This document shows, in pieces, positions 1 through 64,000 of a stretch of DNA of 64,000 nt. The position numbers and the translations under genes were made by a program. Under the pieces are notes generated by a model. It had not been told where the DNA came from. It searched no databases and worked only from the letters and a program-made list of their open reading frames with translations. Positions within the stretch are counted from its first letter, which is position 1. The number at the start of each line of letters is the position of its first letter. The DNA comes from Candidatus Saccharimonadota bacterium (GTDB lineage Bacteria; Patescibacteriota; Saccharimonadia; Saccharimonadales; Saccharimonadaceae): contig JAFRAS010000008.1 in NCBI GenBank assembly GCA_017405265.1, forward strand, positions 124,001 through 188,000, given 5' to 3'.

Positions 1-215
1 TGAGTACCAGAATCAATACTCGTGACAGCGCCAGTGACGGCTCCGCCACCCGGGCTGAGGTAGCCGAATGGCCCGCCGGTTGCACCGTCGCAATAATTAC
101 CAGTGATGCTACTTTCGAGCGGGCGACCAGCGTCGGCGAAAGTAGAAGAAGCAAGCAAAAAACAGGAGATTAAAGACAGAGCGACTATGCCAAAAAATTC
201 GGACCTCCGTAGCAT
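1..215 (-). CDS. Exported protein, N-terminal part only (runs off the window)
   Basis: About 71 residues are visible and read without a stop to the window edge. The N-terminus is a signal peptide: two arginines after the start, a hydrophobic stretch at about residues 8-22, then either a lipobox-like LISC (Cys18) or a signal-peptidase site near TFADA. The mature part is rich in Gly, Ser and Thr, like an extracellular or surface protein. The start is set by an extended -10 box exactly 6 bases upstream, with no room for a leader. The function cannot be told from this fragment. Confidence 0.7.
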   Translation of the reverse strand, partial: MLRRSEFFGIVALSLISCFLLASSTFADAGRPLESSITGNYCDGATGGPFGYLSPGGGAVTGAVTSIDSGT

Positions 216-221
216 AAGCTT

Positions 222-230
222 ATTGTAGCA
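222..230 (-). promoter_or_regulatory. Promoter, extended -10 TGCTACAAT
   Basis: TGCTACAAT on the minus strand, with the hexamer ending 6 bases before the ATG at 215. Transcription would start at or next to the start codon. Confidence 0.6.
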
Positions 231-268
231 CGCGAAGGAGAAAAAAGTGTTGTAAAAAATACATTTTA

Positions 269-1963
269 TTACGGGGTGCGGGAGCGGAGGGATTTTTGGA
301 CAGACCAAGTCGAGAGGTCGGCGAAGCGGTCGGTGGGATAAATCAGGGTGTTATCTTCGGAGAAGACGCGGGCGCCAGAATGATAATAATAAGAAAGCTC
401 GGTCTGGGAAATGGCGAGGGCGGGGGCGTCGTTTACCCATTGCTTCAGGAAAGCTTCGTATTTTGTCGCGCGGAGTTTCGGGTTCGAGTTGGTGCGGGCG
501 GCGAGAATGAGGTCGTCGGTCAGGACGGAGGAATAATTCGAGAGGTTGAGGCCGGAGGAGCCGACACCGGAGGAATGATAATAGGCGAAAAGATCGGGGT
601 CGGCACCGAGGTCAATTTCGTAAAGCAAAAGGTCGTAGTCACGAGCGGAGAGGACATTTAAGACGAAATCCTGGGTCGGCTCGAAGATGGTGAGGTTCAC
701 GGCGAGACCGAGATTTTCGAGTTCGGATTCGAGTTTTTGGGCTAGCTCCGGGAAAGGAGCGGTGGAAATTGTCACAAGACGAAGAGCTTTCGGGGAAAGT
801 TCGGTGATTTTGTCGCGAGCGGCGGAGAGGTCGAGCTCGGGGAGGGCAGGCCAGTTTTCGAGAGAAAGTTGACTTTTTAAAATTGGGTAGTCGAGGGCGG
901 GGGCGTCACCTAAGACGGAGCGGAGATTTTCCATATTTACGCCTTTTTGGATGGCACGGCGAAGTTCGACGTTATTCAGAGGCTCTGTCGTGGTGTTCAT
1001 AAAAATGAAAATGCCGGAGGAGAGGGCGGTTTTTCGGAGTTTCAGGCTCGAGGGGGCGAGGGAGGAGTCGGAGAGCATGGCGGTGCCGGTGACGGCGCCA
1101 CGCGAGAGAGCGGAGGCGAGGGATTTTTCGTCGGGATAAGTGTGGACGGCGAAGGAGGCGAGATTCGGCGGGGTGAGATAATAATTTTCGTTCGGGGAGA
1201 GGTAATAGACGGATTCGCTCGAGGAGATGGTCTGGGAGGCTTTAAAGAAGAAGGGGCCAGAGCCGACGGGTTTCATCGAGAATTCGGACTCGAGGAGGAC
1301 GGCTGGATTGACGTTCTCGAGGATATGTTTCGGGAGGATGGGAAAGTTCAGGGCGGAATAAAAGTCGGCGTAGGCGTTATTCAGAGTGAAAATAGCAGAG
1401 TTCTCGGTGATTTCGACTTTTACGCCGGAGAGGTTCGAGGAATAAGAGGATGAGACGAGGGGGTTTTGGATGAGTTCGACGGTGAAGAGGAGGTCGTCTA
1501 AGGTAATCGGTTCGCCGTCGGACCATTTCAGGTCTTTTCGGAGGGTGACGGTCCAGATTTTTGAGGTGTTATCGACGGTAACGGAGGAGGCGAGGCCGAG
1601 ACCCATGTGGCCGGAAAAGTCCGGCTCGGTGAGCGAGGCGAAGAGGAGACGGGCGAGGATTTTTTCGCTTTCGGTGCTCGCAAAGAGCGGGTTTAAGGAT
1701 TCGACCTTGTCGGTCGTTCCCTCAATGAAGGAGCCGCCAGCGCCGTAGGCGGTGGTCGAGTAATCGTCGCGGTACCAGAAAAGTTGAGTAAGGGCGAGCA
1801 AAATCAAGAGGGTAAACATGAGTGCCCATTCGAAAACCTGGAGACGGACGAGGCGGAGACGTTTCAAGCGCGCAAAAAAGTTCACGCGCACGTGTTTCGC
1901 GCTTTTTTCGGCGACAGTTTCGGCGTTTTTTTTGATTTTTTCGATGGAGCGGAGTTTTTTCAT
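269..1963 (-). CDS. Extracellular solute-binding protein, family 5 (OppA/DppA-like), membrane-anchored
   Basis: 564 residues. A basic cytoplasmic tail (1-42) leads into one membrane segment (about 44-64) and then a family-5 substrate-binding fold. The family signature LKWSDGEPIT lies near residues 145-154 and is followed by the usual TLDDLLFT stretch. Such proteins bind peptides or nickel for ABC importers. Here the anchor is a long uncleaved N-terminal helix instead of a lipobox. No permease or ATPase gene lies nearby, so the transporter partner is elsewhere or missing. The gene starts one base after the secG stop and has no clear ribosome-binding site, so it is probably translated from the secG mRNA. 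Confidence 0.8.
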   Translation of the reverse strand: MKKLRSIEKIKKNAETVAEKSAKHVRVNFFARLKRLRLVRLQVFEWALMFTLLILLALTQLFWYRDDYSTTAYGAGGSFIEGTTDKVESLNPLFASTESEKILARLLFASLTEPDFSGHMGLGLASSVTVDNTSKIWTVTLRKDLKWSDGEPITLDDLLFTVELIQNPLVSSSYSSNLSGVKVEITENSAIFTLNNAYADFYSALNFPILPKHILENVNPAVLLESEFSMKPVGSGPFFFKASQTISSSESVYYLSPNENYYLTPPNLASFAVHTYPDEKSLASALSRGAVTGTAMLSDSSLAPSSLKLRKTALSSGIFIFMNTTTEPLNNVELRRAIQKGVNMENLRSVLGDAPALDYPILKSQLSLENWPALPELDLSAARDKITELSPKALRLVTISTAPFPELAQKLESELENLGLAVNLTIFEPTQDFVLNVLSARDYDLLLYEIDLGADPDLFAYYHSSGVGSSGLNLSNYSSVLTDDLILAARTNSNPKLRATKYEAFLKQWVNDAPALAISQTELSYYYHSGARVFSEDNTLIYPTDRFADLSTWSVQKSLRSRTP

Positions 1964-1964
1964 G

Positions 1965-2192
1965 TTAGCTCGGGATTAAAAGCAAGCCTAAAATCGAGAG
2001 GATGAAAATCGCAACGAAGACGATCGTTGCGGAGAAAAGCGACTTTTCGAGGCCGCGGCGAGTGGTAAAAATCTCGGAGGAGCCGGCCGAGCCGGAACCG
2101 AGCGAGGCGCCACGCTGTTGCAACAAAATCAGCAAAATCGACAAAATCGCGGAAATCATAATAAGGGTCTGAAGTAGTGAAGCAATATCCAT
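1965..2192 (-). CDS. secG: Preprotein translocase subunit SecG
   Basis: 75 residues with two membrane segments (about 4-22 and 50-70). They are joined by the short polar loop LLQQRGASLGSGSAGSSE, which is typical of SecG. SecG assists SecYE/SecA export at the inner membrane; secA and secE are also in this window. An in-frame ATG at 2213 is not used in this model because it lies upstream of and overlaps the -10 box at 2202-2207. The ATG at 2192 gives the normal SecG length. It is the first gene of a pair with the solute-binding protein. Confidence 0.88.
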   Translation of the reverse strand: MDIASLLQTLIMISAILSILLILLQQRGASLGSGSAGSSEIFTTRRGLEKSLFSATIVFVAIFILSILGLLLIPS

Positions 2193-2201
2193 AATATATA
2201 T

Positions 2202-2210
2202 ATTATAGCA
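2202..2210 (-). promoter_or_regulatory. Promoter of secG, extended -10
   Basis: TGCTATAAT on the minus strand, 9 bases before the secG ATG. It overlaps the alternative upstream ATG and so excludes it as a start. Confidence 0.6.
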
Positions 2211-2215
2211 CAAAA

Positions 2216-3472
2216 TTATTTAAACAAGGATTTTCGGCGCAAAAGTGAATGATAAGTCACGGCGAAGCGGTGGGATTCTTCGTCGATGTGGGCGACGAGG
2301 CGGGCGAGGCGAGAGGATTTGTCGAGAGTAACCTGACCTTTTCCTGGGATTTCGAGAACGACGGCGGCGGAATGGGAGTGGTCGCCGGATTTATTGCGGC
2401 CGATGACGGGGATGTTCAGAGGTTTTAATAGAGGCTCGACGGCGTTCAGCTGATTTTTGCCACCGTCTAAAATGATGAGGTCGGGGTAATCCCACTCTTT
2501 GTGCTTCAAACGACGAGAAATGACTTCGGTCATGCTCTTCGCATCGTCGTTTTTGCTAGTTCTAATCTTAAATTTGCGGTATTCGGAGCGGTCGGAGGCG
2601 CCGTTCACGAAAACGACCATTGAGGCGACTGTGTCGGCGCCAGAGAGGTGGGAGATGTCGTAACCCTCGATGCGGCGGGGCGGTTTTTCCAGATTCAAGA
2701 GGGACTGGAGCTCCGAAAGAGCCTCGTCTTTTCCGAGGTCGAAAAATTCTTTGTCGGAGAAAACGATTTTTTTGCGCAATTCTTGGAGGCCCATGAGTTC
2801 GTTCCTATATTCGGCGGCGGATTCGAAATCTTCCTTTTTGGCCGCGTCTTTCATCTCTTTTTCGAGGTCGCTCATTAGTTTTTTTCGCTCGCCGTTTAAG
2901 TAGCGCTCGAGTTTTTTCAGGTTCGCTTTGTATTTTTTCGGAGTACTTTTTCCGATTTCGAGGCCGGGGGTGAGGCCGAGGTCGGTATTCAAAGATTTTT
3001 TGCCGTCATAGGGGCGGTCGTAAAAGGGGAAAATTTTGCGCAAGGTACGGAGGGATTTTTCGACGGGGCCTTTGGCGTAGAAGGGGCCGATGTAAGTGGC
3101 ACGGTCCCCGAGGGGCTGGCGGGTGAGGGAGACGTAGGGGACTTTTTCGGTGAAGTCAATGCGAACGTAGGACACGTTTTTGTCGTCGCGAAGCAAAATA
3201 TTCCATTTTGGCATGTATCTTTTGATCATTTCGGACTCCAAAAAGAGCGCGTCCATCTCGGTATCGACGACGACCCAGTCGGTGGTCGCGATTTCTTGCA
3301 CCAGGGCGGCGGTTTTCGGGTCTTTTTCGTCATTATGGAAATATTGGCGGACGCGGTTTTTTAAGACGGCGGCCTTGCCGACGTAGATAATTTCACCGTC
3401 TTTGTTTTTGTGAAAATAGACGCCTGGGGCCGAGGGGAGAGTTTTTAGTTTTTCTTTTAAAGCGGGATCCAT
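2216..3472 (-). CDS. uvrC: Excinuclease ABC subunit C, short form
   Basis: 418 residues against about 600 in most bacteria. UvrC makes both incisions in nucleotide excision repair with UvrA and UvrB (uvrB is at 59.8 kb). Visible domains: GIY-YIG nuclease (GVYF near 17-20, IIYVGKA near 28-34), UVR helix pair (about 203-235), and RNase H-like nuclease (GYDISHLSGAD near 270-280, LIILDGGKNQLNA near 332-344, ESHRFAVTYH near the end). The protein stops right after this domain, so the C-terminal helix-hairpin-helix DNA-binding domain is absent. The cysteine-rich region after the GIY-YIG domain is replaced by a cysteine-free stretch, and I see no cysteine in the protein. Confidence 0.93.
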   Translation of the reverse strand: MDPALKEKLKTLPSAPGVYFHKNKDGEIIYVGKAAVLKNRVRQYFHNDEKDPKTAALVQEIATTDWVVVDTEMDALFLESEMIKRYMPKWNILLRDDKNVSYVRIDFTEKVPYVSLTRQPLGDRATYIGPFYAKGPVEKSLRTLRKIFPFYDRPYDGKKSLNTDLGLTPGLEIGKSTPKKYKANLKKLERYLNGERKKLMSDLEKEMKDAAKKEDFESAAEYRNELMGLQELRKKIVFSDKEFFDLGKDEALSELQSLLNLEKPPRRIEGYDISHLSGADTVASMVVFVNGASDRSEYRKFKIRTSKNDDAKSMTEVISRRLKHKEWDYPDLIILDGGKNQLNAVEPLLKPLNIPVIGRNKSGDHSHSAAVVLEIPGKGQVTLDKSSRLARLVAHIDEESHRFAVTYHSLLRRKSLFK

Positions 3473-3478
3473 TTCTCT

Positions 3479-3488
3479 ATTATACCAC
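3479..3488 (-). promoter_or_regulatory. Promoter of uvrC, extended -10
   Basis: TGTGGTATAAT on the minus strand, 6 bases before the uvrC ATG. It is divergent from the recG promoter about 30 bases away. Confidence 0.7.
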
Positions 3489-3514
3489 AGATTGCGAAAA
3501 AAGTCAAGATGGGG

Positions 3515-3520
3515 TATAAT
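3515..3520 (+). promoter_or_regulatory. Promoter of recG, -10 TATAAT
   Basis: GGGGTATAAT, with the hexamer 8 bases before the recG ATG. No Shine-Dalgarno site lies between them. Confidence 0.6.
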
Positions 3521-3528
3521 TTTGGGGT

Positions 3529-5643
3529 ATGGACGGAAGCGTGGAGGAACTAAACGGGGTGGGCGAAAAAACGGCAGAGGCGCTCTCGAAAGCCGGGATT
3601 TTTTCGGTGAGAGATTTTTTTTATTATTTGCCGCGGGATTATGAGAATTATACGAATGTGGTGCGGATTTCTGAGGTGCGACCGGGGAAGGTGACGATTA
3701 GAGGAAAGGTGCGGGACATTTCGACGCGGTGGACGAGGCGGCGAAATCTTTCGGTGACGGAGGCGACGATTTATGATGAGACGGAGGCAATTCGGGCTGT
3801 GTGGTTTAATCAGGCGTATCGGGCGAAGCAGATGAATGAGAAAGATGTTTATTTATTCTCGGGGGAGTATGAGATAAGTAATGGGAGATATCAGTTGATG
3901 AATCCAAGGGTGAGGGAGGCGGGCGGAGAGGCTGTTTCGCGGGGCGCGTCCGGGCGGCCCGTCGTCACGGGCGCCCGGCGCTATCGCTCGGCCGTGGCCT
4001 GCGCAATGCCCGCGGAACAGTCTCTCCGCCCGACTGCACTCACACCGATTTATCCGCAGAGGGGGAGGTTGAAGTCGGAGGATTTTCAACGGTTGTTTGA
4101 GAAGAATCGGGCGAGGTTCGGCGAGGTGCCGGATTTGTTGCCGGAGATATCAGAGGAGACGAGGGGCGGAGAGCGAGCTAGAGCGCTATTTTCTTTGCAT
4201 TTTCCAGAGAAAGAGGAGGAAGTGGCGCGGGGGCGCGGGGTGTTGGCGTATGAGGAGTTGTTTGAATTTATTTTAGCGGCGAGGTTGAATAAAAATGAGA
4301 TGACAAAACAGAGAGCGGAGGCGGTTCCCTTTTCGCTTTTGAGCGCGAAAGATTTTCTCTCCGGGCTTCCCTTTGAGCTCACGCCAGCGCAAAAAAAGGC
4401 GGCGTGGGAGATTATAAAAGATATGGGGCGGGAGACGCCGATGAATCGGCTTTTGCAAGGGGACGTGGGCTCCGGGAAAACGGTGGTGGCGGCGATGGCG
4501 ATTTTGCAGGCCGTCCGCGCCGGGTTTCAGGTTGCGTTCCTCGCGCCGACATCAGTGCTCGCCCAGCAGCATTACGCGACTCTAACAGAGGCCTTTCTCG
4601 GACACGCGTCTTCTATCAAAATCGCTTTGCTGACTGGGGCGGAGAAGAAGAAGGACGAGGTGAAGAGGAAAATTCGGGAGGGGGAGGTGGATGTTGTCGT
4701 GGGGACGCATGCGATTTTGACGGATGATACGACCTTTTTGAAACTTCGGCTCTGTATTATCGACGAGCAACACCGCTTTGGGGTGAATCAGAGGCAAAAA
4801 CTGCTCTTGAAATCGGGCGGGGTGGCGCCGCATCTACTGTCCATGACGGCGACGCCGATTCCGAGGTCGTTGCAACTCACACTTTTTGGCGACCTCGATG
4901 TGTCGGTGATTAACCAGATGCCGAAAGGCCGGCAGAAAGTCGAGACGAAAATCATCACGGGGATCGAAGTAGCGGAGGAACTGTATCCTAAAATAATCGA
5001 GACCGCACAGCGTGGGGAGCAGATTTATTATATCTGTCGGTTGATTGAGGACAAGAGCGAGAGTCTGTCGGTGAAAAAGGAGGTTTTAAGGCTCCAGGAG
5101 CGCTTTCCGAAGATGAAAATCGCGGCGCTTCACGGGAAAATGAAGCCGGAGGAGAAAGACCGAGTGCTCGCGGAGTTTTCGAGCGGGAAAATTGATATGT
5201 TGGTTTCGACGACAGTGGTCGAGGTGGGGGTGAATGTGCCGAATGCGACGATGATGGTGATTCGCGACGCGGAGCATTACGGGCTCGCGCAACTCCACCA
5301 GCTCAGAGGGCGGGTCGGGCGAGGCAAGAAAAAGTCGGCGTGTTTCCTCGTTTCGGAGGGCGAGAATAAGCCGAGTCGGCGACTTCTCGAGCTCACGCGC
5401 TCGAATGACGGGTTTCACCTTTCGGAGATAGACCTCGAGCTCAGAGGCCCCGGCGAGATTTATGGCGCGCTGCAACACGGCGCGGCGTCGTTTTCGATTG
5501 CGTCCATCACCGACACGAGGCTGATTTCGCGAGTACAAAAAGACGTGATGAAATTTTTGCCCGAATATCTTAAAAATCCAGAAAAATACGTCGAGCTAAA
5601 TCATATTATTAAAAAATATCAAACGCTGACAACATTGAATTAA
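3529..5643 (+). CDS. recG: ATP-dependent DNA helicase RecG
   Basis: 704 residues. RecG remodels stalled replication forks and branch-migrates Holliday junctions. An N-terminal helix-hairpin-helix-like start (LNGVGEKTAEALSKAGI) is followed by the OB-fold wedge domain (about 50-130). The helicase core has Walker A GDVGSGKT, the DExH-type box DEQHRFG, SMTATPIPRSL and the C-terminal RGRVGRG. Residues about 132-168 are an unusual Arg/Ala/Gly-rich insert between the wedge domain and the conserved LTPIYPQ. It is encoded by a 111-bp palindromic element of much higher GC than the rest of the gene. The reading frame stays intact through it. Confidence 0.94.
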   Translation: MDGSVEELNGVGEKTAEALSKAGIFSVRDFFYYLPRDYENYTNVVRISEVRPGKVTIRGKVRDISTRWTRRRNLSVTEATIYDETEAIRAVWFNQAYRAKQMNEKDVYLFSGEYEISNGRYQLMNPRVREAGGEAVSRGASGRPVVTGARRYRSAVACAMPAEQSLRPTALTPIYPQRGRLKSEDFQRLFEKNRARFGEVPDLLPEISEETRGGERARALFSLHFPEKEEEVARGRGVLAYEELFEFILAARLNKNEMTKQRAEAVPFSLLSAKDFLSGLPFELTPAQKKAAWEIIKDMGRETPMNRLLQGDVGSGKTVVAAMAILQAVRAGFQVAFLAPTSVLAQQHYATLTEAFLGHASSIKIALLTGAEKKKDEVKRKIREGEVDVVVGTHAILTDDTTFLKLRLCIIDEQHRFGVNQRQKLLLKSGGVAPHLLSMTATPIPRSLQLTLFGDLDVSVINQMPKGRQKVETKIITGIEVAEELYPKIIETAQRGEQIYYICRLIEDKSESLSVKKEVLRLQERFPKMKIAALHGKMKPEEKDRVLAEFSSGKIDMLVSTTVVEVGVNVPNATMMVIRDAEHYGLAQLHQLRGRVGRGKKKSACFLVSEGENKPSRRLLELTRSNDGFHLSEIDLELRGPGEIYGALQHGAASFSIASITDTRLISRVQKDVMKFLPEYLKNPEKYVELNHIIKKYQTLTTLN
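3921..4031. repeat. Palindromic GC-rich element inserted in frame in recG
   Basis: The terminal arms 3921-3944 and 4008-4031 are inverted repeats: GGGCGGAGAGGCTGTTTCGC matches the complement of the right arm, with about 22 of 24 positions paired. Inside are further stems (3950-3978 around CCGGGCG...CGCCCGG, and GGCC-GT-GGCC near 3990-3999). The element is 111 bases long, exactly 37 codons, and ends where conserved RecG sequence resumes. It resembles the Rickettsia palindromic elements that insert in coding genes. I saw no second copy in the window. Confidence 0.65.
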
Positions 5644-5654
5644 TAATCGCGCTT

Positions 5655-5664
5655 GTGGTATAAT
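5655..5664 (+). promoter_or_regulatory. Promoter of lactate dehydrogenase, extended -10
   Basis: TTGTGGTATAAT, with the hexamer at 5659-5664. A leader of about 14 bases follows, carrying the ribosome-binding site GAAAGGTGG before the ATG at 5685. This is a leadered example. Confidence 0.65.
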
Positions 5665-5684
5665 GGTGGGAGAAAGGTGGAAAA

Positions 5685-6596
5685 ATGAGCAATAAAATTA
5701 TGATTGTGGGGACGGGAAATGTCGGGGCGAGTATCGCGTACGCGCATCTTAATCAGCGGACGCCGGTCAACGAGATGATATTGACGGACATTAACGCGGC
5801 GGACGCCGAGGGCGAGGCGATGGACCTCATCGACGCGCTGACGGTTGCGCCGAGTTTTTTGAAAATTCGGGCGGGAGAATATAAAGACGCCAAAGATTGC
5901 GATATTGTGATTATTACCGCGGGCGCGCCGCAAAAACCGGGCGAAACGCGAATGGATTTGCTGAAGAAAAACGCTGCGATATTAAAGCCGATGGTCGGGG
6001 AGATTATGAAAAGCGGGTTCTCGGGGATTTTTCTCATTGTTTCGAATCCGATGGATGTGCTCACCTACCTCACTTATAAATATTCTGGACTGCCGAGCGA
6101 AAGAGTGATTGGCTCCGGGACGGTGCTCGATTCGGCGAGGCTCAGGCACCGAGTCGCGAGTTATCTCGACGTCAACCCGAAGTCGGTGAACGCTTGGCAG
6201 GTCGGCGAGCATGGCGACACGGAATTCGCGCTCTGGTCGCTCGCGAATGTGGGCGGGGAGCCGGCCGGGGATCTGCTCGACGCGAAAGCCATGGGCGACA
6301 TCGAAGATTTTGCGCGCAACGAGGCTTATGAAATTATCAAGCGCAAGGGCGCGACCTATTACGGCGTGGGTTGTTGCGTCACGCATATCGTGAATACGAT
6401 TTTGAATGATGAGAGAAGAGTGCTTCCGATTTCGTCTTATGACGATTTTCAGGATATTTATAACGGTTTCCCGACGGTGGTAGGACGGAGGGGCGCAGTG
6501 CGGCGGCTCGACCTTAAATTATCCGAAATTGAGGCGGTGAAGTTCCAAAAATCCTGCAATGCAATTAAAAAAGCCATTCGCGAGGTCGAAGCGTAA
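5685..6596 (+). CDS. ldh: L-lactate dehydrogenase
   Basis: 303 residues. It reduces pyruvate to L-lactate and re-oxidises NADH, which suggests fermentative energy metabolism. NAD-binding GTGNVGASIA lies at about 8-17. The substrate-specificity loop GAPQKPGETRMDL has Gln rather than the Arg of malate dehydrogenases. The active-site signature is GEHGDTEFALWS with the catalytic His. The length is slightly shorter than the usual 310-330. It is a single-gene unit with its own promoter and a strong terminator directly after the stop. Confidence 0.93.
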   Translation: MSNKIMIVGTGNVGASIAYAHLNQRTPVNEMILTDINAADAEGEAMDLIDALTVAPSFLKIRAGEYKDAKDCDIVIITAGAPQKPGETRMDLLKKNAAILKPMVGEIMKSGFSGIFLIVSNPMDVLTYLTYKYSGLPSERVIGSGTVLDSARLRHRVASYLDVNPKSVNAWQVGEHGDTEFALWSLANVGGEPAGDLLDAKAMGDIEDFARNEAYEIIKRKGATYYGVGCCVTHIVNTILNDERRVLPISSYDDFQDIYNGFPTVVGRRGAVRRLDLKLSEIEAVKFQKSCNAIKKAIREVEA

Positions 6597-6598
6597 TA

Positions 6599-6636
6599 AA
6601 AAATGCCCCCGGAGTCCGGGGGCTACCCTTTTTGGG
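6599..6636. terminator. Bidirectional terminator between ldh and the small genes
   Basis: Perfect 8-bp stem GCCCCCGG/CCGGGGGC at 6604-6622 with loop AGT. A short T tract follows on the plus strand, and on the minus strand the hairpin is followed by ATTTTTTATTA. It serves ldh and the converging small genes. Confidence 0.8.
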
Positions 6637-6662
6637 GCGTCGGTCGTTGGAGTTTGGTGGAG

Positions 6663-6956
6663 TTATCTGAAATTGGGGCGCCGGTAGCGCTCCTTCTGGC
6701 GCCGCGGCCCGGTGGCCTCAGGCTGCTTCGTCTCGGGGACGTAGCCACCCTTATCATCGTTCATCTCGCGCAACTGCCTGGCATAAATAGCCTGGTTTAC
6801 CTCCGCACGCGAGGCGGCAAGAACGCGGCGTTCAGCCTGGTGGCCTTCGCGTTTAATTTCGTCATAGTAATCTTCAGCACGGGTAAACCCGTTTAAGTCG
6901 GTCGCGAAAGCCATCGCGGCGCCATTGGTTAAGTCACGAACATGGATACAAGACAT
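6663..6956 (-). CDS. Hypothetical protein, 97 residues
   Basis: The start is the ATG at 6956, which has a strong ribosome-binding site (GAGGAGGAC, 4 bases upstream). The frame stays open further upstream, but that part overlaps the preceding gene and is not needed. The protein is soluble, charged, predicted helical in the middle (about 25-70), with a basic, proline-containing tail ending in RRPNFR. It has no signal peptide and no family I recognise. It is co-transcribed with the 60-residue gene before it; the gap is 19 bases. Confidence 0.6.
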   Translation of the reverse strand: MSCIHVRDLTNGAAMAFATDLNGFTRAEDYYDEIKREGHQAERRVLAASRAEVNQAIYARQLREMNDDKGGYVPETKQPEATGPRRQKERYRRPNFR

Positions 6957-6975
6957 TTTTGTCCTCCTCGAAAAT

Positions 6976-7158
6976 TTAATGCCAACCTCTATCTTTGGCG
7001 TAGTCCAGCACCCGCTGGGCATCGTGGTCCATTTGAATCGGCTTGCCTTTTGCCTCCTCTCTCTTGATGGCGTTATACGCCTCGGCATAGCCGGCTTCGG
7101 TCGGAATGATTCTGCCGGTGACGGCGCGACCATTCTGGTCCTTGATGACAATGTCCAA
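6976..7158 (-). CDS. Hypothetical protein, 60 residues, TTG start
   Basis: The start codon is TTG at 7158, chosen because AGAGGTGAGGA lies directly upstream. The sequence (MDIVIKDQNGRAVTGRIIPT..., ending DYAKDRGWH) looks like a small soluble domain and matches no family I know. A -10 box at 7217-7222 gives a leader of about 50 bases. It is the first gene of a two-gene unit that ends at the terminator after ldh. Confidence 0.55.
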   Translation of the reverse strand: MDIVIKDQNGRAVTGRIIPTEAGYAEAYNAIKREEAKGKPIQMDHDAQRVLDYAKDRGWH

Positions 7159-7216
7159 GAATCCTCACCTCTTTCTCCAACTGGAAAAGTACAGCATTTT
7201 TCAATGCATAGAGACG

Positions 7217-7225
7217 ATTATACAC
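7217..7225 (-). promoter_or_regulatory. Promoter of the 60/97-residue gene pair
   Basis: GGTGTATAAT on the minus strand (hexamer complement at 7217-7222), about 58 bases upstream of the TTG start. Confidence 0.5.
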
Positions 7226-7241
7226 CATTTTGCGATTTTTG

Positions 7242-10200
7242 TCAAGAGAGACCCGGCAAAATTTCGTCGCGGAGTTTCGTGAAGGGGAGCTTGTCTCTCA
7301 GTGGTTCGACGGCGAGGGCTTCGTCGTCGAGAAAATCGAGGGTGGTGGCTTCGCGGTAAACGAAGGTGGTGAGGCGGCGAAGGAGAGCAATATCTTCGTC
7401 TTTGAATTCGAGGACTTTTTCAGAGACGCGACCTTGGTCGTCGGGGGTGACGAAGAAAATGTGGCCGGCGCCGATTTTATAGTTCGCGAACTTTTTCGAG
7501 TGCAAGAGAAGTTCGCGGTAGAAGAGGAGCTGGAGCTTGTATTTAAAGAGGGAGAGGTCGGAATCCCAGCCGCCGGTTTTGATTTTTCCGGTTTTGAAAT
7601 CGTAGATTTCGAGGGTTTTTGTGGCTTCGTCGACGCCGACGTGGTCGATTTTCCCGGTCAGGGGGACGTCGCCTACGAGAATGTGCTCGGAGGAGAAATT
7701 GAGCTCGGCGAGGGAGTTTTTCGCGCGGAGAGTGGGGCCAAAGGAGGCGAGGGCGGACTCGAGAGAGAAGGCGCCCTTTTCGAGGAGAAGGCTCCGAGTT
7801 TTTTCGTCGGTCGGGAGTTCTACGACGGCGGATTTGTAAAAATCGATGGCGGCGGAGTCGTCCAGATTCTCTTTCGTGACTTTTTCGAAGGTTTGGTGGA
7901 TGAGGTTGCCGTAGAGGAGGCTTTCGGTTTCGGGCTCGGCGGGGGCTTTTAAGACCTTGCGGCGGAAAAATTCGAGGGGGCCGGCGTTTTTTAGGTCGAT
8001 GAAACTCACGAGGTCGGTGGCGGTTAGGCGGTAGTTTTTCATGCGGTTTTTTAGGAATTCGCGGAGTTCCGGCGTGCGCTCAGTGTAAGAGGAGGACCAG
8101 GAGGTGAGGATTAAAGAGAGCTTTTCGGCGGGGTCGGTCGCGGCGGAGTGGAGGGTGATTTTCTTCGACGGGATGAGAGGCGAGGAGTCGGAGCCGTCGG
8201 CAAGCTCGTCGAGGTATTCGAGGCGGGCGGCTTGACGGCCAGAGTAGTCGGAGACGGAGTTCGTGAGAGTCAGAGTGTCGCGGGCACGGGTCAGGGCGAC
8301 GAAGAGAAGGCGGAGCTGTTCGTCATCGGTGATGCCGGTGTGGCGGATGATCGCGACGTTTTTCGGGAGAGAGAGCATATTGTTATTGCCTTTACCCTTG
8401 CCCCAGGCGTAGTGATCGACGGAAAGGAGGAAAACGTGGGTGAATTCGAGGCCTTTGCTGCGGTGGACGGTCAGGAGGTTCAGGGAGTCGTCGGATTCTT
8501 TGTAAGGGCTCGAATTTAAGAGGATTTCGCCGGCGTCGGCGTAGTCTTTAATAAAAATGATGAGGTCTTTGAGGCGCGGAGAGTCGGATTTTTGGTAGGA
8601 CTTCACGGCTTCTTTTAAGACGGCGATGTTTTCGTAGAGTTCGTAGGTCTGGTAAGTGTCGGAATTTTTGGCGTAGAATTCGAGGAAGGGAGAGCGGAAG
8701 CCGTTCAGGGGGACGGAGCCCAAAAGATAGTCGAAGAAAAGTTCGAGCGGGGCGTCGAAGGAGACGGCGACGAGGTCGGAGAGGAAAGTGGCGACGGACT
8801 TCAGTTTCGGGTCGTCGGACTTTAAGAGTTCAGAAAGGGCGGAGACGCGGGACTCGGCGGCCGCGGTCGTGATTTTTACGGCGGAGAGCGGGGGGATTTG
8901 CCAGAAGGGGAAAGAAAGGATTTCGAGGAGGCGGTGGGAGGCGTTACGGGACTCGGAAAGGTCGGAGATGAAGTCGGCAAGTTTCAAGAGTTGGGCGATT
9001 TTCGGGTGCTCCAGAATATTTTCGCGTTTTTCGTAGGAGACTTTGAGGCGCGGGTCGGAGTTTAAAAAAGGGAGGAAGGGGGCGATGTAGCGGTGTTTCG
9101 GGAAGATGACGGCGATGTCTTTTTGGGCAACGCCGGAGGAGACGAGGCGGGAGATTTTTTCGGACAGGAAATGATATTCTTCTTCGGGGGTCAGGAATTC
9201 GTGACGCTCAATGACGGCGCCGGGGCCACGATGGGCGATGAGATTTTTCTCGACACCGGCGGTTTTACTGAAGGAATCGGTGATTTTCGCGGAGACTTTT
9301 TTCGCGGTATCGACGATTTCGGAGTAGGAACGGTAATTTGTGTCGAGGTTAATCACTTTCGCGTTGAAGTGTTTTTGGAAATCCCAGAGGTTCGAGGCGG
9401 AGGCGCCTTGGAATTCGTAGATGGCTTGGTCATCGTCGCCGACCGCCATGATGTCGGGCTGGTCATAGTCGGCGAGGAGGGCGACGAGCTCGAATTCGGC
9501 GGGGTTGGTATCTTGAAACTCGTCCAAAAGAATATGTTGGAAGCGCTCAGACTCGGAGAGGCGGAAGGCGCGGTCGGATTTTAGAACGTTAATCGACTCG
9601 GTAATCATGTCGGCGTAATCGTAGAGGTTGTCCTTTTTCAGGGTTTCTTCGTAATCTTTCATGAGGTGAGCGAGAGATTCGAGCTTTTTGTTCGCGATTT
9701 CGCCTTTTAAAACCCAGGAGTCGTCGGCGGCTTTTTCGAAGTAGGTTTTGCGCCAGTTGGTGAGGGGGGCGACGGAGTTCTCAGCCTCGGCGGAGTTCAA
9801 GGCGCTCTCCAGAGTTCGCGCCATGTCGTTCGTGAGCGGTTCGACGTGAAAAGCGAGAGGTTTATCCGAGACATGTTCGAGGATTTTGGCCAAAATGGCG
9901 GTATAAACCGGGGCGGCGGAGATGAGATTACTGCGCTTCGGGAGCTCGTCGAAGAGGGGCGAAATCTCGGAGGCAACGAGGGCGCTCCAATCGCGATTTT
10001 TCTCTGTTATTTTCAAAAGGTCGGCGGGCGTTAGGCGGGCAGATTTCACGGCGGAAATGGTGTCTCTAAGGTCGGCGACGGAGGCAGTGCGGAGGAGGTC
10101 TAAGCCGCCGAGGTTATCGCGGAGAGATTTGATAATTTTGAAGCTACTGACGTTATCGAGCGGAGCGTCGAAACGGCGAGTGTAGTCCGGGGAGAAGTTT

Positions 10201-10493
10201 TGGTAGTCGTTCAGAATAGTGGTGCCGAAGGCGTGATAGGTCGAGATTTGAATTTTCAGGGCCTCTTTACCTATTTTCGTCGCGAGACGGGCGCGCATGT
10301 TTTCGGCGCCGGACTCGGTGAAGGTGAGGCAGAGGATTTCGGAGGCGTCGGTGTCGGTGTCGGTCAAGATGCGCTCGACGCGGGAAGCGAGGAGCTGCGT
10401 TTTTCCGGTGCCGGGACCGGCGAGGACGAGGAGGGGGCCCCCAGAGTAATCGACGGCTTCTTGTTGGGCGGGATTCAAAGTGATTTTTGGCAT
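7242..10493 (-). CDS. UvrD/PcrA-family helicase fused to a RecB-type PD-(D/E)XK nuclease
   Basis: 1083 residues. Superfamily 1A helicase motifs are all present: NPAQQEAV (Q motif), GPGTGKT near 27-33, DEFQDTN, GDDDQAIYEFQGA, NYRS, TVHRSKGLEF and ALTRARD. The C-terminal 250 residues hold a RecB-family nuclease: LLYGNLIHQTFE, then GKIDHV and EIYDFKTGK with the catalytic Asp and Lys. Helicase-nucleases of this build resect DNA ends for recombination, as AddA and RecB do. No AddB partner lies nearby, so it may act alone. It starts 9 bases after ctpA with the ribosome-binding site AAAGGAGG. Confidence 0.88.
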   Translation of the reverse strand: MPKITLNPAQQEAVDYSGGPLLVLAGPGTGKTQLLASRVERILTDTDTDASEILCLTFTESGAENMRARLATKIGKEALKIQISTYHAFGTTILNDYQNFSPDYTRRFDAPLDNVSSFKIIKSLRDNLGGLDLLRTASVADLRDTISAVKSARLTPADLLKITEKNRDWSALVASEISPLFDELPKRSNLISAAPVYTAILAKILEHVSDKPLAFHVEPLTNDMARTLESALNSAEAENSVAPLTNWRKTYFEKAADDSWVLKGEIANKKLESLAHLMKDYEETLKKDNLYDYADMITESINVLKSDRAFRLSESERFQHILLDEFQDTNPAEFELVALLADYDQPDIMAVGDDDQAIYEFQGASASNLWDFQKHFNAKVINLDTNYRSYSEIVDTAKKVSAKITDSFSKTAGVEKNLIAHRGPGAVIERHEFLTPEEEYHFLSEKISRLVSSGVAQKDIAVIFPKHRYIAPFLPFLNSDPRLKVSYEKRENILEHPKIAQLLKLADFISDLSESRNASHRLLEILSFPFWQIPPLSAVKITTAAAESRVSALSELLKSDDPKLKSVATFLSDLVAVSFDAPLELFFDYLLGSVPLNGFRSPFLEFYAKNSDTYQTYELYENIAVLKEAVKSYQKSDSPRLKDLIIFIKDYADAGEILLNSSPYKESDDSLNLLTVHRSKGLEFTHVFLLSVDHYAWGKGKGNNNMLSLPKNVAIIRHTGITDDEQLRLLFVALTRARDTLTLTNSVSDYSGRQAARLEYLDELADGSDSSPLIPSKKITLHSAATDPAEKLSLILTSWSSSYTERTPELREFLKNRMKNYRLTATDLVSFIDLKNAGPLEFFRRKVLKAPAEPETESLLYGNLIHQTFEKVTKENLDDSAAIDFYKSAVVELPTDEKTRSLLLEKGAFSLESALASFGPTLRAKNSLAELNFSSEHILVGDVPLTGKIDHVGVDEATKTLEIYDFKTGKIKTGGWDSDLSLFKYKLQLLFYRELLLHSKKFANYKIGAGHIFFVTPDDQGRVSEKVLEFKDEDIALLRRLTTFVYREATTLDFLDDEALAVEPLRDKLPFTKLRDEILPGLS

Positions 10494-10502
10494 TTTCCTC
10501 CT

Positions 10503-11675
10503 TTATAAAGCTTTCGCGGCGTCCATCTGGGGGTCGCGCATGGCGTTAATGTCGTCGAAACTGCGAGAGACTTCGAGGTCGGGAGTGATGCCGGTTTGGT
10601 TGATGCTGCTGCCGTTCGGGGTGTACCAGTGGGCGGTGGTGACTTTTAAAATGGCGGAGTTTTTGAGGTTTAAGAGAGTCTGGACGACGCCTTTTCCGAA
10701 GGTGGTTTCGCCGACCAGGGTCGCTTTTTTGTAATCTTTCAGAGCGCCAGCGACGATTTCGGAGGCGGAGGCGGTCGAAGCGTCAACTAAAACGACGGTC
10801 TTTTTGTCTTTCAACTTGGCGTTGCCGCGGTAAGCGTAAGTGTTGATGTCGGCGGAGTTACGCGATTTTTGGGTCATGATGAGGTCGCCGTCGAGCCAGA
10901 GCGAGAGGAGGTCGCGCGCGGCGGAGACGTAGCCGCCACCGTTACCGCGGAGGTCTAAGATGATTTTTTCGATATTATCGGGGAATTCTTTTATAAAGCC
11001 TTCGACGAGGCGACCAGTGTCGTCGTCGAAACGGGTCAGAGTGATGATGGCGGTGGTGCCGTCGATTTCGTAGTAGGCAGAGACGTTGTTGATTTTTTCG
11101 CGAGTAAGAGTAAAGTCGAGGTATTCTCCACTTCGGTAAACCTTCAGACGGACGGCGCTGCCAGATTCGCCGCGGAGTTTTTGGGCGACGTAGTCGGAGG
11201 ATTTGTCGTAAACTTCTTCGTCGTCAACGGCGTAGATGATGTCGCCAGCCAAGACGCCGACTCTTTCGGCGGGATTGTCGGGGAGGACGCGGAGAATGCG
11301 AAGGTAGCCGTCGCGGAGTCCGAATTCAACGCCGATGCCGGCGCCGACGTCGCCGTGGAGGGATTTTTGGAATTCGGCGGATTCTTCAGCGTTCATAAAG
11401 GTAGTGTATTCGTCGCCGAGAGAAGCGGTGAGGCCGGCCTTGGCGCCGTCTATGAGTTTCGACTCGTCGATGTCGCCGTCGTAGTTCAGTTTCAGGGTGT
11501 TATAAACTTCGTTTAAGGAGGAGAAGTCGAGAGAGGAAGATGAGGTGGCGAAGCCGAGATAAGGAGACCAGTCGGACCATCTGAGACCGATGAAGAGGCC
11601 GAAGGCCATGGTGATGGCCGAGATAATTATAGTAGTAGTTAATCTTAAATTTGTTTCACTCCAGGGTTTTTTCAT
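10503..11675 (-). CDS. ctpA: S41-family C-terminal processing peptidase (CtpA-like)
   Basis: 390 residues. An N-terminal membrane helix (about 12-32) places the protease outside the membrane. A PDZ domain follows (GAGIGVEF ... LPDNPAERVGVLAGDIIYAVD), then the S41 catalytic domain (LDLRGNGGGY, the nucleophile Ser in STASASEIVAG, and the general-base Lys in TTFGKGVVQT). These proteases trim exported proteins and cell-wall enzymes. The start is the ATG at 11675; an in-frame ATG 21 bases upstream is excluded because the -10 box lies after it. It shares a divergent promoter region with the CHAP hydrolase gene. Confidence 0.9.
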   Translation of the reverse strand: MKKPWSETNLRLTTTIIISAITMAFGLFIGLRWSDWSPYLGFATSSSSLDFSSLNEVYNTLKLNYDGDIDESKLIDGAKAGLTASLGDEYTTFMNAEESAEFQKSLHGDVGAGIGVEFGLRDGYLRILRVLPDNPAERVGVLAGDIIYAVDDEEVYDKSSDYVAQKLRGESGSAVRLKVYRSGEYLDFTLTREKINNVSAYYEIDGTTAIITLTRFDDDTGRLVEGFIKEFPDNIEKIILDLRGNGGGYVSAARDLLSLWLDGDLIMTQKSRNSADINTYAYRGNAKLKDKKTVVLVDASTASASEIVAGALKDYKKATLVGETTFGKGVVQTLLNLKNSAILKVTTAHWYTPNGSSINQTGITPDLEVSRSFDDINAMRDPQMDAAKAL

Positions 11676-11682
11676 ATTCTTA

Positions 11683-11692
11683 ATTATAACAC
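11683..11692 (-). promoter_or_regulatory. Promoter of ctpA, -10 TATAAT
   Basis: TGTGTTATAAT on the minus strand, 7 bases before the ctpA ATG at 11675. Confidence 0.6.
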
Positions 11693-11738
11693 ACATATGG
11701 TCGCTCTCGATAAGCCTCTTGCCAAAAATGCTAATGTC

Positions 11739-11747
11739 TGGTAGAAT
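11739..11747 (+). promoter_or_regulatory. Promoter of the CHAP hydrolase, extended -10
   Basis: TGGTAGAAT, with the hexamer at 11742-11747, exactly 6 bases before the ATG at 11754. Confidence 0.6.
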
Positions 11748-11753
11748 GGGGTT

Positions 11754-12908
11754 ATGGTAATACTTCGAACCCGTAAACTAATGATGAGCGTCGCGGTCGG
11801 AATCGTGGCGGTGGGTGTGGTATTTTTTACAGCATTTTCGGCGAGTGCGAAAGATTATTGCGTGAGCGATAAGTGCAAAGAGGCGGCGAAAAAGGAAGCT
11901 GAGATGGCGGCGGCAATGAATGAAGCGAACGCGGCGGCGGATTCGTTGCAGGGCGAAATTGCGCGGCTCGCGAATGAAAACGCGGTGCTCTCGGCCCAGA
12001 TTGCGAAGGGCGAGGCGGAAGCCGAAGATTTGCAAAATCAGATTGATTTTAATCAGAAGAAATTATTACAGGAGCAGGAAGCGCTCGCGATGCTGCTGGT
12101 CGAGATGCACTTCGACCGGAACGAGGAAACGATTATGCTGCTCGCGTCGAGCGACACGATTTCGGACCTTGCGGAGAAACAGGCGCGGAAAGAAACCGTG
12201 AAAAACGAGGTGAATATTGCGGCGCAAGCGGTAAGAGACTTGAAGGACCAGTTGATTAAAGATAAAGAGGTGGTCGAGGCGAAGGTTAAGGAACTCGAGA
12301 CGAAGCGGAAGGAGCTTGTCGCAAACATTGCGCGCTCGACGAACCTCATGAATGAATATCGTGACAATGCGGACGCGTTCGCGGCGGTGGCGGCGGAAGC
12401 GCGGGCGATTAAAAATCAAGAAATCTCGAATGAAATCGCGAAATATAACTCGACGGGGCAAGTGGTGGCGTCCGGGAATAACACTTATCCTTGGAAAGGA
12501 AATTGCCCGAGAGAGAATAACTGGTATATTACTTTCTGGGACAACGGGGACGGGACGCGGAGCGCGTGGGGCAATGTGTGTCAGTGTACGTCTTATGCCG
12601 GATATAAGGCTTGGGAGAGGTGGCGAGTAAATAATATATATTATTGGGGTGACGCAAAAAACTGGGTGGTGGCGGCGCGCGCGAGGGGATACAGAGTGGA
12701 CACAAACCCGGCGGAATACACCGTGGCGGTCTCGACGGACGGGATTTGGGGGCATGTGATGTGGGTCGAGGGAGTGAATGGGAACGGGACGATTAATCTG
12801 TCGGAATATAATAACGGTTGGGCGGCCGGGCACGACGGCGACTTCTCGGTCAGATACAACGTGCCGATCTGGGGACTTTGGTTCATCCATTTTTCCGGCG
12901 CATTCTAA
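11754..12908 (+). CDS. Secreted coiled-coil CHAP-domain peptidoglycan hydrolase (PcsB-like)
   Basis: 384 residues. The signal peptide ends near SASA-KD (residue 33). A long coiled coil (about 40-230) precedes a C-terminal CHAP amidase/endopeptidase domain with catalytic Cys278 (in VCQCTSYAGYKAW) and His334 (in IWGHVMWVEG). The layout matches PcsB/CwlO-type hydrolases, which cut peptidoglycan cross-links at division and are often switched on through their coiled coil by FtsEX. No ftsEX genes are in the window. Confidence 0.86.
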   Translation: MVILRTRKLMMSVAVGIVAVGVVFFTAFSASAKDYCVSDKCKEAAKKEAEMAAAMNEANAAADSLQGEIARLANENAVLSAQIAKGEAEAEDLQNQIDFNQKKLLQEQEALAMLLVEMHFDRNEETIMLLASSDTISDLAEKQARKETVKNEVNIAAQAVRDLKDQLIKDKEVVEAKVKELETKRKELVANIARSTNLMNEYRDNADAFAAVAAEARAIKNQEISNEIAKYNSTGQVVASGNNTYPWKGNCPRENNWYITFWDNGDGTRSAWGNVCQCTSYAGYKAWERWRVNNIYYWGDAKNWVVAARARGYRVDTNPAEYTVAVSTDGIWGHVMWVEGVNGNGTINLSEYNNGWAAGHDGDFSVRYNVPIWGLWFIHFSGAF

Positions 12909-12913
12909 AATCG

Positions 12914-12922
12914 TGATATAAT
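12914..12922 (+). promoter_or_regulatory. Promoter of serS, extended -10
   Basis: TGATATAAT, with the hexamer at 12917-12922, exactly 6 bases before the serS ATG. It lies directly after the preceding stop codon. Confidence 0.65.
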
Positions 12923-12928
12923 TTAGGA

Positions 12929-14173
12929 ATGTTAGACATTAATTACATTCGCGAGAATGGGGAGAAAGTCGCGCACGACGCAGGGGAAAAGGGATATAAA
13001 ATTGACGTTTCGGCGTTTTTGAAAAAAGACGAGGAGAGGCGAAAGCTCACGCGGGAGGTCGAGGAGCTTCGGCGCGAGCGAAATGAAATCGCGGCAAAGA
13101 TGAAAGGCGGGAAGCCGAGCGCGGAGCTGATCGCGCGAGGCAAAGAAATTAAGGATAAATTGGCCGAACTTGAGGAAAAACTCTCGGAGGCAGACGACGC
13201 GCTTTCGAGTGAGCTCAAACAGATTCCGAACACGATTTTTGAGGACGTGCCGCTCGGGGACGAGAGCCATTCGGTCGAGGTGAAACGTTGGGGCGAGAAT
13301 AAAAAATCTGGAGTGGATCATCTTGACTTTGCCGTGAAGCGAGATTGGGTGGACTTTGAGAGAGGCGCGAAGGTCGCTGGGACGAAGTTTTATTATCTCA
13401 AGGGCGAGATGGCATTGCTCGAGAATGCGTTGATTCAATTTGGGATTTCGAAAGTAACCGAGCACGGGTTTACGTTGATGGACGTGCCGGATTTGGTGTC
13501 TTCTAAAACGCTCGAGGGGACGGGTTTTGCGCCGCGGTCGAGTGAACAGTCGGATGAATATTATATTGAAGGAGAGGACCTCGCGCTGATTGCGACGGCG
13601 GAGATTCCTCTGACTGGGTATCACGCGGACGAGATTATTCCCGAGAAAGATTTGCCGATTTTTTACGCCGGAATTTCGGCGTGTTTCCGGAAAGAGGCGG
13701 GCGCGGCCGGGAAACACACGCGCGGACTGTTTAGGGTTCACCAGTTCAATAAACTTGAGATGTATGCCTTTTCTTTGCCGGAAAAATCGAAGGAAATTCA
13801 CGAAAAATTGCTCGGAATTGAGGAAGAAATCTGGCAAGAACTTAATATTCCCTACCATATTATTAATATTGCGGCGGGCGACCTTGGGGCGCCAGCGGCG
13901 AAGAAATACGATCTTGAATATTGGTCGCCGGTCGATCAGTGCTACAGAGAGCTTACGTCTTGCTCGAACTGTACCGACTTCCAGGCGCGGAATTTGAATA
14001 TTCGGGTACGGAGAGAGGACGGCTCGATTCAAGTGGTGCATACTTTGAACGGAACGGCGATTTCGCTAGCACGTGCGCTCGTCGCGGTGCTCGAAAATTA
14101 CGCGAGAGAAGACGGGACTTTCGAGGTGCCGGAAAAATTGCGCCCGTATCTTGGCGGGAAAGAGGTGTTGTAA
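12929..14173 (+). CDS. serS: Seryl-tRNA synthetase
   Basis: 414 residues, normal length for the family. The N-terminal long helical hairpin that grips tRNA-Ser spans about 25-105. The class II core carries motif 2 (FRKEAGAAGKHTRGLFRVHQF) and motif 3 (LNGTAISLARALVAVLENY). The product charges tRNA-Ser in the cytoplasm. The predicted transcript starts at the ATG. Confidence 0.96.
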   Translation: MLDINYIRENGEKVAHDAGEKGYKIDVSAFLKKDEERRKLTREVEELRRERNEIAAKMKGGKPSAELIARGKEIKDKLAELEEKLSEADDALSSELKQIPNTIFEDVPLGDESHSVEVKRWGENKKSGVDHLDFAVKRDWVDFERGAKVAGTKFYYLKGEMALLENALIQFGISKVTEHGFTLMDVPDLVSSKTLEGTGFAPRSSEQSDEYYIEGEDLALIATAEIPLTGYHADEIIPEKDLPIFYAGISACFRKEAGAAGKHTRGLFRVHQFNKLEMYAFSLPEKSKEIHEKLLGIEEEIWQELNIPYHIINIAAGDLGAPAAKKYDLEYWSPVDQCYRELTSCSNCTDFQARNLNIRVRREDGSIQVVHTLNGTAISLARALVAVLENYAREDGTFEVPEKLRPYLGGKEVL

Positions 14174-14188
14174 AAACACGGGGCGACG

Positions 14189-14197
14189 TGGTATAAT
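14189..14197 (+). promoter_or_regulatory. Promoter of the hpf-secA operon
   Basis: CGTGGTATAAT, with the hexamer at 14192-14197. The leader carries AAAGGAG 5 bases before the ATG at 14221. Confidence 0.65.
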
Positions 14198-14220
14198 TGA
14201 GACAAAGAGAAAGGAGTTTT

Positions 14221-14580
14221 ATGATTGAAAAAATTGACGTCGCAGGGTCAAATTATAAAGTTTCTGAGAATTTGCAAAAATACATCAAGAAACACATCGG
14301 AAAACTCGATCGCTATCTCCCCAAGGGATACAAAAAAGACGCCGTCGCAAAGATAGTAGTGACGGAGATTGAGCGGGAGAAGGGCGAAAAATATGAAATC
14401 TCGGTAACAATCGAGACGACTGGCGGAAAAGTGATGAGCGCGAAAGACGAGTGCTCGAATGTTTACGCCGGGATTGACGTGGTCGAGGCGAAATTGACGA
14501 GCCAGATGCGCCGCTTTAAGCTCGATGTAACTCCTCATCTCAAAAAGCAGAAGTTTAATATTTTCAGAAGAAGGAGCTAA
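14221..14580 (+). CDS. hpf: Ribosome hibernation-promoting factor (HPF/RaiA family)
   Basis: 119 residues, the short form. The beta-alpha fold is recognisable from the N-terminal VAGSNYKVSENLQKYIKKHIGKLDRY to ECSNVYAGIDVVEAKLTSQMRRFK. Such proteins bind the 30S decoding centre and silence ribosomes in stationary phase. The start is chosen at 14221 behind AAAGGAGTTTT; a start at 14197 would lie inside the promoter. It is followed one base later by secA, a pairing also common in Firmicutes. Confidence 0.88.
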   Translation: MIEKIDVAGSNYKVSENLQKYIKKHIGKLDRYLPKGYKKDAVAKIVVTEIEREKGEKYEISVTIETTGGKVMSAKDECSNVYAGIDVVEAKLTSQMRRFKLDVTPHLKKQKFNIFRRRS

Positions 14581-14581
14581 A

Positions 14582-17326
14582 ATGCCAAAAATCAGTCCCG
14601 TGAAGGCCAAAAAGTCCGAAATTACCGTCAAGAAAAAGACTAAAAAACCGAGTGACAAGCTCGCGGATAAGTCTGCGCTTACGAAGTTTTTGCAGGGCGT
14701 GTTTGGCGACCCGCAGAAAAAGACTTTGCGACGGATGCAGAAAAAAGTTGCGGAAATTAACCGCCTCGAGAAGAAATACGAGGCGATGGATGATAAAAAG
14801 TTGTCTCTTCAAACTGCGAAGTTTAAGGAACAACTTGAAAAAGGCAAAAAACTCGACGATATTCTTCCGCGAGCGTTCGCGGTGTATCGCGAGGCGGCGA
14901 AAAGAACGCTCAAGATGCGGCCATTCGACGTGCAGCTCATTGGCGGAATTGCACTGCACGAAGGAAATGTGGCTGAGATGAAGACGGGCGAAGGGAAAAC
15001 CTTGGTCGCGGTCGGGCCGGCGTATCTTAATGCTCTTTCGGGACACGGCGTGCATATTGTCACTGTGAATGATTATCTCGCGCAACGCGATGCGGGATGG
15101 AATGGACCGCTGTATGATTTTCTCGGGATTTCGGTCGGCGTAATTATTAATAACGCTTCGTTTGTGTATGATAAAGATTACGAAAATGCGGAGCATGACG
15201 ACCCGAGAATGAGACATCTGCGCCCGGCGACACGGAAAGAGGCGTATCTCGCGGACGTGACGTATGGGACGAATAACGAGTTCGGATTCGACTATCTCCG
15301 AGACAACATGGCCTCTGAGGTGAAGTTTTTGCGGCAAAGAGAACTCAATTTTGCGATTGTGGACGAAGTGGACTCGATTTTGATTGATGAGGCGAGGACG
15401 CCGCTCATTATTTCGGCGCCGGCGGGAGATAATCCGGACGCGTATTATCAATTCGCGAAGGTGGCTTCGAGGTTGTCAGAGGACGATTACGTGCTCGATG
15501 AAAAACATCGCTCGGTGACGCTCACCGACAAGGGCGTCGAAAAGGTCCAAGAAATGCTCGGGGTCGAGAATTTATATTCGGTGAAAAATACGCGACTGGT
15601 GTATCACATGGACCAGGCGCTTCGAGCCGAAACTTTGTTTAAACGCGACCGGGATTATGTCGTGACGAATTCGGGCGAAGTGATTATTGTGGACCAGAAC
15701 ACGGGGCGGCTGATGCAGGGGCGGAGATATAACGAGGGGCTCCACCAGGCAATTGAGGCGAAAGAGGGCGTGGCAGTGAAAGAGGAGTCGATGACGCTCG
15801 CGACGATTTCGTTCCAGAATTACTTTAGGCTTTATAATAAACTCTCGGGGATGACGGGGACGGCGTTCACGGAGGCGGAAGAGTTTCAACAGATTTATCA
15901 ACTCGACGTGATTCAGATTCCGCCGAATAAGCCGATTGCGCGTGTCGATAAAGATGATGTGATTTATAAGACCGAGGCCGGGAAAATTCGCGCGATTATT
16001 CGGGCGGTGAAAAAATACCACGCGAAAGGGCGCCCGATTTTGATTGGGACGGCGTCGATCGTGAAAAACGAGTTGATTGCGAGGGAGCTCGACGCGGCGG
16101 GGTTGCCGTATGAGATTTTGAACGCGAAGAACAATGAACGCGAGGCGGCGGTGATTGCGAAAGCTGGCGAAAAAGGCGCAATTACGCTCGCGACAAATAT
16201 GGCGGGACGCGGAACGGATATTAAGATTGGCGAAGAAGTGCGAAAACTCGGCGGGCTCGTCGTAATCGGCTCCGAGAGGCACGACTCACGGCGCGTGGAC
16301 AATCAGTTGCGCGGACGCGGTGGGCGTCAAGGCGACCCGGGGACGACGCAGTTCTTCGTGTCTTGCGAAGATGACCTCATGCGGATTTTCCAGGGCGACA
16401 GAATTGCGCACTTAATGAATCGCATGGGCGTTGACGAAGACACGCCGATTCAGATGAAGTCGATTTCGAAAACGCTCGAGGAGGCGCAGAAACGGGTCGA
16501 GGGTTTCAACTTCGATTCGCGCAAAAACGTCGTGCAATATGATAACGTGATTAACCGGCACCGGAGAGTGGTTTATCTCATGCGGCGAAAAATCCTCGAG
16601 GGAGAGGACATCCAGAGCGAGATTCGACGCTTAATGCGCGACGCGGCCGAGGCTCTCACCGTGGATTCGGCGCGAGTGAATAAGAATTTTAAAGAAGAGT
16701 TCAAACGCGTATTCGACTTTGATGACGACTTAATCGACGGAATTGGCGAGCTCAGAAAGCCGAAAGAGCGGGCGAAAGTCGCACTCGAGGCGATTCGCGA
16801 AGCTTATGCCCGGCAGGAAGAGAAGTTCGGTGCTGACGCAATGCGGAAGATTGAGCGCGAAGTTTATCTCAAGGTTCTTGATGTGCTCTGGATGCAACAT
16901 CTTGAGAATATGCAACACCTGCGCGAGGGAATTCACTGGCGTTCGGTCGGGCAAAGAGACCCGCTGGTGGAATATCGAAGCGAGTCGCAGATTCTCTTTG
17001 ATAATCTTCAGAGAAACTTGCGCGAGGAAGTGCTTCGGATTTTGCTCACGATTACGCCGAACGAAGCGGCGAGCGAGAACTTGGACGACGGCGAGGAATA
17101 TGATTCCGAACTGACCAAGATGGCGGCTTCTTCGACCGAAAAAGGCGTGAACGAAATTAGTAAAGGTGACAAAAATCTCGATAGCGAATTTAGGAAAGAG
17201 ACAAAAATCACCGGAAAGGCTCATGGCGCTCCGGAAAGTGGTAAAAATGAGAACGCGAAGCGAAACGCTGCGCGCAAAAAGAAAAAACAACAGAGGCAAA
17301 ATAAGAAGCACGGAAAACGCCGGTGA
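14582..17326 (+). CDS. secA: Preprotein translocase ATPase SecA
   Basis: 914 residues. The motor carries Walker A (TGEGKT, about residue 135), the DEAD-type VDEVDSILIDEARTPL, and TNMAGRGTDIKI followed by QLRGRGGRQGDPG. A lysine-rich extension precedes the core, and the C-terminus is another lysine-rich tail (KKKKQQRQNKKHGKRR). The C-terminal zinc-binding cysteine motif of many SecA proteins is missing. It powers export through SecYEG. Its stop overlaps the GTG of the next gene (GTGA). Confidence 0.95.
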   Translation: MPKISPVKAKKSEITVKKKTKKPSDKLADKSALTKFLQGVFGDPQKKTLRRMQKKVAEINRLEKKYEAMDDKKLSLQTAKFKEQLEKGKKLDDILPRAFAVYREAAKRTLKMRPFDVQLIGGIALHEGNVAEMKTGEGKTLVAVGPAYLNALSGHGVHIVTVNDYLAQRDAGWNGPLYDFLGISVGVIINNASFVYDKDYENAEHDDPRMRHLRPATRKEAYLADVTYGTNNEFGFDYLRDNMASEVKFLRQRELNFAIVDEVDSILIDEARTPLIISAPAGDNPDAYYQFAKVASRLSEDDYVLDEKHRSVTLTDKGVEKVQEMLGVENLYSVKNTRLVYHMDQALRAETLFKRDRDYVVTNSGEVIIVDQNTGRLMQGRRYNEGLHQAIEAKEGVAVKEESMTLATISFQNYFRLYNKLSGMTGTAFTEAEEFQQIYQLDVIQIPPNKPIARVDKDDVIYKTEAGKIRAIIRAVKKYHAKGRPILIGTASIVKNELIARELDAAGLPYEILNAKNNEREAAVIAKAGEKGAITLATNMAGRGTDIKIGEEVRKLGGLVVIGSERHDSRRVDNQLRGRGGRQGDPGTTQFFVSCEDDLMRIFQGDRIAHLMNRMGVDEDTPIQMKSISKTLEEAQKRVEGFNFDSRKNVVQYDNVINRHRRVVYLMRRKILEGEDIQSEIRRLMRDAAEALTVDSARVNKNFKEEFKRVFDFDDDLIDGIGELRKPKERAKVALEAIREAYARQEEKFGADAMRKIEREVYLKVLDVLWMQHLENMQHLREGIHWRSVGQRDPLVEYRSESQILFDNLQRNLREEVLRILLTITPNEAASENLDDGEEYDSELTKMAASSTEKGVNEISKGDKNLDSEFRKETKITGKAHGAPESGKNENAKRNAARKKKKQQRQNKKHGKRR

Positions 17327-18594
17327 GACATTCCATTACTGAGGTGCAACTCAAAAACGGAATGCGAGGGTTGCTGATAAATATTCCGGGGGCGAGCGTG
17401 ATGTCTTTTCGCGTCCAGTTTCGGGGCGGAATGAGGTTTGCGAAATCACCGGAATTATACGAAATTGCGCACGTGGTCGAACATCTGTCGTTCGGGGCGA
17501 ACGCAAAGTATAAGGATGAGCAAGAATACGAAGCGGATTTTACAAAAAACGGCGCGTATCACAACGCTTGGACTTCGGATTTTTCGGTGTGTTATGAAAC
17601 GGAATGTGCGGATTTTGAGTGGGAGAGGATTTTGAAGCTCAAGGAGGTGGCGATTTGTGCGCCGCGCTTCAACGAGGAAGAACTCAAGGCCGAAAAAGGC
17701 AACGTCAGAGCGGAGCTCACGGGGTACCAAAACGACTACGCGAGAGTTTTGTGGCCGAGATTGCAGGTGGCGCTCGGAGAGGAGGTGCCGAATCTGAGAG
17801 AACGACTAAAAACGCTACCGAATATTGAGCTCAAAGACATTCGGGAGCACTACCGTAGGACGCACACAGCGAAAAATATGCGCTTTATTGTCGCGGGGCG
17901 GCTCACGGGGCGAAAGCGGAAGATTATTCGAAAACTCGAGAACTGGGATTTAAAACCCGGGCACCACTTTAAAATCCCGGTGGACGATTTGCACGCGGCG
18001 GAGCCGGTGCTGATTCGGAGAAAAGATGCGTCGAATATTACTTTCGGATTTTCGTTCGTGACGAAGCGAAAATTGTCGCTCGGAGAGATGTATGCGATGT
18101 ATTGCTTAAACCACATCTTAAACGGGACGATGAACAGTCGGATTTTCGGGCAGGCGAGAAAGAGGGGGCTGGTTTATAGTATTGGTTCGTCGGTCAACGC
18201 CGGGATGCGGGCGACGTCGTGGGACTTCGACGGAGAGGTGAATGTGGAGTCGGCGGAGGATTTGTTTAAGCTGATTCAAGCGGAGCTTGTGAAAGTGTTA
18301 AATGGCGAGATTTCGGAGAAAGAGCTCGCGGCGGCGAAGAGCTACACGCGCGGGCGCTTCCAGATGGGGGCGCAGACCGTGTCGCAGATTTCGGATTTTT
18401 ATGCCGAGTCGTATTTTCTCGACGGAGCGTATGAACCCTACGCCGAAATCCCGGCGCTGATTTCGCATATTGAGAAGCAAGATTTGATTGACCTCGCACG
18501 GGAATTCGCGTCGTCAGGGATTAAGGCGCTGGTTGCGGTCGGGTCGGTGGAGAAGGCGGTAGTGACAAATCTCGGTGCCTACTTGAATGTTTAG
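17323..18594 (+). CDS. M16-family zinc metallopeptidase
   Basis: 423 residues, GTG start overlapping the secA stop by 4 bases. The inverted zinc motif HxxEH is present as HVVEH (about residues 50-54), and the distal glutamate region (EEELKAEKGNVRAEL) follows about 75 residues later. A second, non-catalytic M16-like half follows. The family includes mitochondrial processing peptidase and bacterial PqqL/YmxG enzymes. No signal peptide is visible, so it is probably cytoplasmic. Its coupling to secA may hint at a role around exported proteins, but this is inference. Confidence 0.85.
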   Translation: MRHSITEVQLKNGMRGLLINIPGASVMSFRVQFRGGMRFAKSPELYEIAHVVEHLSFGANAKYKDEQEYEADFTKNGAYHNAWTSDFSVCYETECADFEWERILKLKEVAICAPRFNEEELKAEKGNVRAELTGYQNDYARVLWPRLQVALGEEVPNLRERLKTLPNIELKDIREHYRRTHTAKNMRFIVAGRLTGRKRKIIRKLENWDLKPGHHFKIPVDDLHAAEPVLIRRKDASNITFGFSFVTKRKLSLGEMYAMYCLNHILNGTMNSRIFGQARKRGLVYSIGSSVNAGMRATSWDFDGEVNVESAEDLFKLIQAELVKVLNGEISEKELAAAKSYTRGRFQMGAQTVSQISDFYAESYFLDGAYEPYAEIPALISHIEKQDLIDLAREFASSGIKALVAVGSVEKAVVTNLGAYLNV

Positions 18595-18601
18595 GCGTTT
18601 T

Positions 18602-18611
18602 GTGGTATAAT
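18602..18611 (+). promoter_or_regulatory. Promoter of the queuosine-precursor transporter gene
   Basis: TGTGGTATAAT, with the hexamer at 18606-18611. The predicted transcript start is near 18618, giving a leader of about 49 bases with the ribosome-binding site TAGGAGGAG. Confidence 0.65.
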
Positions 18612-18620
18612 ATAGGCAGA

Positions 18621-18645
18621 CAGGGGTTTTTGTTCCCTGATTTTT
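18621..18645 (+). promoter_or_regulatory. Leader hairpin with U-run before the transporter gene
   Basis: Stem CAGGG/CCCTG (18621-18625 with 18635-18639), a 9-base loop, then ATTTTT. It starts within a few bases of the predicted 5' end and looks like a weak terminator or attenuator. It does not match preQ1 riboswitch consensus sequences that I know. Confidence 0.4.
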
Positions 18646-18666
18646 GTACCTTAGGAGGAGAGAAAA

Positions 18667-19296
18667 ATGAGTAAGCGCGGGTTTGTGTTCATGGTGCTTG
18701 GTGCGATTTCGACGCTGGTAGTATTTGTGTCGAATGCGGCCGCAACGAAGCTGTTCCCACTGTTCGGGTTCGCGGCGGATTGCGGACTGTTGACTTTTCC
18801 GGTTTCTTATGTTATCGGAGATGTGATGGTCGAACTTTATGGCAAAAAAGACGCGAACAAGACGCTCAAGGTTGGATTTGTGCTCAACTTCGTGGCGATG
18901 GTCATGATGGCGATTGCGGCGTGGTTGCCGACTTATCCGGGGAGCCCGACGGCGGGGGCATTCGAAACGGTGTTCGGGTTTATGCCGAGAGTCGTCGTCG
19001 GCTCACTCGTGGCGTGGCTCGCGGCCGGAATGGTGAACAATGCGGCGTTCGAAAAAATCAAGGATCGGACTGGGCATTGGAAGCTGTATCGGAGAGTGCT
19101 CGGGTCGAGCATTACGGCGCGAGTGGTGGACTGCGTGCTGTTCGAGACGATTGCGTTTGCTGGAACCTTGCCGTTATATGACTTTTTGAAACAGGTCGTG
19201 CTCGCGTATTTCGCCGGAATGGCAATTGAGGTGGCGCTGTTTCCGCTGACGAAATTTACGGTCGCAAAAATCGAAGATTATCTCAACTCTAAATGA
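18667..19296 (+). CDS. VUT-family queuosine precursor transporter (YhhQ-like)
   Basis: 209 residues with about six membrane segments. The family's hallmark acidic/aromatic stretch FPVSYVIGDVMVELYGKK lies near residues 46-63. YhhQ-type carriers import queuosine precursors (preQ0, preQ1 or queuine). The window also holds tgt (46 kb), which inserts the base into tRNA, and no queuosine synthesis gene, so salvage is the likely pathway. It is a single-gene unit with a leader hairpin upstream and a terminator downstream. Confidence 0.85.
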   Translation: MSKRGFVFMVLGAISTLVVFVSNAAATKLFPLFGFAADCGLLTFPVSYVIGDVMVELYGKKDANKTLKVGFVLNFVAMVMMAIAAWLPTYPGSPTAGAFETVFGFMPRVVVGSLVAWLAAGMVNNAAFEKIKDRTGHWKLYRRVLGSSITARVVDCVLFETIAFAGTLPLYDFLKQVVLAYFAGMAIEVALFPLTKFTVAKIEDYLNSK

Positions 19297-19299
19297 AAT

Positions 19300-19321
19300 T
19301 TCCCCCCGATGGGGGGATTTT
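19300..19321 (+). terminator. Terminator after the queuosine-precursor transporter
   Basis: Stem TCCCCCC/GGGGGGA at 19301-19317 with loop GAT, followed by TTTTTA. Intrinsic terminator. Confidence 0.8.
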
Positions 19322-19323
19322 TA

Positions 19324-19332
19324 TGGTAAAAT
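19324..19332 (+). promoter_or_regulatory. Promoter of the DHH phosphoesterase gene
   Basis: TGGTAAAAT, with the hexamer at 19327-19332, exactly 6 bases before the ATG at 19339. Confidence 0.55.
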
Positions 19333-19338
19333 TATGTT

Positions 19339-20316
19339 ATGTTTGGCGATTTTATTCGAAAATATGGAAGTTATTCGATTATCCAGGCGGAAAATCCGGA
19401 CGGAGATTCGCTGGGATCGGCGCTTGCGATAGATGAGATGATTGAGCGACCCACGACGCTCTATTGCCCGGTGAATTTGCCGGGGTATTTGAAATATTTC
19501 CGCGGAGCGGACAGAGTGACGGTGGATTTTGATTTTTCGGCGGAGGCGTATATTATTGTGGATACGGCGGCGGAGATTTTGTTGTCGAAGTTATTGAATG
19601 AGCCGGCGATTGCCAATCGGTTGTATTCCGCGCCAGTACTCGTGATTGACCACCACGAGACGGAAGACGATTTGCCGTTCCCGCATGAGAAAATTATTGA
19701 AGTTCGGCCGGCTTGCTCGGAGCTGATTTTCGAAGAGGCGAAGAAAAGTGATGTAAAAATTACAACAGAGGGGGCGGAAGATATTATGGGGGGGATTATG
19801 TCGGACACGCTGGGGCTCACGACTTCGTCGGTGACCGCGCGGACTTTCGAAATTATGGCGGAGCTCACGGAGCTCGGGGCGTCGGTGGCGGAAATTGAAG
19901 ACCGGCGGCGAGTGCTTATGAAAAAATCGCCGAGAATTCTTGATTATAAGGCGGATTTGATTAAGAAAATTGATTATCTGCTTGACGGGCGGCTCGCGAC
20001 GGTGCATATTCCGTTTGACGAAATTCAGGAATATTCGAATGAATACAATCCGAACGTACTGATTCTCGAGGAAATGCGGATGGTCGAGGGGGTTGAGGTG
20101 GCAGTGGCGATAAAAACTTATCCGGACGGGAAGTTGACTGGGAAAATTCGGACCGAGAGTGATTTTCCCTTCGCGGAGGAGATTGCAGCGAGTTTCGGCG
20201 GGGGCGGGCATAAGTTCGCGGCGGGATTTCGGGTGTATGATATGAGCTATGAGGACGTACTCCGGGAGCTCGTGAAAGTAATTGTGCCGAAATTGGAGGA
20301 GAGTGAGAATGATTAA
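19339..20316 (+). CDS. DHH/DHHA1 phosphoesterase (NrnA-like oligoribonuclease)
   Basis: 325 residues. The DHH domain has motif I as ENPDGDSLGSALA (about 18-30), VDTAAE near 75, and the name-giving VIDHHETED near 105. The C-terminal DHHA1 domain ends with GGGGHKFAAGF. NrnA-type enzymes degrade nanoRNA and dephosphorylate pAp; related proteins cleave cyclic di-AMP. The first metal ligand, normally His in HxxPDGD, is Glu here. The gene end overlaps the cysS start by 8 bases. Confidence 0.85.
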   Translation: MFGDFIRKYGSYSIIQAENPDGDSLGSALAIDEMIERPTTLYCPVNLPGYLKYFRGADRVTVDFDFSAEAYIIVDTAAEILLSKLLNEPAIANRLYSAPVLVIDHHETEDDLPFPHEKIIEVRPACSELIFEEAKKSDVKITTEGAEDIMGGIMSDTLGLTTSSVTARTFEIMAELTELGASVAEIEDRRRVLMKKSPRILDYKADLIKKIDYLLDGRLATVHIPFDEIQEYSNEYNPNVLILEEMRMVEGVEVAVAIKTYPDGKLTGKIRTESDFPFAEEIAASFGGGGHKFAAGFRVYDMSYEDVLRELVKVIVPKLEESEND

Positions 20317-21673
20317 GCTTTTTAATACGAAAACGCGAGAGATTGAGGAGTTTCAGCCGGCGGGGTCAGTCGTAAAGATGTATTCTTGCGGGCCGACGGT
20401 GTATGGGTTTCAGCATATTGGGAATTTTGCGTCGTATGTGTATTGGGACTTGCTTGTGAGAGTTTTGGAAGATGACGGTTTTCAGGTCGAGAGAGTGATT
20501 AATCTCACGGATGTTGGACACTTGACGTCGGACGGGGACGAGGGAGAGGACAAGCTCGAAAAGGGGGCGCGGCGCGAGAATAAGAGTGTGTATGAGGTGG
20601 CAGAGTTTTATATTGAGGACTTTTTGAAGGGGTTTTCGGCGCTCGAACTTACCCCGCCGAAAAAGTTTTGCCGAGCGACGGATTATATTGAGGCGGACGA
20701 GAAAATAGTTGCGGCGTTGATTGATAAGGGGTATGGGTATTTGACGCGGGATGGGGTGTATTTTGACACGGCGAAATTGCCGGAGTACGCGGATTTTGCG
20801 CGGCTCGATCTCAAGAATTTGCGCGAGGGGGCGAGGGTGGAATTTTCGGACGAAAAGCGGAATGCGTCGGATTTTGCGCTGTGGAAGTTCATTCAAGAGG
20901 GCGAAAAGCACGCGATGCGGTGGGATTTTCTCGGGAGGCCGGGGTATCCGGGGTGGCATATTGAGTGCTCGACGATCGTGCACGAGGAGCTTCACGAGCC
21001 GATTGATATTCATACGGGCGGAATTGACCATATTCCGGTGCACCACACGAATGAAATTGCGCAAACGAAGGCCGCTTTCGGGACGGAGCTCGCGGGAACG
21101 TGGTTGCATTGTAATTTTCTCACGATTGACGGGGAGAAGATTTCGAAGTCGATTGGGAATGTGGTGCTACTTCCGGATATTGAGGAGAAGGGATATTCGC
21201 TGATGGACTTTAAACTCTGGGTGTTCCAGGGGCATTATCAGAGTGCGAGAAATTTCTCGTTTTCAGACCTAGCGGCGGCGGCGAAGAGGAGGCTAAATTT
21301 CAGAAATGCCGCGGCGAGGAGCCGACAGGTTGAGAATTTGAGCGACGGGGCTGAAATTCTTTCGGAGATTCGAGACGCGCTCCAGAACAACCTCAATTCG
21401 GCCATGGCGCTCGCGAAAATTGATGAGGCGATTAACAGGGGTGAGTGCTTTGAAATCGAGTTCTGGGAGAAGGTTGATGAGCTTCTCGGGCTCCGAATCG
21501 TGGCGGATGCGCCGGAATTTTCTTCGGAGGCATTGAGCGCGCTCCAAAGACGCGCGGAAGCGAGAAAAAATAAGGATTATTCCCTGTCGGATGAGATTCG
21601 GGAGGAGCTTAAAAAAATGGGGCTCGGGGTGCGAGACGAGGCCGAGGGGCAGATTTTGGAATATTTAAAATAA
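20309..21673 (+). CDS. cysS: Cysteinyl-tRNA synthetase
   Basis: 454 residues. The class I signature is HIGN (in SCGPTVYGFQHIGN, near residues 21-34) and the KMSKS loop is KISKS (in GEKISKSIGN). The zinc-site residues are present in CGPTVY and HIECS. The ATG at 20309 is preferred over an upstream frame extension because GGAGGAGAGTGAG precedes it. It is translationally coupled to the DHH phosphoesterase by an 8-base overlap. Confidence 0.94.
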   Translation: MIKLFNTKTREIEEFQPAGSVVKMYSCGPTVYGFQHIGNFASYVYWDLLVRVLEDDGFQVERVINLTDVGHLTSDGDEGEDKLEKGARRENKSVYEVAEFYIEDFLKGFSALELTPPKKFCRATDYIEADEKIVAALIDKGYGYLTRDGVYFDTAKLPEYADFARLDLKNLREGARVEFSDEKRNASDFALWKFIQEGEKHAMRWDFLGRPGYPGWHIECSTIVHEELHEPIDIHTGGIDHIPVHHTNEIAQTKAAFGTELAGTWLHCNFLTIDGEKISKSIGNVVLLPDIEEKGYSLMDFKLWVFQGHYQSARNFSFSDLAAAAKRRLNFRNAAARSRQVENLSDGAEILSEIRDALQNNLNSAMALAKIDEAINRGECFEIEFWEKVDELLGLRIVADAPEFSSEALSALQRRAEARKNKDYSLSDEIREELKKMGLGVRDEAEGQILEYLK

Positions 21674-21679
21674 ATATGC

Positions 21680-21708
21680 TTGACTTTGGGCTCCACGCGG
21701 AGTAGAAT
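21680..21708 (+). promoter_or_regulatory. Strong promoter of the small 21.7-kb transcript
   Basis: TTGACT at 21680-21685 and TAGAAT at 21703-21708 with a 17-base spacer. This is one of the few places in the window with a full -35/-10 pair. Confidence 0.75.
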
Positions 21709-21769
21709 AGAATAACCGCTCAAATTCAGGAACCTGGTCGAGAGCGGCTAATAAGGAGAAGATTATCGA

Positions 21770-21853
21770 ATGCGTATCAAAGTGAGACGCGAACGAAATC
21801 GGAAAAAGCTGAGGCTTGCGCCCGCACCTTGGCAAGAATTTATCGAAATATAA
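21770..21853 (+). CDS. Candidate micro-protein, 27 residues, Arg/Lys-rich
   Basis: It begins MRIKVRRERNRKKLRLAPAP and ends in a short hydrophobic/acidic tail. AAGGAG lies 11 bases before the ATG. It has ten arginine or lysine residues in the first 15, as in small ribosomal or RNA-binding proteins. It sits inside the small transcript and may be its only product. The function is unknown. Confidence 0.4.
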   Translation: MRIKVRRERNRKKLRLAPAPWQEFIEI

Positions 21854-21856
21854 GAT

Positions 21857-21882
21857 AAAACCTCCCGTCCGGGAGGTTTTTT
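21857..21882 (+). terminator. Terminator of the small transcript
   Basis: AAAACCTCCC/GGGAGGTTTT perfect 10-bp stem with loop GTCC, followed by further T residues. Confidence 0.85.
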
Positions 21883-21892
21883 GAAATTTTTA

Positions 21893-21901
21893 TGGTAAAA
21901 T
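21893..21901 (+). promoter_or_regulatory. Promoter of rmuC, extended -10
   Basis: TGGTAAAAT, with the hexamer at 21896-21901, exactly 6 bases before the rmuC ATG. Confidence 0.55.
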
Positions 21902-21907
21902 GGAAGA

Positions 21908-23062
21908 ATGGAAACGATTTTATTGATTTTGGTGGCGGTCGCAATTATCGGGGAGGTGGCGATTGTCGCAATATTATTGACGCGGAGTAAGGAGAAAAAT
22001 GATTTGAAGCCGCTTGAGGAGAGGATGATTCGGGTGGAGGGAGTGGTGGACAAGATTGCGCCGAAAATTGAGACGGAATTTCGGGAGAACCGGAAAGAGA
22101 TTTCGGAGAACCTCGGGAATATTCAAAAAACAGTGGATAACAGGGTGAAGAGTCTGCAGGAGGACAATTCGAAACGGCTCACGGAGATGCAAAAAACGGT
22201 GGACGAGAAGTTGCAGGCGTCGGTCGAAAAGCGGTTTAATGAGAGTTTTAAGACGATTTCGGCGCAACTCACGCAAGTTTATAAGGGGCTCGGGGAGATG
22301 CAAAATCTCGCGACGGGGGTCGGGGATTTGAAAAAGGTGATGGAGGGGGTGAAAACGCGAGGGATTTATGGAGAGGTGCAGCTCGGGGCGCTGATTGCGG
22401 ACACGCTGTCTCGGGAGCAATATGAGGAGAATTTTGCGACCGTGAAAGGGTCGAGCGAAAGAGTGGAATTCGCGATTAAAATGCCGGGGAAAGAGGAAAA
22501 TGTTTATCTTCCGGTCGATTCGAAGTTTCCGGTGGAAAATTATTCGAGGTTAATCGCGGCGTATGATACGGGAAATAAGAGCGAAATTGAGGTACTCAGG
22601 AAGGCGCTGGCGGCGGACGTGAAGGAGCAGGCGAAGAAAATCTCGAGCAAGTACCTCGACCCGCCAGCGACGACGGATTTCGGGGTGATGTTTGTGCCGA
22701 CGGAGTCGCTGTATGCGGAAATTATTCGGATTCCGGGGCTGTCCGAGGAGGTGCGACAAAAATATTCCGTGACGATTGCGGCGCCATCAACGCTGCCGGT
22801 GATGTTGTCGGGGCTTCTCATGGGATTTCGGACAGTCGCAATCGAGAAGCGGTCGGCCGAAGTGTGGCAGATTCTCGGGGCGGTCAAGGCGCAGTTTTCG
22901 AAGTTTGGGGACTTACTCGAGGGTGTGAAGAAAAAATTGTCGGAGTCGGCGAATAAAATCGACCAGGCAGCCACAACGTCGCGACAAATTGAGCGGAAGC
23001 TCAAGGCGGTTGAGAGTTTGCCGGAAAATGAGTCAGAAAAGTTGATTGGTAAAATTGAATAA
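21908..23062 (+). CDS. rmuC: DNA recombination protein RmuC
   Basis: 384 residues. One N-terminal membrane segment (about 3-22) is followed by a long coiled coil (about 30-130). The conserved RmuC nuclease-like domain follows (from GVKTRGIYGEVQLGALI to the region FGVMFVPTESLYAEI and GFRTVAIEKRSAEVW). RmuC limits DNA inversions at repeats and is thought to be a membrane-tethered nuclease. It is a single gene with its own leaderless-type promoter. Confidence 0.9.
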   Translation: METILLILVAVAIIGEVAIVAILLTRSKEKNDLKPLEERMIRVEGVVDKIAPKIETEFRENRKEISENLGNIQKTVDNRVKSLQEDNSKRLTEMQKTVDEKLQASVEKRFNESFKTISAQLTQVYKGLGEMQNLATGVGDLKKVMEGVKTRGIYGEVQLGALIADTLSREQYEENFATVKGSSERVEFAIKMPGKEENVYLPVDSKFPVENYSRLIAAYDTGNKSEIEVLRKALAADVKEQAKKISSKYLDPPATTDFGVMFVPTESLYAEIIRIPGLSEEVRQKYSVTIAAPSTLPVMLSGLLMGFRTVAIEKRSAEVWQILGAVKAQFSKFGDLLEGVKKKLSESANKIDQAATTSRQIERKLKAVESLPENESEKLIGKIE

Positions 23063-23063
23063 G

Positions 23064-23072
23064 TGATATAAT
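23064..23072 (+). promoter_or_regulatory. Promoter of the cell-wall operon
   Basis: TGATATAAT, with the hexamer at 23067-23072, exactly 6 bases before the ATG at 23079. It is the only promoter seen for the five overlapping genes that follow. Confidence 0.65.
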
Positions 23073-23078
23073 AGATAT

Positions 23079-24350
23079 ATGAGTGCGGTAGCGAAAATAA
23101 AACGGAAATTGTATTTCGTGGGGGCGAGGTATTTTCGATATTTCGCGAATATCTCTTTGAAACGCTGGAAGCCGAGAGTGTTCGCGATTACAGGGTCGGC
23201 GGGAAAAACGACGATGTTACATCTCTTGGAGTTCGAGCTCGGGGAAAAAGCGCATTACTCGCACGATGCGAACTCGGCGTTCGGGGTGGCGTTTGATATT
23301 CTCGGGATGAAGGGGATTAAGGGGTCGAGATTAAAGTGGTTTTATCTTTTCTTTGCGACGCCGATTCGCGCGCTCTTTTTTACGCATAAGGAGAAATATT
23401 ATATTGTCGAGATTGACGGTGAGAGGCCGCACGAAACGGAATTTCTCGCGCGCTGGCTGAGGCCAGAGGTGACGTTCTGGATTTCGATGGGGCTGTCGCA
23501 CGCGGCGAAATTTGAGACGGCGGTGAAATCTGGGGAATTCGATTCCCTGTCGGAGGCGATTACGCATGAGTTCGCGGAATTGCCGAAATATACCTCAAAA
23601 CGGGTGTATATCGACGCCGATTCGGAGGAAATGGAGGCGGGAGTAAAAGACGCAGAGGCAAAGATTTTCCGAGTGAATAAGGACGATTTGGTGGCTTATC
23701 GAGTGACGCCGAAGTCGAGTGATTTTCTGATTGATGGAATTAAAATGCATTTTGCGGCGCCGGAACCACCGGATTTAGCCTTGCAGCTCATTATGTTGAA
23801 GGATTTTTGCGAATATTTGAAGCGAGAATTCAGAGCAGATTTTTCGGAGATTAATTTGCCGCCCGGGCGGAGCGGAAGTTTTGAGGGGAAAAACGGATTG
23901 ACGCTGATTGATTCGACATATAATGCACATATTATCTCCGTGGAATCGATTTTTGGGATGGTGAAGAAGATGCGGCTCGAGAACTTGTGGCTTGTCATGG
24001 GCGACATTATTGATCAGGGGTCGATTGAGCACCATGAGCACGAAAAGTTGGCGGAGATGATTCGAGAGCTCGACCCGAAACAAGTGATTTTGGTTGGACC
24101 GCGGACAAAAAAATACACTGCGCCGAAGCTCGCGGAATATGGCATTCCGACGGTAGTGACGACGGAGCCAGAAAGAGCGCTCGAATATATCGAGGAAAAT
24201 GCGAAAAATGAAGAGACAATTTTATTTAAGGGCTCACAATATCTCGAATGGGTTGTCGAAAAATTATTAAAAAATCCAGAAGACGAGAAAAAGTTGTGTC
24301 GGAGAGACAAGGCGGCGAAAAAGCGCCGACAGAAACGGGGGTTGGTATGA
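23079..24350 (+). CDS. Mur-ligase family protein (MurF-like, without the N-terminal substrate domain)
   Basis: 423 residues. It starts with a basic amphipathic stretch and goes directly into the ATP-binding Mur ligase centre (ITGSAGKTT, about residues 34-42). MurF-like landmarks follow: LPPGRSGSFEGKNGLTLIDS and TYNAHIISVES, a VMGDIIDQG region and ILFKGSQ. The UDP-MurNAc-binding N-terminal domain of true MurF is absent, and the C-terminus is a basic tail (KAAKKRRQKRGLV). The family ligates amino acids or peptides to carboxylates at the expense of ATP. Heading an operon with an aminotransferase and two FemAB proteins suggests a cell-wall or peptide-conjugate substrate other than the standard MurF one. 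Confidence 0.8.
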   Translation: MSAVAKIKRKLYFVGARYFRYFANISLKRWKPRVFAITGSAGKTTMLHLLEFELGEKAHYSHDANSAFGVAFDILGMKGIKGSRLKWFYLFFATPIRALFFTHKEKYYIVEIDGERPHETEFLARWLRPEVTFWISMGLSHAAKFETAVKSGEFDSLSEAITHEFAELPKYTSKRVYIDADSEEMEAGVKDAEAKIFRVNKDDLVAYRVTPKSSDFLIDGIKMHFAAPEPPDLALQLIMLKDFCEYLKREFRADFSEINLPPGRSGSFEGKNGLTLIDSTYNAHIISVESIFGMVKKMRLENLWLVMGDIIDQGSIEHHEHEKLAEMIRELDPKQVILVGPRTKKYTAPKLAEYGIPTVVTTEPERALEYIEENAKNEETILFKGSQYLEWVVEKLLKNPEDEKKLCRRDKAAKKRRQKRGLV

Positions 24351-25060
24351 TATTCAACGGAGACGAGCGCGCAAAAAAGGTCGGAAAAGTTTATATTGTG
24401 CACGGTTGGACTTACACGATAACGCCGTGGGAGCCAGTGGTGAAGAAAATGGAAGAAGAGGGGGTTGAAGTGGTGTTGGTGAAAATTCCGGGTCTCACGA
24501 AGCCGAGCAAGGCTGTTTGGGACGTGGATGGGTATGTGAAATATCTCGAAAAGTCAATTCCGAACGGAGCGATAGCGCTCGGACATTCGAACGGTGGGAG
24601 ACTACTCATGAATCTTTGTATTAAAAATCCGAAAAAGCTCAAACATCTCATTTTGCTCGATGCGGCCGGAGTGTATGAGCCGAGTAAAAAACGCGACGTG
24701 ACGAAAAAAATTGCGAATTTCGGAAAGAAGCTCAAAAATATTCCGTGGCTAAGGAAAGTTTATCATAAAATCATCGGGGCGAATGACTACGATAAGGCGC
24801 CAGAGAATATGAAAAAGACGCTCGCGAATATGTTGGAGTCGGATAAGACGCTCGACATTTCGCAAGTCACGACGCCGACCACAATCATCTGGGGTGGGCG
24901 GGACACGATTACGCCACTTCATCAAGGTAAGATATTAAAAGAGCGAATTCCGAAGTCCCGGATGATTGTTAGAGAAAAGTGGCCGCATTCGGCATATCTC
25001 ACGTACCCGATGGAGCTTGCGAAGTTGTTGGTCAAAGTGGTCGGAGACGTCCAGAAATGA
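24347..25060 (+). CDS. Alpha/beta hydrolase
   Basis: 237 residues from the ATG at 24347, which overlaps the preceding stop (ATGA). The canonical triad is visible: Ser81 in GHSNGG, Asp186 in WGGRDTITP, and His214 in KWPHSAYL. An HGW oxyanion motif lies at about 19-21. No signal peptide is seen, so it is cytoplasmic. The substrate is unknown; within this operon it may release or edit an acyl or peptidyl intermediate, which is inference. Confidence 0.8.
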   Translation: MIFNGDERAKKVGKVYIVHGWTYTITPWEPVVKKMEEEGVEVVLVKIPGLTKPSKAVWDVDGYVKYLEKSIPNGAIALGHSNGGRLLMNLCIKNPKKLKHLILLDAAGVYEPSKKRDVTKKIANFGKKLKNIPWLRKVYHKIIGANDYDKAPENMKKTLANMLESDKTLDISQVTTPTTIIWGGRDTITPLHQGKILKERIPKSRMIVREKWPHSAYLTYPMELAKLLVKVVGDVQK

Positions 25061-26154
25061 AAAGATATTTTCTCGGGATGAACGCGGCTTGGACGACGGG
25101 CGAGATGTGGCGACATTTTTTTATGGTGGGAACAGAGAAAGATTCGGAGGCGCTGAGGAAATATCTCGAGGAAAAATATGAAGGAAAAACATATTTGACG
25201 TCGAGTGGGAGGGCCGGGCTTTATATTGCGATACGGCAGTTATTACGACGCGGAGATAAAATCGTCGTGAACGGGCTGACTTGCGACGCAGTGATTCAGG
25301 CGATTAAAAAGGCGGGGTGCGTGCCGGTTTTTGCGGATGTTGCGAAAGATAATTTACACTTCGGGGCTCCGGAGCTCAAGAAGTGTTGTAAAAAATACAA
25401 CAATGTCCAGGCGGTGATTGTGCAAAATACACTCGGATATCCGGCGAAAATCAAGGAAATTGAAGATTTTTGTAACAGGAGGAATTTGGTTATCATTGAG
25501 GATTTGGCGCACTCGGCTATGCGAAAATATAAGGACGGGAGGCTGATGGGGACGGTGGGCGAGGCGGCAGTGTTTTCTTTCGGGAAAGGAAAAAGTATTG
25601 ACACAGTGAGTGGCGGGGCAGTGGTGATAAGAGGGCTGGTCGGAGGAAGGCTCGGGCCGAAGGTGACTCTTGATAAACCTCGGCGCTCGCTGCGCGATAG
25701 ATTGTATCCATTTTTCACGGTTATGATGCGACATGCGCACGTCTTTCATTTGCAAAAAATCGTGGCTGGGGGGCTGATTTATTGCAAGTTGGTGCAGAGG
25801 TCGGCGGACGCCGAGCTGAATTTTCGGCGACTTCGACATTACCAGGCAAAAGAAGCGCTTTTGAAGTTTAAAGAACTGGAAAACAAAAAGCTCGGACCGC
25901 TACGAGAGTTTTATGTAGTAAAAAATCGAGAAAAAGTTTTACGAAGGCTCCAGGAGAAGGGTTGTTATTTTAACGAGGTGTGGTATGATGTGCCGGTGAT
26001 TCCGAAGCGAAGATACGAAAAATCGCATTTTCCGGAGGACGAATGTCCGGTGGCAACGGAGTTGGCGAAAAAAATCGTGAATTTGCCGACTTGGTACAAG
26101 AAAACAGAACTCTCAGAGGCGAAAAAGATAATTCTGGAGGAGGAAGATGAATAA
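25057..26154 (+). CDS. DegT/DnrJ/EryC1-family PLP-dependent aminotransferase
   Basis: 365 residues from the ATG at 25057 (ATGA overlap with the hydrolase). Fold type I features: TSSGRAGLYIAI (phosphate site, about 48-59), IIEDLAHS (Asp149 over the PLP ring), and the Schiff-base lysine in FSFGKGKSIDTVSGGA (Lys177 or Lys179). Members make amino sugars for polysaccharides and antibiotics, and some act on other keto compounds. No sugar-nucleotide enzyme is next to it. In this operon it probably supplies an amino group to a cell-wall precursor. The substrate is not determined. Confidence 0.8.
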   Translation: MKRYFLGMNAAWTTGEMWRHFFMVGTEKDSEALRKYLEEKYEGKTYLTSSGRAGLYIAIRQLLRRGDKIVVNGLTCDAVIQAIKKAGCVPVFADVAKDNLHFGAPELKKCCKKYNNVQAVIVQNTLGYPAKIKEIEDFCNRRNLVIIEDLAHSAMRKYKDGRLMGTVGEAAVFSFGKGKSIDTVSGGAVVIRGLVGGRLGPKVTLDKPRRSLRDRLYPFFTVMMRHAHVFHLQKIVAGGLIYCKLVQRSADAELNFRRLRHYQAKEALLKFKELENKKLGPLREFYVVKNREKVLRRLQEKGCYFNEVWYDVPVIPKRRYEKSHFPEDECPVATELAKKIVNLPTWYKKTELSEAKKIILEEEDE

Positions 26155-27085
26155 TTTCTTGCAGAGTGAAATCTGGGCGGAAGCTAATCGGAAAATGGGG
26201 CATAAGGCGATTTATGAGAAGGTCGAGGGAGCGGTAGTGCTGATGATTATTAAAGACGCGAAACGGGGGAGGTATATGGAAATTCCGGGAGGGCCGCTAA
26301 TTGAGTGGGGCGACGCGAAAGCGGTGAAGAAATTTTTTGAGAAAATTCGCAAAATCGCCAAGGAAAATCGGTGCGGATTCATTCGATTTAGGCCGCAGAT
26401 TTTTGCTACGGCGGACAATATGGCACTGATGAAAAAAATCGGAGCGAGAAGAGCGCCGATGCATCTTCATGCTGAGAGAACTGTCATTCTCGACCTTACG
26501 AAAAGCGAAGAGGAACTGATGGCGGAGATGCGAAGACAAACGCGTTACGAAGTGCGACGGGCGGAAAAAATGGGAATTACGGTCAAAAAGAGTAATTCGG
26601 TGGCGATTTTTAAAGAATTTCATGCCGAGCAATCGACGACGGCGGCGAGGCAGCACTTCATTCCGCCAGATTTAAAGACATTATTGGCCGAACGGGACGC
26701 TTTTTCTGACGCGGCAGTGATTTATACGTCTTATACACCCGAAGATGAGGCGCTAGCCTACGGGCTAATCCTGAAATATGGTGAGGAGGCAGATTATTTT
26801 GAGGCGGCTTCGACCGAAAAAAACAAAAAGCTTCCTGGAGCGTATGCTCTGCAGTGGCAGATTATTCGGGATTTGAAAAAGGAGGGCTTCTCTCGCTACA
26901 ATCTTTGGGGGATTGCGCCACCGGAGCAGCCGAACCACAGATACGCCGGAGTTACGACGTTTAAGACCGGGTTCGGGGGAGAAATAGTGGATTTTGTGCC
27001 GGCGGAGGACATCGTGGTGTCGTGGCCGAAATATCTTATTAATCTCGTGGTCGAAAATATTCGTAAAAAACGGAGGCATTTATGA
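26147..27085 (+). CDS. FemAB-family aminoacyltransferase, first copy
   Basis: 312 residues. Two GNAT-like halves are visible: the N-terminal LQSEIWAEAN...GPLIEWG block and the C-terminal YNLWGIAPPEQPNHRYAGVTTFKTGFGG block, which is typical of FemX/FemA/MurM proteins. These use aminoacyl-tRNA to add residues to the stem peptide of lipid II and build the interpeptide bridge. It overlaps the aminotransferase by 8 bases and the second copy by 4, so both are made together. Confidence 0.88.
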   Translation: MNNFLQSEIWAEANRKMGHKAIYEKVEGAVVLMIIKDAKRGRYMEIPGGPLIEWGDAKAVKKFFEKIRKIAKENRCGFIRFRPQIFATADNMALMKKIGARRAPMHLHAERTVILDLTKSEEELMAEMRRQTRYEVRRAEKMGITVKKSNSVAIFKEFHAEQSTTAARQHFIPPDLKTLLAERDAFSDAAVIYTSYTPEDEALAYGLILKYGEEADYFEAASTEKNKKLPGAYALQWQIIRDLKKEGFSRYNLWGIAPPEQPNHRYAGVTTFKTGFGGEIVDFVPAEDIVVSWPKYLINLVVENIRKKRRHL

Positions 27086-28110
27086 AAAATCTGACTTTTA
27101 TCACGGCGAAGAGTCGAAAAAGTTGGGATGAGTTCGTCGGGAAAAGGGCGGAGGCGAATTTTTTACAATCTTGGGATTTTTATGAATTCCACGCGGCGCG
27201 CGGGAAAAAAGTAGTGAGGCGACTGGTTTTTGACGATAAAAGGCGCGTCGTGGCGGCGTATGCGGGCGTAGTGGAGACGGCAAAAAGAGGGAGATATATG
27301 GCGGTCGCGGGCGGGCCGATTTTAGACTATAAAGACCCGGATTTGCTCCGGGCGGTAGTGAACGATTTAAGATACGAGGGTGAGAAATTGGGGTGCATTT
27401 TCGTGCGAATTCGGCCACAAGAGCCGGAGACGGACGACGCGCTCCAGAAAATGGCGGACATGGGGCTCAGAAAAGCGCCATATTATCTTTCGGCGGAATA
27501 TGTCGGAATCTTGGACCTGCATAAAAACGAGGAAGAAATCCTCGCGGGTGCGTCGCAAGGACTCCGACGCAAAGTGCGCAAGGCGCAGAAAAACGGAATT
27601 GAAATCACCAAAACGACTGACCCGAAGATTATTGATGAATTTTATAAAATCCAGCTCGAGACAGCGAAACGGCAGAAATTCGTGGCTTTTTCGAAAGAAT
27701 ATCTCAAAAAACAATTCGAGGCTTTTTCTAAAAACGGCGAAGTAGTGATGTATATCGCGAAAAAAGACGACGAGGTTCTCGCGGAGAATTTTATAGTATT
27801 TTATGGTCCGGAGGCGAGTTATCATTACGGCGTGTCGAGTGAGCTCGGGACGAAATATTCGGCGGCGCCACTTTTGCATCTTTCGGCCATGGAAGATGCC
27901 AGAAAGCGCGGGATTTATCGCTATAATTTTTGGGGAATTGTGGGGCTCGAGGAGAAAGAGCACCGGTTTTATGGCGTCTCAGAATTCAAGCGGTCGTTCG
28001 GCGTCACGGAGCTTAAATATCTGCCGGCACACGATTTAGTTTTAAAGAAAGTTCCCTACCTCAAAGATTTTGCGATTGAAAAAATTCGGCGAAAAGTGCG
28101 CCACGTTTAG
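27082..28110 (+). CDS. FemAB-family aminoacyltransferase, second copy
   Basis: 342 residues. It has the same family landmarks as its neighbour: FLQSWDFYEFHAARGKKVVRR near 27-47, GGPILDYKD, and the C-terminal YNFWGIVGLEEKEHRFYGVS followed by EFKRSFG. The two copies probably add successive or different residues to a bridge, as FemA/FemB and MurM/MurN pairs do. Its stop overlaps the converging recR stop by 4 bases. No terminator is visible between them. Confidence 0.88.
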   Translation: MKNLTFITAKSRKSWDEFVGKRAEANFLQSWDFYEFHAARGKKVVRRLVFDDKRRVVAAYAGVVETAKRGRYMAVAGGPILDYKDPDLLRAVVNDLRYEGEKLGCIFVRIRPQEPETDDALQKMADMGLRKAPYYLSAEYVGILDLHKNEEEILAGASQGLRRKVRKAQKNGIEITKTTDPKIIDEFYKIQLETAKRQKFVAFSKEYLKKQFEAFSKNGEVVMYIAKKDDEVLAENFIVFYGPEASYHYGVSSELGTKYSAAPLLHLSAMEDARKRGIYRYNFWGIVGLEEKEHRFYGVSEFKRSFGVTELKYLPAHDLVLKKVPYLKDFAIEKIRRKVRHV

Positions 28111-28712
28111 AGCGCGGTGCGATGCTCGAGGGCGGCGGAGAGAGTGATTTGGTCGGCGTAAGACAGATCGACACCGAGCGGAAGGCCGCGGGCAAGGCGA
28201 GTAACGGTGAGTTCGGGGTATTTTTCGGTGAGAGTTTTTTGGAGCAGGAGGGCGGTCGATTCGCCTTCGACGGAAGGATTGGTGGCCAAAATTACTTCTT
28301 TCACGTCGTCGTCTTTGACGCGGGAAATGAGTTCGGAGATGTGGAGCTTGTCTGGGGTAATGCCGTCGATAGGGGAAAGCGCGCCGCCTAAGACGTGGTA
28401 AGTACCCTTGAAAGAGTGGGTTTGTTCGATGGCGTAGATATCGAGGGGTTCTTCGACGACCAAAACGAGAGATTTATCACGAGCAGAATCGGAGTAGAGT
28501 GGCGAGACCTCGTCGTTTTTGTCGATGAGGGCGAAGGTTTTCGGGCAGGATTTGACGCCGGAATGGAGATTTTTTAGGGCAACTGCCAATTTTTCGGACA
28601 AATCGGGACTACTTTTGAATAAAAAATAGGCATAGCGTTCGGCCGAGCGCGGACCGACGCCAGGAAGATGTCCGAGGGCATCAATTAAAGATTGGAGAGA
28701 TTCGGGAAGCAT
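28107..28712 (-). CDS. recR: Recombination protein RecR
   Basis: 201 residues, normal length. The helix-hairpin-helix (LPGVGPRSAERYAYFL, about 16-31) and the Toprim domain (LVVEEPLDIYAIE ... ILATNPSVEGESTALLL) are intact. The Cys4 zinc finger between them is not: only Cys56 remains in KSCPKTFALIDKNDEVSPLYS, where three further cysteines are expected. RecR acts with RecF/RecO to load RecA. It follows ybaB directly (1-base overlap), the classic ybaB-recR pairing. Confidence 0.92.
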   Translation of the reverse strand: MLPESLQSLIDALGHLPGVGPRSAERYAYFLFKSSPDLSEKLAVALKNLHSGVKSCPKTFALIDKNDEVSPLYSDSARDKSLVLVVEEPLDIYAIEQTHSFKGTYHVLGGALSPIDGITPDKLHISELISRVKDDDVKEVILATNPSVEGESTALLLQKTLTEKYPELTVTRLARGLPLGVDLSYADQITLSAALEHRTAL

Positions 28713-29032
28713 TACATTCCGAGACCGCCGAGGTCGCCAAGCGAGCCCATCAAGGGTTCGAGTTTTTCTTTCGAGAGTTCGGTGGCGTGAGCGTAGCCGT
28801 CACGAATGCAAGATTCGAGCCAGCGTTCAAGTTCGTGCATGTCGTCAAAGTCAATCTTTTCTTTATCGAGGGTAATTTTGTTGATTTTTGGCATGCCGGT
28901 TTTGCCGTCGAAACCGAAATCGACGCGAACGGCGCCGTCGCCATCTTCTACCTTAAACTCTTCTTTTTTGAGTTCTTTCATGAGGCGAGCGGCCTTCGTA
29001 ATCATCTTCATCTGGTCCATTGTGGCGCCCAT
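28712..29032 (-). CDS. ybaB: YbaB/EbfC-family nucleoid-associated protein
   Basis: 106 residues. Conserved MDQMKMITKAARLMKELKK start and a central KINKITLDKEKIDFDDM. Small dimeric DNA-binding protein; ybaB-recR gene order is widespread, usually after dnaX, which is absent here. The ribosome-binding site TAGGAG precedes the ATG. Confidence 0.88.
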   Translation of the reverse strand: MGATMDQMKMITKAARLMKELKKEEFKVEDGDGAVRVDFGFDGKTGMPKINKITLDKEKIDFDDMHELERWLESCIRDGYAHATELSKEKLEPLMGSLGDLGGLGM

Positions 29033-29041
29033 AATTTTCTC

Positions 29042-30535
29042 CTAATTAAAATTATATATGTATATTCTATCAGAATTATCTGATTTTGGCGAGGGGATTA
29101 TGCGATAAAGTTTCTCGGCGTCGAAATCTTCTTTTAGGCCAAGGGTGGCGAAATATTGGATGTTGTTGCTGTTAAAATCGGGATTCAGGGAGTTTTTTAC
29201 GATTTCGGCGCGTTTTTCGGCGGTCGGGAGAGCGCTGGTTAAGAAAATCTTGTGGTGGCGGTCTTCGTAGGCTTCGTAAAAATCGTATTCATCAGCGTCG
29301 CGCTCGAGGTAGAGAATGGTGTTTTCGGGGAGATTTTCGTCGATAAGCGCGAGGTCGGTGGAAAGTGAGGCGGAATAACTCGGGATGTAGTGGTAGCCGT
29401 AAATAAAGTGGACGAGGCCGGGGATTAAAACGAGAGCGAGATAGAGCGCCAGGGGGAGAAGACCAAAGACGCGAGCGTAAGGGTTTGTCGGGAAGAGGTT
29501 ATACCATTTGTCGAGGATGTAGCGGAAGCCGTGGGCGGTCAAGATGGCGATAGGGAGGATGAGGAGAACGATGGAGTCGGGGTTGAGGCCGGAGAAAACG
29601 ATGGAAAAAACGGTGAAATAAGAGGCGATAGCGTTACGCGAGGCGAAGAAACCGTGGACGGTCGAGAGGAGGCCTAAGAAAGCCAAAACGGCGACGGGGA
29701 GAGAGATAAGTGGGGCGAGAAAAGTGGATTCGGGGAGGCCTTGCCAAGAGAAGAGGGTGGAGAAAGTGTTGCCGAGATTGGTCCAGAAAAGTTCGGGGTG
29801 TTCGGAGCCGAAAAGTGCGGCCGGAACGGAGGGGTTCGAGAAAATGTTGATACAGAGAAGGATGAGGCCGGCAGCCACGACGAGCGAGGTCAAGATGAAG
29901 GGGAGGCGCGGGAGGTTTTTAATTGTGAAGCGAAGATGAGGCTTCAAAAAAGCGTAAATGACAATAAAGCCGGCGAGATAGAACATGTGCGGGGTGAAAA
30001 CGGAAAGAAGGAGGAGAAAAGCGAAAATAAGAGAAAAAATCGCGCGAGGCTTTTTGATGCCCTGGATTTTGGAGCCGAGCCAGAGGAGAACGGTGGGCCA
30101 AAAGAGGAGCATGATGAGCGGAGTGCCGGTGCCGGCGAGGTAGAGGAAGGGAGTCGAGAGAATGGTGAGGATGGAGGAAAGTAAAGCGACATTGTTTTTA
30201 AACCAGCGGTTCAAGAGTAAAACTAAGAGAAGCCCCAAGAGGATGGCGATGATGATTGAGGGGAGTTTGATGGCGATGGCGTTGAAGCCGAAGATTAAAA
30301 TTGAGACTTTTTGGACGAGATGATAAGGGAGATCGACGAGGTCGCCGGTCGTGATGGAGGAGAAGTGGAGATTATAACTCGTGGCGGCGGAGGACATTTC
30401 GGCGGACGAAAGACCATTAAGTGCGAAAAAAGGCAAAGAGAAAATTAACGCCAAGAAAATGAGCGACAGAAAAATATAGCCAAACAAAAAGCGATGACGA
30501 TAAAAGAAAAGAGACGAAATCTGGCGTTTTTTCAC
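29042..30535 (-). CDS. Polytopic membrane protein, glycosyltransferase family 39/PMT-like
   Basis: 497 residues, GTG start. About ten to twelve membrane segments. An acidic loop near residues 40-50 (LNGLSSAEMSSAATSY) sits where GT-C glycosyltransferases keep their catalytic acidic residue. The C-terminal about 100 residues form a soluble extracytoplasmic domain. GT-C enzymes transfer sugars from lipid carriers to proteins or lipids outside the membrane. The assignment rests on topology and general resemblance, not on a firm motif. A -10 box lies exactly 6 bases before the GTG. Confidence 0.6.
   Translation of the reverse strand: MKKRQISSLFFYRHRFLFGYIFLSLIFLALIFSLPFFALNGLSSAEMSSAATSYNLHFSSITTGDLVDLPYHLVQKVSILIFGFNAIAIKLPSIIIAILLGLLLVLLLNRWFKNNVALLSSILTILSTPFLYLAGTGTPLIMLLFWPTVLLWLGSKIQGIKKPRAIFSLIFAFLLLLSVFTPHMFYLAGFIVIYAFLKPHLRFTIKNLPRLPFILTSLVVAAGLILLCINIFSNPSVPAALFGSEHPELFWTNLGNTFSTLFSWQGLPESTFLAPLISLPVAVLAFLGLLSTVHGFFASRNAIASYFTVFSIVFSGLNPDSIVLLILPIAILTAHGFRYILDKWYNLFPTNPYARVFGLLPLALYLALVLIPGLVHFIYGYHYIPSYSASLSTDLALIDENLPENTILYLERDADEYDFYEAYEDRHHKIFLTSALPTAEKRAEIVKNSLNPDFNSNNIQYFATLGLKEDFDAEKLYRIIPSPKSDNSDRIYIYNFN
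29064..29072 (-). promoter_or_regulatory. Promoter of ybaB-recR
   Basis: TGATAGAAT on the minus strand (hexamer complement at 29064-29069), placed in the last codons of the upstream membrane-protein gene. The leader is about 25 bases long with TAGGAG. Confidence 0.5.
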
Positions 30536-30541
30536 TTTTTT

Positions 30542-30551
30542 ATTATAGCAC
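30542..30551 (-). promoter_or_regulatory. Promoter of the GT-C-like membrane protein
   Basis: TGTGCTATAAT on the minus strand (hexamer complement at 30542-30547), exactly 6 bases before the GTG at 30535. It supports a leaderless GTG start. Confidence 0.65.
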
Positions 30552-30595
30552 AGGAAAATTAAAAAATAAAATTTGGCGCTGTCGAAAAAAATGAC

Positions 30596-30618
30596 CAGGT
30601 TATTATTGTAGTTATGTT
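30596..30618 (+). promoter_or_regulatory. Upstream element shared with the comEC promoter, copy 1
   Basis: CAGGTTATTATTGTAGTTATG begins 57 bases before the start codon. It matches 53252-53274 at about 20 of 23 positions. Each copy sits at the same distance from a weak -10 box placed 6 bases before a start codon. Confidence 0.5.
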
Positions 30619-30640
30619 TGCGCGAAAATGCGAATTTTTA

Positions 30641-30646
30641 TAGACT
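30641..30646 (+). promoter_or_regulatory. Weak -10 box of the cutinase-vWA gene
   Basis: TAGACT, exactly 6 bases before the ATG at 30653 and without the TGn extension. It may need the upstream element at 30596-30618 for activity. Confidence 0.4.
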
Positions 30647-30652
30647 TTGGGC

Positions 30653-32425
30653 ATGAAAAAAATTCTCATCTTTTTTAGCGTTTTCGCTATCGTAATTTCA
30701 AGTATTTTTATAAACCGAAGTGCCGATTCGGCAACATCGCCGTGTTCGGAGGTACATTTTATCTGGACGCGCGGGAGCGGACAAGAGATGGGCGGGCGGG
30801 ACTATCTCGCTTTTCGCGAGGCGATTATGGGGGTAATGCCGGAACTTGACAAGACTTTTAGTTTTCATGAGCTCGATTATGAGGCGATTGGGCTGGATTT
30901 TGGGGTGATGGTGAGAGCGAAATATAGCAAGGGGCTGGCGCTGGATTACGGCGGGTCGGTGACGCACGGAGCGAATAGATTGAGGAGGTATCTCGAGGAT
31001 TATGCGAGATGGTGCCCGAATACGAAATTTGTGCTCGGCGGATATTCGCAGGGGGCGCAGGTGATTTCGCTGATGCTAAGAGACGAATTGGAAACTGGCG
31101 TCGTGCGCGAATTGTCGGATAAAATTATTTATGCGGCGACGATTGCGGACCCGAAGCTGTATCTCCCGGAGGGGCTATTGTCGAAAGCTTGTTATACGGA
31201 GGCGCGGTCGGATTATCGGGCTTATGTGCCAGATTGTCATGCTTTTATGGGTATTCTTGAGGGATATGATTTTTCGTATATTAAAGATAAAGAACTTTGG
31301 CAGGGGAAAGTGGGCGCGTGGTGCAATTATCACGATTTTATCTGTTCGTCGAGATTTGATGTGGATGGGTTTTTCGAACATGGGTATAAAAACTTCTTTT
31401 ATCAGCATTCGCAATATGCGGAACTCGGGCTGTATCGAGACGTGGCGGAGAAAATTTATAATAAGTTAGCGATTTCTTACGGGTATAAAGAGGAACCATA
31501 TTCGCACAAGGGGACGCGAGACGTGGCGTTTGTGTTCGATTCGACACGGTCGATGGCGTACGGCGGAAGACTTGGTTCATTTAAAAATGAGGCTTATCGG
31601 GCGGCTAAAAAAATACTCGAGGAGGGCGGAAGAGTGGCGCTGTATGAGTATCGCGACCTCGACGATCCGTTTCAGACAAGAAAATATTGCGATTTTTCGA
31701 ACTGTACGGAGGAGGCGTTCAAGGAAGGACTGGGCAAAATCTATGCTTTTGACGGCGGAGACGAAAGAGAATCGTTGCTCTCGGCGCTAAAAACGACATT
31801 GAATGGGCTATCGTGGAATGTTGGAGCGACAAAATCTATCGTGGTCTATACGGATGCAGGTTTTCACGCGCCGGACAGAGACGGGACGACTTTACAGGAG
31901 ATAATCGTAAAGACGAAGGAAATTGACCCAGTGCATATTAATGTCGTGGCGACGGAACTGGCGTTTTATATGTTTCCAGAACTTCGCAGTTTACCTGAAC
32001 AAACTGGGGGAAAGGCTTATTTATCATCTTTGGGCGAAGAAGTACAGGCGACGGATGATTTAATTAACGGGGAATTTGACGGAGATGTGTTTGATGATGG
32101 GAGTGAGACGGGGGACGGTGCCGTGATTCAAAAAATTTGGGCGGAGATGGACGGAACGAGCGCGAAAGTAAAGTGGGAAGCCACTAATTCCCTGTTTTAT
32201 TTCGTGAGTATTGACGGGAACCCGCTCGGGTTTGTCGAGGGGGACGAGGTGGAGATTACGGACATTGACACGGAGAGCACGGTGCGGATTTTGCCTTATG
32301 GGACGAACGGGAGCACGGGAGAGGTGGCAGAAATAAGTGTCGGGGAGGGGAAAAGAAGCACCGCTTTGCCGGATTATACGTTGCCGCTCGTGCCGAATAC
32401 AGGAGTTAAGCGAGTTTTTGAATAG
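30653..32425 (+). CDS. Exported cutinase-like serine esterase fused to a von Willebrand A domain
   Basis: 590 residues from the ATG at 30653; an in-frame TTG two codons earlier is less likely. The signal peptide spans about residues 1-25. The cutinase-like domain has the nucleophile Ser132 in GGYSQGAQV and a probable triad Asp228 (CNYHDFICS) and His243 (FFEHGYKNF), spaced as in cutinases. A vWA domain follows with a MIDAS-like DSTRS (296-300), a GGDERES loop and YTDAGFH. The C-terminus is a fibronectin-like beta domain, then VPNTGVKRVFE, which resembles a sortase motif but has no following hydrophobic segment. It is probably a surface protein that binds and cleaves an ester-linked lipid or polymer. 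The end overlaps the converging pfkB-type gene by 20 bases. Confidence 0.75.
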   Translation: MKKILIFFSVFAIVISSIFINRSADSATSPCSEVHFIWTRGSGQEMGGRDYLAFREAIMGVMPELDKTFSFHELDYEAIGLDFGVMVRAKYSKGLALDYGGSVTHGANRLRRYLEDYARWCPNTKFVLGGYSQGAQVISLMLRDELETGVVRELSDKIIYAATIADPKLYLPEGLLSKACYTEARSDYRAYVPDCHAFMGILEGYDFSYIKDKELWQGKVGAWCNYHDFICSSRFDVDGFFEHGYKNFFYQHSQYAELGLYRDVAEKIYNKLAISYGYKEEPYSHKGTRDVAFVFDSTRSMAYGGRLGSFKNEAYRAAKKILEEGGRVALYEYRDLDDPFQTRKYCDFSNCTEEAFKEGLGKIYAFDGGDERESLLSALKTTLNGLSWNVGATKSIVVYTDAGFHAPDRDGTTLQEIIVKTKEIDPVHINVVATELAFYMFPELRSLPEQTGGKAYLSSLGEEVQATDDLINGEFDGDVFDDGSETGDGAVIQKIWAEMDGTSAKVKWEATNSLFYFVSIDGNPLGFVEGDEVEITDIDTESTVRILPYGTNGSTGEVAEISVGEGKRSTALPDYTLPLVPNTGVKRVFE

Positions 32426-33365
32426 GCATGGGGTGAAGTTCGGTCGAGGGGGAGAGAAGGCCGCGCTTCGCGCCGATTTGTTGGACGACGGAGGTGGAGT
32501 TCGCGGAGGCGAAAATTAAGGACTGGCGGAAGGAATGGCCGGAAATGAGATAGGCAAGAAAGCCGGCGCCAAAAGCGTCGCCGGCGCCAGTCGTATCTTT
32601 CACGGCGACGGATTCATAGAGCCCGAAGCGATAGGTGACAGTACCGTCAGTCGCGATGCCGCCACGAGAGCCGTCGGTAATTAAAACAGTGTCGGTGTAA
32701 TTCGAAAGGTGAGAAAGGAGTTCTTCTAAAGTCTCGCCGGGGACGAGCATTGAGGCTTCGGTGTGGTTTAAAAGTAGGAAATCGATTTTTGATAAAAGTT
32801 TTTTCAGAGTGTCGGAGCGGCGAAGCTCGAGAGTGCCGGGGTTGAACATGATTTTGGTCTTGGTTTTCTTTGCGGCCTTAATAAAATCGATAATGGCTTC
32901 GAGATTGCCAGAGAGAGAAGTGATGTAAAGATAATCTGGGGCGAGAGAAAGAAGAGATTCGGGGCGAAAAGTGCCGGTCGAGGAGACGCCACGGTGGGTC
33001 AGGATCGTGCGTTCGCCAGTCTTGGCGTCGAGAAGAATGACGGAGCAACCGGTGTGGCCGGTTTTTTCGAAGTTGATATAAGAAGTATCGACGCCCTCTT
33101 TGTCGAGAAGGGAGAGAACGGCTTCGCCGGCGGCGTCGCGAGAGATGTTACCGAGAAAGGAGACGTCGAAACCAAAACGAGCGAAGGCAACGGCGGAATT
33201 AGTGCCGCCACCACCGATTTCGTAAGAAATGCGGTCGATGTTGACTTTCGAACCGTAAACGACCTTGCCAAAGACAGGGCGATTCGAACAAGACATCGGG
33301 ACAAAGTCGCTTTTGTCGATTAAAAAGATGTCTTGGAGGGCGGAGCCCAAAGTCGCGATTTTCAT
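32406..33365 (-). CDS. PfkB-family carbohydrate kinase (ribokinase-like)
   Basis: 319 residues. The substrate-binding GGGGTNSAVAFARFG lies near 51-65, and the catalytic DTTGAGDAFGAGFL with the base Asp is near the C-terminus. The family phosphorylates ribose, fructose, adenosine and related sugars. As the last gene after gap, rpiB and rpe it could feed ribose or a nucleoside into the pentose phosphate steps. Substrate specificity cannot be read from the motifs. Confidence 0.85.
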   Translation of the reverse strand: MKIATLGSALQDIFLIDKSDFVPMSCSNRPVFGKVVYGSKVNIDRISYEIGGGGTNSAVAFARFGFDVSFLGNISRDAAGEAVLSLLDKEGVDTSYINFEKTGHTGCSVILLDAKTGERTILTHRGVSSTGTFRPESLLSLAPDYLYITSLSGNLEAIIDFIKAAKKTKTKIMFNPGTLELRRSDTLKKLLSKIDFLLLNHTEASMLVPGETLEELLSHLSNYTDTVLITDGSRGGIATDGTVTYRFGLYESVAVKDTTGAGDAFGAGFLAYLISGHSFRQSLIFASANSTSVVQQIGAKRGLLSPSTELHPMPIQKLA

Positions 33366-34012
33366 ATCAAAACTCCCGGTCGATCGGCCTCAGCGTCAAG
33401 GTCTTTCAAGGCTTGTTCGGGGTCGTCGGCAGACGCAATAGCGGAGCCAACGTCGAGCACGTCGAGGTCGAGATGCGCGAGGGCGCGAACGTTTTGCATA
33501 TTAACGCCGCCGTCCCAGGCGATTTCAAGATTCGGGTTTATGTTTCGGATGAGAGGGATTTTTTCGGTCTGGAGAAAGTCAGCTTGGCCACCTTGTTGGC
33601 CGAGGGTGCCGGCAAAAATCAGAGCAGCGTCGGCGGCTTTCAGCTCTTCGGTAAATTTCCCGGGGAAACTGCGGGCGAGGAGAGCGACGCCGCATTTAAT
33701 TCCCTCGGTATGGAGGCGTTCAAAAACGGGGAGGAGCGGCTCGGAGGCTTCGGCGTGGAAATAGACGAGCGAGGGCTTCAGGCCGATAATCGCGTCGAGA
33801 TGTTTCGAGGGTTCCGACACCATCATATGCAAATCGGCGACGATGCCGGCGGTGGGCCACCAGATATTAGACTCGGTGATAGTCATCGCGGGGGTAAAAA
33901 TGCCGTCGCTGATGTCGATTTGGACACGCTTGGCGAATTTTGAGTAGCGCTCGGCAAAGTGGCGATACTCTTCGACGGTGCTAGTTAAAATTGTAGGGAC
34001 AATTTCTATCAT
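33362..34012 (-). CDS. rpe: Ribulose-phosphate 3-epimerase family protein
   Basis: 216 residues, a TIM barrel. Landmarks of the Rpe family are IDISDGIFTPAMTI, DLHMMVSEPSKHL and the C-terminal IAWDGGVN followed by VLDVGSAI. The first metal-ligand histidine of Rpe (H in vHxDxMDG) is Gln in VQIDISDG; the second His and the last Asp are kept. It could still interconvert ribulose- and xylulose-5-phosphate, or act on a related ketose phosphate. It overlaps both neighbours by 4 bases. Confidence 0.8.
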   Translation of the reverse strand: MIEIVPTILTSTVEEYRHFAERYSKFAKRVQIDISDGIFTPAMTITESNIWWPTAGIVADLHMMVSEPSKHLDAIIGLKPSLVYFHAEASEPLLPVFERLHTEGIKCGVALLARSFPGKFTEELKAADAALIFAGTLGQQGGQADFLQTEKIPLIRNINPNLEIAWDGGVNMQNVRALAHLDLDVLDVGSAIASADDPEQALKDLDAEADRPGVLI

Positions 34013-34461
34013 AAAATCTCCATTTCATCAAGGCGATTAATGCGCCGAACGTGTCGGGGCTCTTCGGAAAAAACAGAGGTCAAAAACGATTGGAGCGCGT
34101 CTTTAGCCTCCGAAGAATTTTGGAAATCGGCGGCGAAACAAATCACGTTGGCGTCTTCGTGGGCGCGGGCGAGTTCGGCGATTTTCGGAGTCCAGCCGAC
34201 GACGGCGCGGATACCGGCGTGGCGGTTCGCGGCGATGGCGACGCCGGTGCCGGAACCACAAACGAGAATGCCGAAAGAGCCGGGCGCGTGCAAAACGGCT
34301 TCCGAAACGCGCTTCGCGGCGTCGTTATAATCGTCGGTTTCATCGAGAACGGCGGGACCGAGATCGGAGAAAGAGAAGCCTTCCGGGAGCGAAAAAGTCG
34401 ATAAGAGCTCATTCTTCAGGTCAAAGCCGCGATGGTCGGATGAAATGTAGACGTTAATCAT
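34009..34461 (-). CDS. rpiB: Ribose-5-phosphate isomerase B
   Basis: 150 residues. Typical ISSDHRGFDLKNELL start and the active-site LVCGSGTGVAIAANRHAGIRA with the catalytic Cys. Interconverts ribose-5-phosphate and ribulose-5-phosphate in the non-oxidative pentose phosphate pathway. It lies 15 bases after gap and overlaps rpe. Confidence 0.93.
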   Translation of the reverse strand: MINVYISSDHRGFDLKNELLSTFSLPEGFSFSDLGPAVLDETDDYNDAAKRVSEAVLHAPGSFGILVCGSGTGVAIAANRHAGIRAVVGWTPKIAELARAHEDANVICFAADFQNSSEAKDALQSFLTSVFSEEPRHVRRINRLDEMEIL

Positions 34462-34476
34462 GCGCCCGCCCCACGA

Positions 34477-35481
34477 CTATTTCATTTTTCCAAAATCGGC
34501 GGCGAGTTCGACGAGACGGTTGCTGTAGCCCCATTCGTTATCGTACCAAGCGACAACTTTCACGAGGTTGCCGTCAACGACGTCGGTCAAGGGCAAGTCA
34601 ACGACGCAAGAGTGCGAGTTGCCGCGGAAGTCCATCGAGACGAGCTCTTCTTCGGTTGCGTCCAGAATGCCTTCGAAATAAGGTTCTTTGGCGGCTTTTT
34701 TGAAGGCCTTGTTGATCATTTCTTTGGTTACGTCGCATTTCAAGACGGCGGTAATGTCAGAAAGAGAGACAACTGGGGTCGGGACGCGGACGGAGAGGCC
34801 GTTAAAGTGACCTTTCAGAGACGGGATAGTGAGAGCGGCGGCTTTGCTGGCGCCGGTCGTGGTTGGGACGATGTTTTCGGCAGCGGCACGAGCTTCGCGG
34901 AGGTCTTTCGCCGGGGCGTCTTGGAGACGTTGGGAGGCGGTGTAAGAGTGGATAGTGGTCATCATGGCTTTTTCGATGCCGAAGTTGTCTTCGAGAACTT
35001 TCATCACGGGGGCGATACAGTTCGTCGTGCAGGAGGCATTCGAGACGATTTCGTCGTCAGCGGTCAGGACTTCTTCATTCACGCCAATCACGACGGTTTT
35101 CGCGCCTTCGCCCTTCGCGGGAGCGGAAAGGACGACTTTTTTCGCGCCGGCGTCGATGTGCGCGCGGGCGAGTTTCGGGTCGGTGAAGCGGCCAGTACAC
35201 TCGAGGACGACGTCCACGCCGAGGCGTTTCCAGGGGAGATTCGCGGGGTCGGGCTCGGCGACAACGCGAATTTTGCGAGTGTTGACGTAAAGATATTTGT
35301 CGTCGGCGGTGACTTTGCGATCATAAGTGCCGTAAGACGAATCATGTTTCAAAAGATGCGCCAGGGCAGACGGGGCGGAGAGGTCGTTAATCGCGACCAC
35401 TTCGACATCGCGGCGATCGAGCGCGATTTTTAAAGCGGAGCGACCGATGCGTCCGAAGCCGTTAATTGCTATTTTTACCAT
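34477..35481 (-). CDS. gap: Glyceraldehyde-3-phosphate dehydrogenase, type I
   Basis: 334 residues, full length. NAD-binding INGFGRIGR, catalytic Cys in SNASCTTNCIAPV, and the C-terminal WYDNEWGYSNRLV. Central glycolytic enzyme, first gene of an operon gap-rpiB-rpe-pfkB that joins lower glycolysis to pentose phosphates. Ribosome-binding site AGGAGGTAT directly before the ATG. Confidence 0.96.
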   Translation of the reverse strand: MVKIAINGFGRIGRSALKIALDRRDVEVVAINDLSAPSALAHLLKHDSSYGTYDRKVTADDKYLYVNTRKIRVVAEPDPANLPWKRLGVDVVLECTGRFTDPKLARAHIDAGAKKVVLSAPAKGEGAKTVVIGVNEEVLTADDEIVSNASCTTNCIAPVMKVLEDNFGIEKAMMTTIHSYTASQRLQDAPAKDLREARAAAENIVPTTTGASKAAALTIPSLKGHFNGLSVRVPTPVVSLSDITAVLKCDVTKEMINKAFKKAAKEPYFEGILDATEEELVSMDFRGNSHSCVVDLPLTDVVDGNLVKVVAWYDNEWGYSNRLVELAADFGKMK

Positions 35482-35502
35482 ATACCTCCTTTATTTTAAT
35501 CT

Positions 35503-35512
35503 ATTATAGCAC
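35503..35512 (-). promoter_or_regulatory. Promoter of the gap operon
   Basis: TGTGCTATAAT on the minus strand (hexamer complement at 35503-35508). The leader is about 15 bases with AAAGGAGG, a leadered gene. Confidence 0.65.
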
Positions 35513-35550
35513 AAAAATTTTAGAATATACAAGAATATTTTTCATCGACT

Positions 35551-35560
35551 GTGGTATAAT
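35551..35560 (+). promoter_or_regulatory. Promoter of proS-greA
   Basis: TGTGGTATAAT, with the hexamer at 35555-35560, exactly 6 bases before the proS ATG. Divergent from the gap promoter. Confidence 0.7.
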
Positions 35561-35566
35561 GGTGGC

Positions 35567-36796
35567 ATGAAAAGAAGTCAGAGTTTTTTGAAAACGCTAA
35601 GGGAGGCGCCGAAAGATGAAGAGGCGCGCGGAGCGCAATTTTTGATTCGAGCTGGATACGTGAATAAAGAGATGGCCGGAGTGTATAATTATCTGCCTTT
35701 GGGGCTTAAAGCGATTGAGAAAATCAAGGCGGTGATTCGCGAAGAAATGGCGGGGCTCGGGGCGGAAGAAATTGAGATGACGGCGCTCCAGAACGCAAAA
35801 ACCTGGCAAGCTTCGGGGAGGTGGGACGACAAGGTGATGGATGTCTGGTTTAAGACAAAATTGAACGCCGGGGGCGAGGTGGGGCTGGCGCCGACGCACG
35901 AGGAGCCGATTACGAAGATGCTGACGGCGTATGTGAATAGTTATAAAGATTTGCCTTGTTCGGTTTTTCAGTTCCAAACGAAGTTTCGAAATGAACTTCG
36001 GGCAAAATCGGGGATTTTAAGGACGCGCGAGTTTTTGATGAAGGATTTGTATTCTTTCGCAAAAAATCGAGAGGAGCACGAAGAGTTTTATCACAAGGTC
36101 GAAGCTTCTTATAAACGGATTTATGAAAAACTGGGGCTTCCGCAAGTTTACCAGTGTTTTGCGAGTGGCGGGGCGTTTTCGAAATATAGCCACGAATTTC
36201 AGTGTTTGACTCCGGTCGGCGAGGACACGATTTATCACAATGCGGATTTTTCGGTGGTTTTGAATGAAGAAGTATTGAACGACGAAGTGCTTAGCGAGCT
36301 CGGAGTCAAGAGAGAAGAGCTCGTCTCCGAAAAGGCGGCCGAAGTGGGTAACATTTTCACGCTCGGAGAGAAATATTCGGAGCCATTGGGACTCAAGTTT
36401 AACGACGAAAATGGCGAGCGAAAAAATGTTTTCATGGGGTCGTATGGAATTGGTGTCTCTAGAGTTTTCGGGGTAATTGCGGAAAAAATGGCGGACGAGA
36501 AGGGATTGGTGCTTCCCTCTGCGATTTCGCCTTATCAATATTATCTCATCGGAATTGGCGACGAAGGAATGAGAGCTGCCGAGGAAATTTACGCGAGAGC
36601 GCCAGAAAAGTTTATCTTTGACGACAGAGATGAACGGCCGGGGGTGAAATTTGCGGACGCGGAGCTCATTGGAATTCCGGAGCGCGTCGTGGTGTCGGAT
36701 AAGACACTTCGTGATGGTAAAATCGAAGTAGTGACGCGAGCGAACGGCGCGACAAAACTATTGACAAAGGAAGAGTTTCTTAGTAAACTTTCTTAA
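35567..36796 (+). CDS. proS: Prolyl-tRNA synthetase, short form
   Basis: 409 residues against about 570 in E. coli. Class II motifs are present: motif 1 region LPLGLKAIEKI, the APTHEEPIT loop, motif 2 FRNELRAKSGILRTREFLMKD, and motif 3 GSYGIGVSR. The editing domain normally inserted between motifs 2 and 3 is missing, as in alphaproteobacterial and mitochondrial ProRS. The anticodon-binding domain is C-terminal. It is coupled to greA, which starts 15 bases downstream. Confidence 0.94.
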   Translation: MKRSQSFLKTLREAPKDEEARGAQFLIRAGYVNKEMAGVYNYLPLGLKAIEKIKAVIREEMAGLGAEEIEMTALQNAKTWQASGRWDDKVMDVWFKTKLNAGGEVGLAPTHEEPITKMLTAYVNSYKDLPCSVFQFQTKFRNELRAKSGILRTREFLMKDLYSFAKNREEHEEFYHKVEASYKRIYEKLGLPQVYQCFASGGAFSKYSHEFQCLTPVGEDTIYHNADFSVVLNEEVLNDEVLSELGVKREELVSEKAAEVGNIFTLGEKYSEPLGLKFNDENGERKNVFMGSYGIGVSRVFGVIAEKMADEKGLVLPSAISPYQYYLIGIGDEGMRAAEEIYARAPEKFIFDDRDERPGVKFADAELIGIPERVVVSDKTLRDGKIEVVTRANGATKLLTKEEFLSKLS

Positions 36797-36811
36797 CGAA
36801 AAGGAGTTGAT

Positions 36812-37270
36812 ATGATTAAAAAAGTCGTTAATCTTACGGCGGATGGAAAAGCGAAGCTGGAAAAAGAGTTGAATGAGTTAATTGCGAGGCGCCCGGAAGT
36901 AGCCGAGAGGCTGGCGACGGCCAGAGCTTTTGGCGATTTGTCCGAGAATCAGGAATATTCCGACGCAAGAGCCGAACAAAAGGCGATCGAAAACCGGATT
37001 TTCGAAATTCAAGACATTTTGAAAAATGCAAAAGTAATTCGCGGAGCGAAGCACACAAAAGTCGGCGTCGGCGCGAAAGTTAAAGTTAAGACTGGGAAGA
37101 AAGAAATTGATTATGAAATCGTTTCGCCGGTCGAGGCGGACCCGCTTTCGGGACGGATTTCGGATCAGTCGCCAATCGGGAAAGCAATGCTGGGGAGAAA
37201 ATCCGGCGAAGAGTTCGAGCTCAAAACCCAAACTGGCGCAACAAAATACACAATCGTGTCGGTAGAATAG
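36812..37270 (+). CDS. greA: Transcription elongation factor GreA
   Basis: 152 residues. N-terminal coiled coil with the acidic tip region FGDLSENQEYSDARAEQ, then the FKBP-like domain (SPIGKAMLGRKSGEEFEL). Rescues backtracked RNA polymerase by stimulating transcript cleavage. Ribosome-binding site AAAGGAGTTGAT. Ends at a bidirectional terminator shared with topA. Confidence 0.94.
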   Translation: MIKKVVNLTADGKAKLEKELNELIARRPEVAERLATARAFGDLSENQEYSDARAEQKAIENRIFEIQDILKNAKVIRGAKHTKVGVGAKVKVKTGKKEIDYEIVSPVEADPLSGRISDQSPIGKAMLGRKSGEEFELKTQTGATKYTIVSVE

Positions 37271-37271
37271 G

Positions 37272-37299
37272 AAAAATCGGCCGAAAGGCCGATTTTTTA
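37272..37299. terminator. Bidirectional terminator between greA and topA
   Basis: AAAAATCGGCC/GGCCGATTTTT perfect 11-bp stem with a GAAA tetraloop. A/T runs on both sides let it work in both directions. Confidence 0.9.
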
Positions 37300-39579
37300 T
37301 TTCTTTTTCGTCACTTTTCGCCTTGCGCGAGATTTTTTGGGTTTATTTTTCAAAATTTCTTCACATTGCTCTTTGGTCAAGGTGGCGATTTTGGTGTCTT
37401 TCGGAAGTTTCGCGGTATTGAAACGGCCGGGGCCTTTTACGTAGGGGCCGTAGGCGCCATTGATAACCATAATGTCGCCAAAATCTTTTAAAATCGAGGC
37501 GAGTTTTTCGGCATAGAGCTCTTTGGCGCGGTCGAAAGAAATAGTATAGGGGTCGTCGGACTTTAGTTGGATGTTGTAATTCCCGGCTTTGAGATAGGGG
37601 CCGAAGGGGCCGGAGGCGGCGATGATTTCGGCGCCATCGTCGGCGCGACCGAGATTTCGCGGGAGAGCTGGGAGAGCGAGTTGCTTTAAGGCGTCTTCGA
37701 AAGTGACGGTTTTTACGGTTTTTCTCTTCGGGAGAGGAGCGAAGCGAGGCTTTACGCCTGCGACTTTTTCGACTTCGCCGAGTTGGATGAAGCCGCCGTT
37801 TTTGCCAATTTTGGCGTAAATCGGAAAGCCAGTTTCGGGGTCGGTGCCGAGGAGACGAGCGTTGTTATAACGCGCAATATCTTCGGAGGCTTCGACGGTC
37901 TTTTTGAAGGGAGCGTAAAAATCGCGAAGCATGGTTACGCGGTCGAGCTTTTGTTCGGCGATTTTATCGAGGTCTTCTTCAATACTGGCAGTGAAAGAAT
38001 AATCAACGATGTTGGCGAAATTGTCAGTCAAAAAGCCCGAAACGAGCTCGCCGATCGGGGTCGGGAGGAGCTTGCCCTTGGTCGAACCGGATTTTTCGCT
38101 GTCTTTCTCTACCGCAATTTCGCCGTTTTTCAGGCTCAAGACTCGGACTTTGCGTTCGCGGCCTTCGCCTTCGCCTTTCACAACGTAGCCGCGGGATTGG
38201 ATGGCGGTCAAAATCGAGGCATAAGTCGAAGGGCGACCGATGCCGAGCTCTTCGAGTTTTTTCACCAGTGAGCCCTCAGTGAAACGAGCGGGTGGATTCG
38301 AGAAAGTCTCGCGCGCAAGGATTTCTTCCGCGGTAAGCAAGTCGCCTTTTTGGAGGTCCGGAAGCGCAGTTTCTTTCATCGAGCCATAGACTTTCAAGAA
38401 GCCGTCGAAGAGAATAGTTTCACCCTTGGCGGTGAATTTCAGGTCTTTATTCGAGCTCGGAGTGATAGTCGCGACGGTGCGAGCGACCTTCGCTGGCGAC
38501 ATTTGGGTCGCGAGAGTGCGCGAGCGAATGAGGCTATAAAGTTTCTTTTCGTAGTCGTTTTTGCCAGCGGACGCAACCTCGATGTGAGAGGGGCGGATGG
38601 CTTCGTGAGCTTCTTGGGCGCCGGCGGATTTAGTTTTGAAATGGCGGACTTTTAAGTAATTTTTGCCATAGGTTTTTTCAATATAAGAGGCCATCGCGGC
38701 GAGAGCTTGGTTCGAGAGGTTAAGCGAGTCGGTACGGTGATAGGTAATGTGGCCGGCCTGATAGAGACCTTGGGCGGCGGACATGGTAGTGCGGGCGGAG
38801 AAGCCGAGGCGAGAGGAAGCTTCGATTTGGAGCGCGGCGGTGGTGAGGGGTACGGGGTTGGCGCGCTCGGCGTCTTTTTTCTCGAGATTTTCGACGGAAA
38901 AAGTTGCGGATTTTAAGGAATCCAAAAGTTCGCTCGCGGATTTTTCGTCGTTCAATTCAAATTTTTCGACCGTGGCCGGGAAAGATTGGCCGGATTTTTC
39001 AAAAGTAGCGGATAACTTAAAAGTAGATTTGGACTCAAAAGCTTCTATTTCTTTCTCGCGCTCGACGATGAGGCGGAGGGCTGGCGACTGGACGCGGCCG
39101 GCCGAAACGGCGCCGGGGACTTTTTTCCGGACAACGCCAGAGAGGTCATAGCCGACGAGCATATCGAGGGTCTGGCGAGCCTGCTGGGAAGAGACCATGT
39201 TCATATTGACGATGCGCGGGTGCTTCAGGGCTTCTTCCAGAGCGGGTTTTGTAATTTCGTGGAAAGTAAGGCGCGGAGTGGAAGAGAGCGGAAGTTTCAA
39301 AACTTCGGCAAGGTGCCAAGAAATCGACTCGCCTTCGCGGTCCTCATCGGTCGCGAGATAGACATTATCTACGGATTTTACGGCTTTTTTCAGCTCGGCG
39401 ACGGTCTTTTTGTGTTCTGGGTCGATTTCGTAAGTTACGGCAAAATCGTGAGCTACATCAACCTTAACGTCTTTTCGAATGTGCCCAACAGAGGCCAGGA
39501 CGCGAAAATCGGGACCTAAGTATTTTTCAATAGTCTTGGCTTTGGCGGGAGACTCTACGATTAATAAGTTTTTGGGCAT
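37297..39579 (-). CDS. topA: DNA topoisomerase I
   Basis: 760 residues. Toprim start NLLIVESPAKAKTIEKYLG, acidic TDEDREGE, and the catalytic Tyr in GHITYHRTDS. The usual C-terminal zinc ribbons are replaced by two GPFGPYLK/GAYGPYVK-type repeats and a basic tail (KKSRARRKVTKKK), as in actinobacterial enzymes. Relaxes negative supercoils. It has its own promoter inside the iscU stop region, with the -10 box 7 bases before the ATG. Confidence 0.95.
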   Translation of the reverse strand: MPKNLLIVESPAKAKTIEKYLGPDFRVLASVGHIRKDVKVDVAHDFAVTYEIDPEHKKTVAELKKAVKSVDNVYLATDEDREGESISWHLAEVLKLPLSSTPRLTFHEITKPALEEALKHPRIVNMNMVSSQQARQTLDMLVGYDLSGVVRKKVPGAVSAGRVQSPALRLIVEREKEIEAFESKSTFKLSATFEKSGQSFPATVEKFELNDEKSASELLDSLKSATFSVENLEKKDAERANPVPLTTAALQIEASSRLGFSARTTMSAAQGLYQAGHITYHRTDSLNLSNQALAAMASYIEKTYGKNYLKVRHFKTKSAGAQEAHEAIRPSHIEVASAGKNDYEKKLYSLIRSRTLATQMSPAKVARTVATITPSSNKDLKFTAKGETILFDGFLKVYGSMKETALPDLQKGDLLTAEEILARETFSNPPARFTEGSLVKKLEELGIGRPSTYASILTAIQSRGYVVKGEGEGRERKVRVLSLKNGEIAVEKDSEKSGSTKGKLLPTPIGELVSGFLTDNFANIVDYSFTASIEEDLDKIAEQKLDRVTMLRDFYAPFKKTVEASEDIARYNNARLLGTDPETGFPIYAKIGKNGGFIQLGEVEKVAGVKPRFAPLPKRKTVKTVTFEDALKQLALPALPRNLGRADDGAEIIAASGPFGPYLKAGNYNIQLKSDDPYTISFDRAKELYAEKLASILKDFGDIMVINGAYGPYVKGPGRFNTAKLPKDTKIATLTKEQCEEILKNKPKKSRARRKVTKKK

Positions 39580-39586
39580 ATTTATA

Positions 39587-39615
39587 TATATAATATATTA
39601 ATAGAGAAAAGTCAA
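39587..39615 (-). promoter_or_regulatory. Promoter of topA
   Basis: On the minus strand TTGACT (39610-39615), a 17-base spacer and TATATA (39587-39592), which ends 7 bases before the topA ATG. The -35 box overlaps the iscU stop. Confidence 0.6.
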
Positions 39616-40025
39616 CTCTTTTTCCGGTAAGACTGAATAGCGGCGCGAAGAGCGTCGTGGCCCAGGACGGAGCAGTGGAATTTGTGCTTCGGGAGACCGC
39701 CGAGGTATTCGGCGATGTCGTCGGCGGAAATCGCGAGGGCGTCGTCCAGAGTTTTTCCCTTTGCAAGTTCAGAAAGAGCCGAGGTCGAGGCGATAGCCGA
39801 GGCACAGCCGTAGGTCTTCCATTTTACGTCTTCGATTTTGTCGTCTTTGATTTTTAAAAACATTAGCATCTGGTCGCCACAGATAGGGTTGCCGACGATA
39901 CCCTTGGCGTCGTAAGCGAATTTCGACTCGTCGCCCATGAGAAAGTTTTTCGGATTCAAAAAATGTTCTTTCACGAGGTCGGAATAGGCGAAGGGATTAG
40001 CGGAATCGGTGGAATTTTCAGTCAT
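39612..40025 (-). CDS. iscU: Fe-S cluster scaffold IscU/NifU-like
   Basis: 137 residues. The three cluster-ligand cysteines are present in NPICGDQM, KTYGCASAIASTSA and KFHCSVLGHDA. It receives sulfur from the desulfurase encoded just upstream. It is the last gene of nrdD-nrdG-iscS-iscU. A likely client is the [4Fe-4S] cluster of NrdG. Confidence 0.9.
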   Translation of the reverse strand: MTENSTDSANPFAYSDLVKEHFLNPKNFLMGDESKFAYDAKGIVGNPICGDQMLMFLKIKDDKIEDVKWKTYGCASAIASTSALSELAKGKTLDDALAISADDIAEYLGGLPKHKFHCSVLGHDALRAAIQSYRKKS

Positions 40026-40026
40026 T

Positions 40027-41136
40027 TTACTCCTTTATTTTAATAGTTGATATACCCTGCAAACGTTTTATGATATTAGGCAATATTTTCATTATTTTGT
40101 CAATATCATCTTCTTTCGCGTCGAGGCCGAAAGAGAAACGGATGGAAGAATGGGCAACTTCGACGTCGTTTTTGGTCGCCATGAGGACATGGCTCGGCTT
40201 TGCGTCGGAAGAGGCGCAGGCGGAACCGGTCGAAACTTCGATGCCTCCCATGGTGTCGAGGTAGAGCTGAATCGACTCGCCCTCGGCGGCGGCGAAAGAA
40301 ACGTTCAAGATGTTCGGGAGAGAATTTTCGAGGGGAGAATTGAGGCTCGAGTGGGGGATTTCTTTCAAGATACGCTTCGCGAGAGCGTTTTTTAGAGGGC
40401 GGATGTTTTTTTCGTAGAGTTCCCAGGTTTTATGTTTTTCGGCGTATTCAGCAGCGGCGGCGAAGCCGAGGATATTCACGAGCGGAGTAGTGCCGGCGCG
40501 GCGGTGATGTTCCTGGGCGCCACCCAGAATAAGTGGGCGGAAGGGTGCGCCTTTTTTGACGTATAAAAGACCGACGCCGACGGGCCCGCCGATTTTGTGC
40601 GCGGAGGCAGTGAGATAATCGACACCTAAAGCCTTCACGTCGATAGGGATTTTGCCGAGAGCTTGGGTAGCGTCAGTGTGGAATTTATATTTGTCGTCAG
40701 TCGCAATCGGCTCCAGAGTCCCGAGTTCGTTATTCGCGAGCATGACGGAAACGAGGCGCGATTCCGTCGGGAAGAGCTCGGTTTTTATCCGACCATTCTC
40801 ATCCACGGGGATTTTCGTGAGACGAGAGGCGTATTCGAGGGCGGGTTCCAAGACCGAAGGATGCTCGATGGCGGAGACGGCGATGGGTTGACCGGCAAAA
40901 ATATGCATTACAGTGTTGTTCGATTCGGAGCCGCCGGAGGTGAAAATGATTTCGGAGGGGTCGGCATTAATGAGGCAAGCGACTTTTTTGCGAGCGCTTT
41001 CGAGTAAATCGCGGGCGCGGGTGCCGGTAGAGTGGAGCGAAGAAGTATTGCCGAGCTCCATGTTCATCGCGTCTATCATGGCGGATTTTACTTCGGGGAG
41101 GAGGGGGGAGGTGGCGGAGTGGTCGAGATAAATCAT
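40027..41136 (-). CDS. iscS: Cysteine desulfurase (IscS/NifS)
   Basis: 369 residues. PLP lysine in TASAHKIGGPVGVG, catalytic Cys in STGSACASSDAKPSHVL, and the substrate loop TSGGSESNN. Converts cysteine to alanine and delivers persulfide sulfur to IscU. Its ATG overlaps the nrdG stop, and iscU follows 1 base later. Confidence 0.92.
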   Translation of the reverse strand: MIYLDHSATSPLLPEVKSAMIDAMNMELGNTSSLHSTGTRARDLLESARKKVACLINADPSEIIFTSGGSESNNTVMHIFAGQPIAVSAIEHPSVLEPALEYASRLTKIPVDENGRIKTELFPTESRLVSVMLANNELGTLEPIATDDKYKFHTDATQALGKIPIDVKALGVDYLTASAHKIGGPVGVGLLYVKKGAPFRPLILGGAQEHHRRAGTTPLVNILGFAAAAEYAEKHKTWELYEKNIRPLKNALAKRILKEIPHSSLNSPLENSLPNILNVSFAAAEGESIQLYLDTMGGIEVSTGSACASSDAKPSHVLMATKNDVEVAHSSIRFSFGLDAKEDDIDKIMKILPNIIKRLQGISTIKIKE

Positions 41137-41675
41137 TATTCTACTTTCAGGATTTTAGCGGTGCCATATTCGAGGTGGAGGAGACGTTGGTTCTTTGAGC
41201 CGCGGAATTTCAGAGTTAAGTCGCGCTGAGCTAGGATGAAGGGACCGTCGATTAAAGCGTCGAGAGATTTCAGGAAAGCCAGTGAGTCGCCGCCTTGTTC
41301 GACGATTTCTTCGTAGGTGTTACCAGAGAAAGACCAGATATTCCAACCAAGTTCCTTGCGGCAGAAGTCGGCGATTTCTTTGCAGGCTTTCGGTTGCGCG
41401 AAGGGTTCGCCACCGCAGAAGGTGATGCCGGATTGACCTTTGAATTCTTTGAGGCGGGATTTTATCTCTTCGATATCGACGAGGAAACCGCCCTCGGGGT
41501 CCCAGGTTTCGGGGTTTTGGCAGCCAGGGCAGTGTTTGAAACAGCCCTGAGTCCAAAGCACCGCGCGGAGACCGTAGCCATTCACGATGTTGTCGTGTTC
41601 GAGCGGGCCCGAGAGGCGGATTTTGCCCGGAATTTCCGGCACGAGACGATTCGCCGTGGAAGGATACTTCCCCAT
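41136..41675 (-). CDS. nrdG: Anaerobic ribonucleotide reductase activating enzyme
   Basis: 179 residues. Radical-SAM cluster motif CxxxCxxC at Cys45, Cys49 and Cys52 (TQGCFKHCPGCQN), and the SAM-binding FCGGEPF. Installs the glycyl radical on NrdD. It starts 1 base after the nrdD stop. Confidence 0.93.
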   Translation of the reverse strand: MGKYPSTANRLVPEIPGKIRLSGPLEHDNIVNGYGLRAVLWTQGCFKHCPGCQNPETWDPEGGFLVDIEEIKSRLKEFKGQSGITFCGGEPFAQPKACKEIADFCRKELGWNIWSFSGNTYEEIVEQGGDSLAFLKSLDALIDGPFILAQRDLTLKFRGSKNQRLLHLEYGTAKILKVE

Positions 41676-41676
41676 C

Positions 41677-44019
41677 CTATTCCTTCCCCAGGGCAGATTT
41701 TTCGGAGCGCTTCGCGGCTTCGCGGGCGGATTTTTCGGCGACGGTGTAAACGCCGTTCACGTTATGTTTTACGCGGTCGTGCTCTTCGGCCTGTTTCGCG
41801 TCGTTCCAACGGGAGAGAGTGCCGACGAGGTAGCCCGTGATGCGACGGAGACGTTCGAAGGGCACATCGTCTTCTTTGCGGCCGCAGGAGGGACAGACGT
41901 TACCCTTAATGATGCCGGAGAAACCGCAGACTGGGTCGCGATCGACGGGATGGTTCACGGAGCCGTAGCCGATGCCGCAATCGTGCATCTTGCGGATGAC
42001 GGTTTCGAAGGCTTCGATGTTGTCGGAGGGGTCGCCGTCGAGCTCGATGTAGGTGATGTGCCCGGCGTTACAGAGAGCGTGGTAGGGGGCTTCGATTTCG
42101 ATTTTATCGAAGGCGGAAATTGGGTAATAAACGGGGACGTGGAAGGAGTTGGTGTAGTAGTCGCGGTCGGTGACACCTTTCAATTCACCGTATTCCTTTT
42201 TATCCATCTTCGTGAAGCGACCGGCGAGACCTTCGGCCGGGGTAGCGAGGAGCGAGAAGTTGAGCTTGTATTTTTTGCTATATTCGTCGCAGCGCTCGCG
42301 CATGTGGGAGATAATATCGAGACCGAGCTCTTGGGACTCCTTCGACTCGCCGTGGTGTTTTCCGACCATGGCGACGAGAGTTTCAGCGAGACCGATGAAA
42401 CCGATGCTCAGAGTCCCGTGTTTAATCACGTCTCGGAGTGTGTCGCCGGGTTTCAACTTTTCGGAGCCGAACCAGTTGCCTTCGCCCATTAGGAAGGGGA
42501 AATTGCGGACGTGCTGGGCGGCTTGGAATTCGTAGCGGTCGAGAAGTTCGTCTTTCACGAGGTCCATAATGTCGTCTAGGTCTTTATAAAAACTGGTCCA
42601 GTCGGCCTCTTTGCGCTCGCCGAGAGCGATGCCGTTTTTAATCCCGAGACGGACGAGGTTAATCGTGGTGAAGGAGAGATTACCGCGGCCGGTGACGATA
42701 CCGTCGGATTCGGGGAAGACGGAGCCGAAGACGCGGGTGCGGCAGCCCATGGTGGCGATTTCGGTTCGATAGTCGCCTTTTTTGTAATATTGGAGGTTGA
42801 AAGGCGCGTCGATGAAGGTGAAGTTCGGGAAGAGGCGCTTCGCGGAGACTTCCATGCTGCGCTTGAAGAGGTCGTAGTTCGGGTCTTCGGGGTTGTAGTT
42901 TACGCCTTCTTTCACTTTGAAAATGGAAATCGGGAAAATCGGAGTTTCGCCGTGGCCGAGGCCGGCCATGGTGGCCTCGAGGAGAGACTTACTCACGAGA
43001 CGACCGGATTCGGAGGTGTCGGTGCCGAAGTTGATAGAAGTAAAGGGGACTTGGGCGCCGGCGCGGGAGTGCATGGTGTTCAGGTTGTGGACGAAGCCTT
43101 CCATGGCTTGGTAGGTGGCTTTTTCGACGTCCTTTTTCGACGCTTCGATGACGGGGGTCGGGACTTTGAGTTTTTTCAACTTTTCGTCGTCGCCGTATTT
43201 AATGTCGTCTTTAATCTCGATTTTGAGGTTTTTGCCGTCGAATTCATTGTATTTTTCGAGGTTGTTTTTCAGGGCTTTTCTGAAAGATTTATCAACGCCG
43301 GGCGCCATGGCGTAGTCGAAGTTCGGGATGGACTGGCCGCCGTGCTGTTCGTTTTGGTTGGCTTGGAGAATGATGGCGGCGAGGGCGGCGTAAGAGCCGA
43401 TGGAGTTCGGAGTGCGAAGATGCCCGTGGCCGGTGTTAAAGCCGCCGTCTTTAAAAAGGACGTTCGGGTCGGTTTGGCAACAGGTGAGGGTGCCGGTGGC
43501 GTAAAAATCGAGGTCGTGGATGTGAATGTCGCCGTTGTCGTGAGCGTAAGCAATATCGGGGCGAAGAAGGGTGGTTTTTGCGAAAACTTTGGAGCCTTCG
43601 GCGCCGAATTGGAGCATCTTGCCCATGGCGGAGTTGCCGTCGACGTTGGCGTTGCCACGTTTCACGTCGGAATCTTCGGAGGCGTCGGCGATAGCGATGG
43701 TTTTATAGATTTTCATGAGGTCGGAGCGGGCGGTGCGGCGGTTCGAGCGTTCGCGGCGGTAGGTAATGTAGGCTTTCGCGGTCTTTTTGAAAGATGACTG
43801 CATTAAGACCTGTTCCACGATGTCTTGGAGTTGTTCGACGGAAGGGGTGCGCTTCGTGATGGTTTCTTCGGCGACTTTCACGACTTTGTCGGAGAGTTGT
43901 TTAGCACGGTCGTGCTTGAACTCGCCGGTCGCGAGGCCAGCTTTCAGAATCGCTTCCGTAATCTTGTCTTGGTTGAAGTTGACGATTTTTCCGTCACGCT
44001 TCTGAATTTTTTTGAACAT
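41677..44019 (-). CDS. nrdD: Anaerobic ribonucleoside-triphosphate reductase
   Basis: 780 residues. The N-terminal ATP-cone (KRDGKIVNFNQDKI, about 5-95) gives allosteric control. The catalytic core follows, then a C-terminal zinc site (VCGFSGIIKGNVCPSCG) and the glycyl-radical motif RRITGYL with Gly729. Reduces NTPs to dNTPs without oxygen. No aerobic reductase is in the window. The promoter carries two NrdR boxes. Confidence 0.96.
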   Translation of the reverse strand: MFKKIQKRDGKIVNFNQDKITEAILKAGLATGEFKHDRAKQLSDKVVKVAEETITKRTPSVEQLQDIVEQVLMQSSFKKTAKAYITYRRERSNRRTARSDLMKIYKTIAIADASEDSDVKRGNANVDGNSAMGKMLQFGAEGSKVFAKTTLLRPDIAYAHDNGDIHIHDLDFYATGTLTCCQTDPNVLFKDGGFNTGHGHLRTPNSIGSYAALAAIILQANQNEQHGGQSIPNFDYAMAPGVDKSFRKALKNNLEKYNEFDGKNLKIEIKDDIKYGDDEKLKKLKVPTPVIEASKKDVEKATYQAMEGFVHNLNTMHSRAGAQVPFTSINFGTDTSESGRLVSKSLLEATMAGLGHGETPIFPISIFKVKEGVNYNPEDPNYDLFKRSMEVSAKRLFPNFTFIDAPFNLQYYKKGDYRTEIATMGCRTRVFGSVFPESDGIVTGRGNLSFTTINLVRLGIKNGIALGERKEADWTSFYKDLDDIMDLVKDELLDRYEFQAAQHVRNFPFLMGEGNWFGSEKLKPGDTLRDVIKHGTLSIGFIGLAETLVAMVGKHHGESKESQELGLDIISHMRERCDEYSKKYKLNFSLLATPAEGLAGRFTKMDKKEYGELKGVTDRDYYTNSFHVPVYYPISAFDKIEIEAPYHALCNAGHITYIELDGDPSDNIEAFETVIRKMHDCGIGYGSVNHPVDRDPVCGFSGIIKGNVCPSCGRKEDDVPFERLRRITGYLVGTLSRWNDAKQAEEHDRVKHNVNGVYTVAEKSAREAAKRSEKSALGKE

Positions 44020-44068
44020 GATAAAACCTCCTTTTCATTGGTTTTTGCTTAGTTTTTTGTGCTTCCCT

Positions 44069-44084
44069 GGACTATATTTAGGGT
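44069..44084. promoter_or_regulatory. NrdR box 1 in the nrdD promoter
   Basis: GGACTATATTTAGGGT. The core C-TATATTTA-G fits the NrdR consensus (acaCwAtATaTwGtgt). It lies 32 bases from the second box, the spacing typical of tandem NrdR sites. Confidence 0.7.
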
Positions 44085-44092
44085 TTGAATGT

Positions 44093-44122
44093 ATTATAAG
44101 CCACTATATATGGGGGTGTCAA
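44093..44122 (-). promoter_or_regulatory. Promoter of the nrdD-nrdG-iscS-iscU operon
   Basis: On the minus strand TTGACA (44117-44122), an 18-base spacer and TATAAT (44093-44098). The leader is about 65 bases with AAAAGGAGG. NrdR box 2 fills the spacer and box 1 lies just after the start point, so bound NrdR would block polymerase. Confidence 0.75.
44101..44116. promoter_or_regulatory. NrdR box 2 in the nrdD promoter
   Basis: CCACTATATATGGGGG. On the other strand it reads CCCCCATATATAGTGG, with a core close to the NrdR consensus. It lies within the -35/-10 spacer. Confidence 0.7.
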
Positions 44123-44139
44123 GCATTTTTTAAGAAATG

Positions 44140-44152
44140 TGTAAAAAATACA
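44140..44152. repeat. TGTAAAAAATACA palindromic 13-mer, intergenic copy
   Basis: TGTA-N5-TACA motif between the divergent nrdD and 44244 promoters. The identical 13-mer occurs at 251-263 (upstream of the first gene) and at 25387-25399 (inside the aminotransferase gene). Confidence 0.4.
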
Positions 44153-44192
44153 ACGGAACGGGGGAATTCGGGGCGATTTTAGCATGAGAGTA

Positions 44193-44221
44193 TTGACAAA
44201 ACAGAGGCAGTGTGGTATAAT
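44193..44221 (+). promoter_or_regulatory. Strong promoter of the orphan pair at 44.2 kb
   Basis: TTGACA at 44193-44198, a 17-base spacer and TGTGGTATAAT with the hexamer at 44216-44221. This is the closest match to full consensus in the window. Confidence 0.8.
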
Positions 44222-44243
44222 TATAGAGATATGGGAGTTTTTT

Positions 44244-44507
44244 ATGTCTCTATCTAGAGGATCGACTATATTCCAAACCAACCCCTACTACCACTTTCGG
44301 GACAACCCGAAGGTGAAGAAGAACCCTTATTTTAAGGGGAATTCGGCAATGTTTCGGGGGCGGATGGCGACGGAGCAGAGACCGACAGTGAAGGTGAAGT
44401 TGCCGGAATATGCGGCGTACCCCACGACTCCCGAGACTTTGGCGGTTTATGCCGAGCTCAATGAAATTGCGGAGGAGATCGAAAGATGTCGCTCACGACT
44501 AAGATAA
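44244..44507 (+). CDS. Hypothetical protein, 87 residues
   Basis: The ATG at 44244 is chosen behind GGGAG; an earlier in-frame ATG lies upstream of the promoter. Basic, with tyrosine- and proline-rich stretches (NPYYHF, NPYF, PEYAAYPTTPE), and a C-terminal acidic helix (AELNEIAEEIERC). No signal peptide or membrane segment. I recognise no family. It overlaps the next gene by 22 bases and is driven by a near-consensus promoter, so it is probably abundant. Confidence 0.6.
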   Translation: MSLSRGSTIFQTNPYYHFRDNPKVKKNPYFKGNSAMFRGRMATEQRPTVKVKLPEYAAYPTTPETLAVYAELNEIAEEIERCRSRLR

Positions 44508-44863
44508 TAAAGTGGTTCGACCCGTTTTTTGACGAGGACGAGCTTCGAGCCCCCAAAAACCGCGAAGAGATGATTAATGCGGAGGCGGAGCTCGCGGCGA
44601 CGATTTTTGGCGCGGTGCCGGAGGGGCACAAGCGGCAATTCTTTTTATACAAGAAAAATTTGTGGATTTGGCACGAGGAGTGGATGGAAAACGGGGGCTG
44701 GAAGCGGATGACCGTGAGGTATGAAGTGAAGGAAAACGGGGTGTTTAAGAAGTTCGAGGGGACGGAGGACGGGTATATTAAACTCGGCGGGGCAGAACTC
44801 GAGAACTTCAGGAAAGCCACAAAAACTTATCTTTCGGTGGTGAAAAATCGGATTTATAATTAG
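44486..44863 (+). CDS. Hypothetical protein, 125 residues
   Basis: The start overlaps the preceding gene by 22 bases, with GGAGGAG about 10 bases upstream. Soluble, rich in aromatics and charge (IKWFDPFFDEDEL, LWIWHEEWMENGGWKRM), ending in a basic helix. The middle looks like a small alpha/beta domain. No family recognised. It is probably translated together with the 87-residue protein. Confidence 0.65.
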   Translation: MSLTTKIIKWFDPFFDEDELRAPKNREEMINAEAELAATIFGAVPEGHKRQFFLYKKNLWIWHEEWMENGGWKRMTVRYEVKENGVFKKFEGTEDGYIKLGGAELENFRKATKTYLSVVKNRIYN

Positions 44864-45975
44864 GACGCGCTCTGGGACTTCTCGCGGAGGGAGCGGAGGG
44901 TCGGGTATTCGTCGATTAAGATGCGGATGCAACCGGCGATGGGGGTAGCGATGATGGCGCCGAGGAGGCCGAGCATATAGGTGCCAATGGTAATCGAGAT
45001 GAGGATGACGAGAGGGGAGAGGCGAAGCGATTCGCCTTGGATTTTCGGGGCGATGAAGTTGACTTCCACCTGGGAATAGACGAGGTAGATGACGGCGTAG
45101 ATGACAGCGGCGCCGGGGGAAGAGAAGAAGAGGAGGACGGTGATCAGGATGCAACCCAAAACTTGGCCATACATCGGGATGAGGAAGAAGACGAAGGCGA
45201 TGAGTCCCATCGGGAGGGCGAGGGAGGCGGAGCCGGTGAAGGCGAGAGAGAGGATGGCGACCAGGACGGTCACGACGACGCCGTCTAAAAGCGCCACGGT
45301 GAGCTGATTCGAAACGTAAGTTGCGATGACGTTCGCGAGGCGGGAAGTGATGCGCTTCGCCTCGGGGACCCAGGGGAGAGATTTGTTGTCTTTTTTGCGG
45401 AAGAGACGCCAGATTTTGTCCATTAGGGCGGGGCCCTGGAGGAGGAACATGAGGGTCAAAATCAGGGTCATGGCGACGGCGCCCAGAAAGCTCGCGATGG
45501 TGCCGAGAGAGCTCGTCACAGTGCCGACGATGGAGTTAAAGTCGAGGGAGGAGGCGAGGGATTTCATAGTTTCGGAGACTTGGTCGGCGAGATTGACGAT
45601 GCCGAAGACGTTCCCGAAATCGTTGATGTTTTTAATCAGAGATTCGGAGCTTTCGAAGTTCGAGGTGAGCTGGCCGATGAATTTGCTGGTTTCGGAGACG
45701 ACGGTCGGAGCGATCACGGAGACGACTAAAACAAGCACGGCAAGCACGAGCGCGAAGGCGAGGCCGGCAGAGAGGCCGGGGCGAGGCTTTTTCCAGAGTT
45801 TTTCGAAACGGTCGGCGAGGGGGCGGATGGCGATGGCGAGGAAAATCGCAAGGGCGATGATGATAAGGGCGGTGCCGGCCTGCCAGATGAAGGCGGCGGC
45901 CAGGGCGAAGCCCAAAATGACTACCCAAAAGCGAATGAAAGTTTTGGTTTCGATTTCAATTATATGACGTGTCAT
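44860..45975 (-). CDS. AI-2E family transporter (PerM/YhhT-like)
   Basis: 371 residues with about eight membrane segments. Family landmarks: ALAIFLAIAIRPLADRFEKLWKK near the N-terminus and GLLGAIIATPIAGCIRILIDEY near the C-terminus. The family includes the TqsA exporter and sodium/proton antiporters, so the substrate is open. Single gene with its own leaderless-type promoter; its end overlaps the converging 125-residue gene by 4 bases. Confidence 0.85.
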   Translation of the reverse strand: MTRHIIEIETKTFIRFWVVILGFALAAAFIWQAGTALIIIALAIFLAIAIRPLADRFEKLWKKPRPGLSAGLAFALVLAVLVLVVSVIAPTVVSETSKFIGQLTSNFESSESLIKNINDFGNVFGIVNLADQVSETMKSLASSLDFNSIVGTVTSSLGTIASFLGAVAMTLILTLMFLLQGPALMDKIWRLFRKKDNKSLPWVPEAKRITSRLANVIATYVSNQLTVALLDGVVVTVLVAILSLAFTGSASLALPMGLIAFVFFLIPMYGQVLGCILITVLLFFSSPGAAVIYAVIYLVYSQVEVNFIAPKIQGESLRLSPLVILISITIGTYMLGLLGAIIATPIAGCIRILIDEYPTLRSLREKSQSAS

Positions 45976-45981
45976 ATTATT

Positions 45982-45990
45982 ATATTAACA
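45982..45990 (-). promoter_or_regulatory. Promoter of the AI-2E transporter gene
   Basis: TGTTAATAT on the minus strand (hexamer complement at 45982-45987), exactly 6 bases before the ATG at 45975. It overlaps the last codons of tgt. Confidence 0.5.
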
Positions 45991-47160
45991 CGGATTTTGA
46001 TAGTTGTTTAAGAAATTATGTTTAAATTCAAGAAAAGTGCCATTTTCAATAGAGGTGCGGATATCTTCGGTGAGGCGCAAGAGAAAGCGGAGGTTGTGGA
46101 CGGAGGCGAGGCGATAATACTGTTGCTTTTTCTCGAGGTCGCCAGAGCGCCAGAGGGCGCGAAGATTACCGCGAGTGAAGCCGGCGGCGCAAGTCGGGCA
46201 GTCGCAACCGGGGTCGAGAGGCTCAGTGGAGTCCGCGAATTTTCGGAGGTTGATGTTCCCTGATTTTGTATAGATTTTGCCGTGACGAGCTTCGCGGGTT
46301 GGGGCGACGCAGTCGAAGGTGTCGGCGCCGTTTTCGACACCAATGAAGATGTCGTCTGGGTGAGAGAGGCCCAAAAGGTGGCGCGGTTTTTCTTCGGGGA
46401 GTTCTTCGTTGCACCAGCGGAGGATGGCGCCGAGATCTTCTTTTAAGAAAGCGCCGCCGAGACCGAAACCGTCGAAATCGTATTGTCTTAGAAAGCGCGC
46501 AGTAGAGCGGCGGAGGTCTTCCCAGTGGCCGCCCTGGAGGACGGCGTAGAGATGTTGTTCGTAGCCTAAGTCCATTTTATGTTTTTTATGCTCCTCAAGC
46601 GAGCGGAGAGCCCAGCGCTCGGTGCGCGCGAGAGAGGTTTTCGTGTATTCGTAATCATCAGCCAGAGAGGTGAGCTCGTCGAAAGCCATGTGGATATCGG
46701 AGCCGATTTTGCATTGGATTTGCATCGATTCCTCGGGGCCGATGAAAGAGGGAGTACCGTCAAAGGGGTCGGTGAAATAGACGCCGTCCTCGGCAACGCG
46801 GGCGAGGCGGTCTTTTTTCGCGGTGTTTTCGAGGGGCTTTTCACGAGTCATCGAAACGACTTTACCGAGGCCGGAGCCCAGAGACATAACCTGGAAACCG
46901 CCAGAATCGGTGAAAGTGGGCCCGCGCCAGCCATTATGTTCGGCGAGACCGCGCGCGTAAGACTCACGACGAAGGTGATAAGCGTTCGAGAGCATGGCTT
47001 CGGCGCCGATTTTTCTTAGGTCGTCCATTTCGACGAATTTGACAAAGCCAAAAGTCCCGACGGGAAGAAAAGTCGGGGTTTTGATGTCGCCGTGGGAGGT
47101 GTGGATGATGCCGGTGCGGGCGAGGGTGCCGGGGAGGCGGGAAGTGAGTTCAAAAAACAT
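45985..47160 (-). CDS. tgt: Queuine/preQ1 tRNA-ribosyltransferase
   Basis: 391 residues. Substrate loop FTDSGGFQVMSL, the second active-site motif FDCVAPTREARHG, and the zinc site CDCPTC...H (in DPGCDCPTCAAGF and SVHNLRF). Exchanges guanine-34 of the GUN-anticodon tRNAs for a queuosine precursor. It works with the importer at 18.7 kb. Last gene of rpmF-nusB-nudix-rnc-tgt, starting at the rnc stop. Confidence 0.93.
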   Translation of the reverse strand: MFFELTSRLPGTLARTGIIHTSHGDIKTPTFLPVGTFGFVKFVEMDDLRKIGAEAMLSNAYHLRRESYARGLAEHNGWRGPTFTDSGGFQVMSLGSGLGKVVSMTREKPLENTAKKDRLARVAEDGVYFTDPFDGTPSFIGPEESMQIQCKIGSDIHMAFDELTSLADDYEYTKTSLARTERWALRSLEEHKKHKMDLGYEQHLYAVLQGGHWEDLRRSTARFLRQYDFDGFGLGGAFLKEDLGAILRWCNEELPEEKPRHLLGLSHPDDIFIGVENGADTFDCVAPTREARHGKIYTKSGNINLRKFADSTEPLDPGCDCPTCAAGFTRGNLRALWRSGDLEKKQQYYRLASVHNLRFLLRLTEDIRTSIENGTFLEFKHNFLNNYQNPC

Positions 47161-47891
47161 TATTTATCTTTGTCAGCGGGGGTTAGGGGGATTTTTTCGG
47201 GGTGGTGGTTGATGAAATTCACGGCGGCGCGGGCGGCGGTGGTTTGGGCGAGCTGTTTCGAGTGGCCAGTGCCGCGACCGACGATGACTTTGCCGAGGTA
47301 GGCGCCGACTTCGAAAGTCTTGTCGTGATCGGGGCCGAATTCTTTTAAGGTGTGATACTCGGGGGTGATGGCGTAGCGGTGCTGAGCGAGTTCTTGGAGA
47401 GTGGATTTCGGGTCGCGCCAGGAATCGTCTTCGAGGACAGTCGACATTTTTACCAAAATATGTTTTTCTATGAATTTTTTGGCGGTTTCGTAGCCCTGGT
47501 CGAGGTAGATAGCGCCAATGACGGCTTCGAAACAGTCGGCAATGATGACGTCGTGAGCGCGCTGGACACCGTTTTTCTCGCCTTTCGAGAGACGAACGAG
47601 AGGTTCGTAGCCGAGTTCGTGCCCGGCGTCGCCGATGGACTCGGTGCGCACGAGCGCCGAGCGCCAAGAGGTCATAATGCCTTCGGGCTTGTCGAATTTG
47701 TGATACAAAAAGTCGGAAGTGACGAGCTCTAAAACAGCGTCACCCAAAAATTCGAGACGCTCGTTGTGCTCGAATTGTTTATGTTCGTTCACGTAAGAGC
47801 GGTGGGTAAGGGCGGTCACGAGGAGATTGATGTCGTGAAAGGTAAGCCCAAGTTTTTCGCGTGCAAAAGTTTCGTAAGGAGTAGTGTCCAT
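47160..47891 (-). CDS. rnc: Ribonuclease III
   Basis: 243 residues. Catalytic signature NERLEFLGDAVLELV near residues 42-56, the second acidic site DCFEAVIGAIYLDQG, and a C-terminal double-stranded RNA-binding domain (from DPKSTLQELAQHR). Processes rRNA precursors and duplex RNA. It overlaps the Nudix stop by 1 base. Confidence 0.94.
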   Translation of the reverse strand: MDTTPYETFAREKLGLTFHDINLLVTALTHRSYVNEHKQFEHNERLEFLGDAVLELVTSDFLYHKFDKPEGIMTSWRSALVRTESIGDAGHELGYEPLVRLSKGEKNGVQRAHDVIIADCFEAVIGAIYLDQGYETAKKFIEKHILVKMSTVLEDDSWRDPKSTLQELAQHRYAITPEYHTLKEFGPDHDKTFEVGAYLGKVIVGRGTGHSKQLAQTTAARAAVNFINHHPEKIPLTPADKDK

Positions 47892-48442
47892 TATTTCAAG
47901 TTCCCTGAGCGAATGCGATTTTTCGCTACGAGCATTAGTTTTTCGATGTCGGCGTATTCGATGGCGTCGAGGGCGTCGGCGAATTTAAACCATTTTATTC
48001 CGTTCATCCAGTCCTCTTTCACCGGGGTTTCGGCGTCGTCTAAGGCGTGCACGAGGTAGATTTGGGTGGTCATTAGGACGAGTTTATCTTCGCGGCGGTA
48101 TTTGAAGTTGATTTTGCCGAGCCAGGAGAGGGCGGCGACGTGGGTCAGGCCGGTTTCTTCGCCGATTTCGCGGATGGCGCATTGTTTTGCGGTTTCGCCG
48201 GGTTCGATGTGGCCCTTCGGGATGGTCCAGCGGTTTTTGGAATCTTCGATTAAGAGAATTTCGATGTCTTTTTTGTCTTCGGACATACGAAAAACGATGC
48301 CGCCGGCGGTCGGTTCGCGCAAAATTTGGTTAATTAAGGGACCGCGCCGCAAGATGCGAGAAAATGCGGATTCTTTATAGGTCTCAGTTGGTAGAGCTTC
48401 CGGAACTTTCAGTTTGCCCCGTTTGTTCGGAGTTTTCATCTT
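47891..48442 (-). CDS. Nudix hydrolase
   Basis: 183 residues from the ATG at 48442, which has AAGGA upstream; a GTG at 48481 would only extend into nusB. Complete Nudix box GHIEPGETAKQCAIREIGEETGL. The preceding RWTIPKG is typical of RppH/Ap4A-type enzymes, so an NTP, Ap4A or 5'-capped RNA substrate is possible. It overlaps the nusB end by 59 bases and sits next to rnc. Confidence 0.85.
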   Translation of the reverse strand, partial: KMKTPNKRGKLKVPEALPTETYKESAFSRILRRGPLINQILREPTAGGIVFRMSEDKKDIEILLIEDSKNRWTIPKGHIEPGETAKQCAIREIGEETGLTHVAALSWLGKINFKYRREDKLVLMTTQIYLVHALDDAETPVKEDWMNGIKWFKFADALDAIEYADIEKLMLVAKNRIRSGNLK

Positions 48443-48884
48443 TGGATTCCTTATTAGGGTAGAGATTGCGATAAGCCGCACCGAGCACGCCGTTGATGAA
48501 TTTCGAGGAATTCTCGGAACCGAAGGCCTTCGCGAGTTCGACGGCTTCGTTGATGGCGACGCGAGGCGGAACTTCGTCTTTTTTCACGGTTAGCTCATAG
48601 AGTCCGATGCGCAAAATATTGCGATCGACGCCAGCAATCGTTTCGAGCGGCCACTCGGGCGCCATCGGGCGCAGAGCGTCGTCTAAGTCTTTCAGATGGT
48701 CGATAACGCCGTGGACAAGAGAATAGACGAACTCGGTGTCGCCGAGGATTTCGGAATAGATTTCGACGTCTTTACTCGTAATTAAGTCAATATCGACCGA
48801 CGGGTCGCGAGCGAGAGTGCGAAACTCGTATTCATAAAGTGCTTGGAGGGCGATAATGCGCCCCAAATGACGGTTTGACGCCAT
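48384..48884 (-). CDS. nusB: Transcription antitermination factor NusB
   Basis: 166 residues. All-helical NusB fold with RIIALQALYEYEF at the start, DRNILRIGLYEL in the middle and PPRVAINEAVELAKAFGSENSSKFINGVLG near the end. A Ser/Glu-rich tail follows. Acts with NusA/NusE on rRNA operons. Second gene after rpmF. Confidence 0.92.
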   Translation of the reverse strand: MASNRHLGRIIALQALYEYEFRTLARDPSVDIDLITSKDVEIYSEILGDTEFVYSLVHGVIDHLKDLDDALRPMAPEWPLETIAGVDRNILRIGLYELTVKKDEVPPRVAINEAVELAKAFGSENSSKFINGVLGAAYRNLYPNKESKDENSEQTGQTESSGSSTN

Positions 48885-48887
48885 AGG

Positions 48888-49094
48888 CTATTTCTTCTCG
48901 CACTTACAGGTTTTCGAGCCACATTTTTTGCATTTGCAGGATTTGGTTTTTACCTTCAGATTCGGGGTTTTCTTCGCGGTTTCGAAGGCTTTTACCGGGG
49001 AATGCTTATTCACGCTTTTCGCGAGATTCAAGCGAAGATGAGAACGGCGAAGGCCGGTCTTTCTCGGGCTACTTTGTTTTTTAGGTTCAGGCAT
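48888..49094 (-). CDS. rpmF: Probable large-subunit ribosomal protein bL32
   Basis: 68 residues. The N-terminus (PEPKKQSSPRKTGLRRSHLRL) follows the bL32 pattern PK+xxSxxRxxxRRxHxxL. A basic middle and a cysteine-rich C-terminus (CKCKKCGSKTCKCEKK) could hold zinc. Typical bL32 is 55-65 residues. AAAGGAG precedes the ATG. First gene of rpmF-nusB-nudix-rnc-tgt. The identity is likely but rests on a short pattern. Confidence 0.65.
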   Translation of the reverse strand: MPEPKKQSSPRKTGLRRSHLRLNLAKSVNKHSPVKAFETAKKTPNLKVKTKSCKCKKCGSKTCKCEKK

Positions 49095-49126
49095 AATGCT
49101 CCTTTATAATGTATAATCTTGTAGAG

Positions 49127-49135
49127 ATTTTATCA
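49127..49135 (-). promoter_or_regulatory. Promoter of the rpmF-nusB-nudix-rnc-tgt operon
   Basis: TGATAAAAT on the minus strand (hexamer complement at 49127-49132). The leader is about 26 bases with AAAGGAG. Confidence 0.5.
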
Positions 49136-49147
49136 CAAAAGTAAAAA

Positions 49148-51547
49148 TTATGCAACAAGGTTCACGAGGTGATTTTTCTTGACGAAAATGACCTTTTTCG
49201 GTTCACCGTTTAAGTATTTTTTGACGTTCTCGTTCTCGAGAGCAGCTCTCACCGCAGTTTCTTCGTTTTCGGCGTCTTCGATTTTCAGAGCGATTTTCGC
49301 GCGGAGTTTGCCGCTGACCTGGACGATTAAATCGACAGACTCAGCCTTCAATTTCTCTTCGTCGAAGGCGGGCCAGTTGTCGTCTGAGTTCAGTTTTTCG
49401 AGCATTTCGGAGGCGAGGTGAGGAGCGAAAGGTTTCAAGAGTTTCGCGAGGGTGACCAGGTCTTCTTCGCTCGCGCCGGATTTATAGAGCTCGTTGACGT
49501 ATTCCATCAGGGCGGCGACGGCAGTGTTGAAATTACTGTGATAGATGTCGCTCGAGACCTTTTTGATGGTTTTGTGGCGGACGGTTTCGGTTTTCTTTGC
49601 ATCGCTCGAGTTCAAAGCCTTCGTCTCGCCGTTTTCGGCGTTCACGGCGGGCTTAAACACGAGGGTCCAGCAACGGTTCAGGAAGCGGTAAACTCCGCCG
49701 ATGGCCTCGGTGCTCCAGGCGGCATCCTCGTTATAGGGGCCGATAAACATTTCGTAGGTGCGGAGAGTGTCGGCACCGTAGCCGGAATTGATGACGTCGA
49801 GGGGGTCGATAACATTTCCCTTACTCTTACTCATCTTTTTGCCGTCGGGGGCGTTAATATAGCCGTTATAGAGGAGTTTTTTAATCGGTTCGCGGAAGGG
49901 GAGGAGCCCCATGTCGGCGAAGAATTTACACCAGAAGCGGACATAGAGAAGGTGCGCCACGGCGTGGTCGCCACCGCAATAGATGTCGAGCGGTTCCCAA
50001 TATTTCACGGCTTCGGGGTCCCAGGCGGCGGTTTTATTATGCGGGGAGGCGTAGCGCCAGAGATACCAAGAGGAGCAGGCGTAGCCGTCCAGAGTGTCGG
50101 TTTCGCGCGTTAAGTCGCCGACTTTCAGCCAGTCGTCGGCTTTCGCCAGAGCGGAGTGACCGGAGTGGTCGGGTTCGAAGTTCTTGAGGTCGGGGAGAAG
50201 TACGGGGAGAGCGTCTTCCTCGACCGGGACGACGTTGCCGTCTTTGTCGTAGAAAATCGGGATGGGGCAGCCCCAGTAGCGCTGGCGAGAAATCAGCCAG
50301 TCGCGCATGCGGTAGCTGACCTTCTTTTTCCCGACGCCTTTACTCTCGAGAAGGTGGACGATTTTTTCGCGAGCGTCTTCGGATTTTTGGCCAGTGAAGT
50401 CGCCGGAGTTCACCAGTTCGCCTTCGCCCTCGTAACAGAGATCATCGTCACTAATCGTCTCGGATTTTTCGATGACTTTTTTTATCGGCAAATCGAATTT
50501 TTCGGCGAAAGCCAAGTCTCTCGGGTCGTGGGCGGGGACAGCCATAATGGCGCCCTCGCCGTAGTTTCCGAGGACGTAGTCGGAGACCCAGATGGGGAGT
50601 TTTTCGCCAGAGAGCGGATTCAAGGCGTAAGACCCCGTGAAAACGCCGGTTTTTTCTTTATTTTCTTGGCGCTCGACCTCTGTTTTTTTCAGGGAGTCCT
50701 TGATATAAGCCTTGACTTTTTCGGCGGTTTGTGGTATAATTAGATTATCTATTAGTTTATGCTCGGGGGCGAGGACGAGGAAGGTCGCGCCGAAGATGGT
50801 GTCGGGGCGAGTGGTGAATACGCGCAAGGAAAGTCCATTTTCAGTAGCGAAGTCGATTTCGGCGCCTTCGGAGCGGCCGATCCAGTTTTTCTGCATGGTT
50901 TTGATTTTTTCGGGCCAGTCGAGCTCGTCCAGGCCTTCCAGGAGTTCGTCGGCGTAGGCGGTGATTTTGAAGAACCATTGCTTCATTTTCTTCTTTTCGA
51001 CTTCGGCGCCACAACGCCAGCAGTGGCCGTCTTCGACTTGTTCGTTGGCGAGGACGGTTTGGTCAACGGGGCAGAACCATTGATAAGACTCCTTTTGGTA
51101 GGCGAGGCCTTTTTCGAGGAGTTTCAAAAAGCACCACTCGGTCCATTTGTAATAGTCGGGGTCGCTGGTATTGATTTCGCGGGACCAATCGATGGCGAAG
51201 CCGAGGCGCTTTAGCTGTTTCCGAAAATTATCAATATTCGTTTTCGTCGCGACTTTCGGGGAGACACCGGTTTTAATCGCGTAGTTTTCGGCGGGGAGGC
51301 CGAAAGTGTCGTAGCCGAAGGGGCGGAGGACATTAAAACCCTGTTGGGTATAAAAACGAGCGAGGACGTCAACGATGGTGAAATTGCGAACGTGCCCGAC
51401 GTGGAGGCCGGCACCAGAAGGATAGGGGAACATTTCGGCGAGGAACTTTTTCGGCTTCTCACTATTTTCATCGGCGCGGAAAGCCGCGGTGTCATCCCAA
51501 ATTTTTTGCCATTTCGCTTCGATTTTTTGAGGGTTATATGATTCCAT
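49148..51547 (-). CDS. leuS: Leucyl-tRNA synthetase
   Basis: 799 residues. HIGH box as GLHVGHV, the zinc knuckle around CPVDQT and CWRCGAE, the CP1 editing domain with TTRPDTIFGATF, and KMSKSKGNV. Charges tRNA-Leu. A full -35/-10 promoter sequence lies antisense within the editing-domain region. Start at the ATG 8 bases after its own -10 box. Confidence 0.96.
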   Translation of the reverse strand: MESYNPQKIEAKWQKIWDDTAAFRADENSEKPKKFLAEMFPYPSGAGLHVGHVRNFTIVDVLARFYTQQGFNVLRPFGYDTFGLPAENYAIKTGVSPKVATKTNIDNFRKQLKRLGFAIDWSREINTSDPDYYKWTEWCFLKLLEKGLAYQKESYQWFCPVDQTVLANEQVEDGHCWRCGAEVEKKKMKQWFFKITAYADELLEGLDELDWPEKIKTMQKNWIGRSEGAEIDFATENGLSLRVFTTRPDTIFGATFLVLAPEHKLIDNLIIPQTAEKVKAYIKDSLKKTEVERQENKEKTGVFTGSYALNPLSGEKLPIWVSDYVLGNYGEGAIMAVPAHDPRDLAFAEKFDLPIKKVIEKSETISDDDLCYEGEGELVNSGDFTGQKSEDAREKIVHLLESKGVGKKKVSYRMRDWLISRQRYWGCPIPIFYDKDGNVVPVEEDALPVLLPDLKNFEPDHSGHSALAKADDWLKVGDLTRETDTLDGYACSSWYLWRYASPHNKTAAWDPEAVKYWEPLDIYCGGDHAVAHLLYVRFWCKFFADMGLLPFREPIKKLLYNGYINAPDGKKMSKSKGNVIDPLDVINSGYGADTLRTYEMFIGPYNEDAAWSTEAIGGVYRFLNRCWTLVFKPAVNAENGETKALNSSDAKKTETVRHKTIKKVSSDIYHSNFNTAVAALMEYVNELYKSGASEEDLVTLAKLLKPFAPHLASEMLEKLNSDDNWPAFDEEKLKAESVDLIVQVSGKLRAKIALKIEDAENEETAVRAALENENVKKYLNGEPKKVIFVKKNHLVNLVA
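50712..50740 (+). promoter_or_regulatory. Antisense promoter candidate inside leuS
   Basis: TTGACT at 50712-50717, a 17-base spacer and TGTGGTATAAT with the hexamer at 50735-50740. It is oriented against leuS. Confidence 0.4.
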
Positions 51548-51555
51548 AATAATAT

Positions 51556-51564
51556 ATTATATCA
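51556..51564 (-). promoter_or_regulatory. Promoter of leuS
   Basis: TGATATAAT on the minus strand (hexamer complement at 51556-51561), 8 bases before the leuS ATG and overlapping the stop of the preceding gene. Confidence 0.6.
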
Positions 51565-52410
51565 CTTTTTGGTATTTAAGATAGTGAGAGCGGGGGGAAA
51601 AGGGAGATTTAGGAGTCTCGAGCGCGCGACAGTGCGGACGGCGGGGAGGATGATATTGTGGTCACTCTTCAAACTTCTCGCTTGGTGCGGGAAGAGACGC
51701 TTTTCGGGACTGATAAAACCGCGGTCCGAGGGCCAGATTTTTTCGAGGAAAGGTGGGACGCAACCCGTGTGCATGTGCCCAGAGACGGTAAAGTTAAAAT
51801 CTTTTAATTTTTCTTTCACGTCAGCGTCTTTCAAAAAAACTGGGGAGTGGATGAGGAAGAAAGAGATTTTGTCCTCGGGAGGAGTGAGGTTTTTATAAGA
51901 ATCGAGGAGACTCACGAGAGCCGCTTTATCTTCTTTTGCGAAGTGGCGATAAGGGGGATTTCCGGGGTGATAATATTCGGGCGGAAGGGCACAACCAAAG
52001 ATATAGACATTTTCGTCTTCGAAAGCTTCGTTCACGAGAAGATGGATGTTTTCGTGACCTTTTAAGACATTTTTTAGGCGATTTTTCTTAAAAGTAATCT
52101 CTTTTTTTGCCGTGCGGTAGTAATCGTGGTTACCGAGACAGAGAAAAACCGGGGCGACGAGAGAGAGGCGGACGAGAAAAGAGACAAGGCGGGATTCGTC
52201 GGGCTCTTCAGCGATGTCGTCCAGAGTGTCAACCAGGTCGCCGCCGAAAAGAATATAACTCGGCTTGGCTTTTTTGGCGACTTTTAGAATGTCGTCTAAG
52301 AAAGCGTCTTTTAGACTGGAGCTAAAATGAAGATCCGAAAAAAGGAGGAATTTTAGCGATTTTGAGGCAGAAAAATTGAGGTGGCGCAGCGCGATTTTCG
52401 GATTTTTCAT
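51562..52410 (-). CDS. Metallophosphoesterase
   Basis: 282 residues. Calcineurin-type metal-site motifs in order: FSDLHFS (about 25-31), GGDLVDT (about 56-62), LGNHDYY (near 96) and VSGHMHTG (near 214). No signal peptide. Members cleave phosphodiesters in nucleotides or UDP-diacylglucosamine (LpxI/YkuE types); the substrate is open. Third gene after secE-nusG, 8 bases after nusG. Confidence 0.85.
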   Translation of the reverse strand: MKNPKIALRHLNFSASKSLKFLLFSDLHFSSSLKDAFLDDILKVAKKAKPSYILFGGDLVDTLDDIAEEPDESRLVSFLVRLSLVAPVFLCLGNHDYYRTAKKEITFKKNRLKNVLKGHENIHLLVNEAFEDENVYIFGCALPPEYYHPGNPPYRHFAKEDKAALVSLLDSYKNLTPPEDKISFFLIHSPVFLKDADVKEKLKDFNFTVSGHMHTGCVPPFLEKIWPSDRGFISPEKRLFPHQARSLKSDHNIILPAVRTVARSRLLNLPFPPALTILNTKK

Positions 52411-52418
52411 AAATTCGG

Positions 52419-52964
52419 CTAAATTTGTTTGACTTGGAGCGCGTCGAGCTCGACGGGAGTTTCGCGACCGAACATGGAGACCATGACCTTGAGTTTCCCT
52501 TTCACGCTGTCGATTTCGGAGATGGAACCATCGAAGCCCTTGAAGGGGCCGTCTACGATCGAGACGACTTCGCCGATTTCGTAGTTCACGGAGAATTTCG
52601 GGTCTTCGACGCCCATGCGCTTTTTAATCTTCGCGATTTCTTTTTCGGAAACTGGGGTCGGGCGAGTGTCGGTGCCAACAAAGCCGGTGACGCCAGGGGT
52701 GTTACGGATAATGTACCAGGTTTCGTCGGAAAGTTTCATTTCGACTAAAACGTAGCCCTGGAAAATCTTTTTGTCGACGACTTTGCGTTTGCCGTTTTTG
52801 ATTTCGATGCGTTTTTCTTTCGGGACGAGACAATCAAAAATCTTGCCTTCGAATTCGGGGCTGCCTAAGCGCTGTTTGATGGAATCCATCACCTTGTCTT
52901 CGTGGCCGGAGTAGGTGCTGATTGCATACCAAGCGCGGGTGTCGTCATAACGGTTTACTGCCAT
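52419..52964 (-). CDS. nusG: Transcription termination/antitermination factor NusG
   Basis: 181 residues. NGN domain with the WYAISTYSGHEDKV start and FQGYVLVEM, then a KOW domain (GEVVSIVDGPFKGFDGSISEID). Couples RNA polymerase to ribosome or Rho. Ribosome-binding site AAGGAG; secE lies 9 bases upstream. Confidence 0.95.
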   Translation of the reverse strand: MAVNRYDDTRAWYAISTYSGHEDKVMDSIKQRLGSPEFEGKIFDCLVPKEKRIEIKNGKRKVVDKKIFQGYVLVEMKLSDETWYIIRNTPGVTGFVGTDTRPTPVSEKEIAKIKKRMGVEDPKFSVNYEIGEVVSIVDGPFKGFDGSISEIDSVKGKLKVMVSMFGRETPVELDALQVKQI

Positions 52965-52973
52965 ATATTCTCC

Positions 52974-53171
52974 TTATAAAATTTTTGAAAAGATTAAGTT
53001 AAAGAGTGCGTCGAGAAGCATAATCAGAACGATAAAGATGGCGGTGTAGCCAATAATGGAGAAAAAGAGCTTCCAGGTCGTTTTTCGATTCGGCCAACGC
53101 ACGGCTCTGAGTTCTTTCCAGGACGCTTTGAAGTAGTTGTCTTTTTTCGTGGTAGATTTAACTTTAGCCAT
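52974..53171 (-). CDS. secE: Preprotein translocase subunit SecE
   Basis: 65 residues: an amphipathic stretch (FKASWKELRAVRWPNRKTTW) followed by one membrane segment (about 41-62). Minimal SecE as in most non-enteric bacteria. First gene of secE-nusG-metallophosphoesterase; the mRNA begins with a hairpin. Confidence 0.93.
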   Translation of the reverse strand: MAKVKSTTKKDNYFKASWKELRAVRWPNRKTTWKLFFSIIGYTAIFIVLIMLLDALFNLIFSKIL

Positions 53172-53183
53172 AACTTTTCCTTT

Positions 53184-53206
53184 AAAAAAAGTCTGATAGC
53201 AGACTT
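53184..53206 (-). promoter_or_regulatory. 5'-terminal leader hairpin of secE-nusG mRNA
   Basis: Perfect 7-bp stem AAGTCTG/CAGACTT with a 4-base loop (53189-53206), followed on the minus strand by a run of T. It begins at about the predicted transcription start and resembles a short intrinsic terminator. Confidence 0.5.
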
Positions 53207-53212
53207 GTCAAG

Positions 53213-53221
53213 AGTATAGCA
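53213..53221 (-). promoter_or_regulatory. Promoter of secE-nusG
   Basis: TGTGCTATACT on the minus strand (hexamer complement at 53213-53218). The leader is about 35 bases with AAAGGAAAAG. Confidence 0.6.
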
Positions 53222-53251
53222 CAAAGTCAAGATTTTGGCAAGAAAAATTAA

Positions 53252-53274
53252 CAGGTTATTGTTGTAATTATGCT
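53252..53274 (+). promoter_or_regulatory. Upstream element shared with the cutinase-vWA promoter, copy 2
   Basis: CAGGTTATTGTTGTAATTATG begins 56 bases before the comEC GTG. It matches 30596-30618 at about 20 of 23 positions. Confidence 0.5.
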
Positions 53275-53295
53275 TTCAAAAATTTTAGAATTTGC

Positions 53296-53301
53296 TATGC
53301 T
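53296..53301 (+). promoter_or_regulatory. Weak -10 box of comEC
   Basis: TATGCT, exactly 6 bases before the GTG at 53308 and without the TGn extension, like the cutinase-vWA promoter. Confidence 0.4.
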
Positions 53302-53307
53302 TCAAAC

Positions 53308-54543
53308 GTGCGACAGATTTTAGCGGTTTTAGGAGCGCGAATTCACCAGTCATATTGCGTGGTGGCGCTGATGGTGGGAGTGGTGTTCGGGATGGCGATG
53401 GTGGTGTTTTTTCGAGTACAGATTGCGTGGTCACCGTGGATGGTGGTGGCGATTTTGGGACTACTTTTTGTCGCGTTTATTTACCCAAAAACGCTGTTTT
53501 TGATTTTAGCATTCACAGCCGGGGTTTTAATTTCGTTTTTAAGAGCGTCGGGGGTGGACTTAAACGAAAATGTGACAGAGATGGGGCAGATTCGTTTTAT
53601 AGGGGAGTTTCAGAGTGAGATGGCGGCGAAAATTCGAGAGAATATCGGAGACGAGCGTGCAGCGACGCTCGGGCTGTCATATCTTCTCGGGATGAAGGGG
53701 GAACTGTCGGTTTCTATGAGCGAACTGCTCCGAGTGGTCGGGCTGTCGCACATCGTGGTGGCAAGCGGGACGCATCTTTCGATTATTGTGGAGGGCTGTC
53801 GGAAGATTTTTGGGCGAGTATCGCGGTTCTCGGGACTACTTTTTTCGCTCGTTTTGATATTTTTATTTGGGGCGATGATCGGGTGGACGCCGTCGATTAT
53901 GCGGGCGGCGATTGTGTCGTCGCTCACAATCTCGATGTGGTATGTGGGGAGGAAGTGGGAGCCTTTGCGCCTTATTATTATCACGATGGCGCTGACGTTG
54001 CTCGTCGAGCCGAGGTGGATGGCGAATGTTGGGTGGCAGTTGTCCTTCGCGGCGTATGCGGGGATAATGTTGCTTGCGCCGATAATCAAAGAATTTTTAA
54101 TTTTAGATAAAAATAAAAAAACTTTTTTAAATAATATAAAAGAAGTATTGATTGCGTCGGTGGCGGCGTCGATTATGTGTCTGCCGATTTCGCTGTATTA
54201 TTTCGGGAGTTTTTCACTACTCGCGCTACCCGCGAATTTGTTGATTCTGCCGACGATGCCGATGGTGATGGGGGCGACGCTACTTTCTGGGATGATGGCG
54301 TTTTGGCCAGTGGTGGCGAAAGCGTTCGGATGGGTCGCGAGAGTGATGATTGAGTTTCATATTCTCATCATCGAGTGGCTCGGGGAGAAAAAGATGTTTC
54401 TTTTTACCATAGAAAAATATCAGCCAGGGGTCTGGCTGATATTTGTGCCGATATTTTTACTTATTCTTTGGAGCTACGTAAGACGAAGGCGCCAGAGACA
54501 AGAACCACTACGGCAGCCGCACCGAAAACGAGCGCAGTATTGA
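53308..54543 (+). CDS. comEC: ComEC/Rec2-family DNA uptake channel, short form
   Basis: 411 residues, GTG start. About ten membrane segments. The core Competence domain is recognisable by LSYLLGMKGELSVSMSELL and GLSHIVVASGTHLSI (about 120-160), and later GWTPSIMRAAI and NVGWQLSFAAYAGI. ComEC translocates single-stranded DNA in natural transformation. The C-terminal metallo-beta-lactamase nuclease domain of many ComEC proteins is absent. The last 28 codons overlap the convergent surface-protein gene and encode a basic tail (YVRRRRQRQEP...). Confidence 0.88.
   Translation: MRQILAVLGARIHQSYCVVALMVGVVFGMAMVVFFRVQIAWSPWMVVAILGLLFVAFIYPKTLFLILAFTAGVLISFLRASGVDLNENVTEMGQIRFIGEFQSEMAAKIRENIGDERAATLGLSYLLGMKGELSVSMSELLRVVGLSHIVVASGTHLSIIVEGCRKIFGRVSRFSGLLFSLVLIFLFGAMIGWTPSIMRAAIVSSLTISMWYVGRKWEPLRLIIITMALTLLVEPRWMANVGWQLSFAAYAGIMLLAPIIKEFLILDKNKKTFLNNIKEVLIASVAASIMCLPISLYYFGSFSLLALPANLLILPTMPMVMGATLLSGMMAFWPVVAKAFGWVARVMIEFHILIIEWLGEKKMFLFTIEKYQPGVWLIFVPIFLLILWSYVRRRRQRQEPLRQPHRKRAQY
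54415..54446 (-). terminator. Terminator of the beta-helix surface protein, inside comEC
   Basis: Stem AAATATCAGCCA/TGGCTGATATTT (54417-54446 region) with a short loop, followed on the minus strand by TTTTTC. It lies just after the surface-protein stop and within comEC codons. Confidence 0.65.
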
Positions 54544-56305
54544 GATTGTGGTCGTTAGTGTCGGGGTTTACAGGCTTCGCCGCAACAGTGAAGGAACCGG
54601 TGGCGAAACCGTCGGTGTAGGTCGCGGTGATAGTGTGCGCACCGGCCGACAAGGTGTTCGCGAAGGCGGAATTGAAACTGATGATGGTGCTACCATTCTC
54701 GAGTTCGTAATTCGAGACATCGGTCGCTTCGTCATCAATCGCAACGCCCATGAATTTAGTGAGGTCGCCACTGATGCGGAAAGTCAGAGCCTCGTCGGAG
54801 CCGAGAGTATAGGTCTGCTCGTCGCCTTCGACGATTTCATATTCGACCGGAGAGACAGTGAGGTTGTAAGTGTGGGTATAAGTGCCCTTGACGCCAGTTA
54901 AAGTGGCAGTCGCGACGGCTTCACCAGCATCAACACCAGTGATTTGGCCAGCGACATAAGTCGCGATGTTACCCTGGTCAACGGCGTAGGTGATATTATC
55001 AAAGGCGGTTTCGCCGAAAGGAGTAGTGTTGGTAGTTTCGCCAATTTTTACTTCGAGAGCTGTAGCAGCGTCGGTCGGAGCGGCAAGCACGACGTAGTCG
55101 CCGTCCACGAGGAAGGCGTCGTAGCCGTCGTCGATTTCGTCAACGGCCGGAGCGACATTAGTGGTACCACCGGTCATGACGTCCTCGAGGTCAGCAGAGT
55201 AAACTGGGGTGCCGTTTTCGACAGTGGTGTTAAAAGTGCCGCCAGTAATCGAGAGTTCGACGTCGTCGGCGACGCTGGCGTTGTTTTGGGGGTTGGATTC
55301 GTAAACAGCAGAGATGCCGGAGATAGTACCGCCAGAGATTTCAACGGAAATCGGGCGAGCGGTTGTGTGTTGCGCAATGGCGATACCGGCACCGACGGTG
55401 GTGGAGCCGTTGCCGTTCGGGGTGACGACGACGGTGCTACCGGTCGCGGTGCTCGAAATGGTGCCGCCAGTGACAGAGAGGTCGCCAGCGCGGATTTCGA
55501 TACCGGAGGCAGTGCCGGAGATAGTGCCACCAGAAACGGTGGTGGTGCCGACACCGGCGAGATAAAGCGCGACAGTCTCGTTGCCGTCGGTCAGAATGCT
55601 ACCGCCGGAGATGGTGATGGTCGGGCCATTCGAGGCAATGTTGCCGTTGATGGAGATACCGGTATTTGCGCCGGTGATGGTGCCGCCAGAAACGGTGATA
55701 GTAGAGGCGTTCGAGCCGCCGTCGTTGTCAATGAGGATGCCAGCGCCGTCAGTGGAGTTGATGGTGGCGCCGTCATAGACATTCACGACGGTAGCGACAG
55801 TGGCGGAGACGCCGGTATAGGCGTTAATGGTGCCGTAAACGTTGACGGTATTGACGCCGGTGCTGCTCGTTGGATAGAGGTCGGCAAGGACACCGGAGCC
55901 GTCGGGCGAAGAAAGAGTGGCGGTCGCGGCAACGGTAAGAGTATTGTTGTTGTTTAGATAGACGCAGTGCGCGTGGTCGCCAGCAACGGTGCCGTTTTCG
56001 ATGGTAAGAGTGGAACCATAGACGTCGAGGCCGTAGCCGTCCACGGTCAAGGTGAAGCCGCCGAGATCGAGGGTAATGTTTTTACCGTCGATGGTCGGGG
56101 TTTCGCTGGTGGACTGGAGAAGCGTCACGGTGTCGCCATCTCCGGCGGCGTTAATCGCGGCTTGCAAGGTGGCGTAGAGCGTTTCGCCCACCGAAGCGAC
56201 TTCGCCGTCAGCGAAGGCACGATTTGATATTAGTGGCAAAGCGACGGCCGCCAACAAAAAGACGGCGGCGACTTTCCTCGCAAAGCCAAAAAGACTTTTT
56301 CTCAT
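54461..56305 (-). CDS. Secreted beta-helix surface protein with sortase-type C-terminal anchor
   Basis: 614 residues. The signal peptide ends near NRAFA-DG (about residue 32). About 60-390 hold many T(V)SGGTI-type turns, the pattern of a right-handed parallel beta-helix. Ig-like beta domains follow (about 390-575). The C-terminus is a wall-sorting-like signal: NPDTND, a hydrophobic segment (ALVFGAAAVVVLVSGAFVL) and RSSKE. NPDTN resembles the NPQTN motif of sortase B substrates. It is probably an adhesin or host-contact protein. It has its own -35/-10 promoter and its end overlaps comEC by 83 bases. Confidence 0.75.
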   Translation of the reverse strand: MRKSLFGFARKVAAVFLLAAVALPLISNRAFADGEVASVGETLYATLQAAINAAGDGDTVTLLQSTSETPTIDGKNITLDLGGFTLTVDGYGLDVYGSTLTIENGTVAGDHAHCVYLNNNNTLTVAATATLSSPDGSGVLADLYPTSSTGVNTVNVYGTINAYTGVSATVATVVNVYDGATINSTDGAGILIDNDGGSNASTITVSGGTITGANTGISINGNIASNGPTITISGGSILTDGNETVALYLAGVGTTTVSGGTISGTASGIEIRAGDLSVTGGTISSTATGSTVVVTPNGNGSTTVGAGIAIAQHTTARPISVEISGGTISGISAVYESNPQNNASVADDVELSITGGTFNTTVENGTPVYSADLEDVMTGGTTNVAPAVDEIDDGYDAFLVDGDYVVLAAPTDAATALEVKIGETTNTTPFGETAFDNITYAVDQGNIATYVAGQITGVDAGEAVATATLTGVKGTYTHTYNLTVSPVEYEIVEGDEQTYTLGSDEALTFRISGDLTKFMGVAIDDEATDVSNYELENGSTIISFNSAFANTLSAGAHTITATYTDGFATGSFTVAAKPVNPDTNDHNLNTALVFGAAAVVVLVSGAFVLRSSKE

Positions 56306-56335
56306 TTATATGACTCCCATTTAGGTTATAAATTC

Positions 56336-56364
56336 ATTATTACGCGATTTTAGAAAAATGTCAA
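56336..56364 (-). promoter_or_regulatory. Promoter of the beta-helix surface protein
   Basis: On the minus strand TTGACA (56359-56364), a 17-base spacer and AATAAT (56336-56341). The leader is about 25 bases with GGGAGT. The -35 box directly follows the rimK terminator. Confidence 0.6.
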
Positions 56365-56397
56365 CAAAAAACCTGTGGAAAAGTTTTCCACAGGTTT
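56365..56397 (-). terminator. Terminator of the rimK operon
   Basis: 14-bp perfect stem AAACCTGTGGAAAA/TTTTCCACAGGTTT around one central base (56369-56397), followed on the minus strand by six T. Confidence 0.85.
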
Positions 56398-56406
56398 CTA
56401 TCTGTC

Positions 56407-57336
56407 TTAGGCGCCGACGCGGTCTTTGGAGTTGTGGCGCGGGGAGTTTTTCTCGATATATTCGATGATTTTCGTCGCAACGTCTTTGCCGGTGACTTTT
56501 TCGATGCCGAAGCCGGGTGAAGCATTCACCTCGAGGATGAGCGGGCCCTTCGCGGAGCGCATAATATCAACGCCACAAATCGGGAGACCCATGGCCGAGG
56601 CGGCTTTCAGGGCGATTTTCTTTTCGTCGTCAGTCAAGGTGATTTTCTTGCCGATGCCGCCCTTGTGGAGGTTCGAGCGGAAGTCGTCGTCCAGGGATTG
56701 GCGCTCCATCGCGGCGACGACGCGTTTTCCGACCACGAAGGCGCGAATGTCGGTGCCGGCGGATTCTTTGATGTATTCCTGAAGCAGGATATTCGTGCCG
56801 TCTTCGTTGTAAAGATAGAAGGCCTGGAGAGCGGATTTCGCGGCTTTGCGAGTCTCGGCCAGGACTACGCCGTTACCGTGGGTACCGGTCGCGAGCTTAA
56901 TAATTACGGGGAGGCCGATTTCGTCGAGCAGGGAGTCGATGTCGGCGGTATTGCGCGAGACGAAAGTGCGCGGGGTGTCAACGCCGGCCGAGGTCAAAAT
57001 CTGGGCGGCGCGCAATTTGTCGCGAGCGCGAGTAATAGCGATGGAGGAGGCCGAAGTCCAGGTGTTTTGCATCTCGAATTGGCGAACGATAGCACAACCG
57101 TAACGGGTCATATTATTCGAAATACGGGGGAGAATGGCGTCAAAGCCGGCCAATTCTTCGCCGTTATAATAAACATTAGGGTGTTTGTGGTCGAGAGAGA
57201 TGTAACAGTTCTTATATTTAATCACCCGCACCTTGTGGCCACGAGCTTTCGCGACTTCAACGAGGCGTTTGGTAGAATAATTAGCGTTACCGTTCGACAA
57301 AATACCAATGTAGAGAGGTTTAGATTCGGTTTTCAT
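56407..57336 (-). CDS. rimK: RimK-type ATP-grasp glutamate ligase
   Basis: 309 residues. N-terminal YIGILSNGNANYSTKRLVEVA and LPRISNNMTRYG, an ATP-grasp core with VIIKLATGTHGNGV and LLQEYIKES, and the metal-binding VDIMRSAKGPLILEVNASPG. RimK adds glutamates to the C-terminus of ribosomal protein S6 in E. coli; relatives act on cofactors. It overlaps the upstream protease-like gene by 17 bases, so the two are co-made. The target here is unknown. Confidence 0.9.
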   Translation of the reverse strand: MKTESKPLYIGILSNGNANYSTKRLVEVAKARGHKVRVIKYKNCYISLDHKHPNVYYNGEELAGFDAILPRISNNMTRYGCAIVRQFEMQNTWTSASSIAITRARDKLRAAQILTSAGVDTPRTFVSRNTADIDSLLDEIGLPVIIKLATGTHGNGVVLAETRKAAKSALQAFYLYNEDGTNILLQEYIKESAGTDIRAFVVGKRVVAAMERQSLDDDFRSNLHKGGIGKKITLTDDEKKIALKAASAMGLPICGVDIMRSAKGPLILEVNASPGFGIEKVTGKDVATKIIEYIEKNSPRHNSKDRVGA

Positions 57337-57859
57337 AATTATCTCCTTCTTTTAAGGGCTTATCATTTTTAACATAGTTTTCGTGAAAAGTAAAGGGGTT
57401 AAATTCGAATTCTTTGATTAAATCTTCATGGCGGGAGTGTTTTAGCTCGTTATTCACGGGGGCTTTGCTCACGTCAACGAGGAATTTGTGACGGAGAGTA
57501 CGGCGACCGATCAGGACCGGGAAGCGGTTTTTCGAGCGGTCAGCCAACGTAAACATACCGCGGATTTCGCGGTTGCCGAGTTTGAGTTTCAGATGAGTGC
57601 GGTAGCGGATTTCGGCAATGCCGTTGCTCGAGCGAACGACAGCAATGCGGAAGTCGGCGCGGCGACAGACCTTGCCGGTGTAATATTTCGAGGATTTGTC
57701 AAACATCTTGAACTCGAGAATGTTGTTCTTGGTCACGTTGACATCAGAAACCCAGACGGCAGAGGAGTCGGCACCAGTGTCGATCTTCGCGGGGACATTT
57801 TTGATGCCCTCGATGGTGATGTAGGCGGTTGAGCCGATAATATCGAGTTGTTTCGACAT
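57320..57859 (-). CDS. RimK-associated retropepsin-like protease family protein (PF05618 type)
   Basis: 179 residues. The family signature KIDTGADSSAVW (Asp27 and Asp31) resembles the active site of retropepsins, and the C-terminal RFPVLIGRRTLRHKFLVDV is characteristic. Members called RimB trim the poly-glutamate tail that RimK makes. The overlap with rimK supports a writer/eraser pair. It has its own -10 box 9 bases before the ATG. Confidence 0.85.
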   Translation of the reverse strand: MSKQLDIIGSTAYITIEGIKNVPAKIDTGADSSAVWVSDVNVTKNNILEFKMFDKSSKYYTGKVCRRADFRIAVVRSSNGIAEIRYRTHLKLKLGNREIRGMFTLADRSKNRFPVLIGRRTLRHKFLVDVSKAPVNNELKHSRHEDLIKEFEFNPFTFHENYVKNDKPLKEGDNYENRI

Positions 57860-57868
57860 AATAAGTCT

Positions 57869-57878
57869 ATTATAGCAC
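57869..57878 (-). promoter_or_regulatory. Promoter of the RimK-protease/rimK pair
   Basis: TGTGCTATAAT on the minus strand (hexamer complement at 57869-57874), 9 bases before the ATG at 57859. Confidence 0.65.
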
Positions 57879-57937
57879 AGATGTCGATTTTTGTCAAGAG
57901 ATGGTTATGTTTTTTGATATAGAGACCGAGTGGGATT

Positions 57938-59749
57938 TTACAGAGAGCGGGCGGCGCGCTTACGCTTAATCGGGTCCAGGACGCGCTTCCTTAGGCGCAG
58001 GGATTTCGGGGTAACTTCCAAGGCTTCGTCGTCCATTAGAAAATCGAGGCACTGCTCGAGGGAGAGCTTCGTGTAAGGGGTGAGCTGGATGGCGCCGTCG
58101 CTCGCGTGGGTGCGCATATTGGTGAGCTGTTTTTCGCGACAGATGTTGATGTCAATATCTTCTTTGCGATTGCTGAGGCCGATAATCATGCCCTGGTACA
58201 CGGGGACGCCGGGCGGAATGAAGAGTTCGCCGCGAGCTTGGGCGGCGTCGAGAGCGTAGGCAGTGCTCGTGCCGGCTTCGAAGGCAACCAGGACACCGTT
58301 ACGTTCGGGTTTGTAGTGTTCTTCGACGGGGCGGTAGCCGGCGGCGACGGAAGACATAATAATAGTTCCCTTCGTCGCAGTCAAAAGCTCGTTTCGAAGG
58401 CCAATCAGGGCGGCGGTGGTGATTTCGTAAGAGAAGCGGAGAGTGCCGGTTGCGGTGGCGTCCTGGGACTTCAGAACAGCGCGGCGACGGCCGAGTTCTT
58501 CGCTCACGGCACCGACGAATTCAGGGGCAACTTCGAGAGAAAGATCTTCGAAAGGTTCGGATTTTTGACCGTCGATGTCTTTATAGATTACTTCGGGGCG
58601 GCCGACTTCGAGCTCGTAGCCTTCGCGGCGCATGGTTTCAATCAGGACGGAAAGGTGGAGTTCGCCACGACCAGAGACCTTGAAACCGAGGCCTTCGGGG
58701 ACAATCTTTAAAGCAATATTTGTCTCGAGCTCGCGGTTCAGGCGCTCGGTAATCTGGCGAGAGGTGGTAAATTCACCTTCTTGGCCTTTCAGAGGAGAAG
58801 TGTTTGGGCCGAGATAAATCGAGAGAGTCGGGGGTTCGAGCTCGATGGTTGGGAGAGCTTCTTCCGAGACAGTCGCGATAGTGTCGCCAATGTTGGCTTT
58901 CCCGACACCGGTCAAGGCGACGATGTCGCCGGCCGTGCTTTCTGTGACTTCCTCTTTGCCGAGACCTTTATAGACGAAAATTTGGTCGATTTTCCCAGGG
59001 AATTTCGCGCCGTTTTGGAGAATTTTCACCGATTCGCCTTTTTTCAGGCTACCGCGGACGATTTTGCCGATGACATATTTCCCGAGATAGGGGTCAGCGG
59101 CGAGAGCGGCGACGAGAAGTTGGGCACCTAATTCCGCCCGCTCGTCGATTTTCGGGGCGGGAATGTCGTTCACGATGGATTCAAAAATCACGTGGAGGTC
59201 GTCGTCGAGGTCGGGAGTGTTTCCTGCGCGACCTTGTTTGGCGATGGCGTAATAAATTGGGTAGCTGAGCTGCGACTCGTCGGTCGCGAGCTCCAAGAAG
59301 AGGTCAGCAATTTCGTCTTTCACAGCCTCAATGCGACTTGCGGGTTTGTCAATTTTATTGATTATTACGACAGGTTTCAGCTTCAGGTCAAGAGCCTTTT
59401 TTAAGACGAATTTGGTCTGGGGCATGGGGCCTTCTTGGGCATCGACGATCAAGAGGACGCCGTCGGCCATATTCAGAGTGCGCTCGACTTCGCCGGAAAA
59501 GTCGGCGTGGCCGGGAGTGTCGATGATGTTGATTTTGTAGCCATTATAATAAACGCAGGTTTGTTTTGCGGTGATGGTAATTCCCCGCTCATGTTCCTGG
59601 TCGCCGGAGTCCATGATGAGGGTTTCTTGCATTTTGGCTTCGTTGTCGCGAAAAGTGTGGGACTGCTTCAAAAGCGCGTCGACGAGAGTGGTTTTCCCGT
59701 GGTCGACGTGAGCAATGATGGCGACGTTACGAATTTTATCTTTATTCAT
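57938..59749 (-). CDS. typA: Ribosome-associated GTPase TypA/BipA
   Basis: 603 residues, full length. G1 AHVDHGKTTL, G2 ERGITI, G3 DTPGHADF and G4 NKID, followed by EF-G-like domains and the BipA-specific C-terminal domain (from EDIDINICREKQLTNMRTH). Acts on ribosome assembly and stress translation. Single gene; the -10 box lies 8 bases before the ATG. Confidence 0.96.
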   Translation of the reverse strand: MNKDKIRNVAIIAHVDHGKTTLVDALLKQSHTFRDNEAKMQETLIMDSGDQEHERGITITAKQTCVYYNGYKINIIDTPGHADFSGEVERTLNMADGVLLIVDAQEGPMPQTKFVLKKALDLKLKPVVIINKIDKPASRIEAVKDEIADLFLELATDESQLSYPIYYAIAKQGRAGNTPDLDDDLHVIFESIVNDIPAPKIDERAELGAQLLVAALAADPYLGKYVIGKIVRGSLKKGESVKILQNGAKFPGKIDQIFVYKGLGKEEVTESTAGDIVALTGVGKANIGDTIATVSEEALPTIELEPPTLSIYLGPNTSPLKGQEGEFTTSRQITERLNRELETNIALKIVPEGLGFKVSGRGELHLSVLIETMRREGYELEVGRPEVIYKDIDGQKSEPFEDLSLEVAPEFVGAVSEELGRRRAVLKSQDATATGTLRFSYEITTAALIGLRNELLTATKGTIIMSSVAAGYRPVEEHYKPERNGVLVAFEAGTSTAYALDAAQARGELFIPPGVPVYQGMIIGLSNRKEDIDINICREKQLTNMRTHASDGAIQLTPYTKLSLEQCLDFLMDDEALEVTPKSLRLRKRVLDPIKRKRAARSL

Positions 59750-59757
59750 GGTGTTAT

Positions 59758-59767
59758 ATTATACCAC
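59758..59767 (-). promoter_or_regulatory. Promoter of typA
   Basis: TGTGGTATAAT on the minus strand (hexamer complement at 59758-59763), 8 bases before the typA ATG. Confidence 0.65.
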
Positions 59768-59789
59768 AGAAAAGGAAAAATGTAAAAGG

Positions 59790-61763
59790 TTATTGTTGTT
59801 CCAGCTCGGCGATTTGGTCGCGGAGAAGCGCGGCGCGCTCGAATTCGAGGTTTTTTGCACAGAGTTCCATCTCGGCTTTCAGACGCTTCACGATGGCAGG
59901 ATATTCGTCTTTCGGGATTTTTCGGAGGTCGAGTTTGCTTTTTTGTTCTTTTTCGGGAATGATGGCACGAAGGCCGGCGGAGATTTCTTTTTTCACGGAG
60001 GTCGGGGTGATGTGATGTTTTTCATTATAAGCTTTTTGGATGGCGCGGCGGCGATTGGTTTCGGTGATGGCGCGATCCATCGATTCGGTAACGTGGTCGG
60101 CATACATGATGACTTTCCCTTCGACGTGGCGAGCGGCGCGACCGATGGTTTGGACGAGGGCGGATTCGGAGCGGAGGAAGCCTTCTTTGTCGGCGTCCAA
60201 AATCGCAACGAGGGAGACTTCGGGGAGGTCGAGACCTTCGCGGAGGAGGTTGATGCCGACTAAAACGTCATAAACACCGGAGCGGAGGTCGCGGAGAATG
60301 TCGCCGCGCTCTAACGTATCAACGTCGGAATGGATGTAGGCGGTCTTTATTCCGCGTTCTTTCAGAAAGTCGGTCAGGTCCTCGGCCATTTTTTTGGTCA
60401 GAGTAGTCACGAGGGTTCTTTGGTGACGATCGACGCGCATTTCGATTTCGGCGATTAGGTCGTCAACTTGGCCGGCGGTTTTTCGGACCTCAATTTCGGG
60501 GTCCAAAAGTCCGGTCGGGCGGATAATTTGCTCGACAGGCTTTTTTGTGTGAGTCAATTCGTATTCTCCAGGAGTTGCGGAAAAGTAAATAACCTGGTTT
60601 ATATGAGAATCAAATTCGCCAAAAGTCAAGGGGCGGTTGTCGAGAGCGGAGGGGAGGCGGAAACCGTATTCGACGAGAGCCTCCTTCCTAGCGTGGTCGC
60701 CGCGGTACATGCCGCGAACCTGGGGAATGGTCATGTGAGACTCATCGATTAACATGAGAAAATCTTTTGGGAAGAAATCAAGGAGAGTCGAGGGCGGCTC
60801 GCCGGCGCCGCGACCCTCGAGGTGGCGAGAATAATTTTCGATACCTTTCACGAAGCCGGTGGCTTTCAGCATTTCGAGGTCGTATTTCGTGCGCTGGGAG
60901 AGGCGCTCGGCTTCCAGGAACTTCCCGTGGGACTCGAAAAACTTCAGACGTTCGTCGAATTCTTTTTGAATCAAGACGAGAGCGCGGTCCAGGTCTTCTT
61001 TCGGGGTGGCATAGTGGGTGTTCGGGAAAATGTGGACGCGGTCTAAGTTTTCCAGAACCTCGAGAGTCAGAGGATCGACGATTTTCACACTTTCGAGCTC
61101 GTCGAAGGCGAATTCGAAGCGATAAGCCGTTTCGCCGGCGGCCGGGAAAAGGTCAACGGTGTCGCCCATAACGCGAAAATTGCCACGTTCGAAAGCGAGG
61201 TCGTTGCGGTGGTATTGCATGGCGACAAGCTGTTTCACTAGCTCAGTTTCGGTAATTCCCCATTTACCATCTTTTTGATACAGCGTCAAAGACATTTCGG
61301 AGTAGTGTTTGGGCGAACCGATACCGTAGATACAAGAGACGGAGGCGACGATAATTACGTCGCGGCGAGAGAGGAGAGATTCGGTGGCGCCGTGGCGCAG
61401 GCGATCGATTTCGTCGTTGATTGCGGAGTCCTTTTCGATGTAAGTGTCGGTCGAGGCGATGTAGGCTTCAGGTTGGTAATAATCAAAATATGATACAAAA
61501 TAATGCACGGCGTTTTTGGGGAAAAATTCGCGAAATTCGGAAAAAAGTTGGGCGGCGAGGGTTTTGTTGTGGGCGAGGACGAGGGTCGGGCGGTCGTAAT
61601 CCTTGATAATGTTCGCCATGGTGAAAGTTTTACCGGAGCCGGTGACGCCCTTTAAGGTCTGTTCACGGACGCCGCGCTTCAGGCCATTTTCGAGCGCCAA
61701 AATCGCCTCCGGCTGGTCGCCGGTCGGAGAAAACTTGCTCATGAGCTCGAAATGGTCGGACAT
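59790..61763 (-). CDS. uvrB: Excinuclease ABC subunit B
   Basis: 657 residues from the ATG at 61763, the normal size. Walker [13 protein letters not shown], the damage-probing beta-hairpin region [28 protein letters not shown], helicase motif [16 protein letters not shown], and a C-terminal UVR domain ([26 protein letters not shown]). The frame is open for 474 bases upstream, but that part is low-complexity Arg/Phe/Leu-rich sequence that crosses the -10 box at 61771-61776, so it is not coding. Partner of uvrC at 2.2 kb. Confidence 0.96.
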
Positions 61764-61770
61764 AAAGACT

Positions 61771-61780
61771 ATTATAGCAC
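61771..61780 (-). promoter_or_regulatory. Promoter of uvrB
   Basis: GTGCTATAAT on the minus strand (hexamer complement at 61771-61776), 7 bases before the uvrB ATG. It fixes the start. Confidence 0.65.
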
Positions 61781-61820
61781 GATTTGACAGCATATAATAT
61801 ATATGATGTAAAAAATCGAA

Positions 61821-61838
61821 AAAATGTCTGGACATTTT
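61821..61838. promoter_or_regulatory. Palindrome over the -35 position of the 61884 promoter
   Basis: AAAATGTC-TG-GACATTTT, perfect 8+8 inverted repeat centred about 36 bases before the predicted start point. Operator candidate. Confidence 0.4.
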
Positions 61839-61849
61839 GAAAATGTTTG

Positions 61850-61858
61850 TGGTAAAAT
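61850..61858 (+). promoter_or_regulatory. Promoter of the DUF4353-like protein operon
   Basis: TGTGGTAAAAT, with the hexamer at 61853-61858. The leader is about 20 bases with TAAGGAGG before the ATG at 61884. Confidence 0.6.
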
Positions 61859-61883
61859 GGTAACAAAGAATTAAGGAGGTAAT

Positions 61884-63200
61884 ATGGACAATATGGGCGA
61901 TGACCATACAAGGGAGACACAGGATCTCGAGTTTCGGCCGGAAGAAGATTTCGGCGAAAACCCGGATGAGTTTGTGCCACCCGCGATGCCCGAATATGAA
62001 ATGACGGATGACGGATTGCCGGAGGGCGAGGCGGCGGAGCCGACTGTTCAGCAGGCGCCCGAAAAAGTTGAGGAAGAAGTTAAAGAGCCGGAGCCGCAAG
62101 AATATCCGCGAGTTGAAGAGATTAAAGAGGAGCCGGTTGAAGAAGTTGAGCCAGTGAAAGAAGTTGAAGAACCGGTTGAGCCGGTAAAAGAAGCGCCGCG
62201 ACAGGAGGAATATTCTGACAGCGGGAGAGCGAAACAACTAATTGCTGCCGACCGCGCGACGCACATGGATGAAAAAACGAAACGGACGGGACTGAAACTG
62301 CTCTGGGTGACGATTCTCGCGATCGTGTTGCTCGCGGCGGCCGGATTCGGAGTCTGGCGACTGACTGAAAGCCTGGATAAAAACCAGCCGAAGCCCGCTT
62401 CGTCGGACCACACCCCTCAGACGGAAGAAGTGACCGTGAATATTGATGACGCGCTCGAGGTTAATCTCGAATATATTGACCTCGCGAAATATAGCACCAA
62501 TATCGTGATTACGGAGCCGGGAGACTACACGCTCACGGGCGACTTTAAGCACACCGTGTTTGTGAATTCGAAGGCGGACGCGATTACGCTCGTGCTCGAC
62601 AACGTGAATATTGAGTCCGAGGTCGCAATTGTGAACGCGAAAGAGAGAACGGCGGTTGAAATCCAGTCGGCGGAAGGCTCGAAAAACTCGCTCGCCTCGG
62701 CTAAACTCGCGAAGAATTATCCGGCAGTAATCTGGTCTCAGGGCACCCTCAATTTCACGGGAGAAGGCCACACCGAGATTATCGCGCCAGAAGTTGATAA
62801 AGACGCGAACGTGACGGCCGAAACGGCGCCGGCGGCGGTGGCATCGGAAAGCTCAATCACCTTTAAAGACGGATATTACTTCCTCGAGGGGCACATTCGG
62901 GCGAAAGATTACTTCGTCAACGGCGGAGTGCTGGTCGCGGTGGCGTATAAGAATATCGCGACGCCCGACAGAGAATCGACCCAGGGTTATGTCCCGAAGA
63001 ATTTCTTGAATGTTTATTCCGGGAAGCTCACGACGACGATGAATTCGGAAGAAGGCGGAAAACTTGTGACCTTCACGACGGACAGGACTTTCTCGTCACT
63101 ACTCGTCTCGAAGAGTGATGTCGTGAACGAACGCGAATATGCTTTCTCGTTCTCGGAAAATAGCGAGGCGGAACGCGGAATCGCCTATCCGGTTCTCTAA
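61884..63200 (+). CDS. Membrane-anchored protein with carbohydrate-binding-like (DUF4353-type) domain
   Basis: 438 residues. A long acidic Pro/Glu/Val-rich cytoplasmic region (about 1-125, with [20 protein letters not shown]-type repeats) precedes one membrane segment (about 136-158). The extracytoplasmic domain has the pattern of DUF4353 proteins: [25 protein letters not shown], a [11 protein letters not shown] step and a GGVLVA-type end. The link to DUF4353 is by pattern only. It may bind surface glycans while the acidic tail reaches into the cytoplasm. The next gene starts 1 base after its stop. Confidence 0.65.
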
Positions 63201-63201
63201 A

Positions 63202-63837
63202 ATGGAAAAGTGGAAAAAGAAATTGGCAAAATGGGGGGATGAGTGGAAAATGGCTCTCGCTGGGGTGGCGAGAGCTGGCCGAAGTTGGAAATTCGACCTC
63301 GGCGTAATACTAATTGCGTTGTTTTTTGGAACTCTGATGCATATTTTGTCGGTCGGGCTCACCAATGTGCAGATTTTATTTTCGGGCGCAGATTTTTCTT
63401 TGAAACTTACAATTTTAAAAGAAGCGTTTTTGCAGAATTTTGGGATTAATATTAATTTTTGGGACTTTTTGCCGATTTTTCTGATTTCGGTGGTTGAGGG
63501 CGTGCTCATTATGATGATTATTGCAACCTCGAGGTTAAAAAAGCAGAGTAAAAAACTCGCGAAAAAATCGAGCGAGGCAGGTGAGTCCGGAAAAATCTCG
63601 GCGATTGCGGCGGGGCTCGCAGTGCTCGGGACGGGGTGCCCGACCTGCGGGACTTCGCTTTTAGTTCCCGTGCTCGGGTCGGTGTTTGCTGGGTCGTCGG
63701 CGGCGATTGGGGCGATTTCGGGGATTCTGACGGCAATAGCAATTATTATTGCGCTTCTTGCGCTCAAGAAAATCGGAACGGAATACTTCGCGCTTTCTAT
63801 TATGGTAAAGCGGCTCAACAAAAAACTCCGCGACTAG
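63202..63837 (+). CDS. Integral membrane protein with CPTCG motif
   Basis: 211 residues from the ATG at 63202. Segments at about 32-52, 88-110, 133-165 and 168-188. The GTGCPTCGTSLLVPVLGSVFAG stretch (Cys146 and Cys149) joins two helices and could be a redox or metal-binding pair in the membrane. Basic cytoplasmic loops between helices. No family assigned. It is co-transcribed with the DUF4353-like anchored protein. Confidence 0.65.
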   Translation: MEKWKKKLAKWGDEWKMALAGVARAGRSWKFDLGVILIALFFGTLMHILSVGLTNVQILFSGADFSLKLTILKEAFLQNFGININFWDFLPIFLISVVEGVLIMMIIATSRLKKQSKKLAKKSSEAGESGKISAIAAGLAVLGTGCPTCGTSLLVPVLGSVFAGSSAAIGAISGILTAIAIIIALLALKKIGTEYFALSIMVKRLNKKLRD

Positions 63838-63857
63838 CGCGAAGTTTCCTCGCAGTT

Positions 63858-63888
63858 TCCCCCGAGGGTTGCTCGGGGGAGATTTTTA
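63858..63888. terminator. Bidirectional terminator
   Basis: Stem TCCCCCGAG/CTCGGGGGA (9 bp) with loop GGTTG at 63858-63880, followed by GATTTTT on the plus strand. It serves the membrane-protein gene and the converging gene at the window end. Confidence 0.75.
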
Positions 63889-64000
63889 GTTGTTCCTTCG
63901 GCGACGGAAGAGAATGAAGAGACCAATCACGACAGAGAAACCGAAGATGATGAGACCAGTTGTTAGGTAGTCAGATTTAGAGATGTTGAGAGTGCGGAGA
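63886..64000 (-). CDS. C-terminal end of a membrane-anchored surface protein (runs off the window)
   Basis: Only the last 38 codons are visible: NISKSDYLTTGLIIFGFSVV and a continued hydrophobic segment, then LFRRRRNN and a stop. A single C-terminal membrane helix with an arginine tail is typical of sortase-type or tail-anchored surface proteins. The part that would hold a sorting motif is outside the window. Confidence 0.6.
   Translation of the reverse strand, partial: LRTLNISKSDYLTTGLIIFGFSVVIGLFILFRRRRNN

Follow-up and report, generated by a model that had tools for sequence, protein, structure and literature searches.

The element in recG

The window (the whole 64-kb stretch of DNA that was analysed) carries recG on the plus strand at 3529-5643, a gene of 704 codons whose frame runs open through a palindromic element. 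In its imperfect form the whole element occupies 3917-4035 (+, about 119 bp), and a 111-bp core with perfect ends lies at 3921-4031. A UvrC-like ORF on the minus strand (2216-3472, 418 codons) adjoins recG; typical UvrC is longer than 418 codons. The conserved core reads CGCGTC...CCCGTCG on the strand taken as plus for the element, and the covariance model described below matched the recG copy at G000:C4:127932-128024 (+). The long stem is formed by the left arm (3921-3943, +), which makes 23 uninterrupted pairs with the right arm (4009-4031, +), and it is capped by two hairpins, P2 (3946-3981, +), which holds the near-invariant CCCGTCGTCACGGG, and P3 (3985-4003, +; GGCCGTGGCC), giving a three-way junction. 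Among the close inverted repeats of the window the arms 3917-3943/4009-4035 were listed first (89% complementary); the inverted repeat extends over about 3917-4035, and weaker pairing reaches about 3910-4043. G+C was 0.74-0.77 across the element in 100-base windows and mostly 0.4-0.6 in the surroundings. Folding of the 111 bases gave −85.5 kcal/mol, compared with −58.3 (sd 4.0) for 200 dinucleotide shuffles, of which 0/200 were as stable (z −6.8). The original prediction of a 111-bp palindrome with internal stems and a G+C content far above that of the gene, inserted in frame in recG, was thus borne out.

In the RecG product (704 aa) the insert corresponds to residues ~132-168. After alignment with T. 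maritima RecG (1gm5), residues 5-138 were matched to chain residues 117-253 and residues 171-686 to 254-773; residues 139-170 were left unmatched, and the T. maritima match stops at 253 and restarts at 254 across the insert. In the AlphaFold model residues 133-168 had pLDDT <50 and were flanked on both sides by ordered domains. A disordered loop between the wedge and helicase domains is the predicted form of the insert, whose proposed placing at this junction is correct. The 37 residues were absent from 29/29 other RecG sequences of the genus, which supplies the empty site that the original prediction had proposed to look for.

A repeat family of one genus

The genome to which the window belongs (519 kb in 8 contigs, 86% complete) was found to hold 6 copies, namely the recG copy and five others, of which two are intergenic and three in frame (in gatA, in a Mur ligase gene and in a 613-codon gene). 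Further copies were recovered from related species. The repeat spans were mostly 116-121 bp. The two outcomes that would have spoken against a dispersed insert, the same 37 residues in distant RecG on unrelated DNA and the lack of any other copy, did not arise. Elsewhere in the same genome, short Thr/Pro/Glu-rich coding repeats were seen at L007:1400-1614 (G000:C3 near 58831); they are perhaps part of a surface protein.

A plain DNA search detected relatives in 30/60 genomes, every one from the same genus. With a covariance model built on 34 copies, the family was detected in 159/174 genomes of the genus, with at least 24 copies in some of them. In an order-wide sample it was present in 3/143 genera, the genus itself and two sister genera, all of one family, and it was not found in the other families of the order as sampled. 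Carriers with a named record belong to Candidatus Saccharibacteria, Ca. Nanosyncoccus alces among them, and ruminant guts are the source of most. Hits of the search pattern in Mycobacterium, Streptomyces and elsewhere failed the covariance model and were set aside as chance; among those listed outside Saccharibacteria, none of the 118 that were checked passed it. Viral carriage was rejected likewise (a single pattern match, which failed the model). Rfam gave no gathering-score match in the window and, across seven loci, one match with E<1, located outside the element. As the original prediction had supposed for CPR bacteria, no account of elements of this type in Saccharibacteria or any other CPR group was found in the open-access literature, and the family, ~120-base hairpins spread through a genus of tiny Saccharibacteria from the gut, is apparently undescribed.

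Maintenance of the fold on one strand

Compensatory changes were present in 13/19 pairs of the element core. The arms differ from site to site, yet within a copy they are complementary: the median arm score of 63 fresh copies was 67, with 0 failures, and it fell to 16 when the two arms came from different copies. In orthologous copies of intermediate age (11 ortholog comparisons), 30 stem pairs had changed on both sides and were still paired, and the single-sided changes of the same orthologs, read on the element strand, were 21 A.C vs 4 G.T. Isolated stem mismatches in the first set of copies were 92 A.C vs 27 G.T on the element strand, and the replicate test on the 63 fresh copies gave 40 A.C vs 3 G.T (p 3e-9), with 37 vs 44 outside the stem. 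An A.C mismatch on one strand is a G.T wobble on the other; the A.C excess on the element strand therefore means that it is the complement strand which tolerates wobbles. The bias was the same for genes running with or against the element and for intergenic copies, and no wobble bias was seen when mismatches were counted on the mRNA strand, for which reason selection of the fold in the mRNA was rejected. Because the bias ignores gene direction and vanishes on the mRNA strand, the comparisons show a constraint on one folded single strand of the element and not on the host message; the complement strand also had the lower predicted energy in 263/278 copies. Matched-loop hairpins, site-unique complementary arms and this one-strand constraint could not be seen by the original prediction.

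Between very close species (flanks ≥88%) compensation was not seen; single changes dominated (42 to 46, vs 2 paired) and the bias was slight (15 A.C, 12 G.T). This is as expected if the fold constraint becomes visible over longer times only, which fits slow compensation.

Two readings of the paired arms other than a folded DNA strand have to be weighed here. The complement strand might encode a functional three-way-junction RNA with stable tetraloops, on which selection would act. Wobbles are tolerated on that strand only, its predicted RNA energy was the lower in 263/278 copies, and its hairpin loops are of the NACG/GGCA type and co-vary (278 copies; GGCA with GGCG, NACG with NACG). Such an RNA is nonetheless unlikely: no shared promoter-capable sequence lies outside the core, the bias is equal where the host gene is transcribed in the opposite direction and between genes, and the element has no Rfam match. 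Since the bias is independent of transcription and no flanking sequence is shared that could serve as a promoter, folded DNA rather than RNA is favoured. Somewhat less probable still is that the copies are ordinary palindromic insertions with an unselected fold, whose arms owe their pairing to quasi-palindrome correction by template switching during replication. Arms paired at every site, whatever their sequence, would follow from this process, which has been proposed for the coding palindromes of hairworm mitochondria (PMC6649704); alone, it predicts neither the one-strand excess of A.C over G.T nor the conserved asymmetric bulges and internal loops of the stem.

Mobility, arms and cores

Mobility was analysed in two trios of close species (recG ~93.5% and ~96% identical). 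The majority of copies were shared between species at the same site. Three copies (G164 C1:95567, G175 C8:24845 and G175 C2:60122) were filled in one species and empty in another, with flanks 84-97% identical; these presence/absence cases between close species indicate that the insert family is a mobile element. No target-site duplication was seen in the three filled/empty pairs, where the flanks are 84-97% identical only, and the arm sequence had no match in the empty site. At several sites, close species bear different elements whose arms differ within matching surrounding sequence.

Copies at the same site with cores ≥98% identical had arms ~95% alike, whereas arms at different sites with equally similar cores had a likeness of 0.61 vs 0.57 for random pairs. 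In the genome of the window two copies at different sites (L004 and L005) share arms, and at one site (L065, L097, G099, G159) the arms are alike and the cores come from different subfamilies. Either cores swap between sites or arms are renewed on moving; the limits of the moving unit are not clear-cut, because near-identical cores carry unrelated arms. Copying of the arms from elsewhere in the genome was rejected after matches to arms proved no more frequent than those to flank controls (622 kb of G174, overlapping pieces counted). The unique arms, and one mnmA site, had prompted the idea that the core alone moves, the arms being formed when it inserts, by inverted duplication of the target. 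Such an origin would explain why identical cores have unrelated, self-complementary arms at different sites. It is improbable all the same, since the arms match nothing in the empty site of the three filled/empty pairs, different elements at one site differ in their arms though the flanks match, and two copies in the genome of the window have common arms.

Several loci were recorded in the course of these comparisons. In L298 (G164:C1:73050-73297), in a coding region, ~76 bases of other, hairpin-forming sequence lie exactly in the P2 loop (insertion point CCCCTGTCG^CCACAGGGG); nested elements of this kind may explain some longer arms. In L313 (G084:C1:202443-202533) a different hairpin, which resembles a terminator and has a core of unrelated sequence (CTCTCGGGAGCGCTCC...), stands where two sister species have the element; it may belong to a second family that uses these sites. 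At one gene site in two species (L090:7250-7338 and L160:4766-4880) the arms are related and the core orientation is opposite, as if the core had flipped between its arms. In one linker of a LepA-like gene the element is present in at least 8 species (L108, L168, L123, L012, L079, L095, L104, L042), in copies that differ in core, arms and orientation; this linker is either a hot spot or a very tolerant loop.

No enzyme that might mobilise the element was found. A RAYT/Y1 transposase was considered and rejected, as nearly all carriers are without one: PF01797 (the RAYT-type domain) was present in 8/174 genomes (several fragmentary) and absent from the genome of the window.

Reading frames through the element

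Reading frames were counted for 142 copies whose flanks were long enough, and a frame had to extend at least 40 codons beyond the element on each side. Of these copies, 108 lay inside ORFs open across the element, 59 with the ORF on the element strand and 49 with it on the opposite strand, and all six frames were used; among the fresh copies 53/63 were in open frames. No gene broken by the element was found, and copies with a stop inside and long frames on both sides were intergenic wherever examined. Translation of the elements, with loss of insertions that break the frame, would be expected to give this pattern. We infer that the insert is translated, because the frames stay open through it. 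Skipping of the element by the ribosome or its loss from the message (cf. mitochondrial byp elements), with an insert that never appears in protein, would suit a hairpin of such stability within a coding region, but is highly improbable, since it would make an open frame unnecessary where 108 copies keep one in six frames with no broken gene, and the mRNA strand lacks the fold bias.

Proposed mode of action

The element is probably a non-autonomous mobile palindrome of which one strand is kept foldable, which is moved in trans and which is translated in recG. The foldable strand is the complement of the core as written, which here is the template strand of recG; whatever the direction of the host gene, it retains the capacity to form the long stem and both capping hairpins. 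The folded single strand, most likely single-stranded DNA, would be recognised by a trans-acting enzyme for copying or moving, and the matched loops of both hairpins suggest one factor that binds both. In recG the ribosome would translate the element, and the 37 residues would be tolerated as a disordered surface loop at the wedge/helicase junction.

This account of a trans-mobilised, foldable palindrome is weakened by the failure to find its enzyme, by the lack of any visible target-site duplication in the three filled/empty pairs, and by copies at different sites whose cores are ≥98% alike and whose arms resemble each other as random pairs do. In a purely selfish element resident copies should decay, and compensatory change at vertically inherited copies, as observed here, is unexpected. 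A wider proposal is put forward tentatively, and we consider it possible rather than probable: that the active form is one folded strand, that resident copies, even in essential genes, are kept foldable by compensatory change that passes through wobble pairs, and that cores are exchanged or inverted between site-specific arms, the whole constituting an undescribed selfish or functional hairpin.

Comparison with known systems

Rickettsia is the best-known case of selfish DNA lying in frame in conserved genes; almost all species of one genus of Saccharibacteria, a distant group whose genomes are very small, show the same habit. Since copies can be gathered by the hundred, comparison can test how palindromes move without an enzyme of their own, how inserts of ~40 residues are tolerated and how the pairing of a hairpin is kept up. 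The replicated one-strand wobble asymmetry is a clean sign that one folded strand matters and shows where a mobilising factor should be sought, and strand-specific upkeep of the fold is the aspect likely to surprise specialists.

REPs are 20-40 bp long and mainly extragenic (PMC3733652). The present element resembles REP/BIME in being a short GC-rich palindrome with many copies and presumed mobilisation in trans, and differs from the REP/RAYT system in its length (~120 bp), in its mainly intragenic position and in the occurrence of a RAYT-type domain in 8/174 genomes where the family is in 159. Correia/NEMIS, ERIC and RUP are non-autonomous repeats of 100-200 bp with a strong stem, and some form in-frame gene fusions (PMC2229807); they have conserved terminal repeats and mostly target duplications. 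Unlike these MITE-like repeats, the Saccharibacteria element has outer arms unique to each copy, with no conserved terminal inverted repeat; no duplication was seen in the three filled/empty pairs. In hairworm (Nematomorpha) mitochondria, inverted repeats in coding genes remain complementary over time (PMC6649704), as do the coding inverted repeats described here; the hairworm arms, however, encode conserved parts of proteins and are not dispersed, whereas the Saccharibacteria element is an addition to the host sequence and its copies have a core in common.

The closest likeness in behaviour is to the Rickettsia palindromic elements (RPEs), as originally predicted, and it holds for length, stem, location between as well as inside genes, and in-frame fusion. 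RPEs measure ~105-146 bp, form a long stem-loop and lie both between genes and in frame in genes for conserved proteins (PMC2229807); the Saccharibacteria element, at ~120 bp, is likewise dispersed and in frame, in several frames, in a host with a small genome. RPE arms have been reported to lose identity over time (PMC6649704), whereas the Saccharibacteria arms stay paired (30 compensated pairs, 63/63 fresh copies) and show a strand bias. With RPEs compared by description, the element further differs from them in belonging to a different phylum and in combining a core with two matched hairpins with arms specific to each site.
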